Source of the DNA: Opitutus sp. ER46
GTDB taxonomy: Bacteria > Verrucomicrobiota > Verrucomicrobiia > Opitutales > Opitutaceae
DNA: 64,000 nt
Direction of reading: 5' to 3'
Assembly (NCBI RefSeq): GCF_003054705.1
Contig: NZ_QAYX01000025.1
Span: 806,001 to 870,000, forward strand
Shown: piece after piece, positions 1 through 64,000 of the stretch
Position numbering within the stretch: position 1 is the stretch's first letter
Layout of the letters: each line of letters begins with the position of its first letter
Made by a program: the position numbers and the translations under genes
The notes under the pieces: generated by a model
Databases searched by the model: none
What the model saw: the letters and a program-made list of their open reading frames with translations, nothing else
What the model was told of the DNA's origin: nothing

Positions 1-924
1 CTGCTCTACCGCCCGGAGACGGCGCGGAAGTTCGGCACGCTCGCCCGGGCGAAATCCCTCGGCAGCCGGGTGAGGGCGATGCTGGCGTTTCGGCCGAAGG
101 ATTTTTCCCCGCGCATCAGCCTCCTGCTCGGGCTCAACGATCCGGTGTGCGGCATGAACATGGGTGAGACCGCCGAGGTGCTCGCCCGCGAATGGGCAAT
201 CTCGCGCGACCAGCAGGACGAGTTCGCGCTGCTCTCCCACCAGCGCGCCCATGCCGCGGCGCGCCAGCAATATTTCAAGGACGAGACCGTGCCGGTCTTT
301 CCGCACACGAGCCGCAAACCGATCGCCGTCGAGGCCGACAACGGCGTGCGCGAGAACCAGAGTCGCGAGGCTCTGGCGAAGCTGCGGCCGGTCTTCGTCA
401 AACAGGGCGGCAGCGTCACGCCCGGCAATTCCTCCCAAATCACCGATGGTGCCGGCGCACTGCTCTTGATGAGCGAGACCGCGCTCGCCCGTTCCGGGCT
501 CCAGCCGCTCGGCCGCATCGTGGGCTACGCGTACGCCGGCTGTGATCCGGCGCGCATGGGGCTCGGCCCCGTGTACGCCATGAGCCGACTCGAGCAGCGC
601 ACCGGCCTGCGGCTCGACCAGGCCGACCTCGTCGAAATCAACGAGGCCTTCGCCGCCCAGGTCCTGGCCTGCCGTGCCGCCGCGCAATCGACCGACTTCG
701 GCCGCCAGTATCTCGGCCGTGACCGCGAGCTTGGCGAGATCCCGCTCGAGAAACTCAACGTCAACGGCGGCGCCATCGCGCTGGGCCACCCGGTCGGTGC
801 GTCCGGCGCGCGGCTCGTGCTCTCCACCGTTCGCGAGCTCCGCCGCCGCAAGGCGAAGAACGCCGTCGTCTCCCTCTGCATCGGCGGCGGCCAGGGCGGC
901 GCGCTCTGGCTCGAGGCCGCCTGA
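1..924 (+). CDS. fadI: Thiolase (acetyl-CoA C-acyltransferase, FadI type), 5' end outside window
   Basis: Thiolases carry out the last beta-oxidation step, cleaving 3-ketoacyl-CoA with CoA to give acetyl-CoA and a shortened acyl-CoA. The frame is open from base 1, so the N-terminal part with the nucleophilic Cys lies upstream of the window. The C-terminal half is clear: a loop region with [11 protein letters not shown], then [12 protein letters not shown], the catalytic-His motif [16 protein letters not shown] and the second active Cys in CIGGGQGGA. The gene order thiolase then multifunctional alpha subunit matches fadI-fadJ. It is followed by a 156-nt gap before the next gene. The FadI rather than FadA assignment rests on order and general resemblance and is less certain than the thiolase call. 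Confidence 0.93.
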
Positions 925-1080
925 GCCGGCCGTCGCGCTGCCGCGCTCGCGATACCGCCACGTCTCACGCGGGTCGATTGCCGCCGAGTCTGCCGCCTTC
1001 GTTATTCCCCACCGCCTCCGCTTTCGGTTCTCCCTCGATTCCCCACGTTCCCGCGCCTCGCCGGCGTCTCACCCCTCGCC

Positions 1081-3255
1081 ATGAGCAACATCACGCGCAC
1101 CCTCGCCGCTGACGGCGTCTGCCTGCTGACCTTCGACCGCCCTGATTCGTCCGCGAACGTGTTCGACGTCCCCGCCCTGCAGGAACTCGACGCGCACCTC
1201 GCTTACCTCGAGCAGTTGCGGGCGTTGCGCGGCGTTATCCTGTTCAGCGCCAAGCCGAAGATCTTCCTCGCTGGCGCCGACCTGCAGTCGCTCACGCACG
1301 ACTCCTCCGCCGCGTCGATGGAGCGCACCGGCCGCCTCGGTCAGCAGGTGTTCACACGGCTGGAGCGGCTCCCGGTGCCTTCGGTCGCCGCGATCCACGG
1401 TCTTGCGCTCGGCGGCGGTTTGGAGGTGTCACTCGCCTGTGACTGGCGCGTCGCCTCGAACGACAGCGGCACGAAGCTTGGCCTCCCGGAAACGATGCTC
1501 GGCATCCTGCCCGGCTGGGGCGGCTCCGTGCGGCTGCCTCGGCTGATCGGCTTGCCGGCCGCGCTCGGGCTGATCCTCCCGGGCAAGCAGGTCGTCGGCA
1601 CCAAGGCGCGGAAGCTCGGGCTCGTCGACGAGGTTGTCGCGCGCGAGCAGTTGCTCGACGCCGCGCGCCGGCTGCTCGCGCGCGGCAAGCGGCGGCCGGC
1701 CGCGACGCCATGGGAAAATCGCCCCGTGTTGCGCGCAATCGTGGCACGTCAGGCCCGCAAACAGCTCCTCGCCAAGACGCGCGGGCTGTATCCCGCGCCG
1801 CTGGCGGCGATTGATGTCGCCACGCGCAGCCTGGGGCTGCCGCTCGACGCGGCGCTCGATTTGGAACGCGCGGCGTTCGTTCGCCTGACGCAGACGCCGG
1901 AGTGCCAGCAGTTGATGCGGATCTTCTTCCTGCAGGAGCGGGCCAAGAAGCTTGCGGCCCCCGGGGGCGCGGGGCCGCGGGACGTCGAACGGATCGCGGT
2001 CGTCGGCGCCGGCGTGATGGGTGCGGGGATCGCGCACTGGTCGAGCGCGCGCGGATTGCGGGTGCTGCTTCAGGACATCGGCAACGAGCCGCTCGCCCGC
2101 GGGCTGGCGACGATCCGGGACCTGTTCCGCGGCGCGGCGAAGCGGCGCTCAATCACCGAGGCTGAGGCGATGGCGGGCATGGATCGCGTGGTGCCCACGA
2201 CTGGCGGCGTGCCGCTGCCGGTGGACGTCGTGGTCGAGGCCGCGGTCGAGAAGCTCGAGGCGAAACGCAGCCTCTTCCAGGACCTCGAGCGTCGGGCTGC
2301 TCCGCACGCCGTCCTGGCGACCAACACGTCCGCGCTTTCGATCGACGCGATTGCGGAGGGGCTGCGCGATCCCTCGCGCGTGGTCGGTATCCATTTCTTC
2401 AATCCGGTGGCCCGCATGCAGCTCGTCGAGGTCGTCCGCGGCGAGCGCACCTCCGATGCCGCGGTGGCGACCGCGCTCGGCTACGTGAAGCGCATCGGCA
2501 AGCTGCCGGTCCTCGTGGCCGATCGTCCCGGGTTCCTGGTGAACCGGGTGCTGACGCCCTACATGACCGAGGCGGTGCGGCTGTTCCTCGAGGGCGTTTC
2601 GATCGAGCGGATCGACGCGATCATGCTGGATTTCGGCATGCCGATGGGCCCGCTGCGGCTCGTGGACGAAGTCGGGCTCGATATCGCGCAGCACGTCGCC
2701 ACCGACCTCGCGCGGCGGCTGCCGCACCCAGTGCCGGTGGACACCGATCTCCTGCAGCGTCTCATCGCAAAGAACTGGCTCGGCCGTAAGACCGGCCGCG
2801 GGTTCTACGTTTTCCCCGAGAAGAAGGGCGCCCGCGAACAGCCGAACGCCGAAGTGGTGCCGGGTCACGCCCCCGGCGCCGCCGCCCGTCAGGACGATGC
2901 CACGCGGCTCGATCGGATGACGCTGCTGATGGTGAACGAAGGCGCCCGCTGCCTCGAGGAGGGCGTCGTGGCCGAGTCGGCGGATGTGGACTTCGGCCTG
3001 ATCTTTGGCGCCGGCTGGGCGCCGTTCCGCGGCGGGCCGCTCCGCTATGCCGACTCGCTCGGCATCGCTGAGGTCGTGCGGCGGCTCGAGCACCTCGCCG
3101 CCACCGTCGCGCCGTACTTTGCCCCCTGTCAGCTGCTCGTCGAAATGGGCCGCCGGCAGGGCGCCTTCTATTCCGAACCCACATCTCCCCGTCGGCCCGT
3201 GGCCGCCGCTCCGGCGGCGCGTACCGCGGACGTCGCAGTCTCAACCGCCTCCTGA
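1081..3255 (+). CDS. fadJ: Multifunctional enoyl-CoA hydratase / 3-hydroxyacyl-CoA dehydrogenase (FadJ type)
   Basis: This 724-residue protein hydrates 2-enoyl-CoA and oxidises the resulting 3-hydroxyacyl-CoA with NAD. The N-terminal crotonase domain (about residues 1-190) shows the oxyanion-hole/catalytic segments ALGGGLEVSLACDWR and LGLPETMLGILPGWGG, including both expected Glu residues. The dehydrogenase domain starts near residue 305 with the NAD motif VVGAGVMGAGIAHW and has the catalytic-His segment GIHFFNPVARMQ; the C-terminal HAD domain follows from about residue 480. Length matches FadJ/FadB (about 715-730 aa). It lies 2 nt upstream of the next gene and downstream of its usual partner thiolase, so the two probably form the beta-oxidation complex. 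The ATG at the first codon has no strong Shine-Dalgarno. Confidence 0.96.
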   Translation: MSNITRTLAADGVCLLTFDRPDSSANVFDVPALQELDAHLAYLEQLRALRGVILFSAKPKIFLAGADLQSLTHDSSAASMERTGRLGQQVFTRLERLPVPSVAAIHGLALGGGLEVSLACDWRVASNDSGTKLGLPETMLGILPGWGGSVRLPRLIGLPAALGLILPGKQVVGTKARKLGLVDEVVAREQLLDAARRLLARGKRRPAATPWENRPVLRAIVARQARKQLLAKTRGLYPAPLAAIDVATRSLGLPLDAALDLERAAFVRLTQTPECQQLMRIFFLQERAKKLAAPGGAGPRDVERIAVVGAGVMGAGIAHWSSARGLRVLLQDIGNEPLARGLATIRDLFRGAAKRRSITEAEAMAGMDRVVPTTGGVPLPVDVVVEAAVEKLEAKRSLFQDLERRAAPHAVLATNTSALSIDAIAEGLRDPSRVVGIHFFNPVARMQLVEVVRGERTSDAAVATALGYVKRIGKLPVLVADRPGFLVNRVLTPYMTEAVRLFLEGVSIERIDAIMLDFGMPMGPLRLVDEVGLDIAQHVATDLARRLPHPVPVDTDLLQRLIAKNWLGRKTGRGFYVFPEKKGAREQPNAEVVPGHAPGAAARQDDATRLDRMTLLMVNEGARCLEEGVVAESADVDFGLIFGAGWAPFRGGPLRYADSLGIAEVVRRLEHLAATVAPYFAPCQLLVEMGRRQGAFYSEPTSPRRPVAAAPAARTADVAVSTAS

Positions 3256-3257
3256 CC

Positions 3258-5204
3258 ATGTCCCGTTCCCCCGAGTATCCACCCCTGGCAGAAATCAGCT
3301 CCTTCGCCCCTGACGTCCTGCGCCGCTACCTCGACGGCAACCGGGCGGAGATGCGCGACCAGCTGCGGCAACTGCTCTCGCAGCCGGAGTTCGCACCGGT
3401 GACCACCGAAGAGTCGGTGGCGGACGCGCGCGAGCGGACGCTGCGCTGGTGTCGCACCCTCGCCCGCGCCGGCTACAGCGGCCTGTTCTTCCCGCCGGCG
3501 GCGGGAGGCAAGGGCGACCCCGAGGGCTTCTTCGCCGCGGGGGAAATCATGGCGTCGCACGACCTCAGCCTGTTCACGAAGTTCGGCGTACAGGTTGGGC
3601 TGTGGGGCGGATCGATCCTGCACCTCGGCACCGCGGCGCACCACGCCAAGTACCTGCCGCCGACGATCGCGCTGGAACTGCCCGGGTGCTTCGCGATGAC
3701 CGAACTGGGACACGGCTCGAACGTGCGCGAGGTGGAGACGACCGCCACGTACGATGCGGCGACCCAGACCTTCACGATTCACAGTCCGAACTACGCGTCG
3801 GGGAAGAGCTACATCGGCAACGCGGCGCGGCATGGCCGGATCGCCACCGTGTTCGCCCAGCTGATCATCCACGGCGAGCGCCTGGGTGTGCACGCGTTTG
3901 TCGTGCCGATCCGTGATGCCTCGGGCCGGCCGCTGCCTGGGATCACGATCGAGGACAACGGGCTCAAGATGGGGCTCAACGGCGTGGACAACGGCAAGCT
4001 GTGGTTCGACCAGGTGCGGATTCCGCGCAGCGACATGCTCGACCGCTTTGCCCAGGTCGCGCCCGACGGCACGTACACCAGCGCGATCGAGAACGCTGGC
4101 GCGCGGTTCTTCGCCATGGTCGCGACGCTCGTCGGCGGACGCATCGCCGTGGGTAGCGCGGCGATGGCGGCGGCGAAGACCGGCCTCACGATCGCGGTGC
4201 GTTACGCGGCGCGGCGCCGGCAGTTTGGTCGTCCGGGCGAGCCGGAGATCCTGCTGCTCGATTATCCCACGCACCAGGCGCGGCTGCTGCCGCACCTGGC
4301 GGCGAGTTACGCGCTCTGGTTTGCCCGCGCCGACCTCGTGCAGCGTTATGCGCGCGGTGAGGGCGACGGCAGGACCGTCGAGACGATGGCGGCGGCCTTC
4401 AAGGCATGGGCAACGGATCACGCGACGACGACGCTGCAGCGGTGCCGCGAGGCGTGCGGCGCGGAGGGCTTCATGGCGTCGAGCCGGTTGCCCGGCCTGA
4501 AGTCCGACTCCGACATCTTCACGACCTTCGAAGGCGACAACACCGTGCTGCGTCAGCTCGCCGCGCGAAACCTCCTGGGCGAACTGCAGCAGGAGCTGAG
4601 GCGGCCGGGCGGCGCGGGCCGCATCGCGCGGGAGCAGGCGAAAAGCTGGCTGGGATGGCGCTCGCTGCCGGCACGCTGGTTCCGGCGTGGCAGCGTCACA
4701 GCGCTGGAGTGGCAGCGTTCGATTCTCGCGCAGCGGGCGCGGCTCAGCCTGCTCGAGCTGGGGCAGGCGATCCGCGCCGGCCGCAAGCGCGGGCAGGACA
4801 CCGCGGCTGCCTTCCTGGATTGTCAGATTCAGGCCGTGCAGGCGGTGGACGCCTGGACCGAGGCGTTCCTGCACGAGCGCTTTGTCGCGGGGGTTCGAGC
4901 GTGTCCCGACGCGAAGGCGCGTGCGGTGCTGACCGATCTCTGCGTGCTGTTCGCGTTGGATCGGATCCAGGCGGCGGGCGCGTGGCTGACGGCGCGCGGC
5001 TTTGTGGGCGCGAGCCAGCTGGCGGCGATGCAGCGCGAGACCCTGCGGCTCTACCGGTCGATCCGCCGCGAGGCGGTGGGACTGGTCGACGCGTTCGGAC
5101 TCACCCCGGAGATGATCGGCGCGGCAATCGCGCTCGAGAGCACGGCCGACGAGGCGCACGACGAGGAGGGGGCGCGGACGCTGTCGCACCTCGTGGTCCA
5201 ATGA
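3258..5204 (+). CDS. Acyl-CoA dehydrogenase / acyl-CoA oxidase-like flavoenzyme
   Basis: This 648-aa flavoprotein should introduce the first 2,3-double bond into acyl-CoA. The middle portion has the classical acyl-CoA dehydrogenase motif CFAMTELGHGSNVREVET and the beta-domain. The segment ending in YPTHQARLLPHLAASYALW resembles the acyl-CoA oxidase (ACOX) family more than the 380-aa dehydrogenases, and the length agrees with ACOX-like proteins. Whether electrons go to oxygen or to an electron-transfer flavoprotein cannot be read from sequence; no etfAB is present in the window. The start is 2 nt after the FadJ stop and the stop overlaps the next start (ATGA), so translation is probably coupled. 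Confidence 0.88.
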   Translation: MSRSPEYPPLAEISSFAPDVLRRYLDGNRAEMRDQLRQLLSQPEFAPVTTEESVADARERTLRWCRTLARAGYSGLFFPPAAGGKGDPEGFFAAGEIMASHDLSLFTKFGVQVGLWGGSILHLGTAAHHAKYLPPTIALELPGCFAMTELGHGSNVREVETTATYDAATQTFTIHSPNYASGKSYIGNAARHGRIATVFAQLIIHGERLGVHAFVVPIRDASGRPLPGITIEDNGLKMGLNGVDNGKLWFDQVRIPRSDMLDRFAQVAPDGTYTSAIENAGARFFAMVATLVGGRIAVGSAAMAAAKTGLTIAVRYAARRRQFGRPGEPEILLLDYPTHQARLLPHLAASYALWFARADLVQRYARGEGDGRTVETMAAAFKAWATDHATTTLQRCREACGAEGFMASSRLPGLKSDSDIFTTFEGDNTVLRQLAARNLLGELQQELRRPGGAGRIAREQAKSWLGWRSLPARWFRRGSVTALEWQRSILAQRARLSLLELGQAIRAGRKRGQDTAAAFLDCQIQAVQAVDAWTEAFLHERFVAGVRACPDAKARAVLTDLCVLFALDRIQAAGAWLTARGFVGASQLAAMQRETLRLYRSIRREAVGLVDAFGLTPEMIGAAIALESTADEAHDEEGARTLSHLVVQ

Positions 5205-5731
5205 GCACCGCGGTTCGCCCTGCCACCTCGGAGTTCATCGCGTTCGCGCAGAGCTGGCGCTTCCGCCTCTACCTCCTGCGGATGTTGCCGAGCGCGTTCT
5301 TTGCCGGACTGCGCGTGCGCGCGATCAGCCCGACCGAGTGTGCGGTGAGCGTGCCGTTCCGGTGGTTTTCCCAGAATCCCTTTCGCTCGATCTATTTCGC
5401 GTGTCTGGCGATGGGCGGTGAGCTGGCGGCGGGGCTGCTGGCCATGGCGCATCTTCATCGGCTGCAGCCGTCGGTCTCGATGCTGGTGACGCATTGCGAG
5501 GCGGAGTTTGTGAAGAAGGCAACCGACGTCGCGGTGTTCACGTGCGCCGATGGCGACCTGCTGCGGAGCGCGATCGAAGAGTCGGTGCGCAGCGGCGAAG
5601 GCTGCACGGTGCCGGTGCGCTCGGTGGGCCGGAACGCCGCGGGCGAGATCGTGGCGCTGTTCACCATCACCTGGTCATTTCGGCCGCGGCAGCCCCGCGC
5701 GATGGCCCCGCTCGCGGAGGTGCAGTCATGA
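5201..5731 (+). CDS. Hotdog-fold thioesterase-like protein (DUF4442 type)
   Basis: A 176-aa protein whose ATG overlaps the preceding stop codon (ATGA). It resembles DUF4442 proteins, a hotdog-fold group related to acyl-CoA thioesterases; visible features include the segment ECAVSVPFRWFSQNPFRSIYF followed by a Gly/Ala-rich helix (MGGELAAGLLAM) and a C-terminal beta strand rich stretch. In the beta-oxidation operon it could hydrolyse or bind acyl-CoA intermediates, but that is inference from context. The ATG at the overlap is chosen because longer in-frame extensions run through the upstream acyl-CoA dehydrogenase gene in another frame. Confidence 0.8.
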   Translation: MSTAVRPATSEFIAFAQSWRFRLYLLRMLPSAFFAGLRVRAISPTECAVSVPFRWFSQNPFRSIYFACLAMGGELAAGLLAMAHLHRLQPSVSMLVTHCEAEFVKKATDVAVFTCADGDLLRSAIEESVRSGEGCTVPVRSVGRNAAGEIVALFTITWSFRPRQPRAMAPLAEVQS

Positions 5732-5940
5732 GCCCCGCGGATCTCGCCGGTGGCACCTGGCACAACCCGCCGCCGACCGGAGGCAAGGTGGTGGGCTGGC
5801 AGACCGTGCCGCGTTCCTGGCATGCCGACCGGGAAAAGGAGCGCGAGCGCGCTCGCGTCGAAGATCACCACCGCGGCCGCGTTGCCGGCCTCGGAGAGGC
5901 CGAGGCGGACGACGACTTTATCCCCCCATGTCCCATCTAG
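5728..5940 (+). CDS. Small unrecognised ORF in the beta-oxidation operon (70 aa)
   Basis: A 70-codon frame starts with an ATGA overlap on the preceding gene and overlaps the start of the following dehydrogenase gene by 13 nt, exactly the spacing style of this operon. The product is rich in charged residues (a KERERARVEDHH stretch) with a Pro/Gly/Trp-rich N-terminus, has no membrane segment and no family I recognise. It fills the only otherwise empty 196-nt gap in the operon. It could be a real small protein or a chance frame in high-GC DNA. Confidence 0.4.
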   Translation: MSPADLAGGTWHNPPPTGGKVVGWQTVPRSWHADREKERERARVEDHHRGRVAGLGEAEADDDFIPPCPI

Positions 5941-6806
5941 ACCCCATGCTGCGCGATGGCGCGCTCGACGGCCGCACCATCCTCATCACCGGCGGCGGCA
6001 CCGGCCTCGGCAAGGCGATGGCCGCGTACTTTCGCCAACTGGGCGCCCGCCTCATCATTGCCAGTCGCAAGCAGGAGGTGCTCGACGCGGCGGCGAAGGA
6101 CCTCCAGGCGACGCCCGGCCCCGAGGTCGTGCCGCTGGCCTGCGACATCCGCGATGCCGACGCGGTGGAGCGGCTGTTCGACGACGCGATCGCGCGCTGC
6201 GGCCGGATCGATGCCGTGGTGAACAATGCCGCGGGCAATTTCGTGAGTCCGACCGAGCGGCTCTCGGCGCGCGCGTTCAACGCCGTGATCGGCATCGTGC
6301 TGCACGGCACGACGCACGTGACGCTGGCGGCGGGCAAGCGCTGGATCGCGGCGAAGCAGCCCGGCGTGTTTCTGAATATCGTGACGACGTACGCCTGGAC
6401 GGGCTCCGCGTACGTAGTGCCCTCGGCGTGCGCGAAGGCGGGCGTGCTGGCACTGACGCGCTCGCTGGCGGTCGAGTGGGCAAAGTACGGGATCCGATCG
6501 AACGCGATCGCGCCTGGGCCGTTCCCGACCTCGGGCGCGTGGGACCGGCTGTTCCCGGAGAACATCCGGCGGACGCTCAATCCCCTTGCGCGGATCCCGT
6601 TGCGGCGGGTGGGGGAGCACCAGGAGCTGGCGAATCTCGCGGCGTATCTGGTCTCCGACTACTCGGCGTACGTGAACGGCGAGGTCGTCACCATCGACGG
6701 CGGCGAGTGGCTGCAAGGCGCAGGTGAGTTCAACGCGTTCTCGGCGGTGCCGGACGAACTCTGGGACGAGATCGAGCGTGTGACGCGGAAGGCGAAGTCC
6801 ACCTGA
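5928..6806 (+). CDS. 2,4-dienoyl-CoA reductase-like short-chain dehydrogenase (DECR type)
   Basis: This 292-aa SDR should reduce 2,4-dienoyl-CoA (from unsaturated fatty acids) with NADPH so that it can re-enter beta-oxidation. It has the dinucleotide motif ITGGGTGLGKAMA, the NNAAGNF motif, and, instead of the usual YxxxK, the segment YVVPSACAKAGV, the Ser-x3-Lys arrangement typical of mitochondrial/peroxisomal DECR enzymes. The tail pattern ELANLAAYLVSDYSAYVNG is also DECR-like. Context in the operon supports the assignment. The start at MSHLDPML is chosen over the later internal ATG at 5946 because it overlaps the upstream frame, but either is possible. Confidence 0.88.
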   Translation: MSHLDPMLRDGALDGRTILITGGGTGLGKAMAAYFRQLGARLIIASRKQEVLDAAAKDLQATPGPEVVPLACDIRDADAVERLFDDAIARCGRIDAVVNNAAGNFVSPTERLSARAFNAVIGIVLHGTTHVTLAAGKRWIAAKQPGVFLNIVTTYAWTGSAYVVPSACAKAGVLALTRSLAVEWAKYGIRSNAIAPGPFPTSGAWDRLFPENIRRTLNPLARIPLRRVGEHQELANLAAYLVSDYSAYVNGEVVTIDGGEWLQGAGEFNAFSAVPDELWDEIERVTRKAKST

Positions 6807-7690
6807 TGGTCCTCACGCGCGAATCCGAGGTGGTGGCGCCGGATGGCTATCCGGTGCCGACGACGCTCTTCCAGCCGCGCGGCGGGGGACGGGGGGCGAT
6901 CGTGCTCGCGCCGGCGATGGCGGTGCCGCAGCGCTTCTACGCGCCGCTGGCGACCTGGCTGGCGGAGCGCGGGTGGGCGGTCGTGACCTTTGATTACCGT
7001 GGAGTCGGACGCTCGCGTCGCGGCTCCTTGCGGAAGCTGCGCACGAACGTGCTCGACTGGGCGAATCTCGACGCTGGCGCGGTGTTGGCGGCGGTGCGGC
7101 GCCGGCATGCGGGCGCGCCTGTCACGTGGATCGGGCACAGCCTCAGCGGTCAGATCGTGCCGTTCGTGCCGGGGGCGGAGACGCTGGACCGGGTGATCAC
7201 GATCGGCTCGGGCAGCGGCTATTGGCGCGAGAATGCGAAGCCGCTGCGGCACTACGTGTGGGCGTTGTGGTATCTGGCGATGCCGGTGTCGGTCGCGTTG
7301 TGCGGCTACTATCCCGGGCGCGTGCTGCGGATGGTGGGCGACCTCCCGCGCGGCGTGGCGCGGCAATGGCGGCGGTGGTGTTTGCATCCTGAGTACGCGG
7401 TCGGCGTCGAGCCCGGCGCGCGGCACCGTTTCGCGGCGATGCGGGCGCCTGTGCACGCGCTGTCGTTCACGGATGATGAATTCATGTCGGAGCGGAACGT
7501 GGCGTCGCTGCACGGCTTTTATGTCAACGCGCGCGTGACGCGCCGCCGGCTGGATCCGCGCGAATTTGGGCTGAAGCGGATCGGCCACTTCGGTTTCTTC
7601 CGCGAGCAGCACCGCGAGACGCTGTGGCGGCACGAGTTGCTGCCGCTCCTCGGGCGGGACGCCGCGGTGAAATCGCGAGTCAGCGTGTGA
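6806..7690 (+). CDS. Alpha/beta hydrolase (COG4757-like)
   Basis: A 294-aa serine-hydrolase-like protein whose ATG shares a base with the preceding stop (TGATG). The nucleophile elbow reads WIGHSLSGQ, with Ser as nucleophile; the residue after the usual GxSxG spacing is Ser rather than Gly. A conserved YRGVGRSRRGS segment lies upstream, and a late GHFGFF supplies the likely catalytic His. It resembles the COG4757 group of predicted hydrolases. Its position as the last gene of the beta-oxidation operon suggests an ester or thioester substrate, but this is unproven. A strong hairpin follows 50 nt after the stop. Confidence 0.8.
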   Translation: MVLTRESEVVAPDGYPVPTTLFQPRGGGRGAIVLAPAMAVPQRFYAPLATWLAERGWAVVTFDYRGVGRSRRGSLRKLRTNVLDWANLDAGAVLAAVRRRHAGAPVTWIGHSLSGQIVPFVPGAETLDRVITIGSGSGYWRENAKPLRHYVWALWYLAMPVSVALCGYYPGRVLRMVGDLPRGVARQWRRWCLHPEYAVGVEPGARHRFAAMRAPVHALSFTDDEFMSERNVASLHGFYVNARVTRRRLDPREFGLKRIGHFGFFREQHRETLWRHELLPLLGRDAAVKSRVSV

Positions 7691-7740
7691 CGGAGGGGGG
7701 ACGGCGGATTGGGAAGACCGCGAACGACGCGAAATCGACG

Positions 7741-7777
7741 CGAAAGCCCGAGGCGATCGGCGCAGCCTGGGCTTTCG
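7741..7777. terminator. Bidirectional hairpin terminator between convergent genes
   Basis: CGAAAGCCC (7741-7749) pairs perfectly with GGGCTTTCG (7769-7777); after one bulged G the stem continues AGGC/GCCT, giving 13 bp around a 10-nt loop. It sits between the end of the beta-oxidation operon and the end of the opposing membrane-protein gene, the expected place for a shared terminator. No U-run follows. Confidence 0.55.
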
Positions 7778-7847
7778 ACGCCCGCCGGCGTGATCCCTGC
7801 GTCTTCGCGCTCATTCGCGACGTTCGCGGTTCACCGTATTTGGCGGA

Positions 7848-9095
7848 TCAGACGCGCGATGGAGCGGTGACCTGCGATGCTCCGCTCCGGTTGAGGCGGG
7901 GAGTGGCAGTCCCCCGCGCCAGGACCGTTTCGAGATATCTGAAGTTGAGAATCGCGAGCGGGATGAAGGCAGGTACGACGTTGCGGACCTCCCACATGAG
8001 GCTGATGAAGAGATTTGAGGCGATGGTGCCGAGGACGACGGTCACGCAGGTCGCGCGGAAGGCGGCGTCGATGTGCCGCCAGCCCGCGACGGCGCCAGGG
8101 AGCAGGGCGCCGATCGTGACGGCGTACATGGGCCACCAGATGCCGCGGGCACCCCAGTTGCCGAAGACCTGACGGGCGCCAGTGCCGCTGATCGAGGTAT
8201 ACGCGACGGGAATCGGGCCCTGAATGTAACGCCGAACGGCGACGGTGAGTGCGAGGCCGGCGGCCAGGTAGATGAACCCGAGCAGGAACGACCGTCGCCA
8301 ATTGCCGTGGAAGCACCGGCAGGGCGCCAGGAGGTTGATCGATTCCTTGGCCAGGATGCCGGCGAAGAAGGCGGCGAAGAAACCGGGCTCGTGGCGTCTG
8401 GCGAGGAAGAACAGCCCGGCGACGAGGCTGAAGTGGGCGAGGGGATCGGTGAACTGGCCATTGTATCTCAAGATGGTGACCGGATAGAGCATCGCGACGA
8501 CGAGCATCGGCCCGAAGGACCAGACGACGGACAAATACACTCGCGCATACCGGAGGATCATCGCGAACAAGGCGGTATTGGCGCCGAACCGGAACACATG
8601 GATGCTCCACTCGCGGTCGCCGGTGAGCCAGAAGTTGAACGAAACGATGCAGTCGGGAAGGAAGCGGAAGACGTGCGGTGCGCACCAGCGCTCGAGTCCC
8701 ATGATGGCGTTGTGGAGATTCCACTGCCATTCGGCGTTGGTGTGGAAGTTGGGGTCGAAGTTGGCGCGGTCGACGATCCAGGTGTGGAGCACCTCCGCAT
8801 AGGCCGCGCAGAAGAGACTCGCGGCGACGGTGACGCCCAGGACCGACCAGCGATCCTTCAACCCGCGCAGCACGCCCATCGCCACCGCCGGGACGGAGAG
8901 CGCGAGGGCGCAGCGGGCGATGGACCGGGCGGAGTCGCTCCAGGGAAGCGGGACGGCGAAATAGCTCCGCCAATGCAGTTGCACTGCGCAAAACGCGAAG
9001 GTGAGGAGCACGGCACCCAGCGCGAAGCACCAGGCGGCGGGAGTAGGCCGCGGACGAGGCGGCGAGTCGATGGGGAGCGTGGGCGCAGAGGACAT
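7848..9095 (-). CDS. Polytopic membrane protein, possible GT-C-like glycosyltransferase
   Basis: About 415 residues with roughly ten hydrophobic segments. The first (FALGAVLLTFAFCAVQ) begins shortly after the N-terminus. A central stretch, ILRYNGQFTDPLAHF then an Arg pair and ILAKESINLL, resembles the loop and helix pattern of GT-C-type membrane glycosyltransferases, but no diagnostic motif is certain and I do not assign a substrate. The start is placed at MSSAPTLP; an in-frame ATG at 9209 would add 38 residues of unclear quality. The gene stands alone, opposite the beta-oxidation operon. Confidence 0.65.
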   Translation of the reverse strand: MSSAPTLPIDSPPRPRPTPAAWCFALGAVLLTFAFCAVQLHWRSYFAVPLPWSDSARSIARCALALSVPAVAMGVLRGLKDRWSVLGVTVAASLFCAAYAEVLHTWIVDRANFDPNFHTNAEWQWNLHNAIMGLERWCAPHVFRFLPDCIVSFNFWLTGDREWSIHVFRFGANTALFAMILRYARVYLSVVWSFGPMLVVAMLYPVTILRYNGQFTDPLAHFSLVAGLFFLARRHEPGFFAAFFAGILAKESINLLAPCRCFHGNWRRSFLLGFIYLAAGLALTVAVRRYIQGPIPVAYTSISGTGARQVFGNWGARGIWWPMYAVTIGALLPGAVAGWRHIDAAFRATCVTVVLGTIASNLFISLMWEVRNVVPAFIPLAILNFRYLETVLARGTATPRLNRSGASQVTAPSRV

Positions 9096-9251
9096 CGCGG
9101 TCGCACTGGCAATGACCACGCAGAGCGTCGAACCCGCTATCGTCGATGCGGCCACGCCGCGGCGGCTGTGAACGTGAGGGCGACACGGACAGAGCGCCAA
9201 GCCGCTCAACCTCCACCGGCCCGGGGCAACGAGACGCCGGCGACGGTGCAG

Positions 9252-9278
9252 AAAGTGTCACGTATTGCGTGACACTTT
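9252..9278. repeat. Palindrome family copy 1 (AAAGTGTCACG / CGTGACACTTT)
   Basis: Perfect 11-bp arms AAAGTGTCACG (9252-9262) and CGTGACACTTT (9268-9278) around TATTG. The core TGTCACGTA..CGTGACA is shared with copies at 9309-9331 and 12811-12829. The short loop and T-run could act as a terminator for the minus-strand ECF operon, but sequence conservation between copies points to a repeat family or binding site. Confidence 0.75.
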
Positions 9279-9308
9279 TCGGCGCCATCGCTCGTGCGAC
9301 GCGGCGGC

Positions 9309-9331
9309 AGTGTCACGTAATACGTGACACT
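9309..9331. repeat. Palindrome family copy 2 (TGTCACGTAATACGTGACA)
   Basis: A perfect palindrome with 11-nt arms (AGTGTCACGTA and TACGTGACACT) around a single A at 9320. It lies 57 nt from copy 1, upstream of the membrane-protein gene and downstream of the ECF operon. A one-base centre cannot form a tight hairpin without opening base pairs, so a symmetric protein-binding site is as likely as a transcription terminator. Confidence 0.8.
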
Positions 9332-9462
9332 CACGCGCGCGGCTGTTGTCGCCGGATCGTTGATACGGCATCTCGGCGCCCCACGGTCTTGGCGCACGGG
9401 ACAAGTGCCGCGGGGTAACGGGCCCGTTGGTGCGCACTGCCCGAGACTGATCTTCTGGCCAC

Positions 9463-10266
9463 CTACGGTTTCGAACTTGCAGGCGGGGTCGCGGGGCGAG
9501 TGGGGCCGAGGAGGCGTTGGGCGATCTTCTTGGCGGCGGAGGCGTGCTCCACCCAGACCTTCCAGCCGTCCGCGGTCTGCACCAGTGGAAGGTCGAAGCT
9601 CTTGCCCCCAAGGTGGCTGATTTCCAGCACCACGTTCTTGGGACCGACCGTAATCTGGGTGAGGACCTGGACCGCGGCGATGTTGGTCACGGCGTCGGCA
9701 ACGAAGAGCGCGGCGAGCGACTCCGGGGTGGGGTACTGCTCGCGCGTCGCGGCGGGCAGGGTGGCAATCAGGTTTTCCAGGCGTTCCCGGGCGGGCCCGG
9801 AAACCGAGATCATCCGTTCGAGCGAGGTGTCGGCGTGCTGGCCTGACCACACCAACGTCTCCAGCGCGTTGAGCGGAGTGGAGAGGCCCACGTTGCCGCA
9901 GTTCGCGACGAGCACCGGGCCGGCGGTGAAGTCACGGTTGGCCCGCAGCCGCAGCGTGCGCGCCTGGTCGTGCTCGCGCTTCGCGGCCGCCTGGGTCTCG
10001 GCGTCCGCCTCAAGCCTGGCTACCTGCAGTCGGGCGGACGTGATCTCGTGCTCGAGTTCTGCGTCGGCGCGGCGGCGGTCGATCGCCGCGGTGGCCAGGT
10101 ATTGTTTCCAGTGCGCGTTGTCGACGCTCACGCTGGCCGTCGCCGCATCCGTTGCCCGCCGCTCGGCCAACGCGTGCGTGAGCCGCGCGTTCGCGCGCTG
10201 TAGGTGCAAGTGGGCAAAGGCACAGCCGGCGACGACCACGAGGGTGAGGAGGAGGGCCGCTTTCAT
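9463..10266 (-). CDS. Membrane-anchored or exported protein partnered with ECF sigma factor
   Basis: A 267-aa protein starting with a hydrophobic signal/anchor (ALLLTLVVVAGCAFAH; the Cys could be a lipobox Cys). A helical, Arg/Glu/Ala-rich segment (about residues 25-100) follows, likely coiled coil, then a C-terminal folded part ending near LPLVQTADGWKVWVEHAS. I recognise no named family. Its start codon overlaps the stop of the upstream sigma-factor gene (ATGA), and both proteins share the plan anchor, coil, C-terminal domain, so it probably acts with the sigma factor on the outer face of the membrane. Confidence 0.75.
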   Translation of the reverse strand: MKAALLLTLVVVAGCAFAHLHLQRANARLTHALAERRATDAATASVSVDNAHWKQYLATAAIDRRRADAELEHEITSARLQVARLEADAETQAAAKREHDQARTLRLRANRDFTAGPVLVANCGNVGLSTPLNALETLVWSGQHADTSLERMISVSGPARERLENLIATLPAATREQYPTPESLAALFVADAVTNIAAVQVLTQITVGPKNVVLEISHLGGKSFDLPLVQTADGWKVWVEHASAAKKIAQRLLGPTRPATPPASSKP

Positions 10267-11708
10267 GAATCACCCGGCTTCCGGGGCTTGAGTCCGCCGG
10301 TGGTGGGATCGATGCGCGGGAGGATGACCTGCAGGGCCTTCGCGGTCGCGGTCGGCGAGATGATCCAGCGTTCCCCGCGGCGCTCGAACTCGGCGATGTT
10401 GGCCATTTCCTTCCCGTCGCCGGTGCGCTGCCAGATGCGGACGCGTCGGGTGGCCGGGCCGTCGGCGAGCACCGAGTCCAGGACCTGGATCCGCTCGGCC
10501 CACGCAACGTGCTTGGGCCGCGAGCCGTCGACCCAGACGTGGGCGACGAGGCCCTGCGGCGATTTGAAGCGGGTGCGAATCTCGGGTGGGGCGGAGTCGA
10601 AGAGCGCCTGGGCTTGGGCGAGGGCGTCGCCCTCGAGCACGAAGTTCTGGGCGAACAGCTCCCAGTCGCCGGTGGTGACCGCCCAGAGCATCGTCTCGAA
10701 AGTGGCTTCGGCGGTGGCGGTGCCGGCGTTGGTGGGCGGACGCATGGCGGAGTCCAGCACGCCGGCGGGCCGGGCCTGCAAGGTGGCGGCGCGGGCTTGC
10801 AGTTGGCGCAGCTCGGCGACGCGCGTCTGATCCGGTGAGGTGAGTTTCGTCACCTGCTCGGAGAGCGCGGCAGCCTCGTGGCGCACGCTGGCGGAGAGCT
10901 GCTCGCGGTCGGCCAACTCGGCGGAGGCCCCGCGGAATTTGTGCCACTCCCAGAGGGTGGGCGCGAGGGCGCCGGCGATCACCAGGGCAGTCGCGGCGAG
11001 GGTGAGTTTGTTCATGGCGAAGAGTCCGAGCAGGCTGCCGCCGAGCGTGCCGCCCGCGGTGGTGGCGGCGGCGGCGAGGGCGGCCTGCGTCATGGTGGTG
11101 GCGAGGCCGGCGGGCGCGGCCGTGGCTTCGAGTGTGAGCACGGCGGCGAGGGCGGAGGTGGTGGACGTGACCCCGCGACGACTGAGAGCGACGTGCAGCC
11201 GGTCGAGCGCGCGGTTGACGCGCATGCGGGCGGCGTTTTCCGACGTGCCGAGCTGTGCGGCGACGACGGCGAGCGGGCGGTTTTCGAAATAGCGGAGCAG
11301 CACGGCTTCGCGGTCGGCGGCGTTTAGGGCGTCCATGGCCGCGTCGAGGGCGGGCCGTAGCTGTTCCCAGGCGACGGCGGGAAGCCCCGGCGGTTCGGAC
11401 GCATGCATCTGGTAGGCGATCGTTTCGCGCCGGAGCCGGCGACGTTCCGTGCGCAGGAGGTTGAGCGAGGCGTGCTTGGTGGCGGTGTACAGCCAGCCGG
11501 CCAGCGACGGGTGGCGGGCGAGGGTGGCGGCTTGGCGGGCGACGGACGTGAAGACCTGCTGGGCGGCGTCTTGCGCGAGGGTGTCATCGCCGGTGCGACG
11601 ACGGGCAGCGGCATACACGAGGCCGACGTGACGCGAAACAAACTCCGCGAAGGCGGGCTCGGAGTGTTGCTCGGCGTAACAGCGGAGGAGTTCGGTATCG
11701 TCGCGCAT
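10263..11708 (-). CDS. ECF sigma factor with C-terminal transmembrane and extracytoplasmic extension
   Basis: A 481-aa sigma-70-family regulator. Region 2 is at about residues 10-85 (DAAQQVFTSVARQ), region 4 at about 125-175 (ADREAVLLRYF, then TSENAARMRVNRALDRL). After an Ala/Thr-rich linker there is one membrane helix at about 234-253 (LTLAATALVIAGALAPTLW), a probable coiled coil (about 260-310) and a C-terminal domain of about 150 residues (ATFETMLWAVTTGDWELF..). Ordinary ECF factors end near residue 180, so this protein carries its own sensor-like module in place of a separate anti-sigma factor. This architecture occurs in Verrucomicrobia and Planctomycetes. No separate anti-sigma gene is adjacent. 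Confidence 0.88.
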   Translation of the reverse strand: MRDDTELLRCYAEQHSEPAFAEFVSRHVGLVYAAARRRTGDDTLAQDAAQQVFTSVARQAATLARHPSLAGWLYTATKHASLNLLRTERRRLRRETIAYQMHASEPPGLPAVAWEQLRPALDAAMDALNAADREAVLLRYFENRPLAVVAAQLGTSENAARMRVNRALDRLHVALSRRGVTSTTSALAAVLTLEATAAPAGLATTMTQAALAAAATTAGGTLGGSLLGLFAMNKLTLAATALVIAGALAPTLWEWHKFRGASAELADREQLSASVRHEAAALSEQVTKLTSPDQTRVAELRQLQARAATLQARPAGVLDSAMRPPTNAGTATAEATFETMLWAVTTGDWELFAQNFVLEGDALAQAQALFDSAPPEIRTRFKSPQGLVAHVWVDGSRPKHVAWAERIQVLDSVLADGPATRRVRIWQRTGDGKEMANIAEFERRGERWIISPTATAKALQVILPRIDPTTGGLKPRKPGDS

Positions 11709-11911
11709 GCGGTGACACTATCCCAAGCACCGCCGGCGCCGAAACCGCACAAGCCAACCCTGCAGGAGCAGGGCGTAGCGAATGGGGCGCCTCGGCGATG
11801 CCCGGTTGGTGATGTCGATTGTGGCACCGAAGGCAACCGCGGGGGGAGGAATAGGCCAGTTGCGAACTGAGGGAAAGAGGTGAATCGGTGTCGCGTGATC
11901 GTCGGAGAGGC

Positions 11912-11917
11912 AGGAGG
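11912..11917 (+). promoter_or_regulatory. Consensus Shine-Dalgarno AGGAGG
   Basis: AGGAGG lies 8 nt before the ATG at 11926. Few starts in this window have such a strong site, and it fixes the start of the hydrolase gene. Confidence 0.8.
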
Positions 11918-11925
11918 CAGCGGGT

Positions 11926-12781
11926 ATGCACACACCAGAAGTTCAACGCCATCGCCTTTCGGGCGGGAACGAGATGGCTTGCGTCGCGGCGGGTGACTCG
12001 GCCCATCCGGCCGTGCTCTTGTTGCATGGGTTTCCGAGTTCCGCGCGCACGTTTCGTGACGTGATCCCGCGATTGGCGGAGACCGCATTCGTGATTGCGC
12101 CGGATCTGCCCGGATTTGGCGCGTCGGAGGTGGCGCCGGAGGTTTCGTTCCCGGCGTATGGGCGCGCGGTGCTGGAGTTGCTGGACCGACTGGACGTGGG
12201 ACCGCGCTTCATTTACCTGCACGATTTTGGCGCGCCGGTGGGCCTTTACGTTGCGATGCAGGCGCCGGAGTTGGTGCGAGGTCTGATTATCCAGAATGCC
12301 AACGCCCACCGCGAAGGGCTCGGGCCGCAATGGGCGGCGACGCAGCGGTTCTGGGCGGAGCCGACGCCGGAGCATGAGGCCGCGGCGACAGCGCATCTCA
12401 CCTACGAAGGCACGCGCGACCAGTACGTCGCGGGATTGCCGGGGGAGGTGGCAGCGCGGATCTCGCCGGCAAATTGGAACGAGGATTGGCGCGTCATGAA
12501 CCTGCCGGGCCAGATGCAGACGCAGCGGGCGCTCGTGGGTGATTACGGACGCTACGTCGCGCGCTTCGACGCGGTCCGCGACTACCTCGCGCGGATACGG
12601 CCGCCGGGGTTGCTGCTCTGGGGCAGACATGATGCGTTCTTCGAGCTGGCGGAGATCGTGGATGCGGGACCTGCCGAGAATGGAGGCGCACGTGTTCGAT
12701 GCCGGGCACTTCCTGCTGGAGACCCACGCGACCCTCGCGGCCGATCTCATCGGCGAGTTCGTGCGGCGCCATGCGAGATGA
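11926..12781 (+). pseudogene. Alpha/beta hydrolase (haloalkane dehalogenase-like), frameshifted near the C-terminus
   Basis: The reading frame starts at a well-placed ATG and encodes a hydrolase with HGFPSSARTF and the nucleophile elbow YLHDFGAPVGL, where the nucleophile is Asp as in haloalkane dehalogenases and epoxide hydrolases. The acid motif LLLWGRHDAFF follows. After EIV (about base 12660) the frame loses similarity, while the next frame continues WMRDLPRMEAHVFDAGHFLL, containing the expected catalytic His, to a stop at 12779-12781. One extra base or two missing bases around 12650-12662 explains this. If real, the product lacks the catalytic His; a sequencing error is the alternative. 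Reading the uncorrected frame would run to 12876. Confidence 0.8.
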
Positions 12782-12810
12782 GCCGCCACGCGGGAACAGG
12801 ACCTGCCCAA

Positions 12811-12829
12811 TGTCACGTATTACGTGACA
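12811..12829. repeat. Palindrome family copy 3 (TGTCACGTATTACGTGACA)
   Basis: Nine-bp arms around a central T. It follows the frameshifted hydrolase gene by 29 nt and matches the cores of the copies at 9252 and 9309. All three copies lie within 3.6 kb and flank the ECF-hydrolase segment. Confidence 0.8.
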
Positions 12830-12913
12830 CTCGCGGACGCCGGAACTGTCGCCACAGTTTTAATACATTGCCCTGAGGCAGGCGGCGGTTTTCGCGTCCG
12901 CGAATACGGCGGG

Positions 12914-12944
12914 CTCCGCCCTGGCGGGCAGCGCCAGGGCGGAG
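12914..12944. terminator. Perfect 13-bp hairpin between convergent genes
   Basis: CTCCGCCCTGGCG (12914-12926) pairs with CGCCAGGGCGGAG (12932-12944) around a 5-nt loop. It lies 7 nt from the end of isocitrate lyase on the minus strand and after the hydrolase on the plus strand, so it probably terminates both. No U-run is visible. Confidence 0.6.
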
Positions 12945-12951
12945 TGACGGA

Positions 12952-14223
<1,272 letters not shown>

Positions 14224-14248
14224 GGGTGTGGGGGAGTGAGGGGGTGGG

Positions 14249-14340
14249 GGCGGCGCTGGCGCGCCGGTTGTAGGTGGAAAGTTACAGGTTCGAAGGTTCC
14301 AGGTGGGAAGGTTGGGGGCGGAATCGTTCTCGTTCTCGAG
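14249..14340. repeat. Composite intergenic element: GC hairpin, heptamer array, TTCTCG array
   Basis: A GGCGGCG..GCGCCGG hairpin motif (from 14249) leads into a degenerate array with repeated AGGTTCG/AGGTTCC units (to about 14315), then TTCTCG repeats (14324-14340). The first 50 or so bases align well with 62211-62262, and the same order of parts is found there, so this is a dispersed element. Confidence 0.75.
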
Positions 14341-14377
14341 ATCGGCGGCGTGTGGGCTGCGACTCCCGGCTCGGGAG

Positions 14378-14498
14378 TCTTTCTCTTACTCTTAATCTTT
14401 CTCTTACTCTCATTCCTCGCCGCGGACGCCGCCGCTGGGCGGCGACGGCGGATGCGGATCGGGGGAGTAAGAGAAAGAGGAAGAGTAAGAGAAAGAGG
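14378..14498. repeat. Inverted pair of hexamer arrays (TCTTAC/TCTTTC and GAGTAA/GAGAAA)
   Basis: The pyrimidine arm 14378-14419 is built from CTCTTAC and CTTTCT units; the purine arm 14465-14498 from GAGTAA, GAGAAA and GAGGAA units. The arms are largely complementary over about 33 bp, separated by a 45-nt GC-rich centre that can itself fold. The two purine half-arms are nearly identical to each other. Confidence 0.8.
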
Positions 14499-14525
14499 GC
14501 TGGCGGTGGGGCGCCGCCGGCGGGA

Positions 14526-16208
14526 TCACTCCACCGGGTCCGACGCTTGGCGGAAATAGTCGCGGAGCTTCGGCTCGAGGAAGGTCGCCCTGGCGTCGGC
14601 GGCGGCCTGGCGGAACGAGGCGAGGGTCGACGCGAGCAGCGCGGGTTGGCCGCCGCCGATGTCGGCGGTGATTTCCTCGACGATGCGGGCGAGTTCCTCG
14701 TCGAAGACCTGCTCGACGAGCGCGGGCGTGACCTTGCGGCCGTCGGCGAGGGTGACGCCGTGATGCAGCCACTGCCACGTCTGGGCGCGAGAGATCTCGT
14801 AGGTGGCGAGGTCTTCCATGAGGCCATCCCACGAGACGCAGGCGATGTCGTTGTTCCAGCCCTGCTGGTAGGCGATGCCGACGCGGACGTTGGTGCGGAG
14901 GCCGTCGATGCTGCGGGGCTCTTCGCCGCGCGGGAGGATGTCGGGGTAGCGACTGACCTCCGGGAGCATGCGGTCGAGCTGGTGCTCGGCTTTGAACTCC
15001 GCGAGGGCGTACGTGATGAAGTACGGGTGCGAGACCCAGCAGCCGTCGTGGCCGATGGAGAACTCGTGGCCCTTGTCGGCGGTGACCTTGGCGGTCTGGC
15101 GCTGGCGCAACTCGGGCGTCTTGCCGGGGGTGAAGGCCGACATGCCGCCGATGGCATAGGCGCCGCGCTCGTGGCAGATCTTGATCAGCCGCTTGGCGTA
15201 GGCGTCCATCCAGGGCTTCTGCATGGTGATGGTCGCGCGGTCGGCCATGATGCGGTCGGGGTGGTTCTTGAGCACCTTGATGTCGGAGAAAATCTTGTCC
15301 CAGCGGCCGACGTTGAGCGCGGCGGCGTGTTCGCGGAATTCGAAGAGGATCTCCTCAATCTGAAAGGCGGCGGGGAGCGTCTCGATAAGGAACGTGGCGC
15401 GCAGCGTGCCGCGCGGGAGGCCGACGGCTTCCTGGACGGCCACGAAGAGGTCGTTCCACCAACGGGCCTCGAGGGCGTGCTCGGTCTTGGGGATGTAGTA
15501 AGTGGGAGTCTTGCCCTGGCGGACGAGGGTCTGGGCGGTGTGGAAGAACGTGGTGGCGAGGTCGAACAAGCCGCCGGAGACGGGCTGGCCATCGATGATC
15601 ACGTTGGACTCATCGAGGTGCAGGCCGCGGGTGCGGACCATGACGACGGGCATGTCGTCGGGCGTGAGCCGGTAGGTCTTTTCCGGGGTGGAGAAGGTGA
15701 GCGTGCCGTCGACGGCGCCGATGACGTTGTGGATGCCGTTGATGACATTGCGCCAGCTCGGCTTCATCGAGTCCTCGAAGTCGAGCATGGCGGTGTCGGC
15801 GCGGACGCCGTCGGCGTTCCGGCTGAGCATATTGATCACCATCTTGGCGCTGCTGACCGGGCCGGTGATCTCGACACGGCGGACGCGCAGGTCGGCGGGG
15901 ATGGGCGCGACGTCCCAATCGCCGTGGGCGGCCTCGGAGTTGTGGTTTTCGAAGTCGGGCAAGGCGCCGGCGTCCACGGCGGCCTGGCGGGGGACACGGG
16001 CGGCGAGGAGTTCGCGGCGGCGCTCATTGAAGCGCCGGTGGAGAGACGCGATCAGTTCGATGACCGGCGGGGTAAGAACGGCGGTGGAGGTGTCGTTCCA
16101 GGCGGCGACTGGGACGGAGACGCCGGGGGCGAGTTCGCGCAAAGGGGGGCGAGGCGACAGGGCCGGCTCGATCCGGTCTGGAGTCTGAACGGCGGTGGGT
16201 GTGTTCAT
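14526..16208 (-). CDS. aceB: Malate synthase (type A)
   Basis: A 560-aa enzyme that condenses glyoxylate with acetyl-CoA to malate, the second glyoxylate-shunt step. Recognisable segments are ADTAMLDFEDSMKPSWRN, VMVRTRGLHLDE, YYIPKTEHALEARWWND, the catalytic region ATFLIETLPAAFQIEEIL, and the late GWNNDIACVSWDGLMEDLAT. The length matches the ~535-560 aa AceB family rather than the 720-aa GlcB type. It is the first gene of the aceB-aceA pair and is divergent from smc. Confidence 0.97.
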   Translation of the reverse strand: MNTPTAVQTPDRIEPALSPRPPLRELAPGVSVPVAAWNDTSTAVLTPPVIELIASLHRRFNERRRELLAARVPRQAAVDAGALPDFENHNSEAAHGDWDVAPIPADLRVRRVEITGPVSSAKMVINMLSRNADGVRADTAMLDFEDSMKPSWRNVINGIHNVIGAVDGTLTFSTPEKTYRLTPDDMPVVMVRTRGLHLDESNVIIDGQPVSGGLFDLATTFFHTAQTLVRQGKTPTYYIPKTEHALEARWWNDLFVAVQEAVGLPRGTLRATFLIETLPAAFQIEEILFEFREHAAALNVGRWDKIFSDIKVLKNHPDRIMADRATITMQKPWMDAYAKRLIKICHERGAYAIGGMSAFTPGKTPELRQRQTAKVTADKGHEFSIGHDGCWVSHPYFITYALAEFKAEHQLDRMLPEVSRYPDILPRGEEPRSIDGLRTNVRVGIAYQQGWNNDIACVSWDGLMEDLATYEISRAQTWQWLHHGVTLADGRKVTPALVEQVFDEELARIVEEITADIGGGQPALLASTLASFRQAAADARATFLEPKLRDYFRQASDPVE

Positions 16209-16701
16209 GGGTGTGGGTGGGGAAACTGAGCGCCGGGGCGGGCGGGGGGCGGGGCTGTCCGCCAGGTCGCGAAATACCGCCGGCGACAGGGAGAATTAGC
16301 GGACGGAGGAAACGAACGGGAAAAGCGAAGCACGTCCGGTGGGCTGGGGAGCGTCGGAGGGGGCGCGCGCGACAAAGGGTGACGGGGGTGGCATCACGGC
16401 GCGGGGAACAGACCGAGTTGTAGCGAATAGTCAACACGACATCGCAAATTCGCCAGCAGCGAAAAATAGCTGAATGGTGTAAGTCGCGTTCGAAGAGCCG
16501 ACTGCGTGCCTGTAGGAAGTCTACGTATGCGTATTGCCGAATTTTCCGGACGGTCGATTCGCCCAACCGGCCGAGCTGAAGCGGGATGGGTGTCGGGGTT
16601 TTCATGACGCGCCGGACGGTGAATGCCCTGTGAACAACGTTTCCGGTTTTTCCATTGCGGGGTGGGGGCGACGCCCTTCAATGGCCCCTCTTTCTCGCTG
16701 C
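16209..16701. other. Divergent gap between aceB and smc
   Basis: 493 nt without a convincing gene. The stretch around 16411-16560 is less GC-rich than the surroundings and must hold the divergent promoters. On the minus strand a TTGACT lies at 16433-16428, but no good -10 follows at standard spacing. No repeat of the families seen elsewhere is present. Confidence 0.5.
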
Positions 16702-19700
16702 ATGTATCTAAAGGCGCTCAAGCTTCATGGTTTTAAATCGTTCGCGGACCCCTCGACGCTGCGCTTTGAGCCAGGTGTAACAGCCATCGTCGGCCCGAAC
16801 GGGTGCGGCAAATCCAACATCGCTGATTCTATCCGTTGGGTGCTGGGCGAACAGAGTGCCAAAGCGTTGCGCGGTGGTAAGATGCAGGACGTCATCTTCG
16901 AGGGCGCCGACACGCGCAAGCCGGCGCAAATGTGCGAGGTTTCGCTGTTGCTGACCGAGTGCGAGAAGCAGCTGGGAAGCGAGTTTCACGAGATTGAGAT
17001 CACGCGCCGGGTCCACCGCGACGGCCAGAGCGAGTATTTCTTCAACGGCCAGGCCTGCCGCCTGAAGGACATTCAGAAGCTGTTCATGGATACCGGCATC
17101 GGCCGGACCAGTTACTCGATCATGGCGCAGGGCCAAATCGACCAGATTCTTTCCTCAAAGCCGGAGGAACGCCGTGCGGTGTTCGAAGAAGCTGCCGGCA
17201 TCACCAAGTACAAGGCGCAGCGCCGCGAGGCGCTGCAGAAGCTGGCGCTCACCGACCAGAATCTGGCGCGCGTGGCGGATGTGATCGGCGAGGTCTCGCG
17301 TCAGATCGGCTCGTTGCGGCGTCAGGCCGCGAAAGCGATGCGCTACAAGCGCCTCAACCACCGCCTGCGTCACCTGGCGCTGGGGTGGAGCGGTTATCAT
17401 CACGCGCAGCTGACGGCGACCCTCGGTGAACTCGAGGCGAAGGTGGCGACGCTGCGGGCCGATGCCGATGCGCGGCGCTCGAATTTTGAGAACCAGCAGT
17501 CCTCGCTGGATGAGAAGAAGGCGCATCGCAGCCGGCTGAATCAGCGGGTGCAGGATGCACAGCAGGCGGTGTTTGACGTCCGCTCGCAGAAGGAAGCCGC
17601 GGAGAACGCCGGCAACCTTGCGCACATCCGGCGCGCGGGCCTCGAGGATCGACTCGCCTCGTCGCGGGCGAACCTTGGCGAGCTGGAGATGCAGCTTCGC
17701 GAAGTCACCGCGCAGGTGGACACGGGCGCGCAGGACAAGCAGCTGCAGCTTGAGCTGCTCGGCGGCAGCGACGCGGTCTTCCAGCAGCGCAACCGCGAGC
17801 TGGCGATCGTCGAGGGCGAACTCACGAAGCTCGAACAGGAGCTCAACCAGTCGAAGTTCCAGCTGCTCCAGTTGGAGAGCACGGTGGCGCGCCTGCGCAC
17901 GGATTGCTCGAGCTACGAAGTTGACCAGAAGACCAGCGCGCACCGGCACGAGTCGCTCGCGCAGGAGTTGGAAGGCCTCCGCCAGCAGCTGTCGGCCGCC
18001 GAGCAGCTGTCCGCGGAGACCGACGCGCGCGCCGAAGCGGCGCTGGCCGAGAAGTCCCGGGCGAACAATGAGGTGATCGTGGCGCAGCAGACGATCACGG
18101 ACCTCACGAAGGAGTTTCGCGAAGGGCAGCGGAAGCTGTCCGAGATCGACCGCGCGCTGGCCCAGCGCACGGCGCGGCTGCGGCTGCTGCAGCAATTGCA
18201 GGAGAAGTGGGAAGGCTTCGGCGAAGGCGCCAAGGCGGTGCTGCAGGGCCGGCTCGATGCGGCGCTGGCGGGCACGCCCGTGGCTCCGATTACGCAGGGC
18301 CTCGCGGTGAAGCCGGAGTTCGGCAAGGCGGTCGAGGCGATCCTCGGCGCCGCGGCCGAAGCGATCAGTGTCAGCGACCTGGATACCGCGCGCCGGATCC
18401 TGGCCCAGCTGGAGAACGAGCAGATCGGCTCGGCCGTGCTGCGCGTGGGCGATCTCGGCGGCCACGGCATGGCGCCGGCGGAACTGCCGGCGGGACTCGT
18501 GCCCGCGGGGCAGGCGCTGGCGGATCCGACGCTGCCGCATCCGGCGATGGGCGTGTTGTCCGAGTGCTACATCGCGGACGACCTCAACGCTTTTCTGGAG
18601 TTTTGGAAGGCCAACCCGGCGTTCCCGTTCCTGGCGGTGGTCACCCGGCGCGGCGACCTCGTCGACCGCCGCGGTCTGATCTACGGCGGCTTTCACAGCA
18701 GCAAGCGCTCGGCGAACAGCATTCTCCAGCGTGAGATCGACCTCCGCGAAACGGCAAAGGCGCTGGCCGACGAGCAGAAGCAGCACGACGACCAGAAGCT
18801 GGTTATCGATGCCCTTTCGGCCCGGCTCAACGAGGCGGAGCAGGCAGTCGAGCAGCGCCGCGCTGACGTGCTGGCGGCCACGCAGACCCTCGCCTCGGTG
18901 CAGAGCGAGCAGCGCAACGCCCAGAAGAACGTCGAAGATGCCGGCAACCGGCTGCGCCGGATGGAAAACGAAATCGTCGGCGCGGAGCAGGCCCGCAACG
19001 AGGCCCAGGCGCGCTGGCAGAAGGCGCAGACGGGGCTGAATGAAGCCGACGCCACCGCGACCGCGCAGCGCGAAAAGATTCACGCCCTCGAGATCCGACT
19101 GAACGAGATCCGCACTGACCGGGACGTGAAGCGCGACACCCTCGGGCAGGCGCGCCTGGAACTCGCGGAACGTCGCCAGAAGGTCGAAGTGCTCGACCGC
19201 GGCCTCGGCGAGATGGAGCGGCGCCGGCAGCAGTTGAGCGAACTGCTCGTCCAGCGGCAGCACGAGATCGAGACATGGACCGAGCAGATCACCGGGCTCG
19301 AGCAGGAGACCGAAGGCCAACGTTCGCGCGCCGCGCAACTGGCCGAGACGCTCGTCGTTTCCCAGGAGCAAGTGGAGAAGATCCGTGCCGAGCTCGTCGA
19401 GGTGGAGCGCGAGATCAACGGGCTGGAGTCGGCCCAGGTGGCGGTCCGCGACGAGGCGGATGCCGCGCACGACGTGTTGAGCACCCACGAGGTGAAGCTG
19501 GCGGAGAACCGCCAGCGCGCGCAGTTCATCGCCGAGGAGGTCACCCGCGAGTTCCAGCTGGATATCGCGACGATCGACTGGAAGCAGCAGATCTGGCGTT
19601 CCGAGGACGAGCCCGAGGGCATGAAGCCGCTCGATCTCGACGAGGACGACGACGATGCCGAGCCCGCGGCGAAGCAGCCCGAGCCGGTCGAGTCCAAGCC

Positions 19701-20700
19701 GGAGGCCACGCCGGACGCGGTCGCGGCGGATGCGGCCAATGGTGAAACCGTGACGCAGGCGGCGGCGCCGGCGAAGCGCCGGAAGAAGAAGAAGGAAGCC
19801 CGCGGAGAGCCGACGGAGGCCGATCTGGCCGCACTCGAGCAGACCGACTGGGCGACGGTGAAGGGCGAGATCGACGCCCTGCGCCAGCGCCTGAACAGCA
19901 TGGGCGCGGTGAACCTCGTGGCCATCGAGGAGTACGCCGAGCTGAAGCAGCGCCACGACTTCCTGCAGAACCAGGTGAACGACCTCACGACGGCGAAGGC
20001 CGAGCTGGTGAAGGCGATCGACGAGATCAACCAGTCGTCGCAGAAGCAGTTCGAGCTCACATTCGAGCAGATCCGGAAGAACTTCGAATACACGTTCAAC
20101 ACGCTGTTCGGCGGTGGCGTCGCGCGGCTGGAGCTGATCCAGACCGAGGACATCCTGGAGAGCGGCATCGAGATCGTGGCGCAGCCGCCGGGAACGAAGC
20201 TGAAGAGCATCACGCTGCTGTCGGGCGGTCAGAAGACCCTCACCGCGGTCGCGCTGCTGTTCGCGCTCTACATGGTGAAGCCGTCGCCGTTCTGCTTACT
20301 CGACGAACTGGACGCGCCGCTCGACGAGTCGAACATCGGCCGGTTCACGGACCTGTTGAAGAAGTTCGTGAACGAGTCGCAGTTCATCATCATCACGCAC
20401 AACAAGCGCACGGTCTCGGCCGCGAAGGCGATCTACGGCGTGACGATGGAGGAGCGCGGCGTGTCGAAGACCGTCTCGATGAAGTTCAACGCCGAGCACG
20501 GCGAAGCCGAGGCGCAGCCGGTGAACATCGCCGAGTCCGTGCGCGGTGCGAAGCTGCCCAAGGCCATGACCAACACGACCATCGCGGCGCCCGCGAAGCC
20601 CAGCGAACCGCTGGTCACGATCACCGAGCCCGCCGCGCCGGCCCCGGCCGAGGCGGCCGTTAGCGCGCCCGACGCCGCTTCCTCCGCGCCGGCCGAGTAA
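16702..20700 (+). CDS. smc: Chromosome segregation protein SMC with low-complexity insert and tail
   Basis: A 1332-aa SMC ATPase, which organises and segregates the chromosome with ScpAB. Walker A (GPNGCGKSN) is at about residues 31-39 after the typical start MYLKALKLHGFKSFAD. Two long coiled-coil arms flank a hinge at about 504-663. The C-terminal head has the signature LLSGGQKTLTAVALL and Walker B FCLLDELDAPLDE. Two departures are visible: an insert in the second arm (about residues 966-1038) with a DLDEDDDDAEPA acidic stretch and a KRRKKKKEA basic stretch, and an Ala/Pro-rich tail of about 50 residues after the head. The start is set by the family N-terminus; an in-frame ATG at 16681 or 16534 would add unconserved sequence. 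Confidence 0.96.
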   Translation: MYLKALKLHGFKSFADPSTLRFEPGVTAIVGPNGCGKSNIADSIRWVLGEQSAKALRGGKMQDVIFEGADTRKPAQMCEVSLLLTECEKQLGSEFHEIEITRRVHRDGQSEYFFNGQACRLKDIQKLFMDTGIGRTSYSIMAQGQIDQILSSKPEERRAVFEEAAGITKYKAQRREALQKLALTDQNLARVADVIGEVSRQIGSLRRQAAKAMRYKRLNHRLRHLALGWSGYHHAQLTATLGELEAKVATLRADADARRSNFENQQSSLDEKKAHRSRLNQRVQDAQQAVFDVRSQKEAAENAGNLAHIRRAGLEDRLASSRANLGELEMQLREVTAQVDTGAQDKQLQLELLGGSDAVFQQRNRELAIVEGELTKLEQELNQSKFQLLQLESTVARLRTDCSSYEVDQKTSAHRHESLAQELEGLRQQLSAAEQLSAETDARAEAALAEKSRANNEVIVAQQTITDLTKEFREGQRKLSEIDRALAQRTARLRLLQQLQEKWEGFGEGAKAVLQGRLDAALAGTPVAPITQGLAVKPEFGKAVEAILGAAAEAISVSDLDTARRILAQLENEQIGSAVLRVGDLGGHGMAPAELPAGLVPAGQALADPTLPHPAMGVLSECYIADDLNAFLEFWKANPAFPFLAVVTRRGDLVDRRGLIYGGFHSSKRSANSILQREIDLRETAKALADEQKQHDDQKLVIDALSARLNEAEQAVEQRRADVLAATQTLASVQSEQRNAQKNVEDAGNRLRRMENEIVGAEQARNEAQARWQKAQTGLNEADATATAQREKIHALEIRLNEIRTDRDVKRDTLGQARLELAERRQKVEVLDRGLGEMERRRQQLSELLVQRQHEIETWTEQITGLEQETEGQRSRAAQLAETLVVSQEQVEKIRAELVEVEREINGLESAQVAVRDEADAAHDVLSTHEVKLAENRQRAQFIAEEVTREFQLDIATIDWKQQIWRSEDEPEGMKPLDLDEDDDDAEPAAKQPEPVESKPEATPDAVAADAANGETVTQAAAPAKRRKKKKEARGEPTEADLAALEQTDWATVKGEIDALRQRLNSMGAVNLVAIEEYAELKQRHDFLQNQVNDLTTAKAELVKAIDEINQSSQKQFELTFEQIRKNFEYTFNTLFGGGVARLELIQTEDILESGIEIVAQPPGTKLKSITLLSGGQKTLTAVALLFALYMVKPSPFCLLDELDAPLDESNIGRFTDLLKKFVNESQFIIITHNKRTVSAAKAIYGVTMEERGVSKTVSMKFNAEHGEAEAQPVNIAESVRGAKLPKAMTNTTIAAPAKPSEPLVTITEPAAPAPAEAAVSAPDAASSAPAE

Positions 20701-20712
20701 GGCCGACGCCTT

Positions 20713-20741
20713 CTGCGATCGTCGCGCCGCGACGACCGCAG
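20713..20741. terminator. Hairpin between convergent smc and pilB-like genes
   Basis: CTGCG then TCGTCG pair with CGACGA then CGCAG around CGCCG, with one A-C mismatch. It occupies most of the 42-nt gap between the two opposing stop codons, so it probably serves both genes. Confidence 0.5.
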
Positions 20742-20742
20742 T

Positions 20743-22926
20743 TCAGAGGATCAGGTCCGGCGGCACGTTGGCCAGGGCCTCTTCCATCGTGGTGATGCCC
20801 ATCTTCACCTTGAGCATGGAGTCCTGGTGGAGCGTCTTCATGCCGTTGCGCATGGCGATGCGCTTCAACTCGGCGACCTCGATCTCCTTGTTGATGCCCT
20901 CGGTGAGCTGCTCGCTGTTGGTCATCAACTCATGGATGCCGACGCGGCCCTTGTACCCGGTGCCGCCGCAGGTGGGGCAGCCCTGGGGGTTGGCCTTGAA
21001 GACCTGTCCGCTCCAGCCGATCGCCTTCTGCAGGATTTCCTTTTCGCGGCCCTCGGGTTCGTAGGGCATCTTGCAGTTCTTGCAGACGCGGCGGAGGAGG
21101 CGCTGGGCGCAGACGCAGACCAGCGACGCGGAAATGTTGAAAGGCTCGATGCCCATCTCGACGAGGCGCGTGACGGTGGACGGCGCGTCGTTGGTATGGA
21201 GCGTGGAGACGAGCAGGTGGCCGGTGAGGGCGGCCTCGACGGCGATGCCGGCGGTCTCCTCATCGCGGATTTCGCCAACGAGGATGATGTCGGGGTCCAT
21301 GCGCAGGTAGCACCGCAGGGCGCGGGCGAACGTGAGCCCGATCTGCCGGTTCATCTGCATCTGGTTGATGCCCCCGAGCGTGTACTCGATCGGGTCCTCA
21401 GCGGTCTGGATGTTGACGTCGGGCGTGTTCACTTCCCCCAACGCCGAGTAGAGGGTCATCGACTTGCCCGAGCCGGTGGGGCCGCAGTGCAGGATCATGC
21501 CATACGGCTGGCGGATGCATTCGCGGTACTTGGCGAGGTTCTCCTCGGAAAAGCCGAGGGCGGGGAGCGGCAGCGTGCTCTTCTGCTTGTCGAGGATGCG
21601 CATCACGACCTTCTCGCCGTGGCTCATCGGGCCGGTGGCGACGCGGAGGTCGATATCGATGTTTTTCTTCGTGTACTTCTTGAAAACGATACGGCCGTCC
21701 TGCGGCAACCGGCGCTCGGAGATGTCCAGGTTGCACATGATCTTGAGCCGGGTGGTGAGCGAGTTTGTCACCTGCTTCGGCAGCCGGATCTTCTCCTGGC
21801 AGAGGCCGTCGATGCGGTACCGCACGAGCAGCTCCTTCTCCATCGGCTCGATGTGAATGTCGGATGCGCCGGAGATGTAGGCGTCCTCGATGATACGGTT
21901 GGCGAGCTGGACGATCGGGGCTGACTCCTCGTTTTCGAGGTCGGCGGCGGAGACCTCAGTGTGGTCGGCGTTGTAGGCGTTGCTGATCACCTCGGCGACC
22001 GAGCCGATGTCGACCTCGTCGCCGCCGGCGGCGGCCGGGCCCTTGGCGTCCTTGAAGAATTTCTTGAGCAGCGTCTCGAAGAACGTGGCGGAGACGACGC
22101 TGACCTCGTCGATGGCGAGCTCGGTGGCCTGGCTGAACGACTCGCGCTTCGCGTAATCGAGCGGGTTGGTCATCAGCACGGCGACCGTGTTGGGCGAGAG
22201 GCGCTTGTGGGGCAGGATGCCCTCGCGGCGGATGACGGCGTCGCCGACGACCTCGATCAACTTATCATCGAACTCGACCTGCTCGGCCTTGGTGACAAGC
22301 GGAAGCTCGGTGAGCTTGGCGACAAAGCGGGCGGTGTCCTCGGCGTTGGGGACGAACTTTGGGTCCACCATGCGGTGGATGAGGGCGGAGGAGTACTCGG
22401 CGACCTCCTGGAGCAGGGCGAGGTCCTTCTCGGTGAAGTCGCCGTCGGTGCCGGCGGAGAGCTCCTTGTTGAGCACCTGGATCGCGCCGAGGGTGATGTT
22501 GGTCTTGAGCGGGACCGTGAGCATCGAACGCACCTCGAACCCGGTGGTGCGCGCCATGGAGGACATGAGCTCCTGGCTGTCGGAGCGGCGGAAGAAGAGC
22601 GGCTCGCCCGACTGGATGACGCGGCCGACGATGCCCTTGCCGATGGGGACCTTGAGCGTGAGGAGCTTGGCGGCGGTCTCCTGAAAGCGTTTCTCGAGCG
22701 CGGCGTCCTTGGCCCACAGGGTGGGCGAGTAGTAGACCTGCTTGAAGACGATGTCATTCCCCTCGACGAGGTAGAACGTCATCGACTGCGCCTGAAGGGC
22801 TTCGACGACTTTCGAGGCCGTGAGCTCGATGACCGATGCCACGTCCTCCCGGCTGGGAGCTGGCTTGGAGATGACCTTGATGAGCAGGGAGCGCCGCAGC
22901 GTTCCGGCGATGTTGGATGAAGCCAT
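20743..22926 (-). CDS. GAF domain-PilB/GspE secretion ATPase fusion
   Basis: A 727-aa protein combining an N-terminal GAF-type sensor (about residues 20-190; [19 protein letters not shown] is typical) with a GspE/PilB hexameric ATPase that drives type IV pilus assembly or type II secretion. The ATPase part has an N2 domain, Walker [11 protein letters not shown] (about residue 480), the Asp box [12 protein letters not shown], Walker B region [16 protein letters not shown], the His box [12 protein letters not shown] and a tetracysteine site CKNCK...CPTCGGTG. The start [10 protein letters not shown] is preferred; an ATG 19 codons upstream would overlap the YraN gene. No pilin or PilC gene is adjacent. 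The GAF part suggests ligand control of pilus extension. Confidence 0.9.
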
Positions 22927-22982
22927 GAGCGAGGCCGTTCGGGGTACCTGCGGGATTGTCACGGAGCCGGAAGGGTGCCGCA

Positions 22983-23480
22983 ATGCCGAAAGCGGCGCGC
23001 ACCGGCTGGATACGCGGCGGGCGCGGCCGCCTCATGCTGCGAGAACTTTGGCAACGCCTGCGCCAGTGGCTTGCGCGTCCGAATACGGGCGCGTGGGCGG
23101 AGCGTCTCGCGGCGGACTGGCTGCAGCGCGAACGCGGTTTTGCGATCGTGGCGCGCAACTGGCGGAACCCGCGCGATCGCCGGGAGGAGCTGGACCTCGT
23201 CTGTCGCGACGGGGACGTGCTGGTTTTCGTCGAGGTCAAGGCGCGCTCCGAGCGGGCGCGCGTTTCCGGCTACTACGCGGTCAACGCGCGCAAGAAGCGG
23301 GTGCTGGCCCGGGCGGCGAAGTCGTACCTGCGCCGGTTGCGGCCGGCGCCGCCGTTCTTCCGCTTCGACGTCGTGGAGGTCACGATCCCGGTGCCGGCGG
23401 CGGACGGCACGCGGGGCGAGCCGGAGATCCGGCATTTCGACCGCGTGCCGCTGTTTGGAAAGGACTACCGCTGGTGGTAG
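22983..23480 (+). CDS. yraN: YraN family (UPF0102) nuclease-fold protein
   Basis: A 165-aa protein with the restriction-endonuclease-like pattern of Yra[13 protein letters not shown], then [19 protein letters not shown] and VFVEVKARS, where Glu/Asp..ExK form the metal-binding core. The biochemical role of this widespread family is not settled. The start at 22983 has a GGAAGG-like site upstream; an internal ATG at 23034 (MLRELWQRL) gives 148 aa, closer to the family average. The gene diverges from the GAF-PilB gene and precedes zwf by 103 nt. Confidence 0.85.
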
Positions 23481-23583
23481 CCGCGATGACGCAGGGCAGG
23501 GTGATCGGCGTCATGAGGTTGCAGCGCACGGGAACGGCATTTCCCTTGCACCTCCGTCTTTCCGTCAAAACGTCATACCCGCC

Positions 23584-25125
23584 ATGGCCGACTCCGACCG
23601 ACATCCGTTCCTCCAAGGGCTGAGCAATCACCGCGGCGCCCCGCCGACGGTGGTGGTGATTTTCGGCGCGTCGGGCGATCTGACGGCGCGCAAGCTGATT
23701 CCGGCCGTGTACAACCTGGCGTGCGACAACCTGCTGCCGGCGGACTTCTTCCTGGTGGGCTACGGCCGCACGCCGATGCCGCACGACGCCTTTCGCAAGC
23801 TCGCGGCCGACGCGATTCGCGAGTTCTCGCGCCGCGAACTGGATGACGCGGAGTGGGAGCGCGTCGCGCGGCATACCAGCTACGTGGCGGGTGGCTACGA
23901 CGACCCGGAGGCGTTTGGCCGGCTGGCGACGCACATCGACGACCTCGAGAAGCAGCTCGGCCGGGGCATGCAGGCGCTGTTCTACGTGTCCACGCCGCCC
24001 TCGGTCTTTGCCCCGATCGTGCGCGGACTCGGCGCCAGCGGGCTCGCCGCGCGGCACGCCAACGATCCCCTGCACTCGAAGGTGATCATCGAGAAACCCT
24101 TTGGCCGGGACCTCGCCTCCGCGGAGGCGCTGAACCAGACGGTGCAATCGGTCTTTTCCGAGCGGCAGGTGTACCGGATCGACCACTATCTCGGGAAGGA
24201 GACGGTGCAGGACCTCCTCGTCCAGCGCTTCGCCAACGCGATCTTTGAGCCGCTCTGGAACCGCAATTTCATCCGCAGCGTGCAGATCACTGTGGCCGAG
24301 GAGGTCGGCGTGGGCACGCGCGGCGGCTACTACGAGCAGGCGGGCGCGCTGCGCGATATGATCCAGAATCACACGATGCAGCTCGTCGCGCTCACCGCGA
24401 TGGAGCCGCCGGTGTCGCTCGAGGCCGAGGCGATCCGCGACGAGAAGGTAAAGCTCCTCCGCGCCATCCAGCCGCTGGAGCTGGGGCCGGGCGGCGACGT
24501 GGCCCGGGCGCAGTACGCGACCGGGATGATTGGGGGCCGGCCGGTGCCGGGCTATCTCGAGGAGCACGGCATCGCGGCGGACTCGAAGACGGAGACGTAC
24601 GCGGCGATCCGGCTCAGCATCAACAACTGGCGCTGGCAGGGCGTGCCGTTCTACCTGCGGTCGGGCAAGCGCATGGCGCGTCGCGTGAGCGAGATCGCGA
24701 TCAACTTCAAGCGCCCGCCCGGCACGTTGTTCAACGACGACGACGGCCGGTTCGACCTCGCCGCGAACACGCTCTCGTTCCAGATCCAGCCGGATGAAGG
24801 CATGAGCCTCGTGCTCAACACGAAGATCCCGGGGTTGGAGACGCGGACGCAGCCGGTGAAGATGAATTTCCGGTACGCCACGACCTTCGGCTCGAATACG
24901 CCGGAGGCGTACGAGCGGCTGGTGCTCGATGCGATGATCGGGGACGGCACGCTGTTCATTCGCGGCGACGAGGCGCTGGCGTCCTGGCGGCTCTACACGC
25001 CGGTCCTCGAGGCCTGGGCCAAGGCGGGACGCGAAGGCATGGGCACGTATGCCGCCGGCTCCTGGGGGCCGAAGTGCGCCGACGAGATGCTCGCCGCGCA
25101 GGGCGACGCCTGGAGACAACCCTGA
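23584..25125 (+). CDS. zwf: Glucose-6-phosphate 1-dehydrogenase
   Basis: A 513-aa enzyme oxidising glucose-6-phosphate with NAD(P) to 6-phosphogluconolactone, entry to the oxidative pentose phosphate pathway. The N-terminal motif VVIFGASGDLTARKLIPA binds the dinucleotide, and VYRIDHYLGKETVQDLL contains the substrate-binding and catalytic residues. KPFGRDLASA is also conserved. Length is normal. It lies 9 nt upstream of an OpcA homologue, a common pairing that supports G6PDH assembly or activation. Confidence 0.97.
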   Translation: MADSDRHPFLQGLSNHRGAPPTVVVIFGASGDLTARKLIPAVYNLACDNLLPADFFLVGYGRTPMPHDAFRKLAADAIREFSRRELDDAEWERVARHTSYVAGGYDDPEAFGRLATHIDDLEKQLGRGMQALFYVSTPPSVFAPIVRGLGASGLAARHANDPLHSKVIIEKPFGRDLASAEALNQTVQSVFSERQVYRIDHYLGKETVQDLLVQRFANAIFEPLWNRNFIRSVQITVAEEVGVGTRGGYYEQAGALRDMIQNHTMQLVALTAMEPPVSLEAEAIRDEKVKLLRAIQPLELGPGGDVARAQYATGMIGGRPVPGYLEEHGIAADSKTETYAAIRLSINNWRWQGVPFYLRSGKRMARRVSEIAINFKRPPGTLFNDDDGRFDLAANTLSFQIQPDEGMSLVLNTKIPGLETRTQPVKMNFRYATTFGSNTPEAYERLVLDAMIGDGTLFIRGDEALASWRLYTPVLEAWAKAGREGMGTYAAGSWGPKCADEMLAAQGDAWRQP

Positions 25126-25134
25126 ACGCGCGCC

Positions 25135-26124
25135 ATGTCTGCGATCTTTGATGCCTTGCCTGGAATCGAGGTACCGGTCGGCGAGATCAACCGCCGCCTC
25201 GATGCAATGTGGGTCGACACGGCGGCGCGGGGCGAAGCGGCCCCGACGGCGGACGATGCCAAGGCCACGCAGGTGAACTTCGTGCTGCACCTCGGCTTTC
25301 AGACCACGCCCGAGGACGCCGTGCGGCAGTTCCAGACCGTGGTGCGGTTTGCGCAGCGCTACCCGAGCCGGATCGTGGTGCTTTGCCCGCTGGTGAACGA
25401 GACGCCGGACCGCCTGGAGATGCGGGCCAAGATCTATGGCGAGTGCTTCCTGGGCCGCTCGAAGAGCGACAAGCGGTGCGTGGAATTCGTGTTGCTGAGC
25501 TACCCCCGGACGGCCCGGCAGTATCTGGAGGATCAGGTCTCGATCTGCCTCTCGGTGGACCTGCCGCTCTATTACTGGGCGCACCGGTTCTCGCAGAGCG
25601 GAAAGCTGGCGGATTACCAGTACCTGCTGCGGCGGGCGCGGCGCGTGATGATCGACAGCGCCACGGCGCCGGAAGACGCGCTGACGTATCCCTGGCCTCG
25701 CCCCGAGGCGCTGCGCGACCTGGCGTTGGCGCGAATTTTGCCCGTGCGGCAATCGCTCGGCCAGTTCCTGGCCTCATATCCGCCGGCGCTGCTGGGCAAG
25801 GGACTGCGTCAGGTGGCAGTGACGCACAGCGCGGGCTTGGTGGCGGAAGCGCGCGCTCTGAGCCGCTGGCTTCGCGAACGTCTGGCGGATGGCTGCCGCG
25901 GAGAGGCGGCGACGTTCACGCTTTCGGACGACGCCGACGACGGCCCGCGGCTGGCGGTTCGCTTCGCGTATGACGACCCCGCGCAGGCGTTTGCCTGGCA
26001 GGGGGACCTGACGACGCGGCATGCAAAATTCGAGGCGAGCTTCGGAGGCGGAAAAACCGTCCTGCCGGCCATGGTGAGCCTGCTCGAGCCGGAAGCGGCG
26101 TTAAGCGAAGCGATGTTCTTCTGA
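25135..26124 (+). CDS. opcA: Glucose-6-phosphate dehydrogenase assembly protein OpcA
   Basis: A 329-aa protein resembling OpcA, which in cyanobacteria and actinobacteria promotes assembly or redox control of G6PDH. Supporting features are its position 9 nt after zwf and segments such as SRIVVLCPLVNETP, YLEDQVSICLSVDLPLYYWAH and the Arg-rich RRARRVMIDSA, which match the general pattern of the family. It is soluble, with no membrane helix. A possible hairpin is at 26234-26259, 110 nt downstream. Confidence 0.8.
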   Translation: MSAIFDALPGIEVPVGEINRRLDAMWVDTAARGEAAPTADDAKATQVNFVLHLGFQTTPEDAVRQFQTVVRFAQRYPSRIVVLCPLVNETPDRLEMRAKIYGECFLGRSKSDKRCVEFVLLSYPRTARQYLEDQVSICLSVDLPLYYWAHRFSQSGKLADYQYLLRRARRVMIDSATAPEDALTYPWPRPEALRDLALARILPVRQSLGQFLASYPPALLGKGLRQVAVTHSAGLVAEARALSRWLRERLADGCRGEAATFTLSDDADDGPRLAVRFAYDDPAQAFAWQGDLTTRHAKFEASFGGGKTVLPAMVSLLEPEAALSEAMFF

Positions 26125-26233
26125 GTGACGGCAGCCTACGCCGGGGGAGAACTACCCACCTCGGCTGGGAGAAAAGGCGCAGAAATTTAGGGGAATCACC
26201 GACTACGGTGAGCCCGGCGGCGGCCGATATAAA

Positions 26234-26259
26234 CAGCGTAAAGACAATCTCTTTCGCTG
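26234..26259. terminator. Hairpin after opcA
   Basis: CAGCG plus AAAGA pair with TCTTT plus CGCTG around CAATC, with one bulged T. The location, 110 nt after opcA and 50 nt before the next ORF, would suit a terminator, but there is no U-run, and a role in the leader of the next gene is equally possible. Confidence 0.35.
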
Positions 26260-26309
26260 TGCGGCGCCTACCTTCGCGCCGTCGCGGCCCATAACTTCGG
26301 CAAGGTCCC

Positions 26310-28013
26310 ATGGCTGGCTACGTACACCGCCCCGATCTTTCCTACCTGGCATACTTGCAGGCAGGCGGGCGGGGCGTTGCCCCAATGCCGAACCGCCAGA
26401 TTCAGGACCTGTTGGGCGGACTGCCGACCGTGGCGCGCCCAGAGGCGCTGGCGGCCGTGCCCGTAGCGGGAAAATCCGCCACCGCCCAGCCCGAGCGCCC
26501 GCGGCAGCTCGATGTCAGCTTCGAGTGGGGTCGCAGTGAGGAACTGCTCGATTGTGGCGCGCTGGCGGATCCGCTCGACCGGTTGAAGGCGGCGGCGCAG
26601 CCGGTCACGGCGAAACTCACGGCGGCAACCCGTTTCGACGTCGCGCGCGATGCGGTGAAGCAGCAGCGATACGCCCAGGCGTTTCAACAGGTGCAGGGCA
26701 TTCTCCAGCCGGTCGATGCCGGGGTGGAGTCGGGCGAGGCGGACTTCCGCCCCTTCTTCCTGGCCGGGGTGCTGCGGCTGGGCAGCTTCTTCAATCGGGA
26801 TCCCGAACTCGTGGACCTGGCGAAAGCCGAGGACGCGTTCATGCAGGCGGCGCGACGTGCCACGCGCGAGAACACCTTCGAGGCGGCGCTCGCGTGGCTG
26901 GCCGCGGGCTGGAGCTGCTACGCGGCGGGCCGGTTCGAAGCCGCGCAGGTACACACGCGCGCCGCGCTGGCCCTGCAGCCGACGATGGCGGAAGGACATT
27001 TCCAGATGGCGAAGATCCTGTGTCACCTGGAACGCATCGACGAAGCGCGACCCGTGGTGGAGCGTGCGATTGAGATCGATCCTGCGTACGCCATGAAGGC
27101 GTCGGCCGACGGAGACTTCACCGCGTACCAGGAGGTCCTGGTGGAATGCACCGAGTCGGTGAAGTTGCACGCGCGGCGGCGGGCCAAGACGGCGTTGCAG
27201 CGGGTGGCGGATCAGAATGCCGCGCTCGGGCTCGACCGCGAAAGCCCGGACCTGGAGGAGTCGGTCGCCAACGCGATCGCGCAGTCGGCTGCGCTGGCCG
27301 AACTCGCGAACCAGACGTTCGCGGACGATACGGTGCATGGTTACCGCCGGGCCGAGGCCAACGCGGACGAGGCGGCGGGCCTGATTGCGGCGCTCATCAG
27401 TCGTTTCCAAAAATCGCGGCTGACCGCGGCCGACATGATCGATTCAACCCGGCGCGAATGTGAGCGGGTGCAGCAACTGCAGGTCGGCGGTTACCGCCTG
27501 GTCGACTTCGCCTCCTCGGAGATTGCGACGGCAACGTCGCTCCTGAACGAGGCCCAGGCCAACTGCGCCAAGCAGAGCCTCAACGCGTTCGCGCTGGCGG
27601 AGTCGCAGGCCGCGCGCGCGCGCGCGACGCTGAACGCCGCGATGGATCGGTTTCGCGTGCGGGCGCTGGCCCGGGTGTCGGCGGAGAGTGCGGATGTCGC
27701 ACGCACGCTCGCGCAACCGGCGCGGTCGCGGCCGCGGGGCGACGAGATCAAAACCTGTTCGCTCGTGGCGGTGCTCATCGGCGTGTGTCCCAGCGGCTGC
27801 ATCGTGGGCGCCGGGACGGGGACGTCGCTGACCGGCGCGGCCGTCGTCGAATTCATCGTGTGGGTCGTGGCGCTCGCGCTCGCCGGCGCCCTGGTCGGCG
27901 CGTTTGCGTCCCCGCTGTGCGAGCCGGAGAGCAGCGCGCACCGGCAACAACTCAAGCTGCGCCAGCGTGCGCTCGAGGAGAGCCTCGCGCAGCTCCGGGC
28001 TTTCTCGCACTAG
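26310..28013 (+). CDS. TPR-like protein with C-terminal hydrophobic segments, unknown function
   Basis: A 567-aa protein I do not recognise as a named family. Residues about 95-260 look like helical TPR-type repeats (ALAWLAAGWSCYAAGRFEAA, then ALQPTMAEGHFQMAKIL and ARPVVERAIEIDPAYAM). Residues about 280-470 are helical, Ala/Glu/Arg-rich and probably coiled coil. Two hydrophobic stretches at about 482-500 and 508-531, the first with two Cys, form a likely membrane hairpin near the C-terminus. That arrangement suggests a cytoplasmic scaffold tethered to the membrane. Its stop codon is part of a strong hairpin, and two further unknown genes follow on the same strand. Confidence 0.7.
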   Translation: MAGYVHRPDLSYLAYLQAGGRGVAPMPNRQIQDLLGGLPTVARPEALAAVPVAGKSATAQPERPRQLDVSFEWGRSEELLDCGALADPLDRLKAAAQPVTAKLTAATRFDVARDAVKQQRYAQAFQQVQGILQPVDAGVESGEADFRPFFLAGVLRLGSFFNRDPELVDLAKAEDAFMQAARRATRENTFEAALAWLAAGWSCYAAGRFEAAQVHTRAALALQPTMAEGHFQMAKILCHLERIDEARPVVERAIEIDPAYAMKASADGDFTAYQEVLVECTESVKLHARRRAKTALQRVADQNAALGLDRESPDLEESVANAIAQSAALAELANQTFADDTVHGYRRAEANADEAAGLIAALISRFQKSRLTAADMIDSTRRECERVQQLQVGGYRLVDFASSEIATATSLLNEAQANCAKQSLNAFALAESQAARARATLNAAMDRFRVRALARVSAESADVARTLAQPARSRPRGDEIKTCSLVAVLIGVCPSGCIVGAGTGTSLTGAAVVEFIVWVVALALAGALVGAFASPLCEPESSAHRQQLKLRQRALEESLAQLRAFSH

Positions 28014-28046
28014 CAGCACCCTGCGGAAGATGTCCGCAGGCTGCTA
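28011..28046 (+). terminator. Hairpin that includes the stop codon of the TPR-like gene
   Basis: TAGCAG (28011-28016, with the TAG stop) pairs with CTGCTA (28041-28046), and CCTGCGGA (28020-28027) pairs with TCCGCAGG (28033-28040) around AGATG; the left side has a 3-nt bulge. A second hairpin follows directly at 28049. Confidence 0.55.
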
Positions 28047-28048
28047 AG

Positions 28049-28067
28049 CAACGGGCTGCGCCCGTTG
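28049..28067 (+). terminator. Second tandem hairpin after the TPR-like gene
   Basis: CAACGGGC pairs perfectly with GCCCGTTG around TGC. Together with the hairpin at 28011-28046 it forms a double terminator-like structure without a clear U-run. Confidence 0.5.
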
Positions 28068-28373
28068 GGGAGAAGCGACGCGTTCCGATCGGCGTAGGCC
28101 ATTTGCTGCGCCGACTGCGGGCATCGTCCGTCGCGGGCTAGGGGAAACACTGGGGCAAGGGCGTTGGCCGGGCCCAGAAGGCATTCTGAGATACCTCAGA
28201 TGGAAAGTTGGTATGGCGCTGATAATCAACGTATGGCCATGTCGTCGGCCAATGAAACGCGGTGATCGTCACTCAGCGGCCGGCGGCGAGAAGCGCTCGC
28301 GGCCTAGGGTAAGGCACACGCTCAAGAGCGAAGGTGGCGGATCACTGCGTAAGCGCGAAAGGGGCGCGTTGCC
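28068..28373. other. Gap before the two-gene unknown operon
   Basis: About 300 nt with no convincing gene and none of the repeat families seen elsewhere. It is less GC-rich around 28180-28260 (for example GATAATCAACGTATGG), the likely promoter region of the following operon, but I see no clear -35/-10 pair. Confidence 0.4.
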
Positions 28374-29123
28374 GTGATCAACTGGAACCGGATTCTGAAT
28401 ACGTGCTGCGAAGTGGCGCTGGTCGGCGACTGGCGGTGTCCGCTGGGCGCGCTGCGCGACATGCCGGTGTGGGCGGACAAGCCGCTGCCGGCGCAAACCC
28501 TGCAACTTGCGGGCATGCTCGCGGCGTCGGCGCCGCACCCGATCGTGGGGGAGCTGGCGCGGATTCTCGGAGTGCGGGGTGAACCCGAGGCATTGCCATG
28601 GGCGGTGTGCGACCGGCTTTTCCGGTTGGCGATCGCGGGGTACACGCGGGCGCTGGACGAGCGGCACTGGTCGGGGATGGAGGAGTATGGCTATGCGGCG
28701 ATGGCCATCCCGGGTGGCTGCAAATTGCGGCAGGCGGTGATCGAGATCGTGATCGAGGATACCTTGGTTGCGGCGATGCTGGTCCGGCGGAAGGCGCTTG
28801 CCCCTCGCCCGAGGGATGCGGGGGGGCGCGAGCCGGGAGAGTTGGCCGAGGCGCTCGCGGTGACCGTGCGCCTGCTGGAAGTGGCGGCGAAGACGGACCA
28901 GTACCCAACCCTGTGCGATCACCTCGTGGGCGAGCTGATGTGGCACGCCGATGATGCGTTGCTGGCGCGGCTGCCGGTGGCCGGGGTGTTGTGGAGTCAC
29001 TTCTGCGCGCTGGCGCTCGACCCGCGGGCGCGGATCAGTGCGCCGGCCCGCGAGTGGCTGCGGCAGTTTCCTGCGCCGGCGGCGCCGGTGGAGGGTGGCG
29101 CCAAGGGGGCGAACCTCCCATGA
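28374..29123 (+). CDS. Unrecognised protein, first of a two-gene operon
   Basis: A 249-aa soluble protein with a GTG start preceded by an AAAGGGG purine run. It is mostly helical by composition; visible segments include WNRILNTCCEVALVGDWRCP with paired Cys, and ERHWSGMEEYGYAAMAIPGG. The C-terminal 25 residues are Pro/Ala/Gly-rich. No family is recognised. Its stop overlaps the next start (ATGA), so the two proteins are probably made in a fixed ratio and may form a complex. Confidence 0.65.
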   Translation: MINWNRILNTCCEVALVGDWRCPLGALRDMPVWADKPLPAQTLQLAGMLAASAPHPIVGELARILGVRGEPEALPWAVCDRLFRLAIAGYTRALDERHWSGMEEYGYAAMAIPGGCKLRQAVIEIVIEDTLVAAMLVRRKALAPRPRDAGGREPGELAEALAVTVRLLEVAAKTDQYPTLCDHLVGELMWHADDALLARLPVAGVLWSHFCALALDPRARISAPAREWLRQFPAPAAPVEGGAKGANLP

Positions 29124-29911
29124 GGCTCGCGATCAAGTACGCCGGACGTGAGCTTCGGGTGGAGGAGGCGCGGTTTGTCGGAGGGTGCGCCGAGCTGATG
29201 TGGCGCGAGGCCGGCGAGGCGCTCCTGGCGGCGGCGCCGCTCACGTTTGCAATGGTGACGCAGAACCTGGACCTGTCGGAGGCGCTGCAGACCTTCGCGA
29301 TGCGGGCGCCGGCGACCGATATCGAGCGGGCGCGGCGGGCGGTCACGGACTGGCTGCGACCGGGCGAGGAACTGGCCGTCGATTCGAGCCGGACTCGCGG
29401 CCTCGTCCTGCTCTCGCTCGGGCACCTGCATTGGGCGGCGCAGCATGCGGCCCGGGGGCACGTCGGTGAGGCGCATGCGCACACTGCCGCAGCGGTGTCG
29501 GTTCGGGCGCGTACCCTCGAGCACGAGTCGCTGCTGATCGGAGGTTTCGACCGGCTGGCGCGGCTGGTGGGGGAGGTGGAAGGCCTGGCCGACGGGCGGC
29601 CGCTGAGCGCCGAGTTTGCCGGCATCACTCCCGTGGGCTACTCGCCGGAGATCCTGCCTGATCTGATCGAACGATTGGTGGACGGCGGCGCGTCGGAAGG
29701 CGGGATCACCTGCGTCATGGAATCACTGGTCCGGCGGGCGGACTGGTCCTCGGTCCGGGCGCTATCCCGGACCGGCGCGGTGCACCGGGCGGTGCTGGGG
29801 CCGATCGTGCAGCGCATCCTGTTTCGGATGCCCGACCTCTCGGCCCGGGGGCGGGCCCAGTTGCTATACCTGGCGCAGGGCCTCGCGCACCCGACGACCG
29901 ATGCCGGTTAG
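29120..29911 (+). CDS. Unrecognised protein, second of a two-gene operon
   Basis: A 263-aa protein translationally coupled (ATGA) to the gene before it. It starts MRLAIKYAGRELRVEEARF and is mainly helical, with no membrane segment, signal peptide or motif I recognise; a SLGHLHWAAQHAARGHVGEAHAH stretch contains five His residues. The stop codon overlaps that of the convergent tyrS gene (TAG on plus and TAA on minus share bases 29909-29910). Confidence 0.65.
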   Translation: MRLAIKYAGRELRVEEARFVGGCAELMWREAGEALLAAAPLTFAMVTQNLDLSEALQTFAMRAPATDIERARRAVTDWLRPGEELAVDSSRTRGLVLLSLGHLHWAAQHAARGHVGEAHAHTAAAVSVRARTLEHESLLIGGFDRLARLVGEVEGLADGRPLSAEFAGITPVGYSPEILPDLIERLVDGGASEGGITCVMESLVRRADWSSVRALSRTGAVHRAVLGPIVQRILFRMPDLSARGRAQLLYLAQGLAHPTTDAG

Positions 29912-31191
29912 CGCACGTGCAGGACGGCGTAGCTGCGCTTGCCCTTGCGGAGAAGCAGGTACTTGCCGAAGAGCAGGTCCGACGTCGCGACGGTGCGGCC
30001 GAGCTCGGCGAACCGGACGTTGTTCAGGTAGATACCACCGCCCTCGACGTCCTTGCGCGCCTGACCCTTTGAAGGGGCGAGCCCGCAGGCGAGGAGGAGG
30101 TCAATGATCGTGACCGGCGCCGCTGCGGCCTCGAGCTTGGCGCGCTCGAAGTCACGGGTGGGCACTTCGCCGACCACATCGCGGAACGTCTCCTCGGAGG
30201 TGTCGCCGATCTCGGCGCCGAAGAGGATCTCGCTGGCCTTGAGCGCGCCCTCGAGGGCGGCCTGGCCGTGCACGAGCCGGGTGACCTCGCGGGCGAGGGC
30301 CTTGTGGGCTTCGCGGGCGCCGGGATTGGCGGCGTGCCGGGCCTCGAGGGCCTCGATCTCCTCGCGCGTGAGGAAGGTGAACTTGCGCAGGTACTCGGAG
30401 ACCTTGGCGTCCTCTGTGTTCACGAAGAACTGGTACAGCTTGTAGGGGCTCGTCTTCTTGGGATCGAGCCACACGGCGCCACCCTCGGTTTTGCCGAACT
30501 TGGTGCCATCGGCCTTGGTGATGAGCGGGAACGTCCAGCCCCAGGCGGGCACGCCGAGCTTGCGGCGGATGAAGTCCGTGCCGGCGGTGATGTTGCCCCA
30601 CTGGTCGGAGCCGCCGATCTGCAGCTCGCAGCCGTAGGTCTTGCGGAGGTGGTAGAAATCGTGGGCCTGCAGCAACTGGTAGCTGAACTCGGTGTAGCTG
30701 ATCCCGTTGTCGCCCTCCATGCGGGACTTCACGGAGTCCTTCGCGAGCATGACGTTCAGCGAAAAGTACTTTCCGACGTCGCGCAGGAAATCGAGGTAGC
30801 TGAGTGGCGCGGTCCAGTCGGCATTGTCGACGAGGCGGGCGGGATTGCCGGCGACGTTGAAATCGAGGAGCCGGCCGAGCTGGTCCTTGATGCAGCTGAC
30901 GTTGTGGGCGAGCTGTTCGCGGGTGAGCAGGTTGCGCTCGGCGGATTTGCCCGACGGGTCGCCGATCATGCCGGTCGCGCCGCCGGCGAGCGCAAGCGGG
31001 TGGTGGCCGGCGAGCTGGAAGCGGCGCAGGGTGAGCTGGCCCATGAGGTGGCCGACGTGCAGCGAGTCGCCCGTGGGATCGAAGCCGCAATAGAGCGTGA
31101 CCGGCCCTTCGCTGAGGCGCTTGGTGAGCGCGTCGAGGTCGGTGCAGTCGGCCAGGAGGCCGCGCCACTGGAGGTCTTCGATGAATGTCAT
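29908..31191 (-). CDS. tyrS: Tyrosyl-tRNA synthetase
   Basis: A 427-aa class I synthetase that charges tRNA-Tyr. The HIGH-equivalent is HVGHLMG after YCGFDPTGDSL, the KMSKS-equivalent is KFGKT in DGTKFGKTEGG, and GGSDQWGNI forms part of the tyrosine site. A C-terminal S4-like domain (PSKGQARKDVEGGGIYLNN) binds tRNA. The start MTFIEDLQWRGLL matches the family; the frame is open further upstream only because it crosses a GAGTGA-type repeat that reads as LTLTFTLTF. It converges on, and overlaps by 4 nt, the gene on the other strand. Confidence 0.97.
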   Translation of the reverse strand: MTFIEDLQWRGLLADCTDLDALTKRLSEGPVTLYCGFDPTGDSLHVGHLMGQLTLRRFQLAGHHPLALAGGATGMIGDPSGKSAERNLLTREQLAHNVSCIKDQLGRLLDFNVAGNPARLVDNADWTAPLSYLDFLRDVGKYFSLNVMLAKDSVKSRMEGDNGISYTEFSYQLLQAHDFYHLRKTYGCELQIGGSDQWGNITAGTDFIRRKLGVPAWGWTFPLITKADGTKFGKTEGGAVWLDPKKTSPYKLYQFFVNTEDAKVSEYLRKFTFLTREEIEALEARHAANPGAREAHKALAREVTRLVHGQAALEGALKASEILFGAEIGDTSEETFRDVVGEVPTRDFERAKLEAAAAPVTIIDLLLACGLAPSKGQARKDVEGGGIYLNNVRFAELGRTVATSDLLFGKYLLLRKGKRSYAVLHVR

Positions 31192-31242
31192 GGCAGAAGC
31201 GGGGGAGTTAACCCGGCGCAGGGCGGGACCGTCAAGGGGCAC

Positions 31243-31311
31243 GAGAGTGAAAGTAAAAGTGAGAGTGAAAGTGAGAGTGAGGGTGAACGTGAGAGGGAGC
31301 GCGAGTGAGAG
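31243..31311. repeat. GAGTGA/AAGTGA hexamer array upstream of tyrS
   Basis: About eleven degenerate hexamers of the forms GAGTGA, AAGTGA, AAGTAA, GGGTGA, GAACGT and GAGAGG. The array is purine-rich on the plus strand and starts 52 nt from the tyrS start codon, so it lies in the tyrS leader or promoter. Confidence 0.75.
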
Positions 31312-31590
31312 CGGGGGTGGGGGGCGGGCCTGAGTCCATCCGAGCACCGCGATTTGCGAAAGGGGCGCGGGATTCTGCGCGCGGATTGCGTGGAAACTGG
31401 GGCGATAGGCTGAGCCACCCGTCGGACGCGTGACGCATTGCGCCCCTCGCGGGACAGAAATCCGCCCGGGCGGCACCCCTTTTGCACCCCGGAGTCGCCG
31501 CGATGGATTCAAGGTCGCGTCCCTTTCCGCCCCTGCGGCGGGTTTGAGCGCGTGCTGGCAGCGCGGCTTATGGCCGATGGGGTGAAAACA

Positions 31591-31606
31591 GTAACCCTCC
31601 TGTTAC
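31591..31606. promoter_or_regulatory. Small inverted repeat GTAAC-N6-GTTAC upstream of peroxiredoxin
   Basis: Five-base arms 16 nt in total length, 96 nt before the peroxiredoxin start. It could be an operator for a redox-responsive regulator, but short arms make chance occurrence quite possible. Confidence 0.25.
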
Positions 31607-31701
31607 GTGGAATTTCGATTTGCGACGGCTCAGAGGGCGACACAACGTTCCGTTTCCCGGCGGCCCATTGCTGTCCGGCGATTCCTAACCACACGACTCC
31701 C

Positions 31702-32175
31702 ATGGCTATTCCAGTTGGTACCCACGCACCTGATTTCACGCTCAAGACGAAGACCGCCGATGGTCTCAAGGATGTGAAGTTGAGCGAGAATTTCGGGCAG
31801 CGCTCCACGGTCCTGTTGTTCTTCCCCCTCGCGTTCACCGGAGTGTGCACGCAGGAGATGTGCGACCAGTCGGGCGGCTTGGCCGACTATGAGAAGCTCG
31901 GCGCGACGGTGTATGCCATCAGCGTCGACAGCCCGTTCGCGCAGGAGGCTTGGGCCAAGGCGAACCGGATCGGCCTCACGCTGCTCTCGGACCTGAACAA
32001 GACCACGATCAAGGCTTACGACGTGGTGTTCCCGATGCTGGCGGGCGTGGGTGACACGGCTGCGCGCGCGGCCTTCGTCATCGGCAAGGACGGCATCGTG
32101 AAGTACGCCGAGCAAACGCCGACGCCGAAAGACCTGCCCAATTTCGTGGCGATCAAGGCCGCCCTGGCCAAATAA
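31702..32175 (+). CDS. Peroxiredoxin (AhpE/redoxin type)
   Basis: A 157-aa thiol peroxidase that reduces hydrogen peroxide or organic peroxides. The peroxidatic motif reads FPLAFTGVCTQEMC, with the active Cys at about residue 49 and a second Cys five residues later; no other Cys is obvious, so it may act as a 1-Cys or closely spaced 2-Cys enzyme. The C-terminal part (AFVIGKDGIVKYAEQTP) is typical. Start MAIPVGTHAPDFTL is set by the family N-terminus. It precedes aconitase by 96 nt; a peroxide defence next to an iron-sulfur enzyme is plausible but may be chance. Confidence 0.92.
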   Translation: MAIPVGTHAPDFTLKTKTADGLKDVKLSENFGQRSTVLLFFPLAFTGVCTQEMCDQSGGLADYEKLGATVYAISVDSPFAQEAWAKANRIGLTLLSDLNKTTIKAYDVVFPMLAGVGDTAARAAFVIGKDGIVKYAEQTPTPKDLPNFVAIKAALAK

Positions 32176-32271
32176 GGCCAGCACGACGACGGCGACATGA
32201 CCGGCGGCGGACCTCCGCCGCCCGGCGTTGTCACGTCCCCTGTTGCCGCACCCTCACTGTCCCTACTCCCC

Positions 32272-35124
<2,853 letters not shown>

Positions 35125-35259
35125 CGGCCAGGGGGATAGGCAGTTTCCGCATCCGGTTGACATTAAAGCGGGCCGGCGGGCGGGGCGATTGAGTAATGAG
35201 CGCACTTGCCCCGCCTCCTGAAACAGCAACATTCCAGACGTAGAACCGGAAATTTTCCC

Positions 35260-35769
35260 ATGACCGACGCTGGCAAACCCGTGTATCTGGTGGATGCGTA
35301 CTCCGACCCGGTGGTCGTGCGCATCGACGGGCGCGCGAGCTTCCAGAACAGCGGATGCCTGCGGGATTTTATCCTGGAGATGCTGCAGCGGGGAAAGAAC
35401 CGCTTCGTGATCGATTTCCGGGCGTGCGCGAGCATGGACAGCACGTTTCTCGGCATGCTGGCGGGCGCCGCCATCGAGCTGCGCAAGACGTCGCCGGCGG
35501 GCAGTCTGGTCGTGGCGCGGCCCGGCCCGCGCAACCTCGAGCTGATTCGGAATCTTGGCCTGCACCGCCTGCTCACGCTGGACTCCGGCGAGGCGGTCCC
35601 GCCGCTGGAGAACTGCAACACGCCGCTCGCCTGCAAGACCCGCAGCGAGATTGAAACGGCGCGCCAGGTCCTCGAGGCGCACGAGCATCTCATCAGCGTC
35701 GATGAGGAAAACCGCTCCAAGTTTCAGGATGTGCTGACGTTCCTGCGCTCGCGCGTCGCACAGCAGTGA
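35260..35769 (+). CDS. STAS-domain protein (anti-sigma factor antagonist-like)
   Basis: A 169-aa protein with an N-terminal STAS domain. The segment RFVIDFRACASMDSTFLGML places the usual phosphorylatable Ser at about residue 61. Residues after about 110 are an extra helical C-terminus. Such proteins release sigma factors or other targets by binding anti-sigma kinases when unphosphorylated. The gene is followed, 225 nt away on the same strand, by a SpoIIE-type phosphatase, its natural activator. A TTGACA at 35157-35162 lies upstream but has no good -10 at standard spacing. Confidence 0.85.
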   Translation: MTDAGKPVYLVDAYSDPVVVRIDGRASFQNSGCLRDFILEMLQRGKNRFVIDFRACASMDSTFLGMLAGAAIELRKTSPAGSLVVARPGPRNLELIRNLGLHRLLTLDSGEAVPPLENCNTPLACKTRSEIETARQVLEAHEHLISVDEENRSKFQDVLTFLRSRVAQQ

Positions 35770-35809
35770 CGGCGCGAACGGCGGCCGGCCTCTGATTTCT
35801 AAAATCCGG

Positions 35810-35872
35810 CTTCTGGCTTCAGGCCTCTGACCTCTGAGTTCAGGCTTCTGGCTTCCGATCTCCGGCCGCTGG
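35810..35872. repeat. Nine-unit heptamer array (CTTCTGG type)
   Basis: Nine consecutive 7-nt units: CTTCTGG, CTTCAGG, CCTCTGA, CCTCTGA, GTTCAGG, CTTCTGG, CTTCCGA, TCTCCGG, CCGCTGG. The register is unbroken over 63 nt although units differ. It lies in the 225-nt gap between the STAS and SpoIIE genes. A further TCTGA-like unit precedes it near 35791. Confidence 0.8.
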
Positions 35873-35994
35873 GTCCGCGCGGCATTTGGCTTTGCCCTGT
35901 AGGCGATCCGCCCCAACGTGCCGGCTGCGGTACCTCCTTGGCCTCGTAAGCTTTCGAGCGCTGGCGCCGAGGCCGGTTCCGCGCCCGCTTCGCC

Positions 35995-37440
35995 ATGTCC
36001 CATCCCGTCCTCACCGTCATCCTGCTGGCATTGCTGCTCGCGGTCGCGCTTAGCCTGCGACGGGCGCGGCGGTCCGCCGACGCCGCAGCGGTGGCGGCGC
36101 GCCGGCTGCGCGAGGACCGCCAGCGGTTGCTGGACTTCATGCATTTCATGACGCAGGCGCTGGGCGCAGGGCTGTCGCGGCAGGAGCTGCAGCAGCGGAT
36201 CGTCCACGCGGCGATCATCTGCACCGGCGCGCTGAGCGGCTGCTTCTTCGTGCGCACGTCGCGGAACACCATGCGCAGCGTGGCAGTGGAGGGCCTGTTT
36301 CCGCCGCACCGGCCGCTGACCGACGAGGTGAAGGCGGCGTTGACGACGCGCGCCAAGTTTCTCGAGCACGTGTTGAAGGCGGAGGAGTTCCCGGTGGAGG
36401 AGGGGATCGTCGGGCGCGTCGCCCGGAACCGGCGCGGCGAGCTGCTCGCCGACGCCGAGGCCGATGCGCGCATGGTCAAGCACGACGACCCGGCGCTGCG
36501 GGTACGTTCGGTGATCGTGGTGCCGCTGGTGTTTCGCCGGCAGTTCTTCGGCGTCCTCGCCGTGACCAACCCGGCGGGCGGCCGCCGGTTCACGCCGGCG
36601 GAGTTTCACCTGATGGAGTCGCTCGCGGAGCAGGCGGCGCTCGCGCTGCACAACGCCGAGTTCCTCCACCTGCAGATGGAGCGGCGGCAGCTCGACCTCG
36701 ATCTTTCGCTCGCGAGCAGCATCCAGCAGATGCTGCTGCCGCGGGAGGAGCTGCGCTTCGACGGCGTGGAGCTCAACGCCCGGTACAAGTCGGCCCAGAA
36801 GGTGGGCGGCGACTTCTACGACGTCTTCGCGCTCTCACCGGAGCGGCTCGGCGTGGTCGTGGGTGACGTCTCCGGGAAAGGGATACCGGCCTCGCTGCTG
36901 ATGGCGATTTGCCGGACGCACCTGCGCCAGATCGCGCCGCGCCACACGTCGCCCGGTGCCGCGCTGGTGGAGTTGAACCGCACCATGGGCGGCGACTGCC
37001 ACGGCCAGCTCTACATCACGCTGCTGTACGCGATCATCGATGTGCGCCGCAACGAGCTGACGTATGCGCGGGCGGGCCACGAGTGCCCGCTGCTCGTGCG
37101 GCGCGATCCGGCGGCCGGTCGCGTGCGGGCGGAGTTCGGGGCGGGCGAGGGCATGGCGGTGGGCATGGTGCCGGACGCGATGTTCGCCGAGACGATGGCC
37201 GACCACACCGAGCGTTTTGAGCCGGGGAGCGTGTGCGTGCTCTACACCGACGGGCTGACGGAAGCGCCCAATGAGGACGGCAAGGAGTTCTCGGGCGCGC
37301 GGTTGGCCGACATGGTCGTGGCGGCCTTTGCGCTGCCCCCGCGGGCGGTCAACGACGCGGTCCTGGCGGCGGCCGAACGCTTCACCGGCGGCACGCCACA
37401 GCGGGACGATTTTACGCTCGTCACAGTTCGAAGAGTTTGA
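35995..37440 (+). CDS. Membrane-anchored GAF-SpoIIE (PP2C) serine phosphatase, RsbU type
   Basis: A 481-aa phosphatase likely to dephosphorylate a STAS protein in a partner-switching pathway. An N-terminal hydrophobic helix ([17 protein letters not shown], residues 5-21) anchors it; a GAF domain follows (about 55-225; [17 protein letters not shown]) and then the PP2C/SpoIIE domain (about 255-478) with metal-binding motifs [22 protein letters not shown] and [13 protein letters not shown]. The STAS gene upstream is the obvious substrate candidate. No RsbW-like kinase is present in the window. Confidence 0.93.
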
Positions 37441-37478
37441 AGTGGCGCCATCGATCGCAGGCCTTACCGTGCGCTCGC

Positions 37479-38705
37479 ATGTCCGCCGTTTCCTCGTCCT
37501 CCCCCTCCGATCGTTTCAGCCTGCCTGACGCGGGCGGTCACTTTGGCCGCTATGGCGGCGTGTTTGTGCCGGAGACCCTGATGACGGCGCTGCAGGAACT
37601 CGGGGACGTGTACGCGGCGGCGCGGCAGGATCCGGAGTTCCAGCGGGAGTTGCGGCACCACCTGAAGGAGTTCGCGGGACGCCCCACCGAGCTCTATTTC
37701 GCGGAGCGGCTGACCGAGTATGCGGGCGGGGCGAAGATTTACCTCAAGCGCGAGGACCTGCTGCACACGGGGGCGCACAAGATCAACAACGCGCTCGCCC
37801 AGGCCCTGCTGGCGCGCCGCATGGGCAAGAAGCGGATCATCGCCGAGACCGGGGCCGGCCAGCACGGCGTCGCGACGGCGGCGGTGTGCGCCAAGTTTGG
37901 TCTCGAGTGTGTCGTGTACATGGGCGCGGTGGACATGGAACGCCAGGCCCTGAACGTCTTCCGCATGCGGCTGATGGGCGCCGAGGTGCGCGGGGTGGAG
38001 GCCGGCCAGAAGACGCTCAAGGAGGCGATCAACGAGGCGATGCGCGACTGGGTGACCAACGTCCGCAGCACCCACTACATCCTCGGTTCGGCGCTCGGCG
38101 CGCACCCGTACCCGATGATGGTCCGCGATTTTCACCGGGTGATCGGCCAGGAGGTGCGCGAGCAGATCCTGGCGCGGGAGCAGCGCCTGCCCGACGAGAT
38201 GGTGGCCTGCGTGGGCGGTGGCTCGAATGCGATCGGCTTCTTCTTCGAGTTCCTCGACGAACCCTCGGTCCGCCTGGTCGGAGTCGAGGCGGGAGGCCGC
38301 GGCATCAAGCGCGGCGAACACGCGGCCCGCTTCGAGGGCGGCAAACTCGGCGTGCTCCAGGGCAGCAAAACCTACATTCTCCAGAACCCCGATGGGCAGA
38401 TCGAGCTGACGCATTCGGTGAGCGCGGGCCTGGACTACGCGGCGATCGGCCCCGAGCACGCCTATTACCGCGATCGGAACCGCGTGCAGTACGCGTACGC
38501 CTGCGACGACGAGGTGATCGAGACGTTCCAGCTTTGTTCACGCCTCGAAGGCATCATCCCGGCGCTCGAGAGCACCCATGCCCTGGTCCACGGCCTCAAG
38601 CGCGCGAAAGAGATGCGGAAGGACCAGATCATCGTGATCAACCTCTCCGGACGCGGGGACAAGGACGTGAACCAGGTCGCCAAGATTCTGGGCGTGACGC
38701 TGTGA
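37479..38705 (+). CDS. trpB: Tryptophan synthase beta chain
   Basis: A 408-aa PLP enzyme joining indole and serine to make tryptophan. [13 protein letters not shown] holds the PLP Lys, [13 protein letters not shown] is the catalytic Glu region and [10 protein letters not shown] binds the PLP phosphate. Length is normal for TrpB1. Unusually for trp genes, trpA is not adjacent: the neighbours are a SpoIIE phosphatase gene (38 nt upstream) and yicC. Start [13 protein letters not shown] is an ATG; nothing stronger is available. Confidence 0.97.
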
Positions 38706-38789
38706 TTCCCCAAGCTGCGCGGGTGGTGCGACGACCAAATCGGTCGGCAGCCTTGCCACGGGTTGGTTGATACCTGTTACATCCCTCTC

Positions 38790-39662
38790 ATGCGCAGCAT
38801 GACAGGCTACGGCCGGGCCACGGCCGCACTAGAGGAGCACACGCTGACGGTCCAAGTCAGCTCCGTTAACCGCAAGACCCTCGACCTTACCATCGCGGCT
38901 CCCGAGGAGTGGGAGGCGTTGGAGCCGGTGGTCGCCGAACTCGTGCGCAAATTTGCCGCGCGCGGCAAGGTCCACGTCAGCATCGAGATGACGGGTGAGA
39001 AGTCGGCGGCTGCGACCGCGTGGGACGAGGATGCGGCCGCGGAAGCCCTGGAGCGGCTGGAACGTTTTGCAGCGCAGTCAGGCGTGAAATTCGAGCCGAC
39101 TGCGGAGCTCCTCTGGGAGGTAGCCAATGCGCAAAAGCGCGAGGACCTGTTGCCTCCGGCGGAGCGGGCGCAGGCTGTGGTGAGTGCCACGGTCACGGCC
39201 GCGCTACGGGCGTTTGCCGCGATGCGCGCGAAGGAGGGCGAGTCGCTGTTCGTCGATTTCATCAAGCGGGCGCAGACGCTGCACCGATATGTCGAGGCGA
39301 TCGCCGCGCGGGCGCCCCAGGTGCCCTCGCACTACCGCGAACAGCTGATGAAGCGGCTGCGCGAGGCCGGGCTGGAGCTCGACCTGAATGACGAGCGCGT
39401 GCTGCGGGAGATCGCGCTGTTCGCCGACCGCTGTGACGTCAGCGAGGAGATCACGCGCCTGCGGAGCCATTTTGAACAGTTCACGGCGCTGCTGAAGTCC
39501 GATGGCGAGATCGGCCGCAAGGCCGAGTTTCTCCTGCAGGAGATTGGCCGGGAGGTGAACACGATCGGCAGCAAGGCCAACGATCTGACGATCGCGCGGT
39601 CCGTCATTGAGCTGAAGAACGAGCTCGAGCGGATCCGCGAGCAGATGGCCAACGTGGAGTAG
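38790..39662 (+). CDS. yicC: YicC family endoribonuclease-like protein
   Basis: A 290-aa protein of the YicC/YloC family, members of which act as endoribonucleases in RNA turnover. The start MRSMTGYGRA is the conserved N-terminus, and the DUF1732-type C-terminus reads EEITRLRSHFEQF then GRKAEFLLQEIGREVNTIGSKAND, both diagnostic. Length is normal. It follows trpB by 84 nt and precedes the convergent lspA by 63 nt. Confidence 0.95.
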   Translation: MRSMTGYGRATAALEEHTLTVQVSSVNRKTLDLTIAAPEEWEALEPVVAELVRKFAARGKVHVSIEMTGEKSAAATAWDEDAAAEALERLERFAAQSGVKFEPTAELLWEVANAQKREDLLPPAERAQAVVSATVTAALRAFAAMRAKEGESLFVDFIKRAQTLHRYVEAIAARAPQVPSHYREQLMKRLREAGLELDLNDERVLREIALFADRCDVSEEITRLRSHFEQFTALLKSDGEIGRKAEFLLQEIGREVNTIGSKANDLTIARSVIELKNELERIREQMANVE

Positions 39663-39725
39663 GCGAGGAGGTCCGCCGGTCCGGCGCGCGGAGTGCAGCT
39701 GGCCGCGGGAGGCGAGCGCGGCGCC

Positions 39726-40313
39726 CTACGGCGTCGGCGGGGTCGGTGCGGCGGGCTGCGGGGTACGCAGCGAGATCCACAGGTAAACGATCACGCCGAT
39801 GCAAATGCCGGAGTCCGCGACGTTGAACGTCGGGTAAACGTAGTCGCCGAAGTGCAGATCGATGAAATCGATCACGTGGCGATAGACCAGCCGGTCGGTG
39901 AGGTTGCCGGCGATGCCGCCGCAGAGGAGGCCGAAGGCGATCTGCGCGGCGCGCTGGTGGAGTCCGAGCGCGCGGCGCCAGAGGAAGATTGCGGCGAGGG
40001 TCCCGACCGCGAGGGTCGCCAGCATCACGCTGCGGCCGGAGAACATGCTCCAAGCCGCGCCGGTGTTGCCGACGTGGACGAGGTTGAAGAAGCCGGGGAT
40101 CACCGGGATTGCGCCGGAGGCCTCGCCGTAGGTGGGGAACGGGAGCCGGGCGACGATCCAGAGCTTCGTGAGCTGGTCGAGCGCGTATACCGTGAGCGCG
40201 AGCAGCCAAAGCTGCCGGTAGCGCAGCAGCCGTTGCGGCAGGGGCCGGCGCGCGGGCGCAACCGGCGGGGTGGCCGCCGTGACCGGCGGTGGGCTGGGAG
40301 GTGTGTCGGACAT
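39726..40313 (-). CDS. lspA: Lipoprotein signal peptidase (signal peptidase II)
   Basis: A 195-aa inner-membrane aspartyl protease that removes signal peptides from prolipoproteins. Four hydrophobic helices are visible. The conserved motifs are DQLTKLWI, NTGAAWSMF, GGIAGNLTDRL with VIDFID, and YPTFNVADSGI; the Asp residues in VIDFID and NVADS are the catalytic pair. The N-terminus has a Pro-rich extension (about 25 residues). It is the last gene of ileS-DksA-like-lspA, a clustering like ileS-lspA of enterobacteria. Confidence 0.96.
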   Translation of the reverse strand: MSDTPPSPPPVTAATPPVAPARRPLPQRLLRYRQLWLLALTVYALDQLTKLWIVARLPFPTYGEASGAIPVIPGFFNLVHVGNTGAAWSMFSGRSVMLATLAVGTLAAIFLWRRALGLHQRAAQIAFGLLCGGIAGNLTDRLVYRHVIDFIDLHFGDYVYPTFNVADSGICIGVIVYLWISLRTPQPAAPTPPTP

Positions 40314-40350
40314 GCGCGGCCGTCAGCCGTGGAGCATGGCTGGAACCGGA

Positions 40351-41229
40351 TCAGTCCTCGCCGCCCTCGTCGTCCGCCATCTTGCCGCCTTCCTCGCCCA
40401 TTTCGGCAAACAGACCGGGCTGGGTGCGGGTGCGGTGACGGTTGCGCTCGATCTCCTTCTGGGCCTCGGCGGAGTAGCGGGTGAAAGGCACGGCCAGGAG
40501 GCGTTCCTTGGAGATGGGCTTGGCGGTGATTTCGCAGATCCCGTAGGTGCCTTCGCGGATGCGCTTGATGGCCGCATCGATCTCGGAGAGGGCCTCCTGC
40601 TCGCTGGCGACCATGCTGAGGGCGAAGTCGCGGTCGAAGGTGTCGGTGCCGGCGTCGGCCATGTGCTGGCCGTAGGCGGAAAGGTCACCCGCGTCGTCCT
40701 TGGAGGAGCGCTTCAGGGTTTCCTCCGAGTGGCGTTCGATGCCCTCGGTGAGGCTGGAGCGCAGGTCGAGGAGGAGGCGGTAGTACCGGCGGAACTTCTC
40801 GGGCACGTCCTTCTCGTCGAGCGTCTCGGTGGGCTTTCCCTTCTTGGGATTGAAGCCGAGGATATCGGCGAGCGACGCGGCCTTGATGTGCTGCGGCTTG
40901 GCCGCCTTTTCGAGATTCGCCGCCGGTTTGGCCGGCGCGTTCTTGGCGGTTTTGGGGAAGGGCGATTCGGTCTTGGTGGAGACCGTCTGGGCGATGGCGC
41001 GGGCTTCGTCGAGGCTGAAGGCGATCGGCTTCGAAGCGGTTTTCCGCTTGAGGATGCTGTCGCGCAGGGCGGATTTCTTTGAAGGTTTTTCCATGGTCTG
41101 GGAACGGGTTGCGGGTTGGGCCGCCGGAACCGGATGCTTCACCTCAACCTTCGCCGGTTTATGGCTGGGTTTGTGAGGGGCGGGTTTCGGGACGGGTTTC
41201 TTGGCGTGAGCCTTGGTTTTGGTGGCCAT
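40351..41229 (-). CDS. DksA/TraR-like protein with degenerate zinc finger and Lys/Pro/Ala-rich N-terminus
   Basis: A 292-aa protein whose C-terminal 150 residues follow the DksA/TraR plan: a helical pair (FRRYYRLLLDLRSSL ... DFALSMVASEQEALSEID) and a finger region YGICEITAKPISKERLLAVP. Only one of the four usual zinc Cys remains; the second CxxC position reads YSAEAQK. The first 130 residues are rich in Lys, Pro and Ala, probably disordered and able to bind nucleic acid. DksA-type proteins act in the RNA polymerase secondary channel. It lies 23 nt after ileS and 37 nt before lspA, one operon. Confidence 0.85.
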   Translation of the reverse strand: MATKTKAHAKKPVPKPAPHKPSHKPAKVEVKHPVPAAQPATRSQTMEKPSKKSALRDSILKRKTASKPIAFSLDEARAIAQTVSTKTESPFPKTAKNAPAKPAANLEKAAKPQHIKAASLADILGFNPKKGKPTETLDEKDVPEKFRRYYRLLLDLRSSLTEGIERHSEETLKRSSKDDAGDLSAYGQHMADAGTDTFDRDFALSMVASEQEALSEIDAAIKRIREGTYGICEITAKPISKERLLAVPFTRYSAEAQKEIERNRHRTRTQPGLFAEMGEEGGKMADDEGGED

Positions 41230-41252
41230 GGGGAGTTTTGGGACGGTGCAAT

Positions 41253-44129
41253 CTACGACTTAAGCGCTTCGGCGCAACGTGGGCAGATCGCCCCGTGGGG
41301 CGTGGTTTCGACCGTTGGCACCCAGCGCCAGCAGCGTGGGCAGCGAACGAAGCCATGCTCGGCGCATGGACGAACCGAAACGTTGAACTGGGCTCCCGAA
41401 GCCGAACCCAGCCCGACATGCGACACGATGAAAAGTTCGGGGAGAAATGCGCGATGGCGCTCGAGGGCGGCGGTGGTGGGATCGCCGGCGGGGGGCGTGA
41501 TCTCCACCGCGGCGTCGAGGGACTTGCCCAGCTTGCCAGCGGCGCGCTGGGGCTCGATCGCCTCGTTCACCTGCGTGCGGATGCGGAGCAGGGCGGCCAT
41601 CTCGGCCTCGAGCGCCGCATCGGTCCACTCCGCCGGCGCCTCCGGCCAGGACTGCAGGTGGATGGAGTCGTTGGTGTACTCGACCTTGGCGGTCGCGTAG
41701 CTCCAGGCCTCGTCGCAGGTGAAGGTGAGCACCGGCGCGAGCAGCCGCGCGAGCGAACGGAAGATATGGTAGATCGCGGTCTGCGAAGACCGCCGGAGCG
41801 GGGCGCGCGTGCCCAGCGTGTACAACCGGTCCTTCAGGACGTCGTGGTAGGTCGCCGACAGCGTCACCGAGCAGAACTGGTTGCAGAGCTGGTAGACGCG
41901 GTGGAACTCGTAGGCTTCGTAGGCCGCGGTGCACTCGCGGATCAACTGCGCGGTCTGGTGCAGCGCCCAACGGTCCAGCGTGTCCATTTGTGCGACGGGC
42001 ACGAGGTCCTGCGCCGGGTCGAAATCGAACAGGGTCGAGAGCTGGTACCGGAACGTGTTGCGGAAAAGCCGGTAGCTCTCGGCGACCACGTTCAGGATGC
42101 TGCTCGGATTCTTCAGATCCTTGTCGAGATCCGACACGCGGATGTCCTCGCGAAAATCCTGCGAGGCAATCCAGAGCCGGATCACGTCGGCGCCGTACTG
42201 GTTGACGTAGTTGTCGGAGGTCGGCGGCTTCTCGTACTGGCCGGACTTGGAGATCTTCTTGCCGTCCTTGCCGACGATGAAGCCGTGGGTGAGCACCGCC
42301 TTGTACGGAGCGGAGTTGAAGGCAATGACGCTCGTCCAGAGCGAGGATTGGAACCACCCGCGATGCTGGTCGGAACCCTCCAGGTAGAGGTCGGCGGGCC
42401 AGTGCGTGCCGCCGTGCGCGCGGCGCAGCACCGCGGCGTGGGACGAGCCGGAGTCGATCCACACGTCGAGCGTGTCGCGCCCGCAGGTGAGCTCGCTGGC
42501 GGCGGGCCAGCCGGCCGGAAGCGTCACGCCCTCGAGAAGCTGGGCGGCGGTGGAATTGTACCAGAGGTTGGTGCCGGCGGTGGCGATCTTGTCGGCCACG
42601 GCGCGGGCGACCCCGGCATCGAGGTAAGCCTGCTTCCGGGCGTCGTAGAACGCCGGGATCGGCACGCCCCAGGAGCGCTGACGGCTGATGCACCAGTCGG
42701 GACGCGACTCAACGGCGCCGCGGATGCGGGCTTCGCCCCAGGCGGGAATCCAGCCGTGATTGGCCGCGATCTGCTCGACCTCGGCGAGGGCCTTGGTGCG
42801 GATGCGATCCTTGTCCAGCGAGACGAACCACTGGTCGACGGCGCGGAAAATGATCGGGGTCTTCGAGCGCCAGCAATGCGGGTAGCTGTGCGGGAACCGC
42901 TCCTTGGCGAGCAGCGCGCCGGCGGCCGCGAGCTTCTTCAGCACCGCGATGTTGGCGGGCGAGGTGCGCTTGGCGGCGAGGTCCTCGACGCTCTCCAGCG
43001 TGCTGAGACCGACGAGGTCGGCGGGCACGCGGCCGTCGTCCACGTACCGGCCGTCGTCACCGACGGGGCAGTAGACCTCCAGCTTGTACTTGAGGCCGGT
43101 GAGATAGTCTTCCGCACCGTGGCCGGGCGCGGTGTGCACGCAGCCGGTGCCGCTGTCGGTCGTGACGTAATCGGCCAGGACGACCGGCGACGCGCGGTCG
43201 ATGAAGGGGTGGCGCGGGGCGAGGTGCTCGAGGGTGGCGCCGCGGGCGCGATGCACGATTGCGGGGGTGCCGGCGAACTTGGCCGCCTGAAGCACGGAAC
43301 CGAGCAGCGGCTCGGCGACGAGGAGGCGTTCGCCGCCGAGGTCGGCGACGACGTACTCAACATCCGGATGCACCGCGATCGCGAGATTGGCGGGAATCGT
43401 CCAGGGCGTGGTCGTCCAGATCACGACGGCCAGTGGCTTGTCGGCGGGCAGGCCGAACTTGGTGGCCTCGGCGGCGGGCACCGCGAACCGGACCCAGATG
43501 GACGGGGAAACGTGGTCCTTGTACTCGATCTCCGCCTCGGCGAGCGCGGTCTCGAACGGGATGCTCCAGTACACCGGCTTCTTGCTCCGGTAGACCAACC
43601 CGCGCTCGATGAAGGCGGCGAACGTGCGGATGATGTCGGCCTCGTAGGCGGGCGCCTTGGTCTTGTAAGACGCGTCCCACTCGCCGAGCACGCCCAACCG
43701 CTTGAACTGGCCGGTCTGCTTGGCAATCCAGCCTTCGGAGAAGGCGTCGCAACGCGCGCGCATCTCGGCCGTGGTGAGCTGGAGCTTCTTTTCCTGGATC
43801 TCGCGGGAAACCTTCTGCTCGATCGGCAGGCCATGGCAGTCCCAACCGGGGACGTAGGGCGTGCGGAAGCCGCGCATCGACTTGTACCGCATCACCGTGT
43901 CCTTCAGCACCTTGTTCAGCGCGGTGCCAATGTGGACGTCGCCATTGGTGAACGGCGGTCCGTCGTGAAGCACGAAGACGGGGCCGGCGGAGTTCTTCCG
44001 CTGGATTGCGTTATAGAGTCCGGTTTTCTCCCAATGAGCGACTCGCCCCGGCTCGCGTTGGGCCAGCCCGGCGCGCATGGGGAAGTCAGTTCTTGGCAGC
44101 TGCAGCGTGTCTTTCAGGTCTTGGGCCAT
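41253..44129 (-). CDS. ileS: Isoleucyl-tRNA synthetase
   Basis: A 958-aa class I synthetase. The HIGH motif is within LHDGPPFTNGDVHIGTALNK and KMSKS is KISKS in GKDGKKISKSGQYEK. The editing domain includes TTPWTIPANLAIAVHPDVEY, and a C-terminal zinc finger (CPRCWRWVPT...CPRC) completes the bacterial type. Length is normal. It is the first gene of the operon with the DksA-like gene and lspA; the 230-nt gap upstream to hemG presumably holds its promoter. Confidence 0.98.
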   Translation of the reverse strand: MAQDLKDTLQLPRTDFPMRAGLAQREPGRVAHWEKTGLYNAIQRKNSAGPVFVLHDGPPFTNGDVHIGTALNKVLKDTVMRYKSMRGFRTPYVPGWDCHGLPIEQKVSREIQEKKLQLTTAEMRARCDAFSEGWIAKQTGQFKRLGVLGEWDASYKTKAPAYEADIIRTFAAFIERGLVYRSKKPVYWSIPFETALAEAEIEYKDHVSPSIWVRFAVPAAEATKFGLPADKPLAVVIWTTTPWTIPANLAIAVHPDVEYVVADLGGERLLVAEPLLGSVLQAAKFAGTPAIVHRARGATLEHLAPRHPFIDRASPVVLADYVTTDSGTGCVHTAPGHGAEDYLTGLKYKLEVYCPVGDDGRYVDDGRVPADLVGLSTLESVEDLAAKRTSPANIAVLKKLAAAGALLAKERFPHSYPHCWRSKTPIIFRAVDQWFVSLDKDRIRTKALAEVEQIAANHGWIPAWGEARIRGAVESRPDWCISRQRSWGVPIPAFYDARKQAYLDAGVARAVADKIATAGTNLWYNSTAAQLLEGVTLPAGWPAASELTCGRDTLDVWIDSGSSHAAVLRRAHGGTHWPADLYLEGSDQHRGWFQSSLWTSVIAFNSAPYKAVLTHGFIVGKDGKKISKSGQYEKPPTSDNYVNQYGADVIRLWIASQDFREDIRVSDLDKDLKNPSSILNVVAESYRLFRNTFRYQLSTLFDFDPAQDLVPVAQMDTLDRWALHQTAQLIRECTAAYEAYEFHRVYQLCNQFCSVTLSATYHDVLKDRLYTLGTRAPLRRSSQTAIYHIFRSLARLLAPVLTFTCDEAWSYATAKVEYTNDSIHLQSWPEAPAEWTDAALEAEMAALLRIRTQVNEAIEPQRAAGKLGKSLDAAVEITPPAGDPTTAALERHRAFLPELFIVSHVGLGSASGAQFNVSVRPCAEHGFVRCPRCWRWVPTVETTPHGAICPRCAEALKS

Positions 44130-44359
44130 GCCAACGAAAAGTGCGCGAGGCTAGGTCCGCACCGAGGAGAGTCAAGGGGAGAGGCAGGCGGAATTTTCCC
44201 TGGGTTTGGATTGCACAACCCACGCTCCTGCAACGACCCGCCGCAGCCCGGAACCGGGGCCGATTTTGCGTCCGAAGCGGGGGCCGGCGTCGGTCGTCCG
44301 GAGGGGCGATCGTGGGCCCAAAAGACGCGCGAGCCAAACGGTGTCGGGCGGGGCCGGGA

Positions 44360-45766
44360 TCAGGCCCGGAGGACGCGCTGGGCGAGCTTCTCGCCGGCGG
44401 CGATGCAGGCGGGAACGGCGATGCCGTCGCGTACCTGGCCGCCGATGAAAAAGCCCGGATGATTGCGCTCGGCGGCAGCCATGGTTTCCAGGTGGCGCTC
44501 GTATCCGAGATTATATTGCGGGATCGCCCGTGGCCAGAAGTTGTGCCGCCGGAACACCGGCTCGCCTTTGACGCCAAGCAGTTCCCGCAGATCGCGGTCG
44601 ACGGTGGCGAGCAGCTTCTCCTCCGGCAGCCGGGCGATCTCGGGCTGGCGCATGCCGCCGGCCATGACGGTGAGCGCCACGTGTCCGTCCGGCGCGCGGC
44701 CCGGGAACAAGCTCGAGGAGAAGAGAATGCCGAGCACGGAACGGTGCTCGATCTCCGGCACCAGCACGCCGAAGCCGTCGAGCGCGTGCGTGACCTGATC
44801 GCGGCGGTAGCCGAGGAACAACGAGGAGACGGGCGGATGATCGATCGCGTCGAGCGACGCCAGCGGGCGTTCGCCGAGCGTACCGAACCGGAGCTGCGCG
44901 AGGCCGGCGGCCGGCAGGGCGGAGAGGACGAGGTCGAAGGTGTCGGTTTGCGTCGGGGCGCCAGGCTCGGTGCCGCGCCACACGACGCTCCAGGCCGGGC
45001 CGGGCACGAGGGCTTCGACGCGCGCGTTCAGCGTGAGGGTGCCGACCGGCAGGCTGGCGGCGAGCGCTTGGGGCAGCGCGGCGAGGCCCTGCCGGAACGA
45101 AAAGATTCCGCGCTTCGGGCGGGGCTGGCCGCTAGCCTTGCGCGCCTTTGCCGCCGCCATCTGGCCGCGGATGATCGAGCCGTGCTGCTGCTCGAGTTCC
45201 CAGAGCTGCGGGAACGAGTGGCGGGCGGAGAGTTTCTTCGGCGTGCCCGCGTACACGCCACTCACGAAGGGGTTGAGCGCGTAGTCGACGAGCTCCTGGC
45301 CAAAATGGGCGGCGATAAACTCCTCGAGGCTGATGTCGGACGTGCGCACGCGGCGCCGCGCGAACAGGTCGCCGAAGATCCGCATCTTGCCCGCGAACGA
45401 AAGGAGGGGCGTGGTGATGGCGGCCGGGGGGGACAGCGGGGCGGCGAGGGGACGACCGCCGCGCACGATGAACCGGTTGCGCGCCGTGGCGTTGGCTTCC
45501 ACCCGCTCGTCCGCGAGACCGGCCTCGGCGATGAGTTCGTTCAGCGCGGGATCGCCGCCCAGCAGCGTGTTGGGGCCGCCTTCAACGAGCCAGCCGTCGG
45601 AGCGCTCGGTGCGGATCGAGCCGCCGACGTGGTCCGACGCTTCAAACACCCGGATGCGGTAGCCGCGCGTCGCCAGCCGGTGCGCCGCAGCAAGCCCGGT
45701 AATGCCGGCGCCGAGGATGGCGACAGACTTGGCGGCCGGGGACGTGGAAGAGGGGGAGGCGCTCAC
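44360..45766 (-). CDS. hemG: Protoporphyrinogen/coproporphyrinogen oxidase (HemY/HemG flavoprotein)
   Basis: A 468-aa FAD enzyme that aromatises protoporphyrinogen IX or coproporphyrinogen III late in heme synthesis. The FAD motif SVAILGAGITGLAAAHRL and the substrate-side segment EGGPNTLLGGD are clear; YRRDQVTHALDGFGVLVPE and IPQYNLGYERHL are typical. The start is uncertain: a GTG at 45766 (VSASPSST) places the FAD motif close to the N-terminus as in the family; an in-frame ATG at 45892 would add 42 residues of Arg/Pro-rich sequence. It follows hemE on the same strand. Confidence 0.93.
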   Translation of the reverse strand: MSASPSSTSPAAKSVAILGAGITGLAAAHRLATRGYRIRVFEASDHVGGSIRTERSDGWLVEGGPNTLLGGDPALNELIAEAGLADERVEANATARNRFIVRGGRPLAAPLSPPAAITTPLLSFAGKMRIFGDLFARRRVRTSDISLEEFIAAHFGQELVDYALNPFVSGVYAGTPKKLSARHSFPQLWELEQQHGSIIRGQMAAAKARKASGQPRPKRGIFSFRQGLAALPQALAASLPVGTLTLNARVEALVPGPAWSVVWRGTEPGAPTQTDTFDLVLSALPAAGLAQLRFGTLGERPLASLDAIDHPPVSSLFLGYRRDQVTHALDGFGVLVPEIEHRSVLGILFSSSLFPGRAPDGHVALTVMAGGMRQPEIARLPEEKLLATVDRDLRELLGVKGEPVFRRHNFWPRAIPQYNLGYERHLETMAAAERNHPGFFIGGQVRDGIAVPACIAAGEKLAQRVLRA

Positions 45767-45916
45767 GATGGGAGAGGGTACCGTGGCCGATCGCTCCCGG
45801 CTGCGCAACCCTTGCGACGCCTTGCTCGGGGATTGCGCGGGTGGAAAGCGTGGCGTCCGCCAGCGCGGGCACGCCCGGTCGCGCTGGCCCAAGAGATCCT
45901 GCCGTCCCGGGTCTGC

Positions 45917-46957
45917 TCAGGCCGCGCGGGGTTTCCAGCCGGTCACGGTGTCGAGCAGCGCCTGCATGCATTCGATCTTGGCCTGCGGCATGATGCCGTG
46001 GCCGAGATTGAAGATGTGCCCGACGGTCCCATCCATCGATTCGAGCAGCCGGCCGGCCTCGTGCCGCACGATTTCCGGTGTGGTGTTGAGCAGCACAGGA
46101 TCGAGATTGCCCTGGAGGGCGACATTGGCGGGGAGCACGCGGCGCACCATCGCGAGGTCGTTGGTCCAGTCGACGCTCAGCACGCGGATGCCGGTGAACG
46201 CCTGGTCGCTGATCTGCGGGGCCGTACCTTTCGCGTAGAGGATCACCGGGAAGTCCTTCGGCAGCGCGCTGACGATGTGGCGGATCCAGCGGAGCGAGGC
46301 AGCCTCGTAATCCGCACCGGCGATGATCCCGCCCCACGAGTCGAAGATCTGGATGGCGTCGGCCCCGGCCTCGATCTGCATCTTGAAGTAGGCAATCAGC
46401 GCGCTCGTGATGCGCTCGAGCAGGGCGTCGAACGTGCCGCGGTCGGTGTAGAAAAGGAGTTTGATCCGCTCGAACTCGTCGGAGCTCCCGCCTTCGACCA
46501 TGTAGGTCGCGAGCGTCCACGGCGAACCGCCGAATCCGAGCAGTGCGCGCGAGCCCGCCAGTTCCTTCTTGATGAGCGTGAGCGCGTCGGCGACGTAGCG
46601 GAGCCGTCCCGGCACCGCGTCCGCGGGCGCCAGCGCGTCGATCTGGGCCCGCGTCTCCAGGCGGTAGTCCATCGCGATGCCGCCTTCGTCGCGAAACCGA
46701 TAGGGCTGCCCGAGCGCTTCGGGGATCACGAGAATGTCCGAGAACAGGATCGCCGCATCGAGGGCGAACCGGCGGAGCGGCTGCAGCGTGACTTCCGTCG
46801 CGAGCGCCGGCGTGCGGACCATTTCCAGGAACGACGACTTCGCCTTCAACTGCCGGTACTCCGGCAGATAGCGGCCGGCCTGGCGCATCACCCAGATCGG
46901 CGGGCGATCGAGCGGCTGGCAGGCGCAGGCGGCAAGGAAACGATCACGGGAATTCAT
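45917..46957 (-). CDS. hemE: Uroporphyrinogen decarboxylase
   Basis: A 346-aa enzyme removing four carboxyl groups from uroporphyrinogen III to make coproporphyrinogen III. The signature PIWVMRQAGRYLPEYRQLK holds the substrate-binding Arg residues; FSDILVIPEALG, GFGGSPWTLATYM and the late ILSVDWTNDLAMVRR follow. Length is normal. It lies between hemF (upstream, gap 260 nt with a repeat) and hemG (downstream). Confidence 0.97.
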   Translation of the reverse strand: MNSRDRFLAACACQPLDRPPIWVMRQAGRYLPEYRQLKAKSSFLEMVRTPALATEVTLQPLRRFALDAAILFSDILVIPEALGQPYRFRDEGGIAMDYRLETRAQIDALAPADAVPGRLRYVADALTLIKKELAGSRALLGFGGSPWTLATYMVEGGSSDEFERIKLLFYTDRGTFDALLERITSALIAYFKMQIEAGADAIQIFDSWGGIIAGADYEAASLRWIRHIVSALPKDFPVILYAKGTAPQISDQAFTGIRVLSVDWTNDLAMVRRVLPANVALQGNLDPVLLNTTPEIVRHEAGRLLESMDGTVGHIFNLGHGIMPQAKIECMQALLDTVTGWKPRAA

Positions 46958-47146
46958 GGTGGGTGGGAGCGGTGACGTCCCACCGGCGGCGGGCGCAGGC
47001 GAGACGCAGCGAGTTCATGCATCCTCCCGCGCAGCGCAAGGCGCGATCGGGCGCCCGCGCCACCAAGGCGAGGACAAGTCGGTCAGAGTCGGCGAACGCC
47101 ATGTTACCCCTGTCACGTCACGACTCCGCCACTCCGCCCATGCAAA

Positions 47147-47195
47147 CCGAACATGCAACATTCCAACCTGCGACTTTCGAACCTCGAAGTCGGCT
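47147..47195. repeat. Heptamer array, minus-strand orientation (AGGTTCG type)
   Basis: Read on the minus strand, units GAGGTTC, GAAAGTC, GCAGGTT, GGAATGT, TGCATGT follow with a 7-nt period. They match the AGGTTCG units of 14249-14315 and 62165-62262. The array lies just upstream of hemE in the hemF-hemE gap. Confidence 0.65.
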
Positions 47196-47217
47196 CGAGG
47201 CCCGAGCCGGGCGAGTC

Positions 47218-48411
<1,194 letters not shown>

Positions 48412-48422
48412 CGGGGGGCGCC

Positions 48423-49145
48423 TCACTCCAAGGCGACGACCAGGACGGCGAGCGCGAGGAAGAGGATGCCGAGCAGGCCGGCTTCGTGGCGCTCGAAGCG
48501 CTGGATGCGAATGCGGTCGAAGCCGAACAGCGCCAGCCAGGTGAACAGCGTCATGCCGGCGAGCGCCGCCAGCGCGAGAATGACGCTCAGCACCACGAAG
48601 CCGCGCCACCCGAACTGGACGCCCGAGAGGTAGACCGGGAGGAACGCCTCGCAGGGGGAAACCGTCAGCATCAGGAACAATCCGCCCACCGCCGCGGTGT
48701 CGCCCGCGCGTTGCGAAACCAGGTGGCTGTCCTTCAGCTCCTCATCCCAGTGCGTGTGGTCGTCATGTTCCTCGCCGCAGTGCGGGTCGGGGCGGTGCTG
48801 GCTTCCCGGCGGATGATGATGGCAGATGCCCATGCCGCGCCATTGCCGCCACAGATAGAATCCGCCCATCACGGCGAGCACGCCGGCCGCGATGTAGTGA
48901 AACACTTCGCCGAGCGTCGCGCTGAGTTCGAAACCGAGCCACGCGATCCCGAGACCGATGAGGCTCGTCAGCGCCACGTGGCCCAGGCCCGCCGCCACGG
49001 TCACCAGGATCGTCTTGCCTCGGCCCCACCGCCGTGCGCGCCCCACCAGCACGAACGGCAGCCAGTGCGTCGGGATCGCGGCGTGGAAGAACGCCACGGT
49101 GAAACCCAGCGCGGCTATGGTGGTAAGGGTGGTCGATTCGTGCAT
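48423..49145 (-). CDS. Polytopic membrane protein with His-rich loop, possible metal exporter (NicO-like)
   Basis: A 240-aa protein with six likely membrane helices. The first pair has FFHAAIPTHWLPFVLVGRAR, and between helices three and four lies a hydrophilic loop rich in His, Cys, Asp and Glu (CHHHPPGSQHRPDPHCGEEH then DDHTHWDEE). A SPCEAFLPVYL segment follows. This resembles the NicO/TauE/DsbD-like membrane protein group, and the loop suggests binding of Ni, Co, Zn or Cu. No metal regulator gene is adjacent. Function is inferred from architecture only. Confidence 0.7.
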   Translation of the reverse strand: MHESTTLTTIAALGFTVAFFHAAIPTHWLPFVLVGRARRWGRGKTILVTVAAGLGHVALTSLIGLGIAWLGFELSATLGEVFHYIAAGVLAVMGGFYLWRQWRGMGICHHHPPGSQHRPDPHCGEEHDDHTHWDEELKDSHLVSQRAGDTAAVGGLFLMLTVSPCEAFLPVYLSGVQFGWRGFVVLSVILALAALAGMTLFTWLALFGFDRIRIQRFERHEAGLLGILFLALAVLVVALE

Positions 49146-49282
49146 CAGGCGGACAGCGAGGGCATCAGTCGGCTTTCCCGCTGTCCAACGTGAACGCTAT
49201 CAAAGTCGTCAAGGCCCCGGCCGGACCCGGGCGGGGCGGCGCCAACGACCGGCAAGAGCACCGGCCGTCGGCTCCCGGTGAC

Positions 49283-50872
49283 TTACGCGTTGGCGCGCGT
49301 GGAAACCTCGATCACGTCGTGCGGCGCGGCCTCCTTCTGGCCGGCGGGGCTGACGCGCGTGTAGCGCGCCTTTTCCCGCAGGTCGGGCAGCGTGGCGGCG
49401 CCGAGGTAGCCCATGCCGCTCTGGATGCCGCCGATGAGGTTGGCCAGGACGTCGTCGATCGAGCCGCTGACTTCCTTGAGCGCCTCAATGCCTTCGGCTG
49501 CGATCTTGCGCGTGGTGTCGTTCTTGTCGTGGCCGTAACGGGCGGCGCTGCCGGCCTTCATCGCCGCCAGCGTGCCCATGCCGCGGTACTGCTTATAGAC
49601 CTTGCCGTTGATCTCGAGGATCTCGCCCGGGGCCTCGCGGCAACCGGCGAGCAGGCCGCCACACATCACGGCATCGGCGAGCGTCAGCGCCTTCACGATG
49701 TCGCCCGACTTGGTGATGCCGCCGTCGGCAATGATCTTCACGCCGGCGGCCTGGGCCGCGCGGCTGGCGACGTACAGCGCCGTGAGCTGAGGGATACCTA
49801 CGCCTGCCACGATGCGGGTGGTGCAGATCGAGCCCGGTCCCTGGCCAATCTTGATCGCGTTCGCGCCGGCTTCGGCAAGGTACGCGACGCCGGACGCGGT
49901 GGTGACATTGCCGGCGATGATCGTGAGGTCCTTGAAGGCCTCACGGACCACACGGACAACTTCGCCGACCCCTTTCGAGTGGCCGTGGGCGGTCGAGACC
50001 GCGACGCAGTCGACGTGCTCGGCGACCAGATGACCGACGTGCTCAATGATCTTGTCGCGATCAAGCGAGCCATCGGGTTTGCGGACAGGCGAGAGCGCCG
50101 CGCCGACCAGCAGGCGGAATTGCGCGTCGCGCGAGGGCTTCCGGCGGGACTTGGATTCGGAGGTGATGCGTTCGACGTCGGAGGCGGTGATCAGCCCGCG
50201 CAGCCGGCCCGTTGCGTCGACCACGAGCATCTTGTTGATGCCGACGTGTTCATTGAAGAAGGCGTCCGCGACCTTGATTGGATCCTGCGCGACCGCCTCG
50301 GCGTCGGCAGTGATCAGGTGCGCGCGGGGCGTCATGATCTCGGCGACCTTCTTGGTCTTGTAGCGCTCCTTGACGACATTGCCCGAGAGCAGGCCCACGA
50401 GGAGGCCGTTGGCATCGACGACCGGGAAGGTCGAGAACGCGAAGCGCTTGCTCTCGATCTTGTCGAGCACCGCCCCGATGAGCTGGTCCGGCTGCGCGGT
50501 GATCGGGTCCTGGATCAGCCCGTGGATGTGGCGTTTCACGCGGGCGACCTCCTTTACCTGGTCCTTGGGCGCCATGTTGTAATGGATCAGGCCGAGGCCG
50601 CCATTCAGGGCCATCGCGATGGCCATGCGCGACTCGGTCACGGTGTCCATGTCCGCGGAGATGATCGGAATCTGCAGCCGCACCGCCGCGCTCAGCGAGG
50701 TGGCGGTGTCCGCATCCTTCGGCAGGATCTCCGAGTACAACGTCGCCAGGGAGACGTCATCGAACGTCAACGCCATCGGGCGGTTGGCGGGGAAGAACTC
50801 GTCGGCCGGCAGATAAAAATCCGCGTCGGTGGCGGCCGGACTGGTGGAGGGAGTCGATGCAACCTTGATCAT
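49283..50872 (-). CDS. guaB: Inosine-5'-monophosphate dehydrogenase
   Basis: A 529-aa enzyme oxidising IMP to XMP, the committed step of GMP synthesis. The catalytic loop [13 protein letters not shown] with the active Cys is at about residue 345, followed by [10 protein letters not shown] and the flap region [15 protein letters not shown]. Two CBS domains (about residues 105-235; [17 protein letters not shown] and [13 protein letters not shown]) are inserted in the TIM barrel. The start [13 protein letters not shown] is followed by a 20-residue leader before the family consensus LTFDDVSL. It is divergent from menC with a 96-nt gap. Confidence 0.97.
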
Positions 50873-50968
50873 AGGTTGCCATGAACGAAGTACGTGGGGG
50901 GCGGCCAACTGCAACGGGAAACTTTTTGGAACTTGCTGCGGCTCGCGGGACGCGTGCTGATCAACGTG

Positions 50969-52024
50969 ATGCCGATTCACCTCGAGTATCGCCGCTACCG
51001 GCTGCCGCTCCGCGTGCGCGTGCGCACGGCGCATGCGGTGTGGACGGAACGCGCCGGCCTCGTGCTGCGGCTGACAGCCGAGGACGGCCGGGTGGGGTGG
51101 GGGGAAGTGGCGCCGATCCCGGCATTCGGCACGGAGACGATGGAGGTGGCGGAGGAGACGCTGCGCGCGCTCGGCGAGTGGCCGACGCTGGCGCAGCTGG
51201 AGGCGGTGCCGGTGGCGCTGGGCTGCACGCGGGCGGCGCTGGCCATGGCGCGGGCGGAGCTCGCGACCTCGGGCGCGGCGACGCCGGCGGCGAACGCAGC
51301 GGGTGAGAACGCCTATCGGAGTGTTGCGGCGCTGCTGCCGGCCGGGCGCCCCGCAGTGGACGCGCTGCGCGCGCGGATCGAAGGCGGCTTTCGCGTCTTC
51401 AAATGGAAGGTCGGCGTCGGCGATGCGGGCGAGGAACTCGGCGTGCTCGATGAACTCTGTGCCGCGTTGCCGGCGGGCGCGAAGCTGCGGCTCGACGCGA
51501 ATGGCGCGTGGGAGCGACGGCTGGCCGAGCGGTGGCTCGAGCGCTGCGCGGAGCGGCCGATCGAGTTTGTCGAACAGCCGCATCATGTGCCGGCGTCGGC
51601 GGGCGAGGCGGCGTTACGCCGCGGCGACGATCTGCTGCTCGGCCTGGCGCATGACTTCCCCACGCCGATCGCGCTGGATGAGTCGGTCGTGGGCGCGGGC
51701 GACGTCGAGCGTTGGCTCGCGCTCGGCTGGCCGGGCTGGTTTGTGGTGAAGCCAACGCTGCTCGGCGAAGTGGAGCCGGCGCTCGCGCGATTGCGCGCGG
51801 CGGGCGCGACGGTCGTGTTTTCGTCCGCGCTCGAAACGGCGGTGGGCGCGCGCGGCGCGCTGCGCGTGGCGTTCGCGTGGAGCGGCGAGCGGAAGGCGCT
51901 CGGGTTCGGCGTGTGGCCGCTCTTTGCGGACGCGCGCTTCGACGGGCCGGTCGCGGCTCCGTTTATCCGGGAGCAGGACGTGGCGCGGCTTGATCCGGAG
52001 GCGTCATGGAACGTGCTGCGCTGA
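50969..52024 (+). CDS. menC: o-Succinylbenzoate synthase (enolase superfamily)
   Basis: A 351-aa enzyme that dehydrates SHCHC to o-succinylbenzoate in menaquinone synthesis. The acid-base Lys pair is in FKWKVG, metal ligands are in [13 protein letters not shown] and IALDESV, and the second Lys is in VVKPTLLG. The start [14 protein letters not shown] fits the family. It overlaps menE by 19 nt. Enolase-superfamily members are hard to separate by sequence alone, but the adjacent menE makes MenC by far the best call. Confidence 0.9.
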
Positions 52025-53157
52025 ACGCATTGCTGCGCGCCACGGGCTGTGCCGAACGGCACGGCAGCTTCGTGTTCCTGCGCGATCCCACCTGGAGCCC
52101 GGCGGAGCGGACCGCGGCCGAGGCGTTGATGGCTGAGGCGGAGGCGAGGACGGCCCGCGAGGACGAAGGCTGGCTCTGCGTGCGCACCGGCGGGTCAGGC
52201 GGCGGGATGAAGCTGGCGCGCCACGACGAGCAGACGCTCGGCGCGGCCGTGCGCGGTTTCTGCGATCACTTCGACCTCGAGCAGGTGAACACCGTTGGCG
52301 TGCTGCCCCCGTGGCACGTGAGCGGGCTGATGGCGCGGGTGCGCTGCGGCATGACCGACGGCGAATATCTGCCCTGGGAATGGAAGGCGCTCGAGGCCGG
52401 TGAGTTTCCCCGGCCGGTCGCGGCGGGTCCGTGGGTGATCTCGCTCGTGCCCACGCAGCTGCAGCGCCTCCTGCTTTCGGAGTCAGCGACGGCCTGGCTT
52501 CGGCGCTTCAACCTCGTGCTGCTCGGCGGCGGACCGGTGTGGCCGGCGCTCGCGGACGCGGCGGCGCGGGCCGGGGTGCCCATGGCGCAGAGTTATGGGA
52601 TGACCGAAACGGCCGCGATGGTGGTGGCGCAGCGGCCCAAGGAGTTTCTCGCGGGCGACCGCAGCGTCGGCACGGTGATGCCGCATGCCTCCGTGCGCAT
52701 CGATGGGGACGGCCACGTGGTGCTCGGCGGCGAGTCGCTCTTTCACGGCTATTTTCCCTCCTGGCGGCGTGAAGCGGAGTTCGTCACCCAGGATCTCGGG
52801 CGGTTGGACGAGCAGGGGCGCCTCCACCTGCTGGGCCGCAGCGACGCGGTGATCATCACCGGCGGCAAGAAAGTGCAGCCCTCGATCGTCGAGGCGGCGC
52901 TGCGGGCGAGCGGGCAGTTCTCCGACGTGGCGGTGATTGGGTTGCCGGACCCGGAGTGGGGTGAGCGGGTGGTCGCGTGCTACCCGGCGGCGGACGCCGC
53001 ACCGGACCTCGCGCGGGCGGCCCAGGAACTGGCGCCGTACCAGCGCCCGAAGGACTTCGTCGCGCTCGCGGATTGGCCGCGCAACGCGCAGGGGAAGGTG
53101 AATCGAGCCGCGCTCGCGGCGGCGGCCACGCAGCAGATGCGCGGCGGTGAAACGTGA
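52006..53157 (+). CDS. menE: o-Succinylbenzoate-CoA ligase, short form
   Basis: A 383-aa member of the AMP-binding (ANL) family that should activate o-succinylbenzoate with ATP and CoA. The P-loop is RTGGSGGGMKLARHD, slightly off the usual pattern; SYGMTETAAMV, GRSDAVIITGGKKVQP and the catalytic Lys in NAQGKVNRAAL are present. It is about 80-100 residues shorter than most MenE proteins because the N-terminal subdomain is reduced. Together with menC it indicates that menaquinone is the respiratory quinone. Start ATG lies inside menC, so translation is coupled. Confidence 0.9.
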   Translation: MERAALNALLRATGCAERHGSFVFLRDPTWSPAERTAAEALMAEAEARTAREDEGWLCVRTGGSGGGMKLARHDEQTLGAAVRGFCDHFDLEQVNTVGVLPPWHVSGLMARVRCGMTDGEYLPWEWKALEAGEFPRPVAAGPWVISLVPTQLQRLLLSESATAWLRRFNLVLLGGGPVWPALADAAARAGVPMAQSYGMTETAAMVVAQRPKEFLAGDRSVGTVMPHASVRIDGDGHVVLGGESLFHGYFPSWRREAEFVTQDLGRLDEQGRLHLLGRSDAVIITGGKKVQPSIVEAALRASGQFSDVAVIGLPDPEWGERVVACYPAADAAPDLARAAQELAPYQRPKDFVALADWPRNAQGKVNRAALAAAATQQMRGGET

Positions 53158-53190
53158 GCGCCGGCGCGACCGGCCGACGGCACGACTCGG

Positions 53191-53532
53191 CTAGTCCAGC
53201 GTGTCGGAGAGCCGCTGGCCGGTGACGGTGATCGAGGCGCCCGGGCGCTGCGGCGTGCTGCCGGTGACGGAGAAGGTGGTGTGGTCCGCGGCCATGGTGC
53301 CCTTCAATTCGAGATCAAACTCGGCGAGGTTCCCGAACACGGAATCGATCGGGGGATTCCACTTTCGAATCTTGAGCTGCGCCGTGACGCCGGCCGGCGT
53401 CACTTCGAAGCGGCCGAGATAGTAGTACCCAAGGTCACCGCCATTGATCGTGCCGTTCCGGAAGACCGCGAGGCCTTCGCCGTACGTGTGACGGGAGGAG
53501 GTGAATTTGACGTGGTAAATACCAGGATTCAT
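53191..53532 (-). CDS. GrlR-family small regulatory-like protein
   Basis: A 113-aa protein beginning MNPGIYHVKFTS with a run of beta strands (GEGLAVFRNGTINGGDLGYYY, LGRFEVTPAGVTAQLKIRKW). This resembles the GrlR-type small beta-barrel family, which includes the EPEC type III secretion repressor GrlR and many uncharacterised homologues in free-living bacteria. No secretion system is nearby, so the regulatory role should not be assumed. An ATG 15 codons upstream would add a Pro-rich segment. Confidence 0.65.
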   Translation of the reverse strand: MNPGIYHVKFTSSRHTYGEGLAVFRNGTINGGDLGYYYLGRFEVTPAGVTAQLKIRKWNPPIDSVFGNLAEFDLELKGTMAADHTTFSVTGSTPQRPGASITVTGQRLSDTLD

Positions 53533-53671
53533 GAGCGACGGAGCTGGAGCCGGCGGAGTTTGGGGTTGGGTCAACAAAGGGAGTCATGAGGCCGGCGGCA
53601 ATGCCGATTTGACGTGGAACCGGCTTCGGATGCGGGGTTGCGCGACATGAGACGGCCGCTACGCTTCGGGG

Positions 53672-54649
53672 GTGCGATCACGTGTATCCACAGTCTTGAT
53701 CGCGGGTCTGGTGGTGCTCGCGCCAACCGCCTGCAAACGCGCAGCCGCGCCCCCGCCGCCGGTCCAAGCCCAGACCAGCCGGGGCCTGGCCGAGTGGCGC
53801 CGGGTCAACTCCGGCCGGCACACGGCGGATGAGTGGCGGGAGTTCGACGCGATGCTGCAGGAGATCCGGCTGGGCGTGATGGTCGATCGGGAGGCGACCG
53901 GTTCGGAGGCCATCGACGCGGTGGTGCGGCAGAAGATCAATGGCCGCTCGTTCGCGGAAGTACTGGCAATTGGGTATGGCGCCAAACGCCACCGGCTCGT
54001 GCCGCTGCGGGACGAGCTGAAGAAGACGATCGATGGCAACGCGTGGCTCGTGACGAAGGAGGGCGACGCGGCCGGGGCCGCTCATCTGGCCAGCGTGCGG
54101 GCGCGGCAGGAGCGTCAACTACAGGAATTTGACGCGCAGATTGCCGAGACCGAGCGGCAGCTGCTCCGGCTGGAGCCGCAGCTACCGAAGACGCTGCAGT
54201 ACGCGCGGCCACCGGAGCGCGACCTGGGGACGGCAGCGACGCCAGTATCGCGCGAACGCGCCCGCGAGGAGATTGGCGGAATGATCGAGCGTCGCCGCGC
54301 CGTCGCCCAGCTGCAATACGGGGCGTGGCCGGTGCGGCTCGACCCCGACGGCGCAAGCCTGACTGGCGAAGACCGCGCCGAGTTTGAACGCCGCCGGGTG
54401 GAGGCCGCGACCACGGGACATGTGGTCATTGCCGTGAGCCTGAAGAATCAGTGGTGGATCTACGACGAGCCGAAGCAACTGCCCGCCTTTTCACCGGCGG
54501 TGCTGGCGAACCTCACCGAGCAGGATCGCCGCGAGATCGAAAACGAATGCCTCCTGCTGCAGGCGGAGGTGTGGGCCCGGATGAAGGCCAAGAAAAGTGA
54601 GAGTGAAAGTGAGAGTGAGAGTGGGACGACGGATACACGGCCGGAGTGA
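53672..54649 (+). CDS. Lipoprotein-like exported protein with repeat-derived C-terminus
   Basis: A 325-aa protein with a GTG start, a hydrophobic signal (VSTVLIAGLVVLAPTAC) and a probable lipobox Cys at about residue 21. Residues 35-260 are helical, with a likely coiled coil around LEFDAQIAETERQLLRLEP. No family is recognised. The last 18 residues read [19 protein letters not shown], because the gene runs directly into a GAGTGA hexamer array; the original stop may lie upstream of that expansion. No close partner gene is visible. Confidence 0.75.
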   Translation: MRSRVSTVLIAGLVVLAPTACKRAAAPPPPVQAQTSRGLAEWRRVNSGRHTADEWREFDAMLQEIRLGVMVDREATGSEAIDAVVRQKINGRSFAEVLAIGYGAKRHRLVPLRDELKKTIDGNAWLVTKEGDAAGAAHLASVRARQERQLQEFDAQIAETERQLLRLEPQLPKTLQYARPPERDLGTAATPVSRERAREEIGGMIERRRAVAQLQYGAWPVRLDPDGASLTGEDRAEFERRRVEAATTGHVVIAVSLKNQWWIYDEPKQLPAFSPAVLANLTEQDRREIENECLLLQAEVWARMKAKKSESESESESGTTDTRPE

Positions 54650-54744
54650 GGGGGCAGCCTTGAGTCGTTCTCGTTCTCTTTCTCGTTCTCGTACTCTCAA
54701 ACCCCGGCCGGGCGCCGCTGACGCCCGGCGCGAGAAAGAGAGTA
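54597..54744. repeat. Triple hexamer array with central GC hairpin
   Basis: A GAGTGA/AAGTGA purine arm (54597-54627) inside the lipoprotein gene, a TTCTCG/TTCTCT pyrimidine arm (54664-54698), a GCCGGGCG..CGCCCGGC perfect 8-bp hairpin, and a short GAGAAAGAGAGTAG arm (54732-54744). The pyrimidine arm can pair with either purine arm. Confidence 0.8.
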
Positions 54745-54768
54745 GCCGGTCACGCCCGGCGACCTGAC

Positions 54769-55356
54769 CTACTTTCCTGCCGGTGCCGGCGTGACGTTGA
54801 ACTCGCGCCGGAGGGCGTCGCTGACGGCAGCGGGCCCGGTGGCCGGTTCGGCGGCGGCGTCACCGCGACCGCGGTATTGCGTGCCGAAGCGCTGGGGGCG
54901 GCCGATCTTGAGGAGGAAGCGGTCCTCGCTCGCGGCGGCGAGCCAGCGCGCGCGCTTTTCGCCCTTCAGCAGGGCGACGATGCACAGCTCGTGCGCGAGG
55001 AGAAAGTCGTCCGCGGCGTCGGCGCGCTGGAGGACCATCGCAGCATGGAAGTAGTCGCCGCCGGTGCGGAGCAGGCCGCGGTTGTAGAGTTCTTTCGCTC
55101 GCTTCACGCGCGCGGCATCCCGCGGGATCACCTTTGACCAATCAATGACCTGCCCCGCCTGCCGGTCGTCCTGATCTTCGCGGAAAAGTCGCGCGAGCTC
55201 CGGATTGTCCGCAACCGCTTCAGGCGAGACCGCGCCGGGGGCCGGCGTCGCAACGTTCGGCGTCGGGCGCGTGGGCGGCATCGCAAACGGGGCGACTTCG
55301 GCGGTGGACACGGCGCGGAGCAGGAGGAATGCAGCCAGGAGGGAAAGCGGCTTCAT
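54769..55356 (-). CDS. Exported protein of unknown function (DUF6624-like)
   Basis: A 195-aa protein with a typical signal peptide (MKPLSLLAAFLLLRAVSTAE, cleavage after about residue 19) and a Pro-rich linker. The second half, HAAMVLQRADAADDFLLAHE followed by IVALLKGEKRARWLAAASED and RFLLKIGRPQRFGTQY, resembles DUF6624-type proteins; that family has no established function. The similarity is recalled, not searched. It is followed on its 5' side by a 311-nt gap. Confidence 0.7.
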   Translation of the reverse strand: MKPLSLLAAFLLLRAVSTAEVAPFAMPPTRPTPNVATPAPGAVSPEAVADNPELARLFREDQDDRQAGQVIDWSKVIPRDAARVKRAKELYNRGLLRTGGDYFHAAMVLQRADAADDFLLAHELCIVALLKGEKRARWLAAASEDRFLLKIGRPQRFGTQYRGRGDAAAEPATGPAAVSDALRREFNVTPAPAGK

Positions 55357-55469
55357 GGGAGGGACGGCGTGGCGGCAGGGTTAGGGGGAACGGCCGGCGA
55401 CCTTGCCGCAAATGCCGGGCCGCCGCCACGCTGAAATTTACCGCGGGGCAGCGGCGGCGGAGAGGGCGG

Positions 55470-55500
55470 GGCGATCGGCGGCAATCTCGCCGCGATCGCC
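55470..55500 (-). terminator. Long hairpin downstream of the ParB-like gene
   Basis: GGCGATCG (55470-55477) pairs with CGATCGCC (55493-55500); after a bulged G, CGGC pairs with GCCG around AATCTC. Twelve base pairs in all. It lies about 170 nt after the ParB-like stop on the minus strand, which is distant for a terminator. Confidence 0.4.
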
Positions 55501-55588
55501 GCCGGCTGAAACCGTTCTCACCTCGAAATCATGCACGTTCTCGCCGACCAGGTGCCGGCGCGCGCTCGGCCGGGTGGTGCGACCTCAT

Positions 55589-55618
55589 GAGAACGAGAAC
55601 GAGAACGAGAACGAGAAC
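55589..55618. repeat. Five perfect tandem GAGAAC hexamers
   Basis: (GAGAAC)5 with no mismatch, 49 nt beyond the stop of the ParB-like gene. It is the cleanest example of the hexamer family in the window, and its perfect register suggests recent expansion by slippage. Confidence 0.9.
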
Positions 55619-55667
55619 CCGCTGGCGAGCGATGCCCCGCCGGGGGGGCCGGTCGCTCGCGCGGGGC

Positions 55668-56489
55668 TCAGCCGGCGAGGGCCTTGTCGATCCAGTTGCG
55701 GATCTTCGACAGACCTTCCTTCCGACGGGGATCGTCGGGCTTCATCGTCTGCAGCAACGTGATCACCGCGTCGGCGTAATCGAGGGCGTTGGCCGTGGCC
55801 ATGCCGCGCAGTTCAAAGGGGTTGATCTCGCCTTTGCGGATCATCGCGCGGGCTTCCTGCTCGAGCTCGATGGACGTGCCGCCGAGCGCGCCACCATCGC
55901 CCTTGCCCTTGCTGAAACCGCCGCCGCCACCACCGCCATCGCGATCACGCGAGGATTCCTCCGTCTTGCCGCGCGGCTGACGCTCGATCTGCGCCGGGTA
56001 TTCCTTGCCGTCGCGGCCAGTGACGCGCTCCGCGCGCTGCAACCTGCCCGACTGGGTGAGTTCGGTGCGCCGGCGGCGGACGAGTTCCGGCGAGACGCGG
56101 CAGATCTCGGCGAGCACGGGATTGGCCAGGTCGGGCCACTCCTCGAGGGCGATTTCCACGGCGTTCCGCTTGTCGTCGTTGGTGCGATAGACGCCGTTCG
56201 TGGCGTTCGCGCCCAATGCGTGCCGCAGCGCGTCGGTGCGGCCCCCCGCGTTTACCTCGGCGAGGATCGTATCGCGGCCGATGCGCTTGGCGGCGAGATA
56301 ACGGTGAAATCCGTCGGCCAGCCAGTGGGTGGCGCCGTCAAAGTACACGGTGATCGGCGGGAACACCGTCCCCTGGCTCATTTCGTCGGCGTAGCTCTCG
56401 ATGGCGTCGTCGTTGGTACGAACCCGGGCCTGCGTGCCCCCTTGGATGTTGATGGATTCGAGTGAAAGTTCGGTCGGCTGTATCGGCAT
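55668..56489 (-). CDS. Orphan ParB/Srx-fold protein
   Basis: A 273-aa protein with an N-terminal ParB-like domain: the start MPIQPTELSLESINIQGGTQ, then the nucleotide/nuclease motif WLADGFHRYLAAKRIG (GxHR type) and a helix-turn-helix-like region (NPVLAEICRVSPELVRRRRT) about residues 120-150. A Gly-rich linker (DGGGGGGGF) and a helical tail end the protein. ParA is not adjacent and the protein is short, so it is more likely a ParB-like transcription or nuclease-type regulator than the chromosomal Spo0J. It diverges from the TonB-C gene. Confidence 0.8.
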   Translation of the reverse strand: MPIQPTELSLESINIQGGTQARVRTNDDAIESYADEMSQGTVFPPITVYFDGATHWLADGFHRYLAAKRIGRDTILAEVNAGGRTDALRHALGANATNGVYRTNDDKRNAVEIALEEWPDLANPVLAEICRVSPELVRRRRTELTQSGRLQRAERVTGRDGKEYPAQIERQPRGKTEESSRDRDGGGGGGGFSKGKGDGGALGGTSIELEQEARAMIRKGEINPFELRGMATANALDYADAVITLLQTMKPDDPRRKEGLSKIRNWIDKALAG

Positions 56490-56683
56490 GAAAAGAGCCG
56501 GCGTTTCTGCGCGCAAAATTGCGGCGCCGCAAAGCGCAAAATGCGCGCGCTGCGTCGCGTGACGGAAACCGTTCGCGCCACCTGCTTCCCGCACGCTGGA
56601 CGCCGGCAAACCCGTTTTGCGTACAGGAGGGAATTCGGCGTGACGCGCCGGATTGGTGCAGGCAGCTTGCACGTCTCCTCTCC

Positions 56684-58045
56684 ATGCACGCGCTACCACG
56701 TCTGTTGTGCTGTTCTGCTTTACTGTTCGCGTCGCGGCTGCTCGCCGCCGACGCCCCGGCCCCTGCGGCGGCTGCTCCGGCGGCCCCGCTGGCCGAATCG
56801 ATCCCGCTGGTGAAAACCTGGGTGCCGGCGACATTTGCCGATACCTCCGTGGAGAAGGCGAACGCCGTCATCCGCGTGGTCGTGGACGCCTCTGGCGCAA
56901 TCACGTCGGCCCGCGTGCTCAAGGCCTCGGTGCCCGCGTTTGGCGAGGCAGCGCTGGCGGCGGCAAAGCAATGGACCTACACGCCGGGCGTGGACAACGG
57001 ACAGTATGCGGCGATGTGCCTCGACGTGCCGTTCGAGCACGTGCGGGGGAAGAACCCGAAGCCTGGGCTGCTGCCGCCGAGCAACCTGCAGCCCGAGCTG
57101 GTGAAACGCACGGCGGCGAAGCTCGAGGATGGCCCGCTTGGCGAGTACCCGAAGGCGCTCGTGGGCCGTGGCCTCCCGGGCACAGTGATCTTCGGCTGCA
57201 TCGTCACGCCTGAGGGCAAGCCGCAGGGGCTGCGCGTCCTCCGCGCGTCACACGCTGATTTCATCCTGCCAGCGCTGGAGTCGTCGGCGAAGTGGACCTT
57301 TTCACCGGCGCGGCAGGGCGATGTGACGCCGGCGACCGAACTGGTGGGCGACGTTGCCTACATCGATCCGGCGGCGCCCAATCGGGAGAAGACGCTCGCG
57401 GTGAACGGCATCACGGCGCCCGATGGCGCCGAGCCGCCGGCGGCGCCGGCCCTCCTCGCGATGGCCGATCCGGTCTGGCCGCATGCGCTGCTGATCAAGG
57501 GCGAAGGCGGCTCGGCCAAAGTCGAGTTCACCGTCCTGGCGTCAGGCGCCGTGACCAACGTGAAGGTGCGCGAGGCGACCGATCCCGCGTTTGGCGCGGC
57601 CCTGATGGCGGCGGTCGAGACGTGGGTTTTCGAGCCGGCAGCCGTGCGCGGTCGGCGCGTGGATGCGCCGCTGCTCGCGACGCACACGTTCAAGGCCGTC
57701 GCCGCGACGGGCACGCCCGAGGGTCCTGAGTGGCTCACGCGGCTGGTGCAGCTCGAGCGTGCCAACAGTCTCAAAGGCGGTCGCGGCCTCGATGAGCCGC
57801 TGACGCCGATCTATCGCGTGCCGCCGCAGGCGCCGTCTACGCGGCCCGAATCGGAAAAGGGGGAGGCGGTGGTCGAGTTCGTCATCGACCGCGACGGACG
57901 CGGCCGGATGCCGCGCATCATTTCCGCCTCGCAGGAGGAGTACGGCTGGGCGGCCGCAACCGCGCTGAGCCAGTGGGTCTTCAAGGCGCCGCGGCGTGGC
58001 GGACAGCCGACCGAGGTCAAGGTGCAGGTGCCGATGCGTTTCTAG
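56684..58045 (+). CDS. Exported protein with four TonB-C-like domains
   Basis: A 453-aa protein with a signal peptide (LPRLLCCSALLFASRLLAAD) and four successive regions of TonB C-terminal type, each with a strand pair and an xxxA..W.F/Y.P ending: about residues 40-118 (ALAAAKQWTYTPG), 150-227 (ALESSAKWTFSPA), 260-340 (LMAAVETWVFEPA) and 375-453 (AAATALSQWVFKAP). There is no N-terminal membrane helix of the TonB kind and no long Pro-rich spacer, so it is probably a soluble or peripheral periplasmic protein rather than a normal TonB. Partner receptors are not in the window. Confidence 0.85.
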   Translation: MHALPRLLCCSALLFASRLLAADAPAPAAAAPAAPLAESIPLVKTWVPATFADTSVEKANAVIRVVVDASGAITSARVLKASVPAFGEAALAAAKQWTYTPGVDNGQYAAMCLDVPFEHVRGKNPKPGLLPPSNLQPELVKRTAAKLEDGPLGEYPKALVGRGLPGTVIFGCIVTPEGKPQGLRVLRASHADFILPALESSAKWTFSPARQGDVTPATELVGDVAYIDPAAPNREKTLAVNGITAPDGAEPPAAPALLAMADPVWPHALLIKGEGGSAKVEFTVLASGAVTNVKVREATDPAFGAALMAAVETWVFEPAAVRGRRVDAPLLATHTFKAVAATGTPEGPEWLTRLVQLERANSLKGGRGLDEPLTPIYRVPPQAPSTRPESEKGEAVVEFVIDRDGRGRMPRIISASQEEYGWAAATALSQWVFKAPRRGGQPTEVKVQVPMRF

Positions 58046-58088
58046 CGGCGTCCGACGCGTCACCGCGCCCTGCCGTCACCACCGCGCC

Positions 58089-59096
58089 TCACTCCGCGGC
58101 GGTCGGCGGCGGGATCTCGCCGATCCGGATGCAGGCGGCGGTGCGGGCGACGTCCACCGGTATCAGCGGCGGCAGCACGGCCTGGCATTTCTCCTGCGCG
58201 TAGGGACAACGCGGGTGAAACGGACAACCGATGGGCGGATTGATGGGCGACGGCGGGTCGCCGGGCAGCACGAGCCGGCGGCGGGCGCGCTCGCCGTCGG
58301 GGTCGGGGCGCGGAATCGCGCTGATGAGCGCGCGGGTGTACGGATGGAGCGGCCGCTCGATGACGTCCACGGCCGGCCCGAGTTCCACGACCTTGCCGAG
58401 GTACATGACGGCGACGCGGTCGGAGATGTGTTTCACCACCGAGAGGTCGTGCGCGATGAAGATGAGCGACAGGTTCATCTTCCGGCAGAGCTGCGAGAGC
58501 AGGTTGAGGATCTGGGCCTGGATGGAGACGTCGAGGGCCGAGACCGGTTCGTCGGCGATGATGATCCTGGGCTCGAGCGCGAGGGCGCGGGCGATCGCGA
58601 TGCGCTGGCGCTGGCCGCCGGAAAACTCGTGCGGATACTTCTGCGCGAAACGCGGCGCGAGCCCGACGAGTTCCATCAACTCGGCGACGCGGTCGGCGAT
58701 GCGCGCCGCGGGGACGACGCGGTGCACGCGCAGCGGTTCCGAGAGGGTGTCGAACACCGTCATGCGTGGGTTGAGCGACGCGTACGGGTCCTGGAACACC
58801 ATCTGGAAGTCGCGACGCAGGCGGCGCACCTCCAGCGGGTCCGTCGCGGCGGACAGGTTGCGCCCCTCGAGGATGACCGTGCCGCTGGTGGGCGGGATCA
58901 GCTGCACGATGGTGCGGGCGAGCGTGGACTTGCCGCAGCCGGATTCGCCGACGAGGCCCAGCACTTCGCCGCGCTGCAGGGAGAGTGTGACGCCGTCGAC
59001 GGCCTTCACGGTCCCCAGCTGGCGCTTGAACAGAAAGCCCTGGGTGACGGGAAAGTGCGTCTTCAGGTCGATGAGCTCGAGGATCGGTTCAGCCAT
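58089..59096 (-). CDS. dppF: Peptide ABC transporter ATP-binding protein (DppF/OppF type)
   Basis: A 335-aa ATPase of an oligopeptide/dipeptide importer. Walker A GLVGESGCGKSTLART, signature EFSGGQRQRIAIARALALEP, and Walker B IIIADEPVSALDVS are intact. The C-terminal oligopeptide-ABC region (GCPFHPRCPYAQEKC) with four Cys is typical of this subfamily and usually binds an iron-sulfur or zinc site. It is 24 nt downstream of the DppD-type gene; permease and binding-protein genes are not in the window. Confidence 0.95.
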   Translation of the reverse strand: MAEPILELIDLKTHFPVTQGFLFKRQLGTVKAVDGVTLSLQRGEVLGLVGESGCGKSTLARTIVQLIPPTSGTVILEGRNLSAATDPLEVRRLRRDFQMVFQDPYASLNPRMTVFDTLSEPLRVHRVVPAARIADRVAELMELVGLAPRFAQKYPHEFSGGQRQRIAIARALALEPRIIIADEPVSALDVSIQAQILNLLSQLCRKMNLSLIFIAHDLSVVKHISDRVAVMYLGKVVELGPAVDVIERPLHPYTRALISAIPRPDPDGERARRRLVLPGDPPSPINPPIGCPFHPRCPYAQEKCQAVLPPLIPVDVARTAACIRIGEIPPPTAAE

Positions 59097-59120
59097 GGCG
59101 GCGGGGCGGCGCGGTCAGAT

Positions 59121-60095
59121 TCAGATTTCGCCCAGTTGAGCGCGGAGGCAGGCGTGCGCATGGCCCGGGGCGCAGTCGCGCAGTTGCACCGCGGTGGTGG
59201 TGCACTTCTCTGCGGCAAACTCGCAACGCGGGGCGAAAGGGCAGCCGGGGAGTGGTTTGGAGATGTCGGGCGGCATGCCGCGGATGGTGTAAAGCTCCGC
59301 GCCCTTGGGCTGGAGCGAGGGGATCGAGCGCTGGAGGGCGCGCGTGTACGGATGGCGCGGCGAATAGAAGAGCGGGCGCACGTCGGCGGATTCGACGATC
59401 CGGCCGGCGTACATCACCTGCACGCGATCGCAGAGCCCGGAGACGACGCCGAGGTCGTGGGTGATGAAAATCACCGCCATGCCGAAGTCGTGCTGCAGCT
59501 TCTTGATGAGCTCGAGGATCTGGGCCTGCACCGTCACATCGAGCGCCGTGGTGGGCTCGTCGGCGATGAGCAACTCGGGGCGGGTGATCAGCGCCATCGC
59601 AATCATCACGCGCTGGCGCATGCCGCCGGAGAACTCGTGCGGGTAAAGGTGAATCCGGCTGGCGGCGTCGTTGATCCCGACCGCTTCCAGCGCCTCCAGT
59701 CCGCGCGCGAGCGCCTCGCGACGGGAGACCTTTTCGTGGATGAGTAACGGCTCGATGAGCTGCTCGGAGACCCGCAGGTACGGGTTCAGGGAGGTCATCG
59801 GGTCCTGGAAGATCATGGCCACGCGCTTGCCCCGGATCGCGCGCGATTGCGCCGGTGTGCAGTGCAGGAGATCCACGCCGTCAAACATCGCGGTGCCGCT
59901 TTCGATGCGGCCGGGGGGCTGCGGCACCAGGCCCATGACCGAGTAGCAGGTAACCGATTTGCCGGAGCCTGATTCGCCGACGATGCCGAGGGTTTCGCCG
60001 CGTTCGATCGAGAAGCTCACGCCGTCCACCGCGCGGTAGAGCCCACTGCGCGTGTGAAAGTAGGTGCGGAGGTCGTTGACGGCGAGGAGCGGCAT
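59121..60095 (-). CDS. dppD: Peptide ABC transporter ATP-binding protein (DppD/OppD type)
   Basis: A 324-aa ATPase paired with the DppF-type gene. Walker [17 protein letters not shown], signature [20 protein letters not shown] and Walker [15 protein letters not shown] are present, and the C-terminal Cys-rich motif reads [15 protein letters not shown]. The start [18 protein letters not shown] is set by the family N-terminus; upstream sequence in the same frame is Arg/Pro-rich and unconserved. Confidence 0.95.
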
Positions 60096-60183
60096 GGTGG
60101 CCGGGGCGGGAGCGAGAGGCGGAGGCGTTGGCGTGGCGGGCGATACGGAGGGCGCGTGAGAGGATCGGGTCAGCGGGCGTTTG

Positions 60184-62094
60184 TCACTGTGAACTTGGTG
60201 CCGGCGTGGCTTGGGCGAGCGCCTCGAGAACGCGCGCCGGAGCGAGGTCGGCGAGCCGGCCGCCGCCGGTGGCGGGGCAACCGGGCGGTTGCAGGATGCA
60301 TGCCTGACCTGCAAAGACCGGGCCGGTGCGCACCGGATTGGTCGGGCCGAAGAGCCCGAGGAGGGGAACGCCGAGGGCATTGGCGAGGTGCATGCCGCCG
60401 CTGTCGTTGGTGATGAGGAGCCGGCAGCCCGCGAGTCCAGCGGCGAAGGTGGTCAGGTCGGTCTTGCCGGCGCGGTTGCGCACGCGGTCGGGGGCAAAAC
60501 CGGCGGCGACGGCCTCGGCGATCGGGGCGTCCTTGGGCGTGCCGAAGATGACGAAGTTCTCCTGCGGCAGGGCCTCGATCACGGCGCGCCAGTGGGCGAC
60601 GGGCCAGCGCTTCTCGGGGTTGTTCTCCGAGCCCGGGAGGAGCCCGATCGGGCCGCGCGGAGCCACGGACGTGGTGGCCGCCGCGGCCAGAGGGGTGCGG
60701 TCGGCGGGGACGGCGAGGCCAAAGTGGCCGAGAAAATCTTCCCAGAGCTCGAGCTGGTGGCGACGGCTCTCGTCGAAATCCGGTGGCACACGGTAGGCGT
60801 GGCTGAGAAACGGGCGTCGCTTGCCGGACCGCAGGATGCCGAACCGCTGGCGCGTGCCGCTGAGCTTCGCCTCGAGGTCACCGCGAAACGAGTTGGTGAA
60901 GAGGATCCAGACGTCGATGTACTCGCGACGGAGTTGCCAGAAGTGGCGCCAGTAGCGCAGCCCGCCCTCGGGCGGGACCGCGTGGAGCCGGTCCGCGACA
61001 CCCCAGGTCTGGAGCAGCGGGAGAAATTGCGCGCGGGCGACCAGCGTGATCTCGGCATCGGGCCGCGACGCGCGCAGGGCGCGCAGCAGCGGGAGGGCCA
61101 TGACCACGTCGCCGAGCCAGTTGGGCAGCCGGATCCAGATGCGGGTGCGGCGCGGAGGCTGGGTGAGGCCGCGGGCGGCCAGGTCGTCGGCCAGCAGGTT
61201 GCGTTTGGCCTCCAGGCGGAGCCGGCGCGTGGGGATGTCCTGGTTGCGCCAGCGCGCGTGGGCCCAGAGCCAGGAAGCGCAGACGTTCTCGTCGCCGCGC
61301 AGCAACTGCTCGAGCCAGCGATTGGTGGCGAGTGTGACGGCGGCGCTCGTGCCGGCGTGGGGGATCGGATCGACGCAGATCTGGATCTGCCAGAAGCCGA
61401 CGCGCCGCGGGAAGATGCCGTAGAGCCGCGCGTTGAACTTCTCGGTCATCAGGCCGGACAGCTCGCTGGTGGAGCAGACGCGGTCGAAGAGGAGGGTGAG
61501 CGCGCCCTGCATGCCGGCGTTCTGGTCGAAGAGCACGCCGACGGCGCCCTGGCGGCGCAGAATCTTGAGGGCCTCGGCGAAACCCTCGCGGCGCGAAAGC
61601 AGGCGCATGCCGTACTGCTCGCGGGAGCGCTTCACGAAGGCGTCGGCGGCGGCGTTGTCGAGGGGCCGGTAGATGATGCCGAACTCGGGGAAGCACTCGG
61701 GCGGGATGAGGAGGGCGAGCGCGGTCTCCGTCTCCCAGTACGCGATGTGCGGCGCGGCGAAAACGATCCCGGCGGGGTTGGCGAGGCGGGCGCGCATGGC
61801 GGTCTCGAGTGTCGGCGAGGCCAGTAGGATGTGCCGCATGCGGGCTTCGGAAATGAAGGGCGTCGCGAGCGAGAGGAGTCCGGTTTCGACCATGCGGCGG
61901 CAGCTCTCGCGGCCGATGCGCGTGTGCCAGGTCGCGGGCTTCTCGGGGAACGCGTGGTGGAGATTGGAGAGGATGAGCCGGTGTCGAAGCGCGAAGAAAA
62001 TGACGTCGCCAAGCACGACGGCCGTCGCGCGGAGAAGAAACTCCGGCGCGCGCGCGATGAGCCAGCCCAGGACTTTGAGGATAAGCAGAAGCAC
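60184..62094 (-). CDS. Fusion of lipid A acyltransferase (LpxL/HtrB type) and GT9 heptosyltransferase-like domain
   Basis: A 636-aa protein joining two lipopolysaccharide enzymes. Residues 1-290: LpxL/HtrB-type acyltransferase with an N-terminal membrane helix (VLGWLIARAPEFLLRATAVV), the H-x4-E motif in APHIAYWETE (H116, E121) and the late WLWAHARWRNQD. Residues about 316-636: a GT9 glycosyltransferase (RIWIRLPNWLGDVVMALP; GLLPGSENNPEKRWP; LLITNDSGGMHLANALG; GLFGPTNPVRTGP) like WaaF/WaaC. The start is inferred as GTG at 62094 because upstream in-frame sequence is repeat DNA and no ATG fits. A gene fusion would couple acylation of lipid A with core sugar addition. Confidence 0.9.
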   Translation of the reverse strand: MLLLILKVLGWLIARAPEFLLRATAVVLGDVIFFALRHRLILSNLHHAFPEKPATWHTRIGRESCRRMVETGLLSLATPFISEARMRHILLASPTLETAMRARLANPAGIVFAAPHIAYWETETALALLIPPECFPEFGIIYRPLDNAAADAFVKRSREQYGMRLLSRREGFAEALKILRRQGAVGVLFDQNAGMQGALTLLFDRVCSTSELSGLMTEKFNARLYGIFPRRVGFWQIQICVDPIPHAGTSAAVTLATNRWLEQLLRGDENVCASWLWAHARWRNQDIPTRRLRLEAKRNLLADDLAARGLTQPPRRTRIWIRLPNWLGDVVMALPLLRALRASRPDAEITLVARAQFLPLLQTWGVADRLHAVPPEGGLRYWRHFWQLRREYIDVWILFTNSFRGDLEAKLSGTRQRFGILRSGKRRPFLSHAYRVPPDFDESRRHQLELWEDFLGHFGLAVPADRTPLAAAATTSVAPRGPIGLLPGSENNPEKRWPVAHWRAVIEALPQENFVIFGTPKDAPIAEAVAAGFAPDRVRNRAGKTDLTTFAAGLAGCRLLITNDSGGMHLANALGVPLLGLFGPTNPVRTGPVFAGQACILQPPGCPATGGGRLADLAPARVLEALAQATPAPSSQ

Positions 62095-62164
62095 CTTGGA
62101 GGAAGCGGGGGATTCGATTCGCCGGCCCCGGGGGGAGACAATCCCATTCTCAGCCGGGGAGTAA

Positions 62165-62262
62165 GGCGGCGCTGGTGCGCCCGTTAAGGTTGGAGAGTTG
62201 CAGGTGGGTAGGCGGCGTTGGAGCGCCGGTTGCACGTTGGAGAGTTGCAGGTTCGCAGGTGG
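62165..62262. repeat. Two copies of the GC-hairpin plus AGGTTG heptamer element
   Basis: Copy A (62165-62209) and copy B (62211-62262) both start GGCGGCG.TGG.GCGCC. The 17-nt segment GTTGGAGAGTTGCAGGT is perfectly repeated at 62189-62205 and 62236-62252. Copy B aligns with 14249-14305 at about 80% identity over about 50 nt by eye. Confidence 0.8.
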
Positions 62263-62267
62263 ACGAA

Positions 62268-62343
62268 TCTTTCTCGTTCTCGTTCTCCCGTCTGTCTGTC
62301 CGCCTGTCGTCGTTCTCTTTCTCATCCGCTTTCTCGTTCTCCC
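62268..62343. repeat. TTCTCG / TTCTCT pyrimidine hexamer region
   Basis: Two blocks of TTCTCG- and TTTCTC-type units (62268-62288 and 62320-62343) separated by a CTGTCTGTCCGCCTGTC stretch. It follows the heptamer element in the same order as at 14249-14340. Confidence 0.75.
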
Positions 62344-62432
62344 CTCGCTATCCGCGATCACGCCTGCGTCAGACCCGCGCGCCGCCGTGCCAATCGCCGC
62401 TAAACGGGCGACCGTGGGAAAACTACTAGTGG

Positions 62433-62454
62433 ACCGCCGACGATTTTTGGCGGT
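62433..62454. promoter_or_regulatory. Inverted repeat ACCGCC-N10-GGCGGT upstream of the FecI-type gene
   Basis: Perfect 6-nt arms 78 nt before the GTG start. The spacer ends in a T-run (GACGATTTTT), so it could be an operator or a leader hairpin. Evidence is positional only. Confidence 0.3.
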
Positions 62455-62531
62455 TATGTGGCTCGACTCATCGAAGCCGGACGGCAGGCTCCGCCAAGGT
62501 CACCCCTTTCGTTCCGGCTTTTCCCCCTTTC

Positions 62532-63071
62532 GTGCCCCCGGTCGACGCACAGACTTCCCAATGGTTCGCCGAGGAAATCCAACCTCACGAGCCTGCGCTC
62601 CGCGCCTACCTGCGGTCCAAGTTCTCCGCGTATCCTGACATCGAGGACCTGGTGCAGGAAACCTATGCGCGTCTGCTGCAGGCGCGCGAGCACTCGGCGG
62701 CCGAGATCAGCAAGGCGTACGTCTTCGCGACCGCGCGCAATGCCGCGATCGACTTCTTCCGCCGGCGGCGGATCGCCGTGATCGACTGCGTCGCCGAGAT
62801 CGAGGTCCTGCCGGTGCTCGAGGACCGCCCCGACGTCGCCGAGGCCGCCGCGCGCAACCAGGAGCTGGCGCTCTTGGCCGAGGCCATCCAGGCGCTGCCC
62901 ACGCGCTGCCGCCAGATTCTCACCCTCCGCAAGCTGCACGGACTCTCGCATCGCGAGATCGCGACCTCGCTCGGGCTTTCGGAGAACACCGTCAACGCGC
63001 AGATCGCCATTGGCGTCGTGCGCCTGCGTGACCACCTGCGGCAACGCGGGGTCGGCGCTCCCCAGCCATGA
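62532..63071 (+). CDS. ECF sigma factor, FecI type
   Basis: A 179-aa sigma-70 factor with a GTG start. Region 2 is about residues 25-90 (YPDIEDLVQETYARLLQ; AYVFATARNAAIDFFRRRR) and region 4 about 115-170 (LPTRCRQILTLRKLHGLSHR; LGLSENTVNAQIAIGVVRL). Its stop overlaps the start of a FecR-type gene (ATGA), the normal arrangement for sigma factor and anti-sigma regulator controlled by a TonB-dependent outer-membrane receptor. Receptor gene, if present, lies beyond the window. Confidence 0.93.
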   Translation: MPPVDAQTSQWFAEEIQPHEPALRAYLRSKFSAYPDIEDLVQETYARLLQAREHSAAEISKAYVFATARNAAIDFFRRRRIAVIDCVAEIEVLPVLEDRPDVAEAAARNQELALLAEAIQALPTRCRQILTLRKLHGLSHREIATSLGLSENTVNAQIAIGVVRLRDHLRQRGVGAPQP

Positions 63072-64000
63072 ACCCCGCCAACGACGATCAGCATGGCCTG
63101 ACGGGGCGCGAGGCGGTGGAGGCCACCGCCGCGGTGTGGCTCAGCCTCCGCGACCGGGGCATGACCGCGGCGGAGACGGAGGCCTTCGTCCGCTGGCTGC
63201 AGGAGAGCCCGGAGCATGCCGCGGTGTTCGAGGAACTGCAGCAGACCTGGCGCGATTTCGATCAGCTCGCGACGCTGCTGCGCCCGGGCGCAGCGCCGGA
63301 TCCGGACACGCTCGCCCCGCGGCGGCGCCGGCGGTTCGCGCGGCTCCCGCTGGTCTCCCTGGCCGCGGCCGCCGGTTTGGCGCTCCTGGCGCTGGGAATC
63401 TGGGAGTGGCGCGGTCCGCAGCACTTCGCCGAAACCCCGGTGGGGGCGTTTCAGAAGATCGACCTGCCCGACGGTTCGGTGGCGCAGCTCAACACCGACT
63501 CGGCGATCGACGTCGACATGCGTGGAAACGAGCGGCGCGTGCGGATCGTCCGCGGCGAGATCGACTTCGCGGTCCGCAAGGACCGCGCGCATCCGTTCAT
63601 CGTCTCCGCCGGTCGCGTCGAAGTCCGTGCCGTCGGCACCGCCTTCAACGTGCGGGCGCGCGATGCTCGGGTGGAGGTCCTGGTGAGCGAGGGGCTGGTG
63701 CAGGTGTGCGACGCGGTGAAACGGCAGCCGCTGCTTCCGCCCGCGGCGGGCACGGGCGAGCCGGCGTATCTCGCGGTGGGCGACCGGGCGGTCATCTCCG
63801 CGCCACCGCCGGCCGCCGCGGAGCCCGTGGCGGTGCAGGTGCAGCGGGTTTCCGGCGAACAGCTCCGCCGGGCGCTCGCGTGGCAGGAGCGCCGCCTCGA
63901 ATTTGACGACACGCCGCTGGGCGAGGTCGTGGCGGAGTTCAACCGCTACAACCGCGTGAAGCTGGTGGTCACCGACGCGCAGCTCGCGGCGCGCCCGTTC
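63068..64000 (+). CDS. FecR-type anti-sigma regulator, 3' end outside window
   Basis: Overlaps the FecI gene (ATGA) and runs open to the window end (311 codons). The N-terminal cytoplasmic part has WLSLRDRGMTAAETEAFVRW, typical of DUF4880/FecR. One membrane helix follows at about residues 98-114 (LPLVSLAAAAGLALLALGIW), then the periplasmic FecR domain (TPVGAFQKIDLPDGSVAQLN; FIVSAGRVEVRAVGTAFNV). A further region like the secretin/TonB short N-terminal domain begins near residue 270. It should hold the sigma factor at the membrane until a receptor signal arrives. Confidence 0.93.
   Translation, partial: MNPANDDQHGLTGREAVEATAAVWLSLRDRGMTAAETEAFVRWLQESPEHAAVFEELQQTWRDFDQLATLLRPGAAPDPDTLAPRRRRRFARLPLVSLAAAAGLALLALGIWEWRGPQHFAETPVGAFQKIDLPDGSVAQLNTDSAIDVDMRGNERRVRIVRGEIDFAVRKDRAHPFIVSAGRVEVRAVGTAFNVRARDARVEVLVSEGLVQVCDAVKRQPLLPPAAGTGEPAYLAVGDRAVISAPPPAAAEPVAVQVQRVSGEQLRRALAWQERRLEFDDTPLGEVVAEFNRYNRVKLVVTDAQLAARPF

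What the first reader, a model, noticed from the sequence alone, without database searches (positions are those of the whole stretch)
62165..62343. Tandem copies of the composite intergenic element upstream of the LPS fusion gene
Two copies share a perfect 17-nt repeat (62189-62205 and 62236-62252), both with a GGCGGCG..GCGCC start, followed by TTCTCG hexamers exactly as at 14249-14340. Conserved order of three unlike modules at distant loci is unlikely by chance and implies a mobile or copy-number-expanding element without coding capacity.
Basis: partly seen in the sequence, partly recalled or inferred. Interest (0 to 1): 0.7.

Follow-up and report, generated by a model that had tools for sequence, protein, structure and literature searches.

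The report
Repeat words pointing into gene spacers
The repeated stretch is not one mobile element but a stack of short, loosely repeated DNA words of a kind scattered between genes in many bacteria, and such words mostly point away from the nearest gene whichever way that gene is read, a rule reported so far for one word and not explained.

Summary
In detail: the 17-nt repeat, the two GC palindromes and the TTCTCG words lie where stated, and the order recurs. It is not a bordered mobile element but a stack of separate, degenerate short-word tandem arrays (6-8-nt units) of the STRR/LSSR kind. Several word families are scattered through this genome's spacers and combined in varying sets; GTTGCAGG and GTGAGA tend to lie outside TTCTCG/CTCTTA.

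Following them up gave a rule. Arrays sharing a word keep one polarity when read from the nearest spacer edge inward: 99 of 116 in this genome, 41 of 48 in a congener, 64 of 81 in an acidobacterium, and 85 of 87 for arrays centred within 15% of an edge. The frame is the spacer edge, not the gene strand. The finding's own arrays are too short for that test; their words read inward in 39 of 55 (GTTGCAGG) and 31 of 42 (TTCTCG) looser matches. Inverted arms are not copies of each other.

One published case exists (GGGAATC in Xanthomonas, Rehm 2015). I infer directional growth into the spacer, with selection removing arrays that run into genes. The enzyme is unknown; Ku and a telomerase-like RT were tested and not supported.

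The parts
62095..62531 (.). Divergent spacer between the acyltransferase/heptosyltransferase-like fusion gene (minus) and an ECF sigma factor (plus)
   Evidence: gene calls, families; matches in relatives begin at query residue 2-21 in nearly all listed rows
62165..62181 (+). GC palindrome, copy 1
62188..62206 (+). GTTGCAGG-type word array, copy 1, with the 17-nt repeat
62211..62227 (+). GC palindrome, copy 2
62228..62262 (+). GTTGCAGG-type word array, copy 2
   Evidence: a match of the genome-wide pattern (C25:868228)
62271..62287 (+). TTCTCG hexamer array
62290..62309 (+). GTCTGTCTGT run between the hexamer arrays
62313..62341 (+). second, degenerate TTCTC hexamer array; lies just past mid-spacer
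14249..14267 (+). GC palindrome of the second locus (malate synthase / isocitrate lyase spacer)
14268..14313 (+). GTTGCAGG-type array of the second locus, degenerate
14327..14337 (+). TTCTCGTTCTC of the second locus
14378..14410 (+). CTCTTA array, left arm of a hairpin; lies past mid-spacer and votes against the rule in the test
14465..14497 (-). CTCTTA array, right arm of the hairpin
31246..31286 (+). GTGAGA array reading inward from the left edge
48161..48192 (+). GTGAGA array reading inward
48213..48238 (+). TTCTCG array
48277..48303 (+). CTCTTA array, left arm; past mid-spacer and votes against the rule
48376..48397 (-). CTCTTA array, right arm, inward
54665..54696 (+). TTCTCG array, inward
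55589..55618 (-). TTCTCG array, inward from the right edge
35787..35855 (-). TCAGANG/CCGGANG-type heptamers close to a left edge and reading outward: a counterexample to the rule, below the threshold of the scored test

Best explanation
The finding is a stack of independent short-word tandem arrays (STRR/LSSR kind) in one spacer, not a discrete mobile element. SHOWN: several degenerate 6-8-nt word families are dispersed in this genome's spacers; arrays that share a word mostly have the same strand when read from the nearest spacer edge inward, at 5' and 3' gene ends alike, and more strictly the closer to the edge, in two congeneric genomes and one acidobacterium; inverted arms are not mirror copies. 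INFERRED mechanism: each word grows in one direction only (3'-ward on its inward strand), by copying from other arrays or from an unknown template at breaks or stalled ends in spacers. Arrays that grow toward a nearby gene are purged by selection, so the survivors start beside one gene and point into the spacer; repeated rounds leave some words outside and others inside. I put the identification at about 0.85 and the growth mechanism at about 0.3; the number below is for the statement as a whole.
For: Word families and dispersal. Single-array spacers of 80 nt or more obey the rule: GTGAGA 19/23, GGGANTGA 11/12, TCAGANG-type 6/6, TTCTCG/CTCTTA 12/16. Word-blind test in the inward frame: 99/116, 41/48, 64/81, with 0 of 1000 random flips reaching any of them; coding-strand frame 72/110, 27/42, 42/78. 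3'-5' pairs of arrays agree about as often as like pairs. Dose: 85/87 within 15% of an edge, 74/84 at 15-30%, 45/74 in the middle. TCAGANG in loci of many phyla reads inward in 40 of 59 scored sites, p 0.009. Arms not mirrored: 8 and 5 pairs, observed match no higher than shuffled. Layering. Independent published case: Rehm 2015.
Against: The finding's own arrays fall below the threshold of the word-blind test; only the looser class counts cover their words (39/55 and 31/42). The window holds one near-edge counterexample, 35787-35855. In G000 the coding-strand frame is also above chance (72/110, 7 of 1000 flips reach it). In G058 most word-sharing pairs inside one spacer lying on opposite sides run in the same direction, 21 against 5 inverted. 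An age gradient along arrays expected from growth at the inner tip was not found; in G019 the inner half was the more divergent, 29 to 15. The word-blind 7-mer scan gave nothing above z 3.5 in G042 and G008. Gene edges come from a home-made caller. No enzyme is identified.
Confidence: 0.5

Rival explanations
1. A palindromic miniature mobile element (MITE- or REPIN-like) is inserted in spacers; the words at its two ends give the inward polarity, and decay of one arm leaves single arrays.
For: Inverted word-sharing pairs on opposite sides of a spacer: 16 against 2 in G000 and 4 against 0 in G019; several spacers fold over their whole length.
Against: No common borders in 21 printed GTTGCAGG arrays, by eye; arms not mirrored; free combination of words; single-array spacers obey the rule; in G058 inverted pairs are the minority (5 against 21).
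Confidence: 0.15
2. The arrays are selected bidirectional terminators or other RNA hairpins at gene ends.
For: Arrays lie close to 3' ends (median 28.5 nt in G000 against 79 nt at 5' ends) and array-bearing spacers are convergent in 22 of 70 against 80 of all 563. The 14-kb spacer folds far better than shuffles (z -7.1).
Against: Polarity is the same at 5' ends (5'-5' pairs 101/138, 14/17, 108/154) and the coding strand predicts it poorly. The finding's own stretch folds no better than shuffles (z -0.37; 73 of 200 shuffles fold at least as well).
Confidence: 0.15
3. Ku-dependent end joining adds the words at breaks.
For: Ku is present in 3 of 27 genomes of the genus (G000, G019, G002), the three with most matches to the TCAGANG/CCGGANG pattern (197, 188, 11; next 10 and 9). 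By counting, such a coincidence has odds of 1 in 2925, but the comparison was made after the counts were seen.
Against: Ku in only 5 of 43 TCAGANG-bearing genomes; of the four with most matches among the 12 counted (157, 137, 92, 54) only the last has Ku. In 132 genomes of the order only G000 has both, of 11 with the word and 7 with Ku.
Confidence: 0.05
4. Ordinary replication slippage of chance seeds, with no directional process.
For: Tandem units, variable copy number, and a published view that heptamers suit polymerase slippage (Mrazek 2007 as summarised in PMC4679880).
Against: The same words recur at many unrelated loci of one genome and are rare in congeners, and slippage has no reason to follow the spacer edge.
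Confidence: 0.15

Closest known systems
GGGAATC heptamer repeats of Xanthomonas (Rehm et al. 2015, PMC4692102; passages and section 10 seen)
   Same: Degenerate heptamer arrays in spacers, 70 and 75 convergent pairs, and repeats lying nearer the ORF on their 5' side (28 against 160 nt) on either strand relative to the genes: the same edge rule for one word.
   Different: One word and one genus (Nostoc is said to have few pairs). Here several words of 6-8 nt, three genomes, layered words, and polarity measured against the coding-strand frame.
STRR of cyanobacteria and LSSR (Mazel 1990 recalled; Mrazek 2007 as summarised in PMC4679880, introduction seen)
   Same: Tandem 5-11-nt units in spacers, heptamers prominent, patchy across species.
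   Different: In the window's genome hexamers are the commonest period. The edge polarity is not mentioned in the text seen.
TAACTGA repeats of Beggiatoaceae (MacGregor 2015, PMC4679880; abstract and introduction seen)
   Same: Dispersed intergenic heptamer arrays, patchily shared by distant phyla.
   Different: One word, mostly just upstream of start codons; here both gene ends and several words.
DRT10 (Tang et al. 2025 preprint, PMC12632851; abstract and passages seen)
   Same: Strand-specific, telomerase-like synthesis of short tandem repeats is an existing bacterial activity.
   Different: It makes 9-nt repeat cDNA in defence. The only two RVT_1 hits of this genome pass the cut-off of group II intron maturases.

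Membership tests
STRR / LSSR (tandem repeats of 5-11 nt) | tandem units of 5-11 nt | tested here: met
   TRF and period scans: periods 6, 7, 8 gave 20, 8 and 5 segments in 400 kb, 0 in one Markov control
STRR / LSSR (tandem repeats of 5-11 nt) | mostly intergenic and at many loci of a genome | tested here: met
   in spacers (13% of 1.2 Mb): GTGAGA 35/39, GAGNAA 46/47, GAGAAC 42/60, GGGANTGA 12/14, TCAGANG-type 34/42
Xanthomonas-type edge-oriented repeats | nearer to the ORF on the 5' side of the repeat, on either gene strand | tested here: met
   for scored arrays; the finding's own arrays were not scored
MITE / REP-type mobile element | defined ends shared by copies | tested here: not met
   flanks of 21 arrays compared by eye
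MITE / REP-type mobile element | target-site duplication | not testable with these tools
   no relative close enough to show an empty site (best relative 69% protein identity)
MITE / REP-type mobile element | transposase acting in trans (for example a Y1 enzyme) | not tested
   no search was made for it
Telomerase-like RT product (DRT10) | a DRT10-type RT in the genome | tested here: not met
   two RVT_1 hits at E 0.01, both over the cut-off of the group II maturase model; no DRT10 model of its own was searched
Terminator | orientation follows the gene's sense strand | tested here: not met

The most novel reading that the evidence does not exclude
Bacteria of many phyla have a strand-specific activity, templated like telomerase or by sister arrays, that adds short words at DNA ends or stalled forks in spacers and grows away from the gene, so that spacers carry layered structures like telomere fusions.
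Probability: 0.15. Interest if true: 0.9.

Novelty: new variant of a known kind. Interest (0 to 1): 0.6.

Why it matters
Short degenerate tandem repeats in bacterial spacers have long been described, and in the papers seen here no mechanism is agreed. A rule that ties the strand of the repeat to the nearer spacer edge, whatever the gene's direction, is hard to square with plain slippage or with terminators and gives a sharp, countable prediction for any annotated genome.

Tried and rejected
Rfam over the window: no hit. Isocitrate lyase in relatives, to compare the 14-kb spacer: no match at E 1e-100 in the 37 other genomes. The acyltransferase fusion matched in 32 of 37 other genomes at E 1e-60, but the best is 69% identical and spacers could not be aligned; in the print-out loci were in contig orientation, so for minus-strand matches the side shown was downstream.

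The reversed-sequence control is no valid null for TTCTCG, CTCTTA and GTGAGA (reversed, they resemble their own word), and the GTTGCAGG pattern of that call is loose (57 of 325 hits in spacers). A strict GTTGCAGG run pattern found only 3 arrays in 1.2 Mb. Mirror-copy arms, an age gradient, Ku and a telomerase-like RT are treated above.

Rows dropped: one search scored 59 of 122 TCAGANG sites (39 inside ORFs, 24 without flanking ORFs within 1500 nt). One search printed 21 of 30 fetched GTTGCAGG loci. One search scored 245 of 264 arrays; 3, 9 and 7 had no word-mate or a tied vote. One search took 45 handles (43 genomes) chosen by me from those behind the 118 TCAGANG loci. In one search the printed spacer ends are wrong by an offset slip; the starts and the votes are not affected.

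Full report
What is there. The stretch 62165-62343 lies in the divergent spacer between a fusion gene (acyltransferase and heptosyltransferase-like parts, below the curated cut-offs; minus strand) and an ECF sigma factor. It holds two copies of a 46-47-nt composite, a GC palindrome followed by a GTTGCAGG-type word array with a perfect 17-nt repeat, and then TTCTCG hexamers. The repeat is longer than in 200 shuffles of the spacer (17 against at most 14). The same order stands at 14249-14337 between malate synthase and isocitrate lyase, followed by a CTCTTA hairpin. The minus-strand frame of the fusion gene is open through the arrays to 62361, but matches in relatives begin at query residue 2-21 in nearly all listed rows, so I take the arrays as non-coding.

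It is not alone. A search of the own genome with the 186-nt query lists 60 places. The printed neighbourhoods show several degenerate word families: TTCTCG, CTCTT(A/C/T), GTGA(G/A)A, GTTGCAGG with 7- and 8-nt units, GGGANTGA, (T/C)C(A/G)GANG and CATTCT(G/C). Exact TTCTCGTTCTCGTTCTC occurs 137 times here, not at all in 24 of 26 congeners, once each in the other two, and 13 times in G042, a genome of another genus of the family. G042's contig of 5,957,605 bases agrees with my recollection of Opitutus terrae PB90-1; no call names it. The GTTGCAGG pattern has 50 matches, the reversed control none. Other genomes sampled have other words: G008 AAAGTTG, CTCTCAA and NAACYCN-like heptamers; G019 TCAGANG, GGATTTC and GTTCTGG.

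No element borders. By eye, the flanks of 21 printed GTTGCAGG arrays share no common edge, although a GC-rich palindrome often precedes them. Words combine in varying sets: TTCTCG and CTCTTA share 21 spacers against 1.6 expected, GTTGCAGG and GGGANTGA 1 against 0.9, and TCAGANG-type arrays share none with the other classes. Order from the edge inward: GTTGCAGG before TTCTCG 4:0 and before CTCTTA 4:0; GTGAGA before CTCTTA 7:1 and before TTCTCG 3:0; GGGANTGA before TTCTCG 6:2 but 5:6 with CTCTTA; TTCTCG against CTCTTA 12:11.

The polarity rule. I called genes with a home-made codon-usage caller on 1.2 Mb of the own genome (835 genes, coding 86-88%). Each word class had a preferred strand relative to the side of the spacer. 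Inward readings were 39 of 55 for the loose GTTGCAGG class and 31 of 42 for TTCTCG. In spacers of 80 nt or more with a single array of a class the rule held in 19/23 (GTGAGA), 11/12 (GGGANTGA), 6/6 (TCAGANG-type) and 12/16 (TTCTCG/CTCTTA). A scan of 7-mers without chosen words put the same words at the top, 9 of 1709 pairs having z above 3.5; a 6-mer scan in G042 and G008, with less sequence, had none.

A word-blind test. Arrays of period 6-8 in spacers were read from the nearest edge inward and compared by shared 7-mers with arrays of other spacers. The majority of word-mates predicted an array's polarity in 99 of 116 (G000), 41 of 48 (congener G019) and 64 of 81 (G058, reached through a record titled Acidobacteria bacterium isolate LA_ACB_2); none of 1000 random flips reached this. 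Read on the coding strand of the nearest gene the figures were 72/110 (7 of 1000 flips reach it), 27/42 and 42/78; on the contig strand 51/96, 12/34 and 49/80. 3'-5' pairs agreed in 432/605, 42/59 and 327/467, like pairs in 68-82%. Pooled, arrays centred within 15% of an edge obeyed in 85 of 87, at 15-30% in 74 of 84, in the middle in 45 of 74. The stretches of G019 and G058 were chosen at or beside TCAGANG sites without regard to strand. In the window 8 arrays are scored: 6 obey, and the 2 that do not are left arms of hairpins lying past mid-spacer. The finding's own arrays are below the detection threshold, and a heptamer array at 35787-35855 close to an edge reads outward.

How far it reaches. 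In these loci, with crude ORF edges, TCAGANG reads inward in 40 of 59 scored sites (p 0.009) and in 30 of 40 clearly nearer one edge (p 0.002). Degenerate period-7 segments run at 336/Mb there against 2-16/Mb for periods 5, 6 and 8-10 and none for 11; the loci were chosen by a heptamer, so this is biased. In 132 genomes of the order 11 have TCAGANGTCAGANGTCAG and none the reversed control.

Mechanism. Arms of inverted pairs are not mirror copies (8 and 5 pairs), which speaks against fold-back copying or a fixed palindrome, though fast turnover of units could erase a mirror. In G058 same-spacer arrays mostly run in one direction (21 against 5 inverted), so the rule there does not rest on inverted pairs. 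A terminator does not fit polarity at 5' ends, and the finding's own stretch folds no better than shuffles while the 14-kb spacer does. I infer directional growth of each word away from the gene that it abuts, with selection removing arrays that grow into genes. The source of the letters is open. Ku coincides with the three congeners with most TCAGANG-type matches, but is missing in 38 of 43 TCAGANG-bearing genomes and shares only G000 with the word in the order sample. The two reverse transcriptases found are group II maturases. An age gradient expected from tip growth was not seen, and in G019 leaned the other way.

What is known. Rehm et al. 2015 (PMC4692102; passages, section 10) report for GGGAATC in Xanthomonas both convergent pairs and a shorter distance to the ORF on the 5' side (28 against 160 nt) on either strand. 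That is the same rule for one word. I saw the convergent pairs after my first class counts and the distance statement after the word-blind test. MacGregor 2015 (introduction) summarises Mrazek 2007: heptamers are the commonest class in most genomes. Cyanobacterial STRRs, the heptamers of the tRNA-Leu intron and Elhai 2008 are recalled; the last is not held. I found no statement of a general edge rule in searches, which cover open-licence papers only, and of the papers listed there I opened only the two named.

Noticed in passing
window 9308-9366 and 12808-12866: Two 59-nt copies (73% alike) built on a palindrome like GTGTCACGTATTACGTGACAC; AATACGTGAC occurs 8 times in 400 kb. It may be an operator or another dispersed palindrome.
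   Followed up: no
G000 C24:178862-179237 and C20:210353-210667; L019: A palindrome of the type GATAACACGCCAGATTTGGCGTGTTATC lies in the interior of several spacers.
   Followed up: no
L306, L313, L302 (C20:319281, C15:43158, C10:16254): GTTGCAGG arrays embedded in longer repeats spaced about 315 bases on C20, with CGCGAAAGGCGCGAA-type words.
   Followed up: no
window 54591-54649: A GTGAGA array runs into the 3' end of a gene (53711-54649) and codes for a Ser-Glu run at its C-terminus.
   Followed up: no
window 12952-14223: No isocitrate lyase match at E 1e-100 in 37 other genomes of the relatives sample, so the glyoxylate pair beside the second locus may be a recent gain.
   Followed up: no
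G000 C23:173591-174085: Ku in 3 of 27 congeners, the three with most TCAGANG-type matches; not borne out in wider samples.
   Followed up: partly
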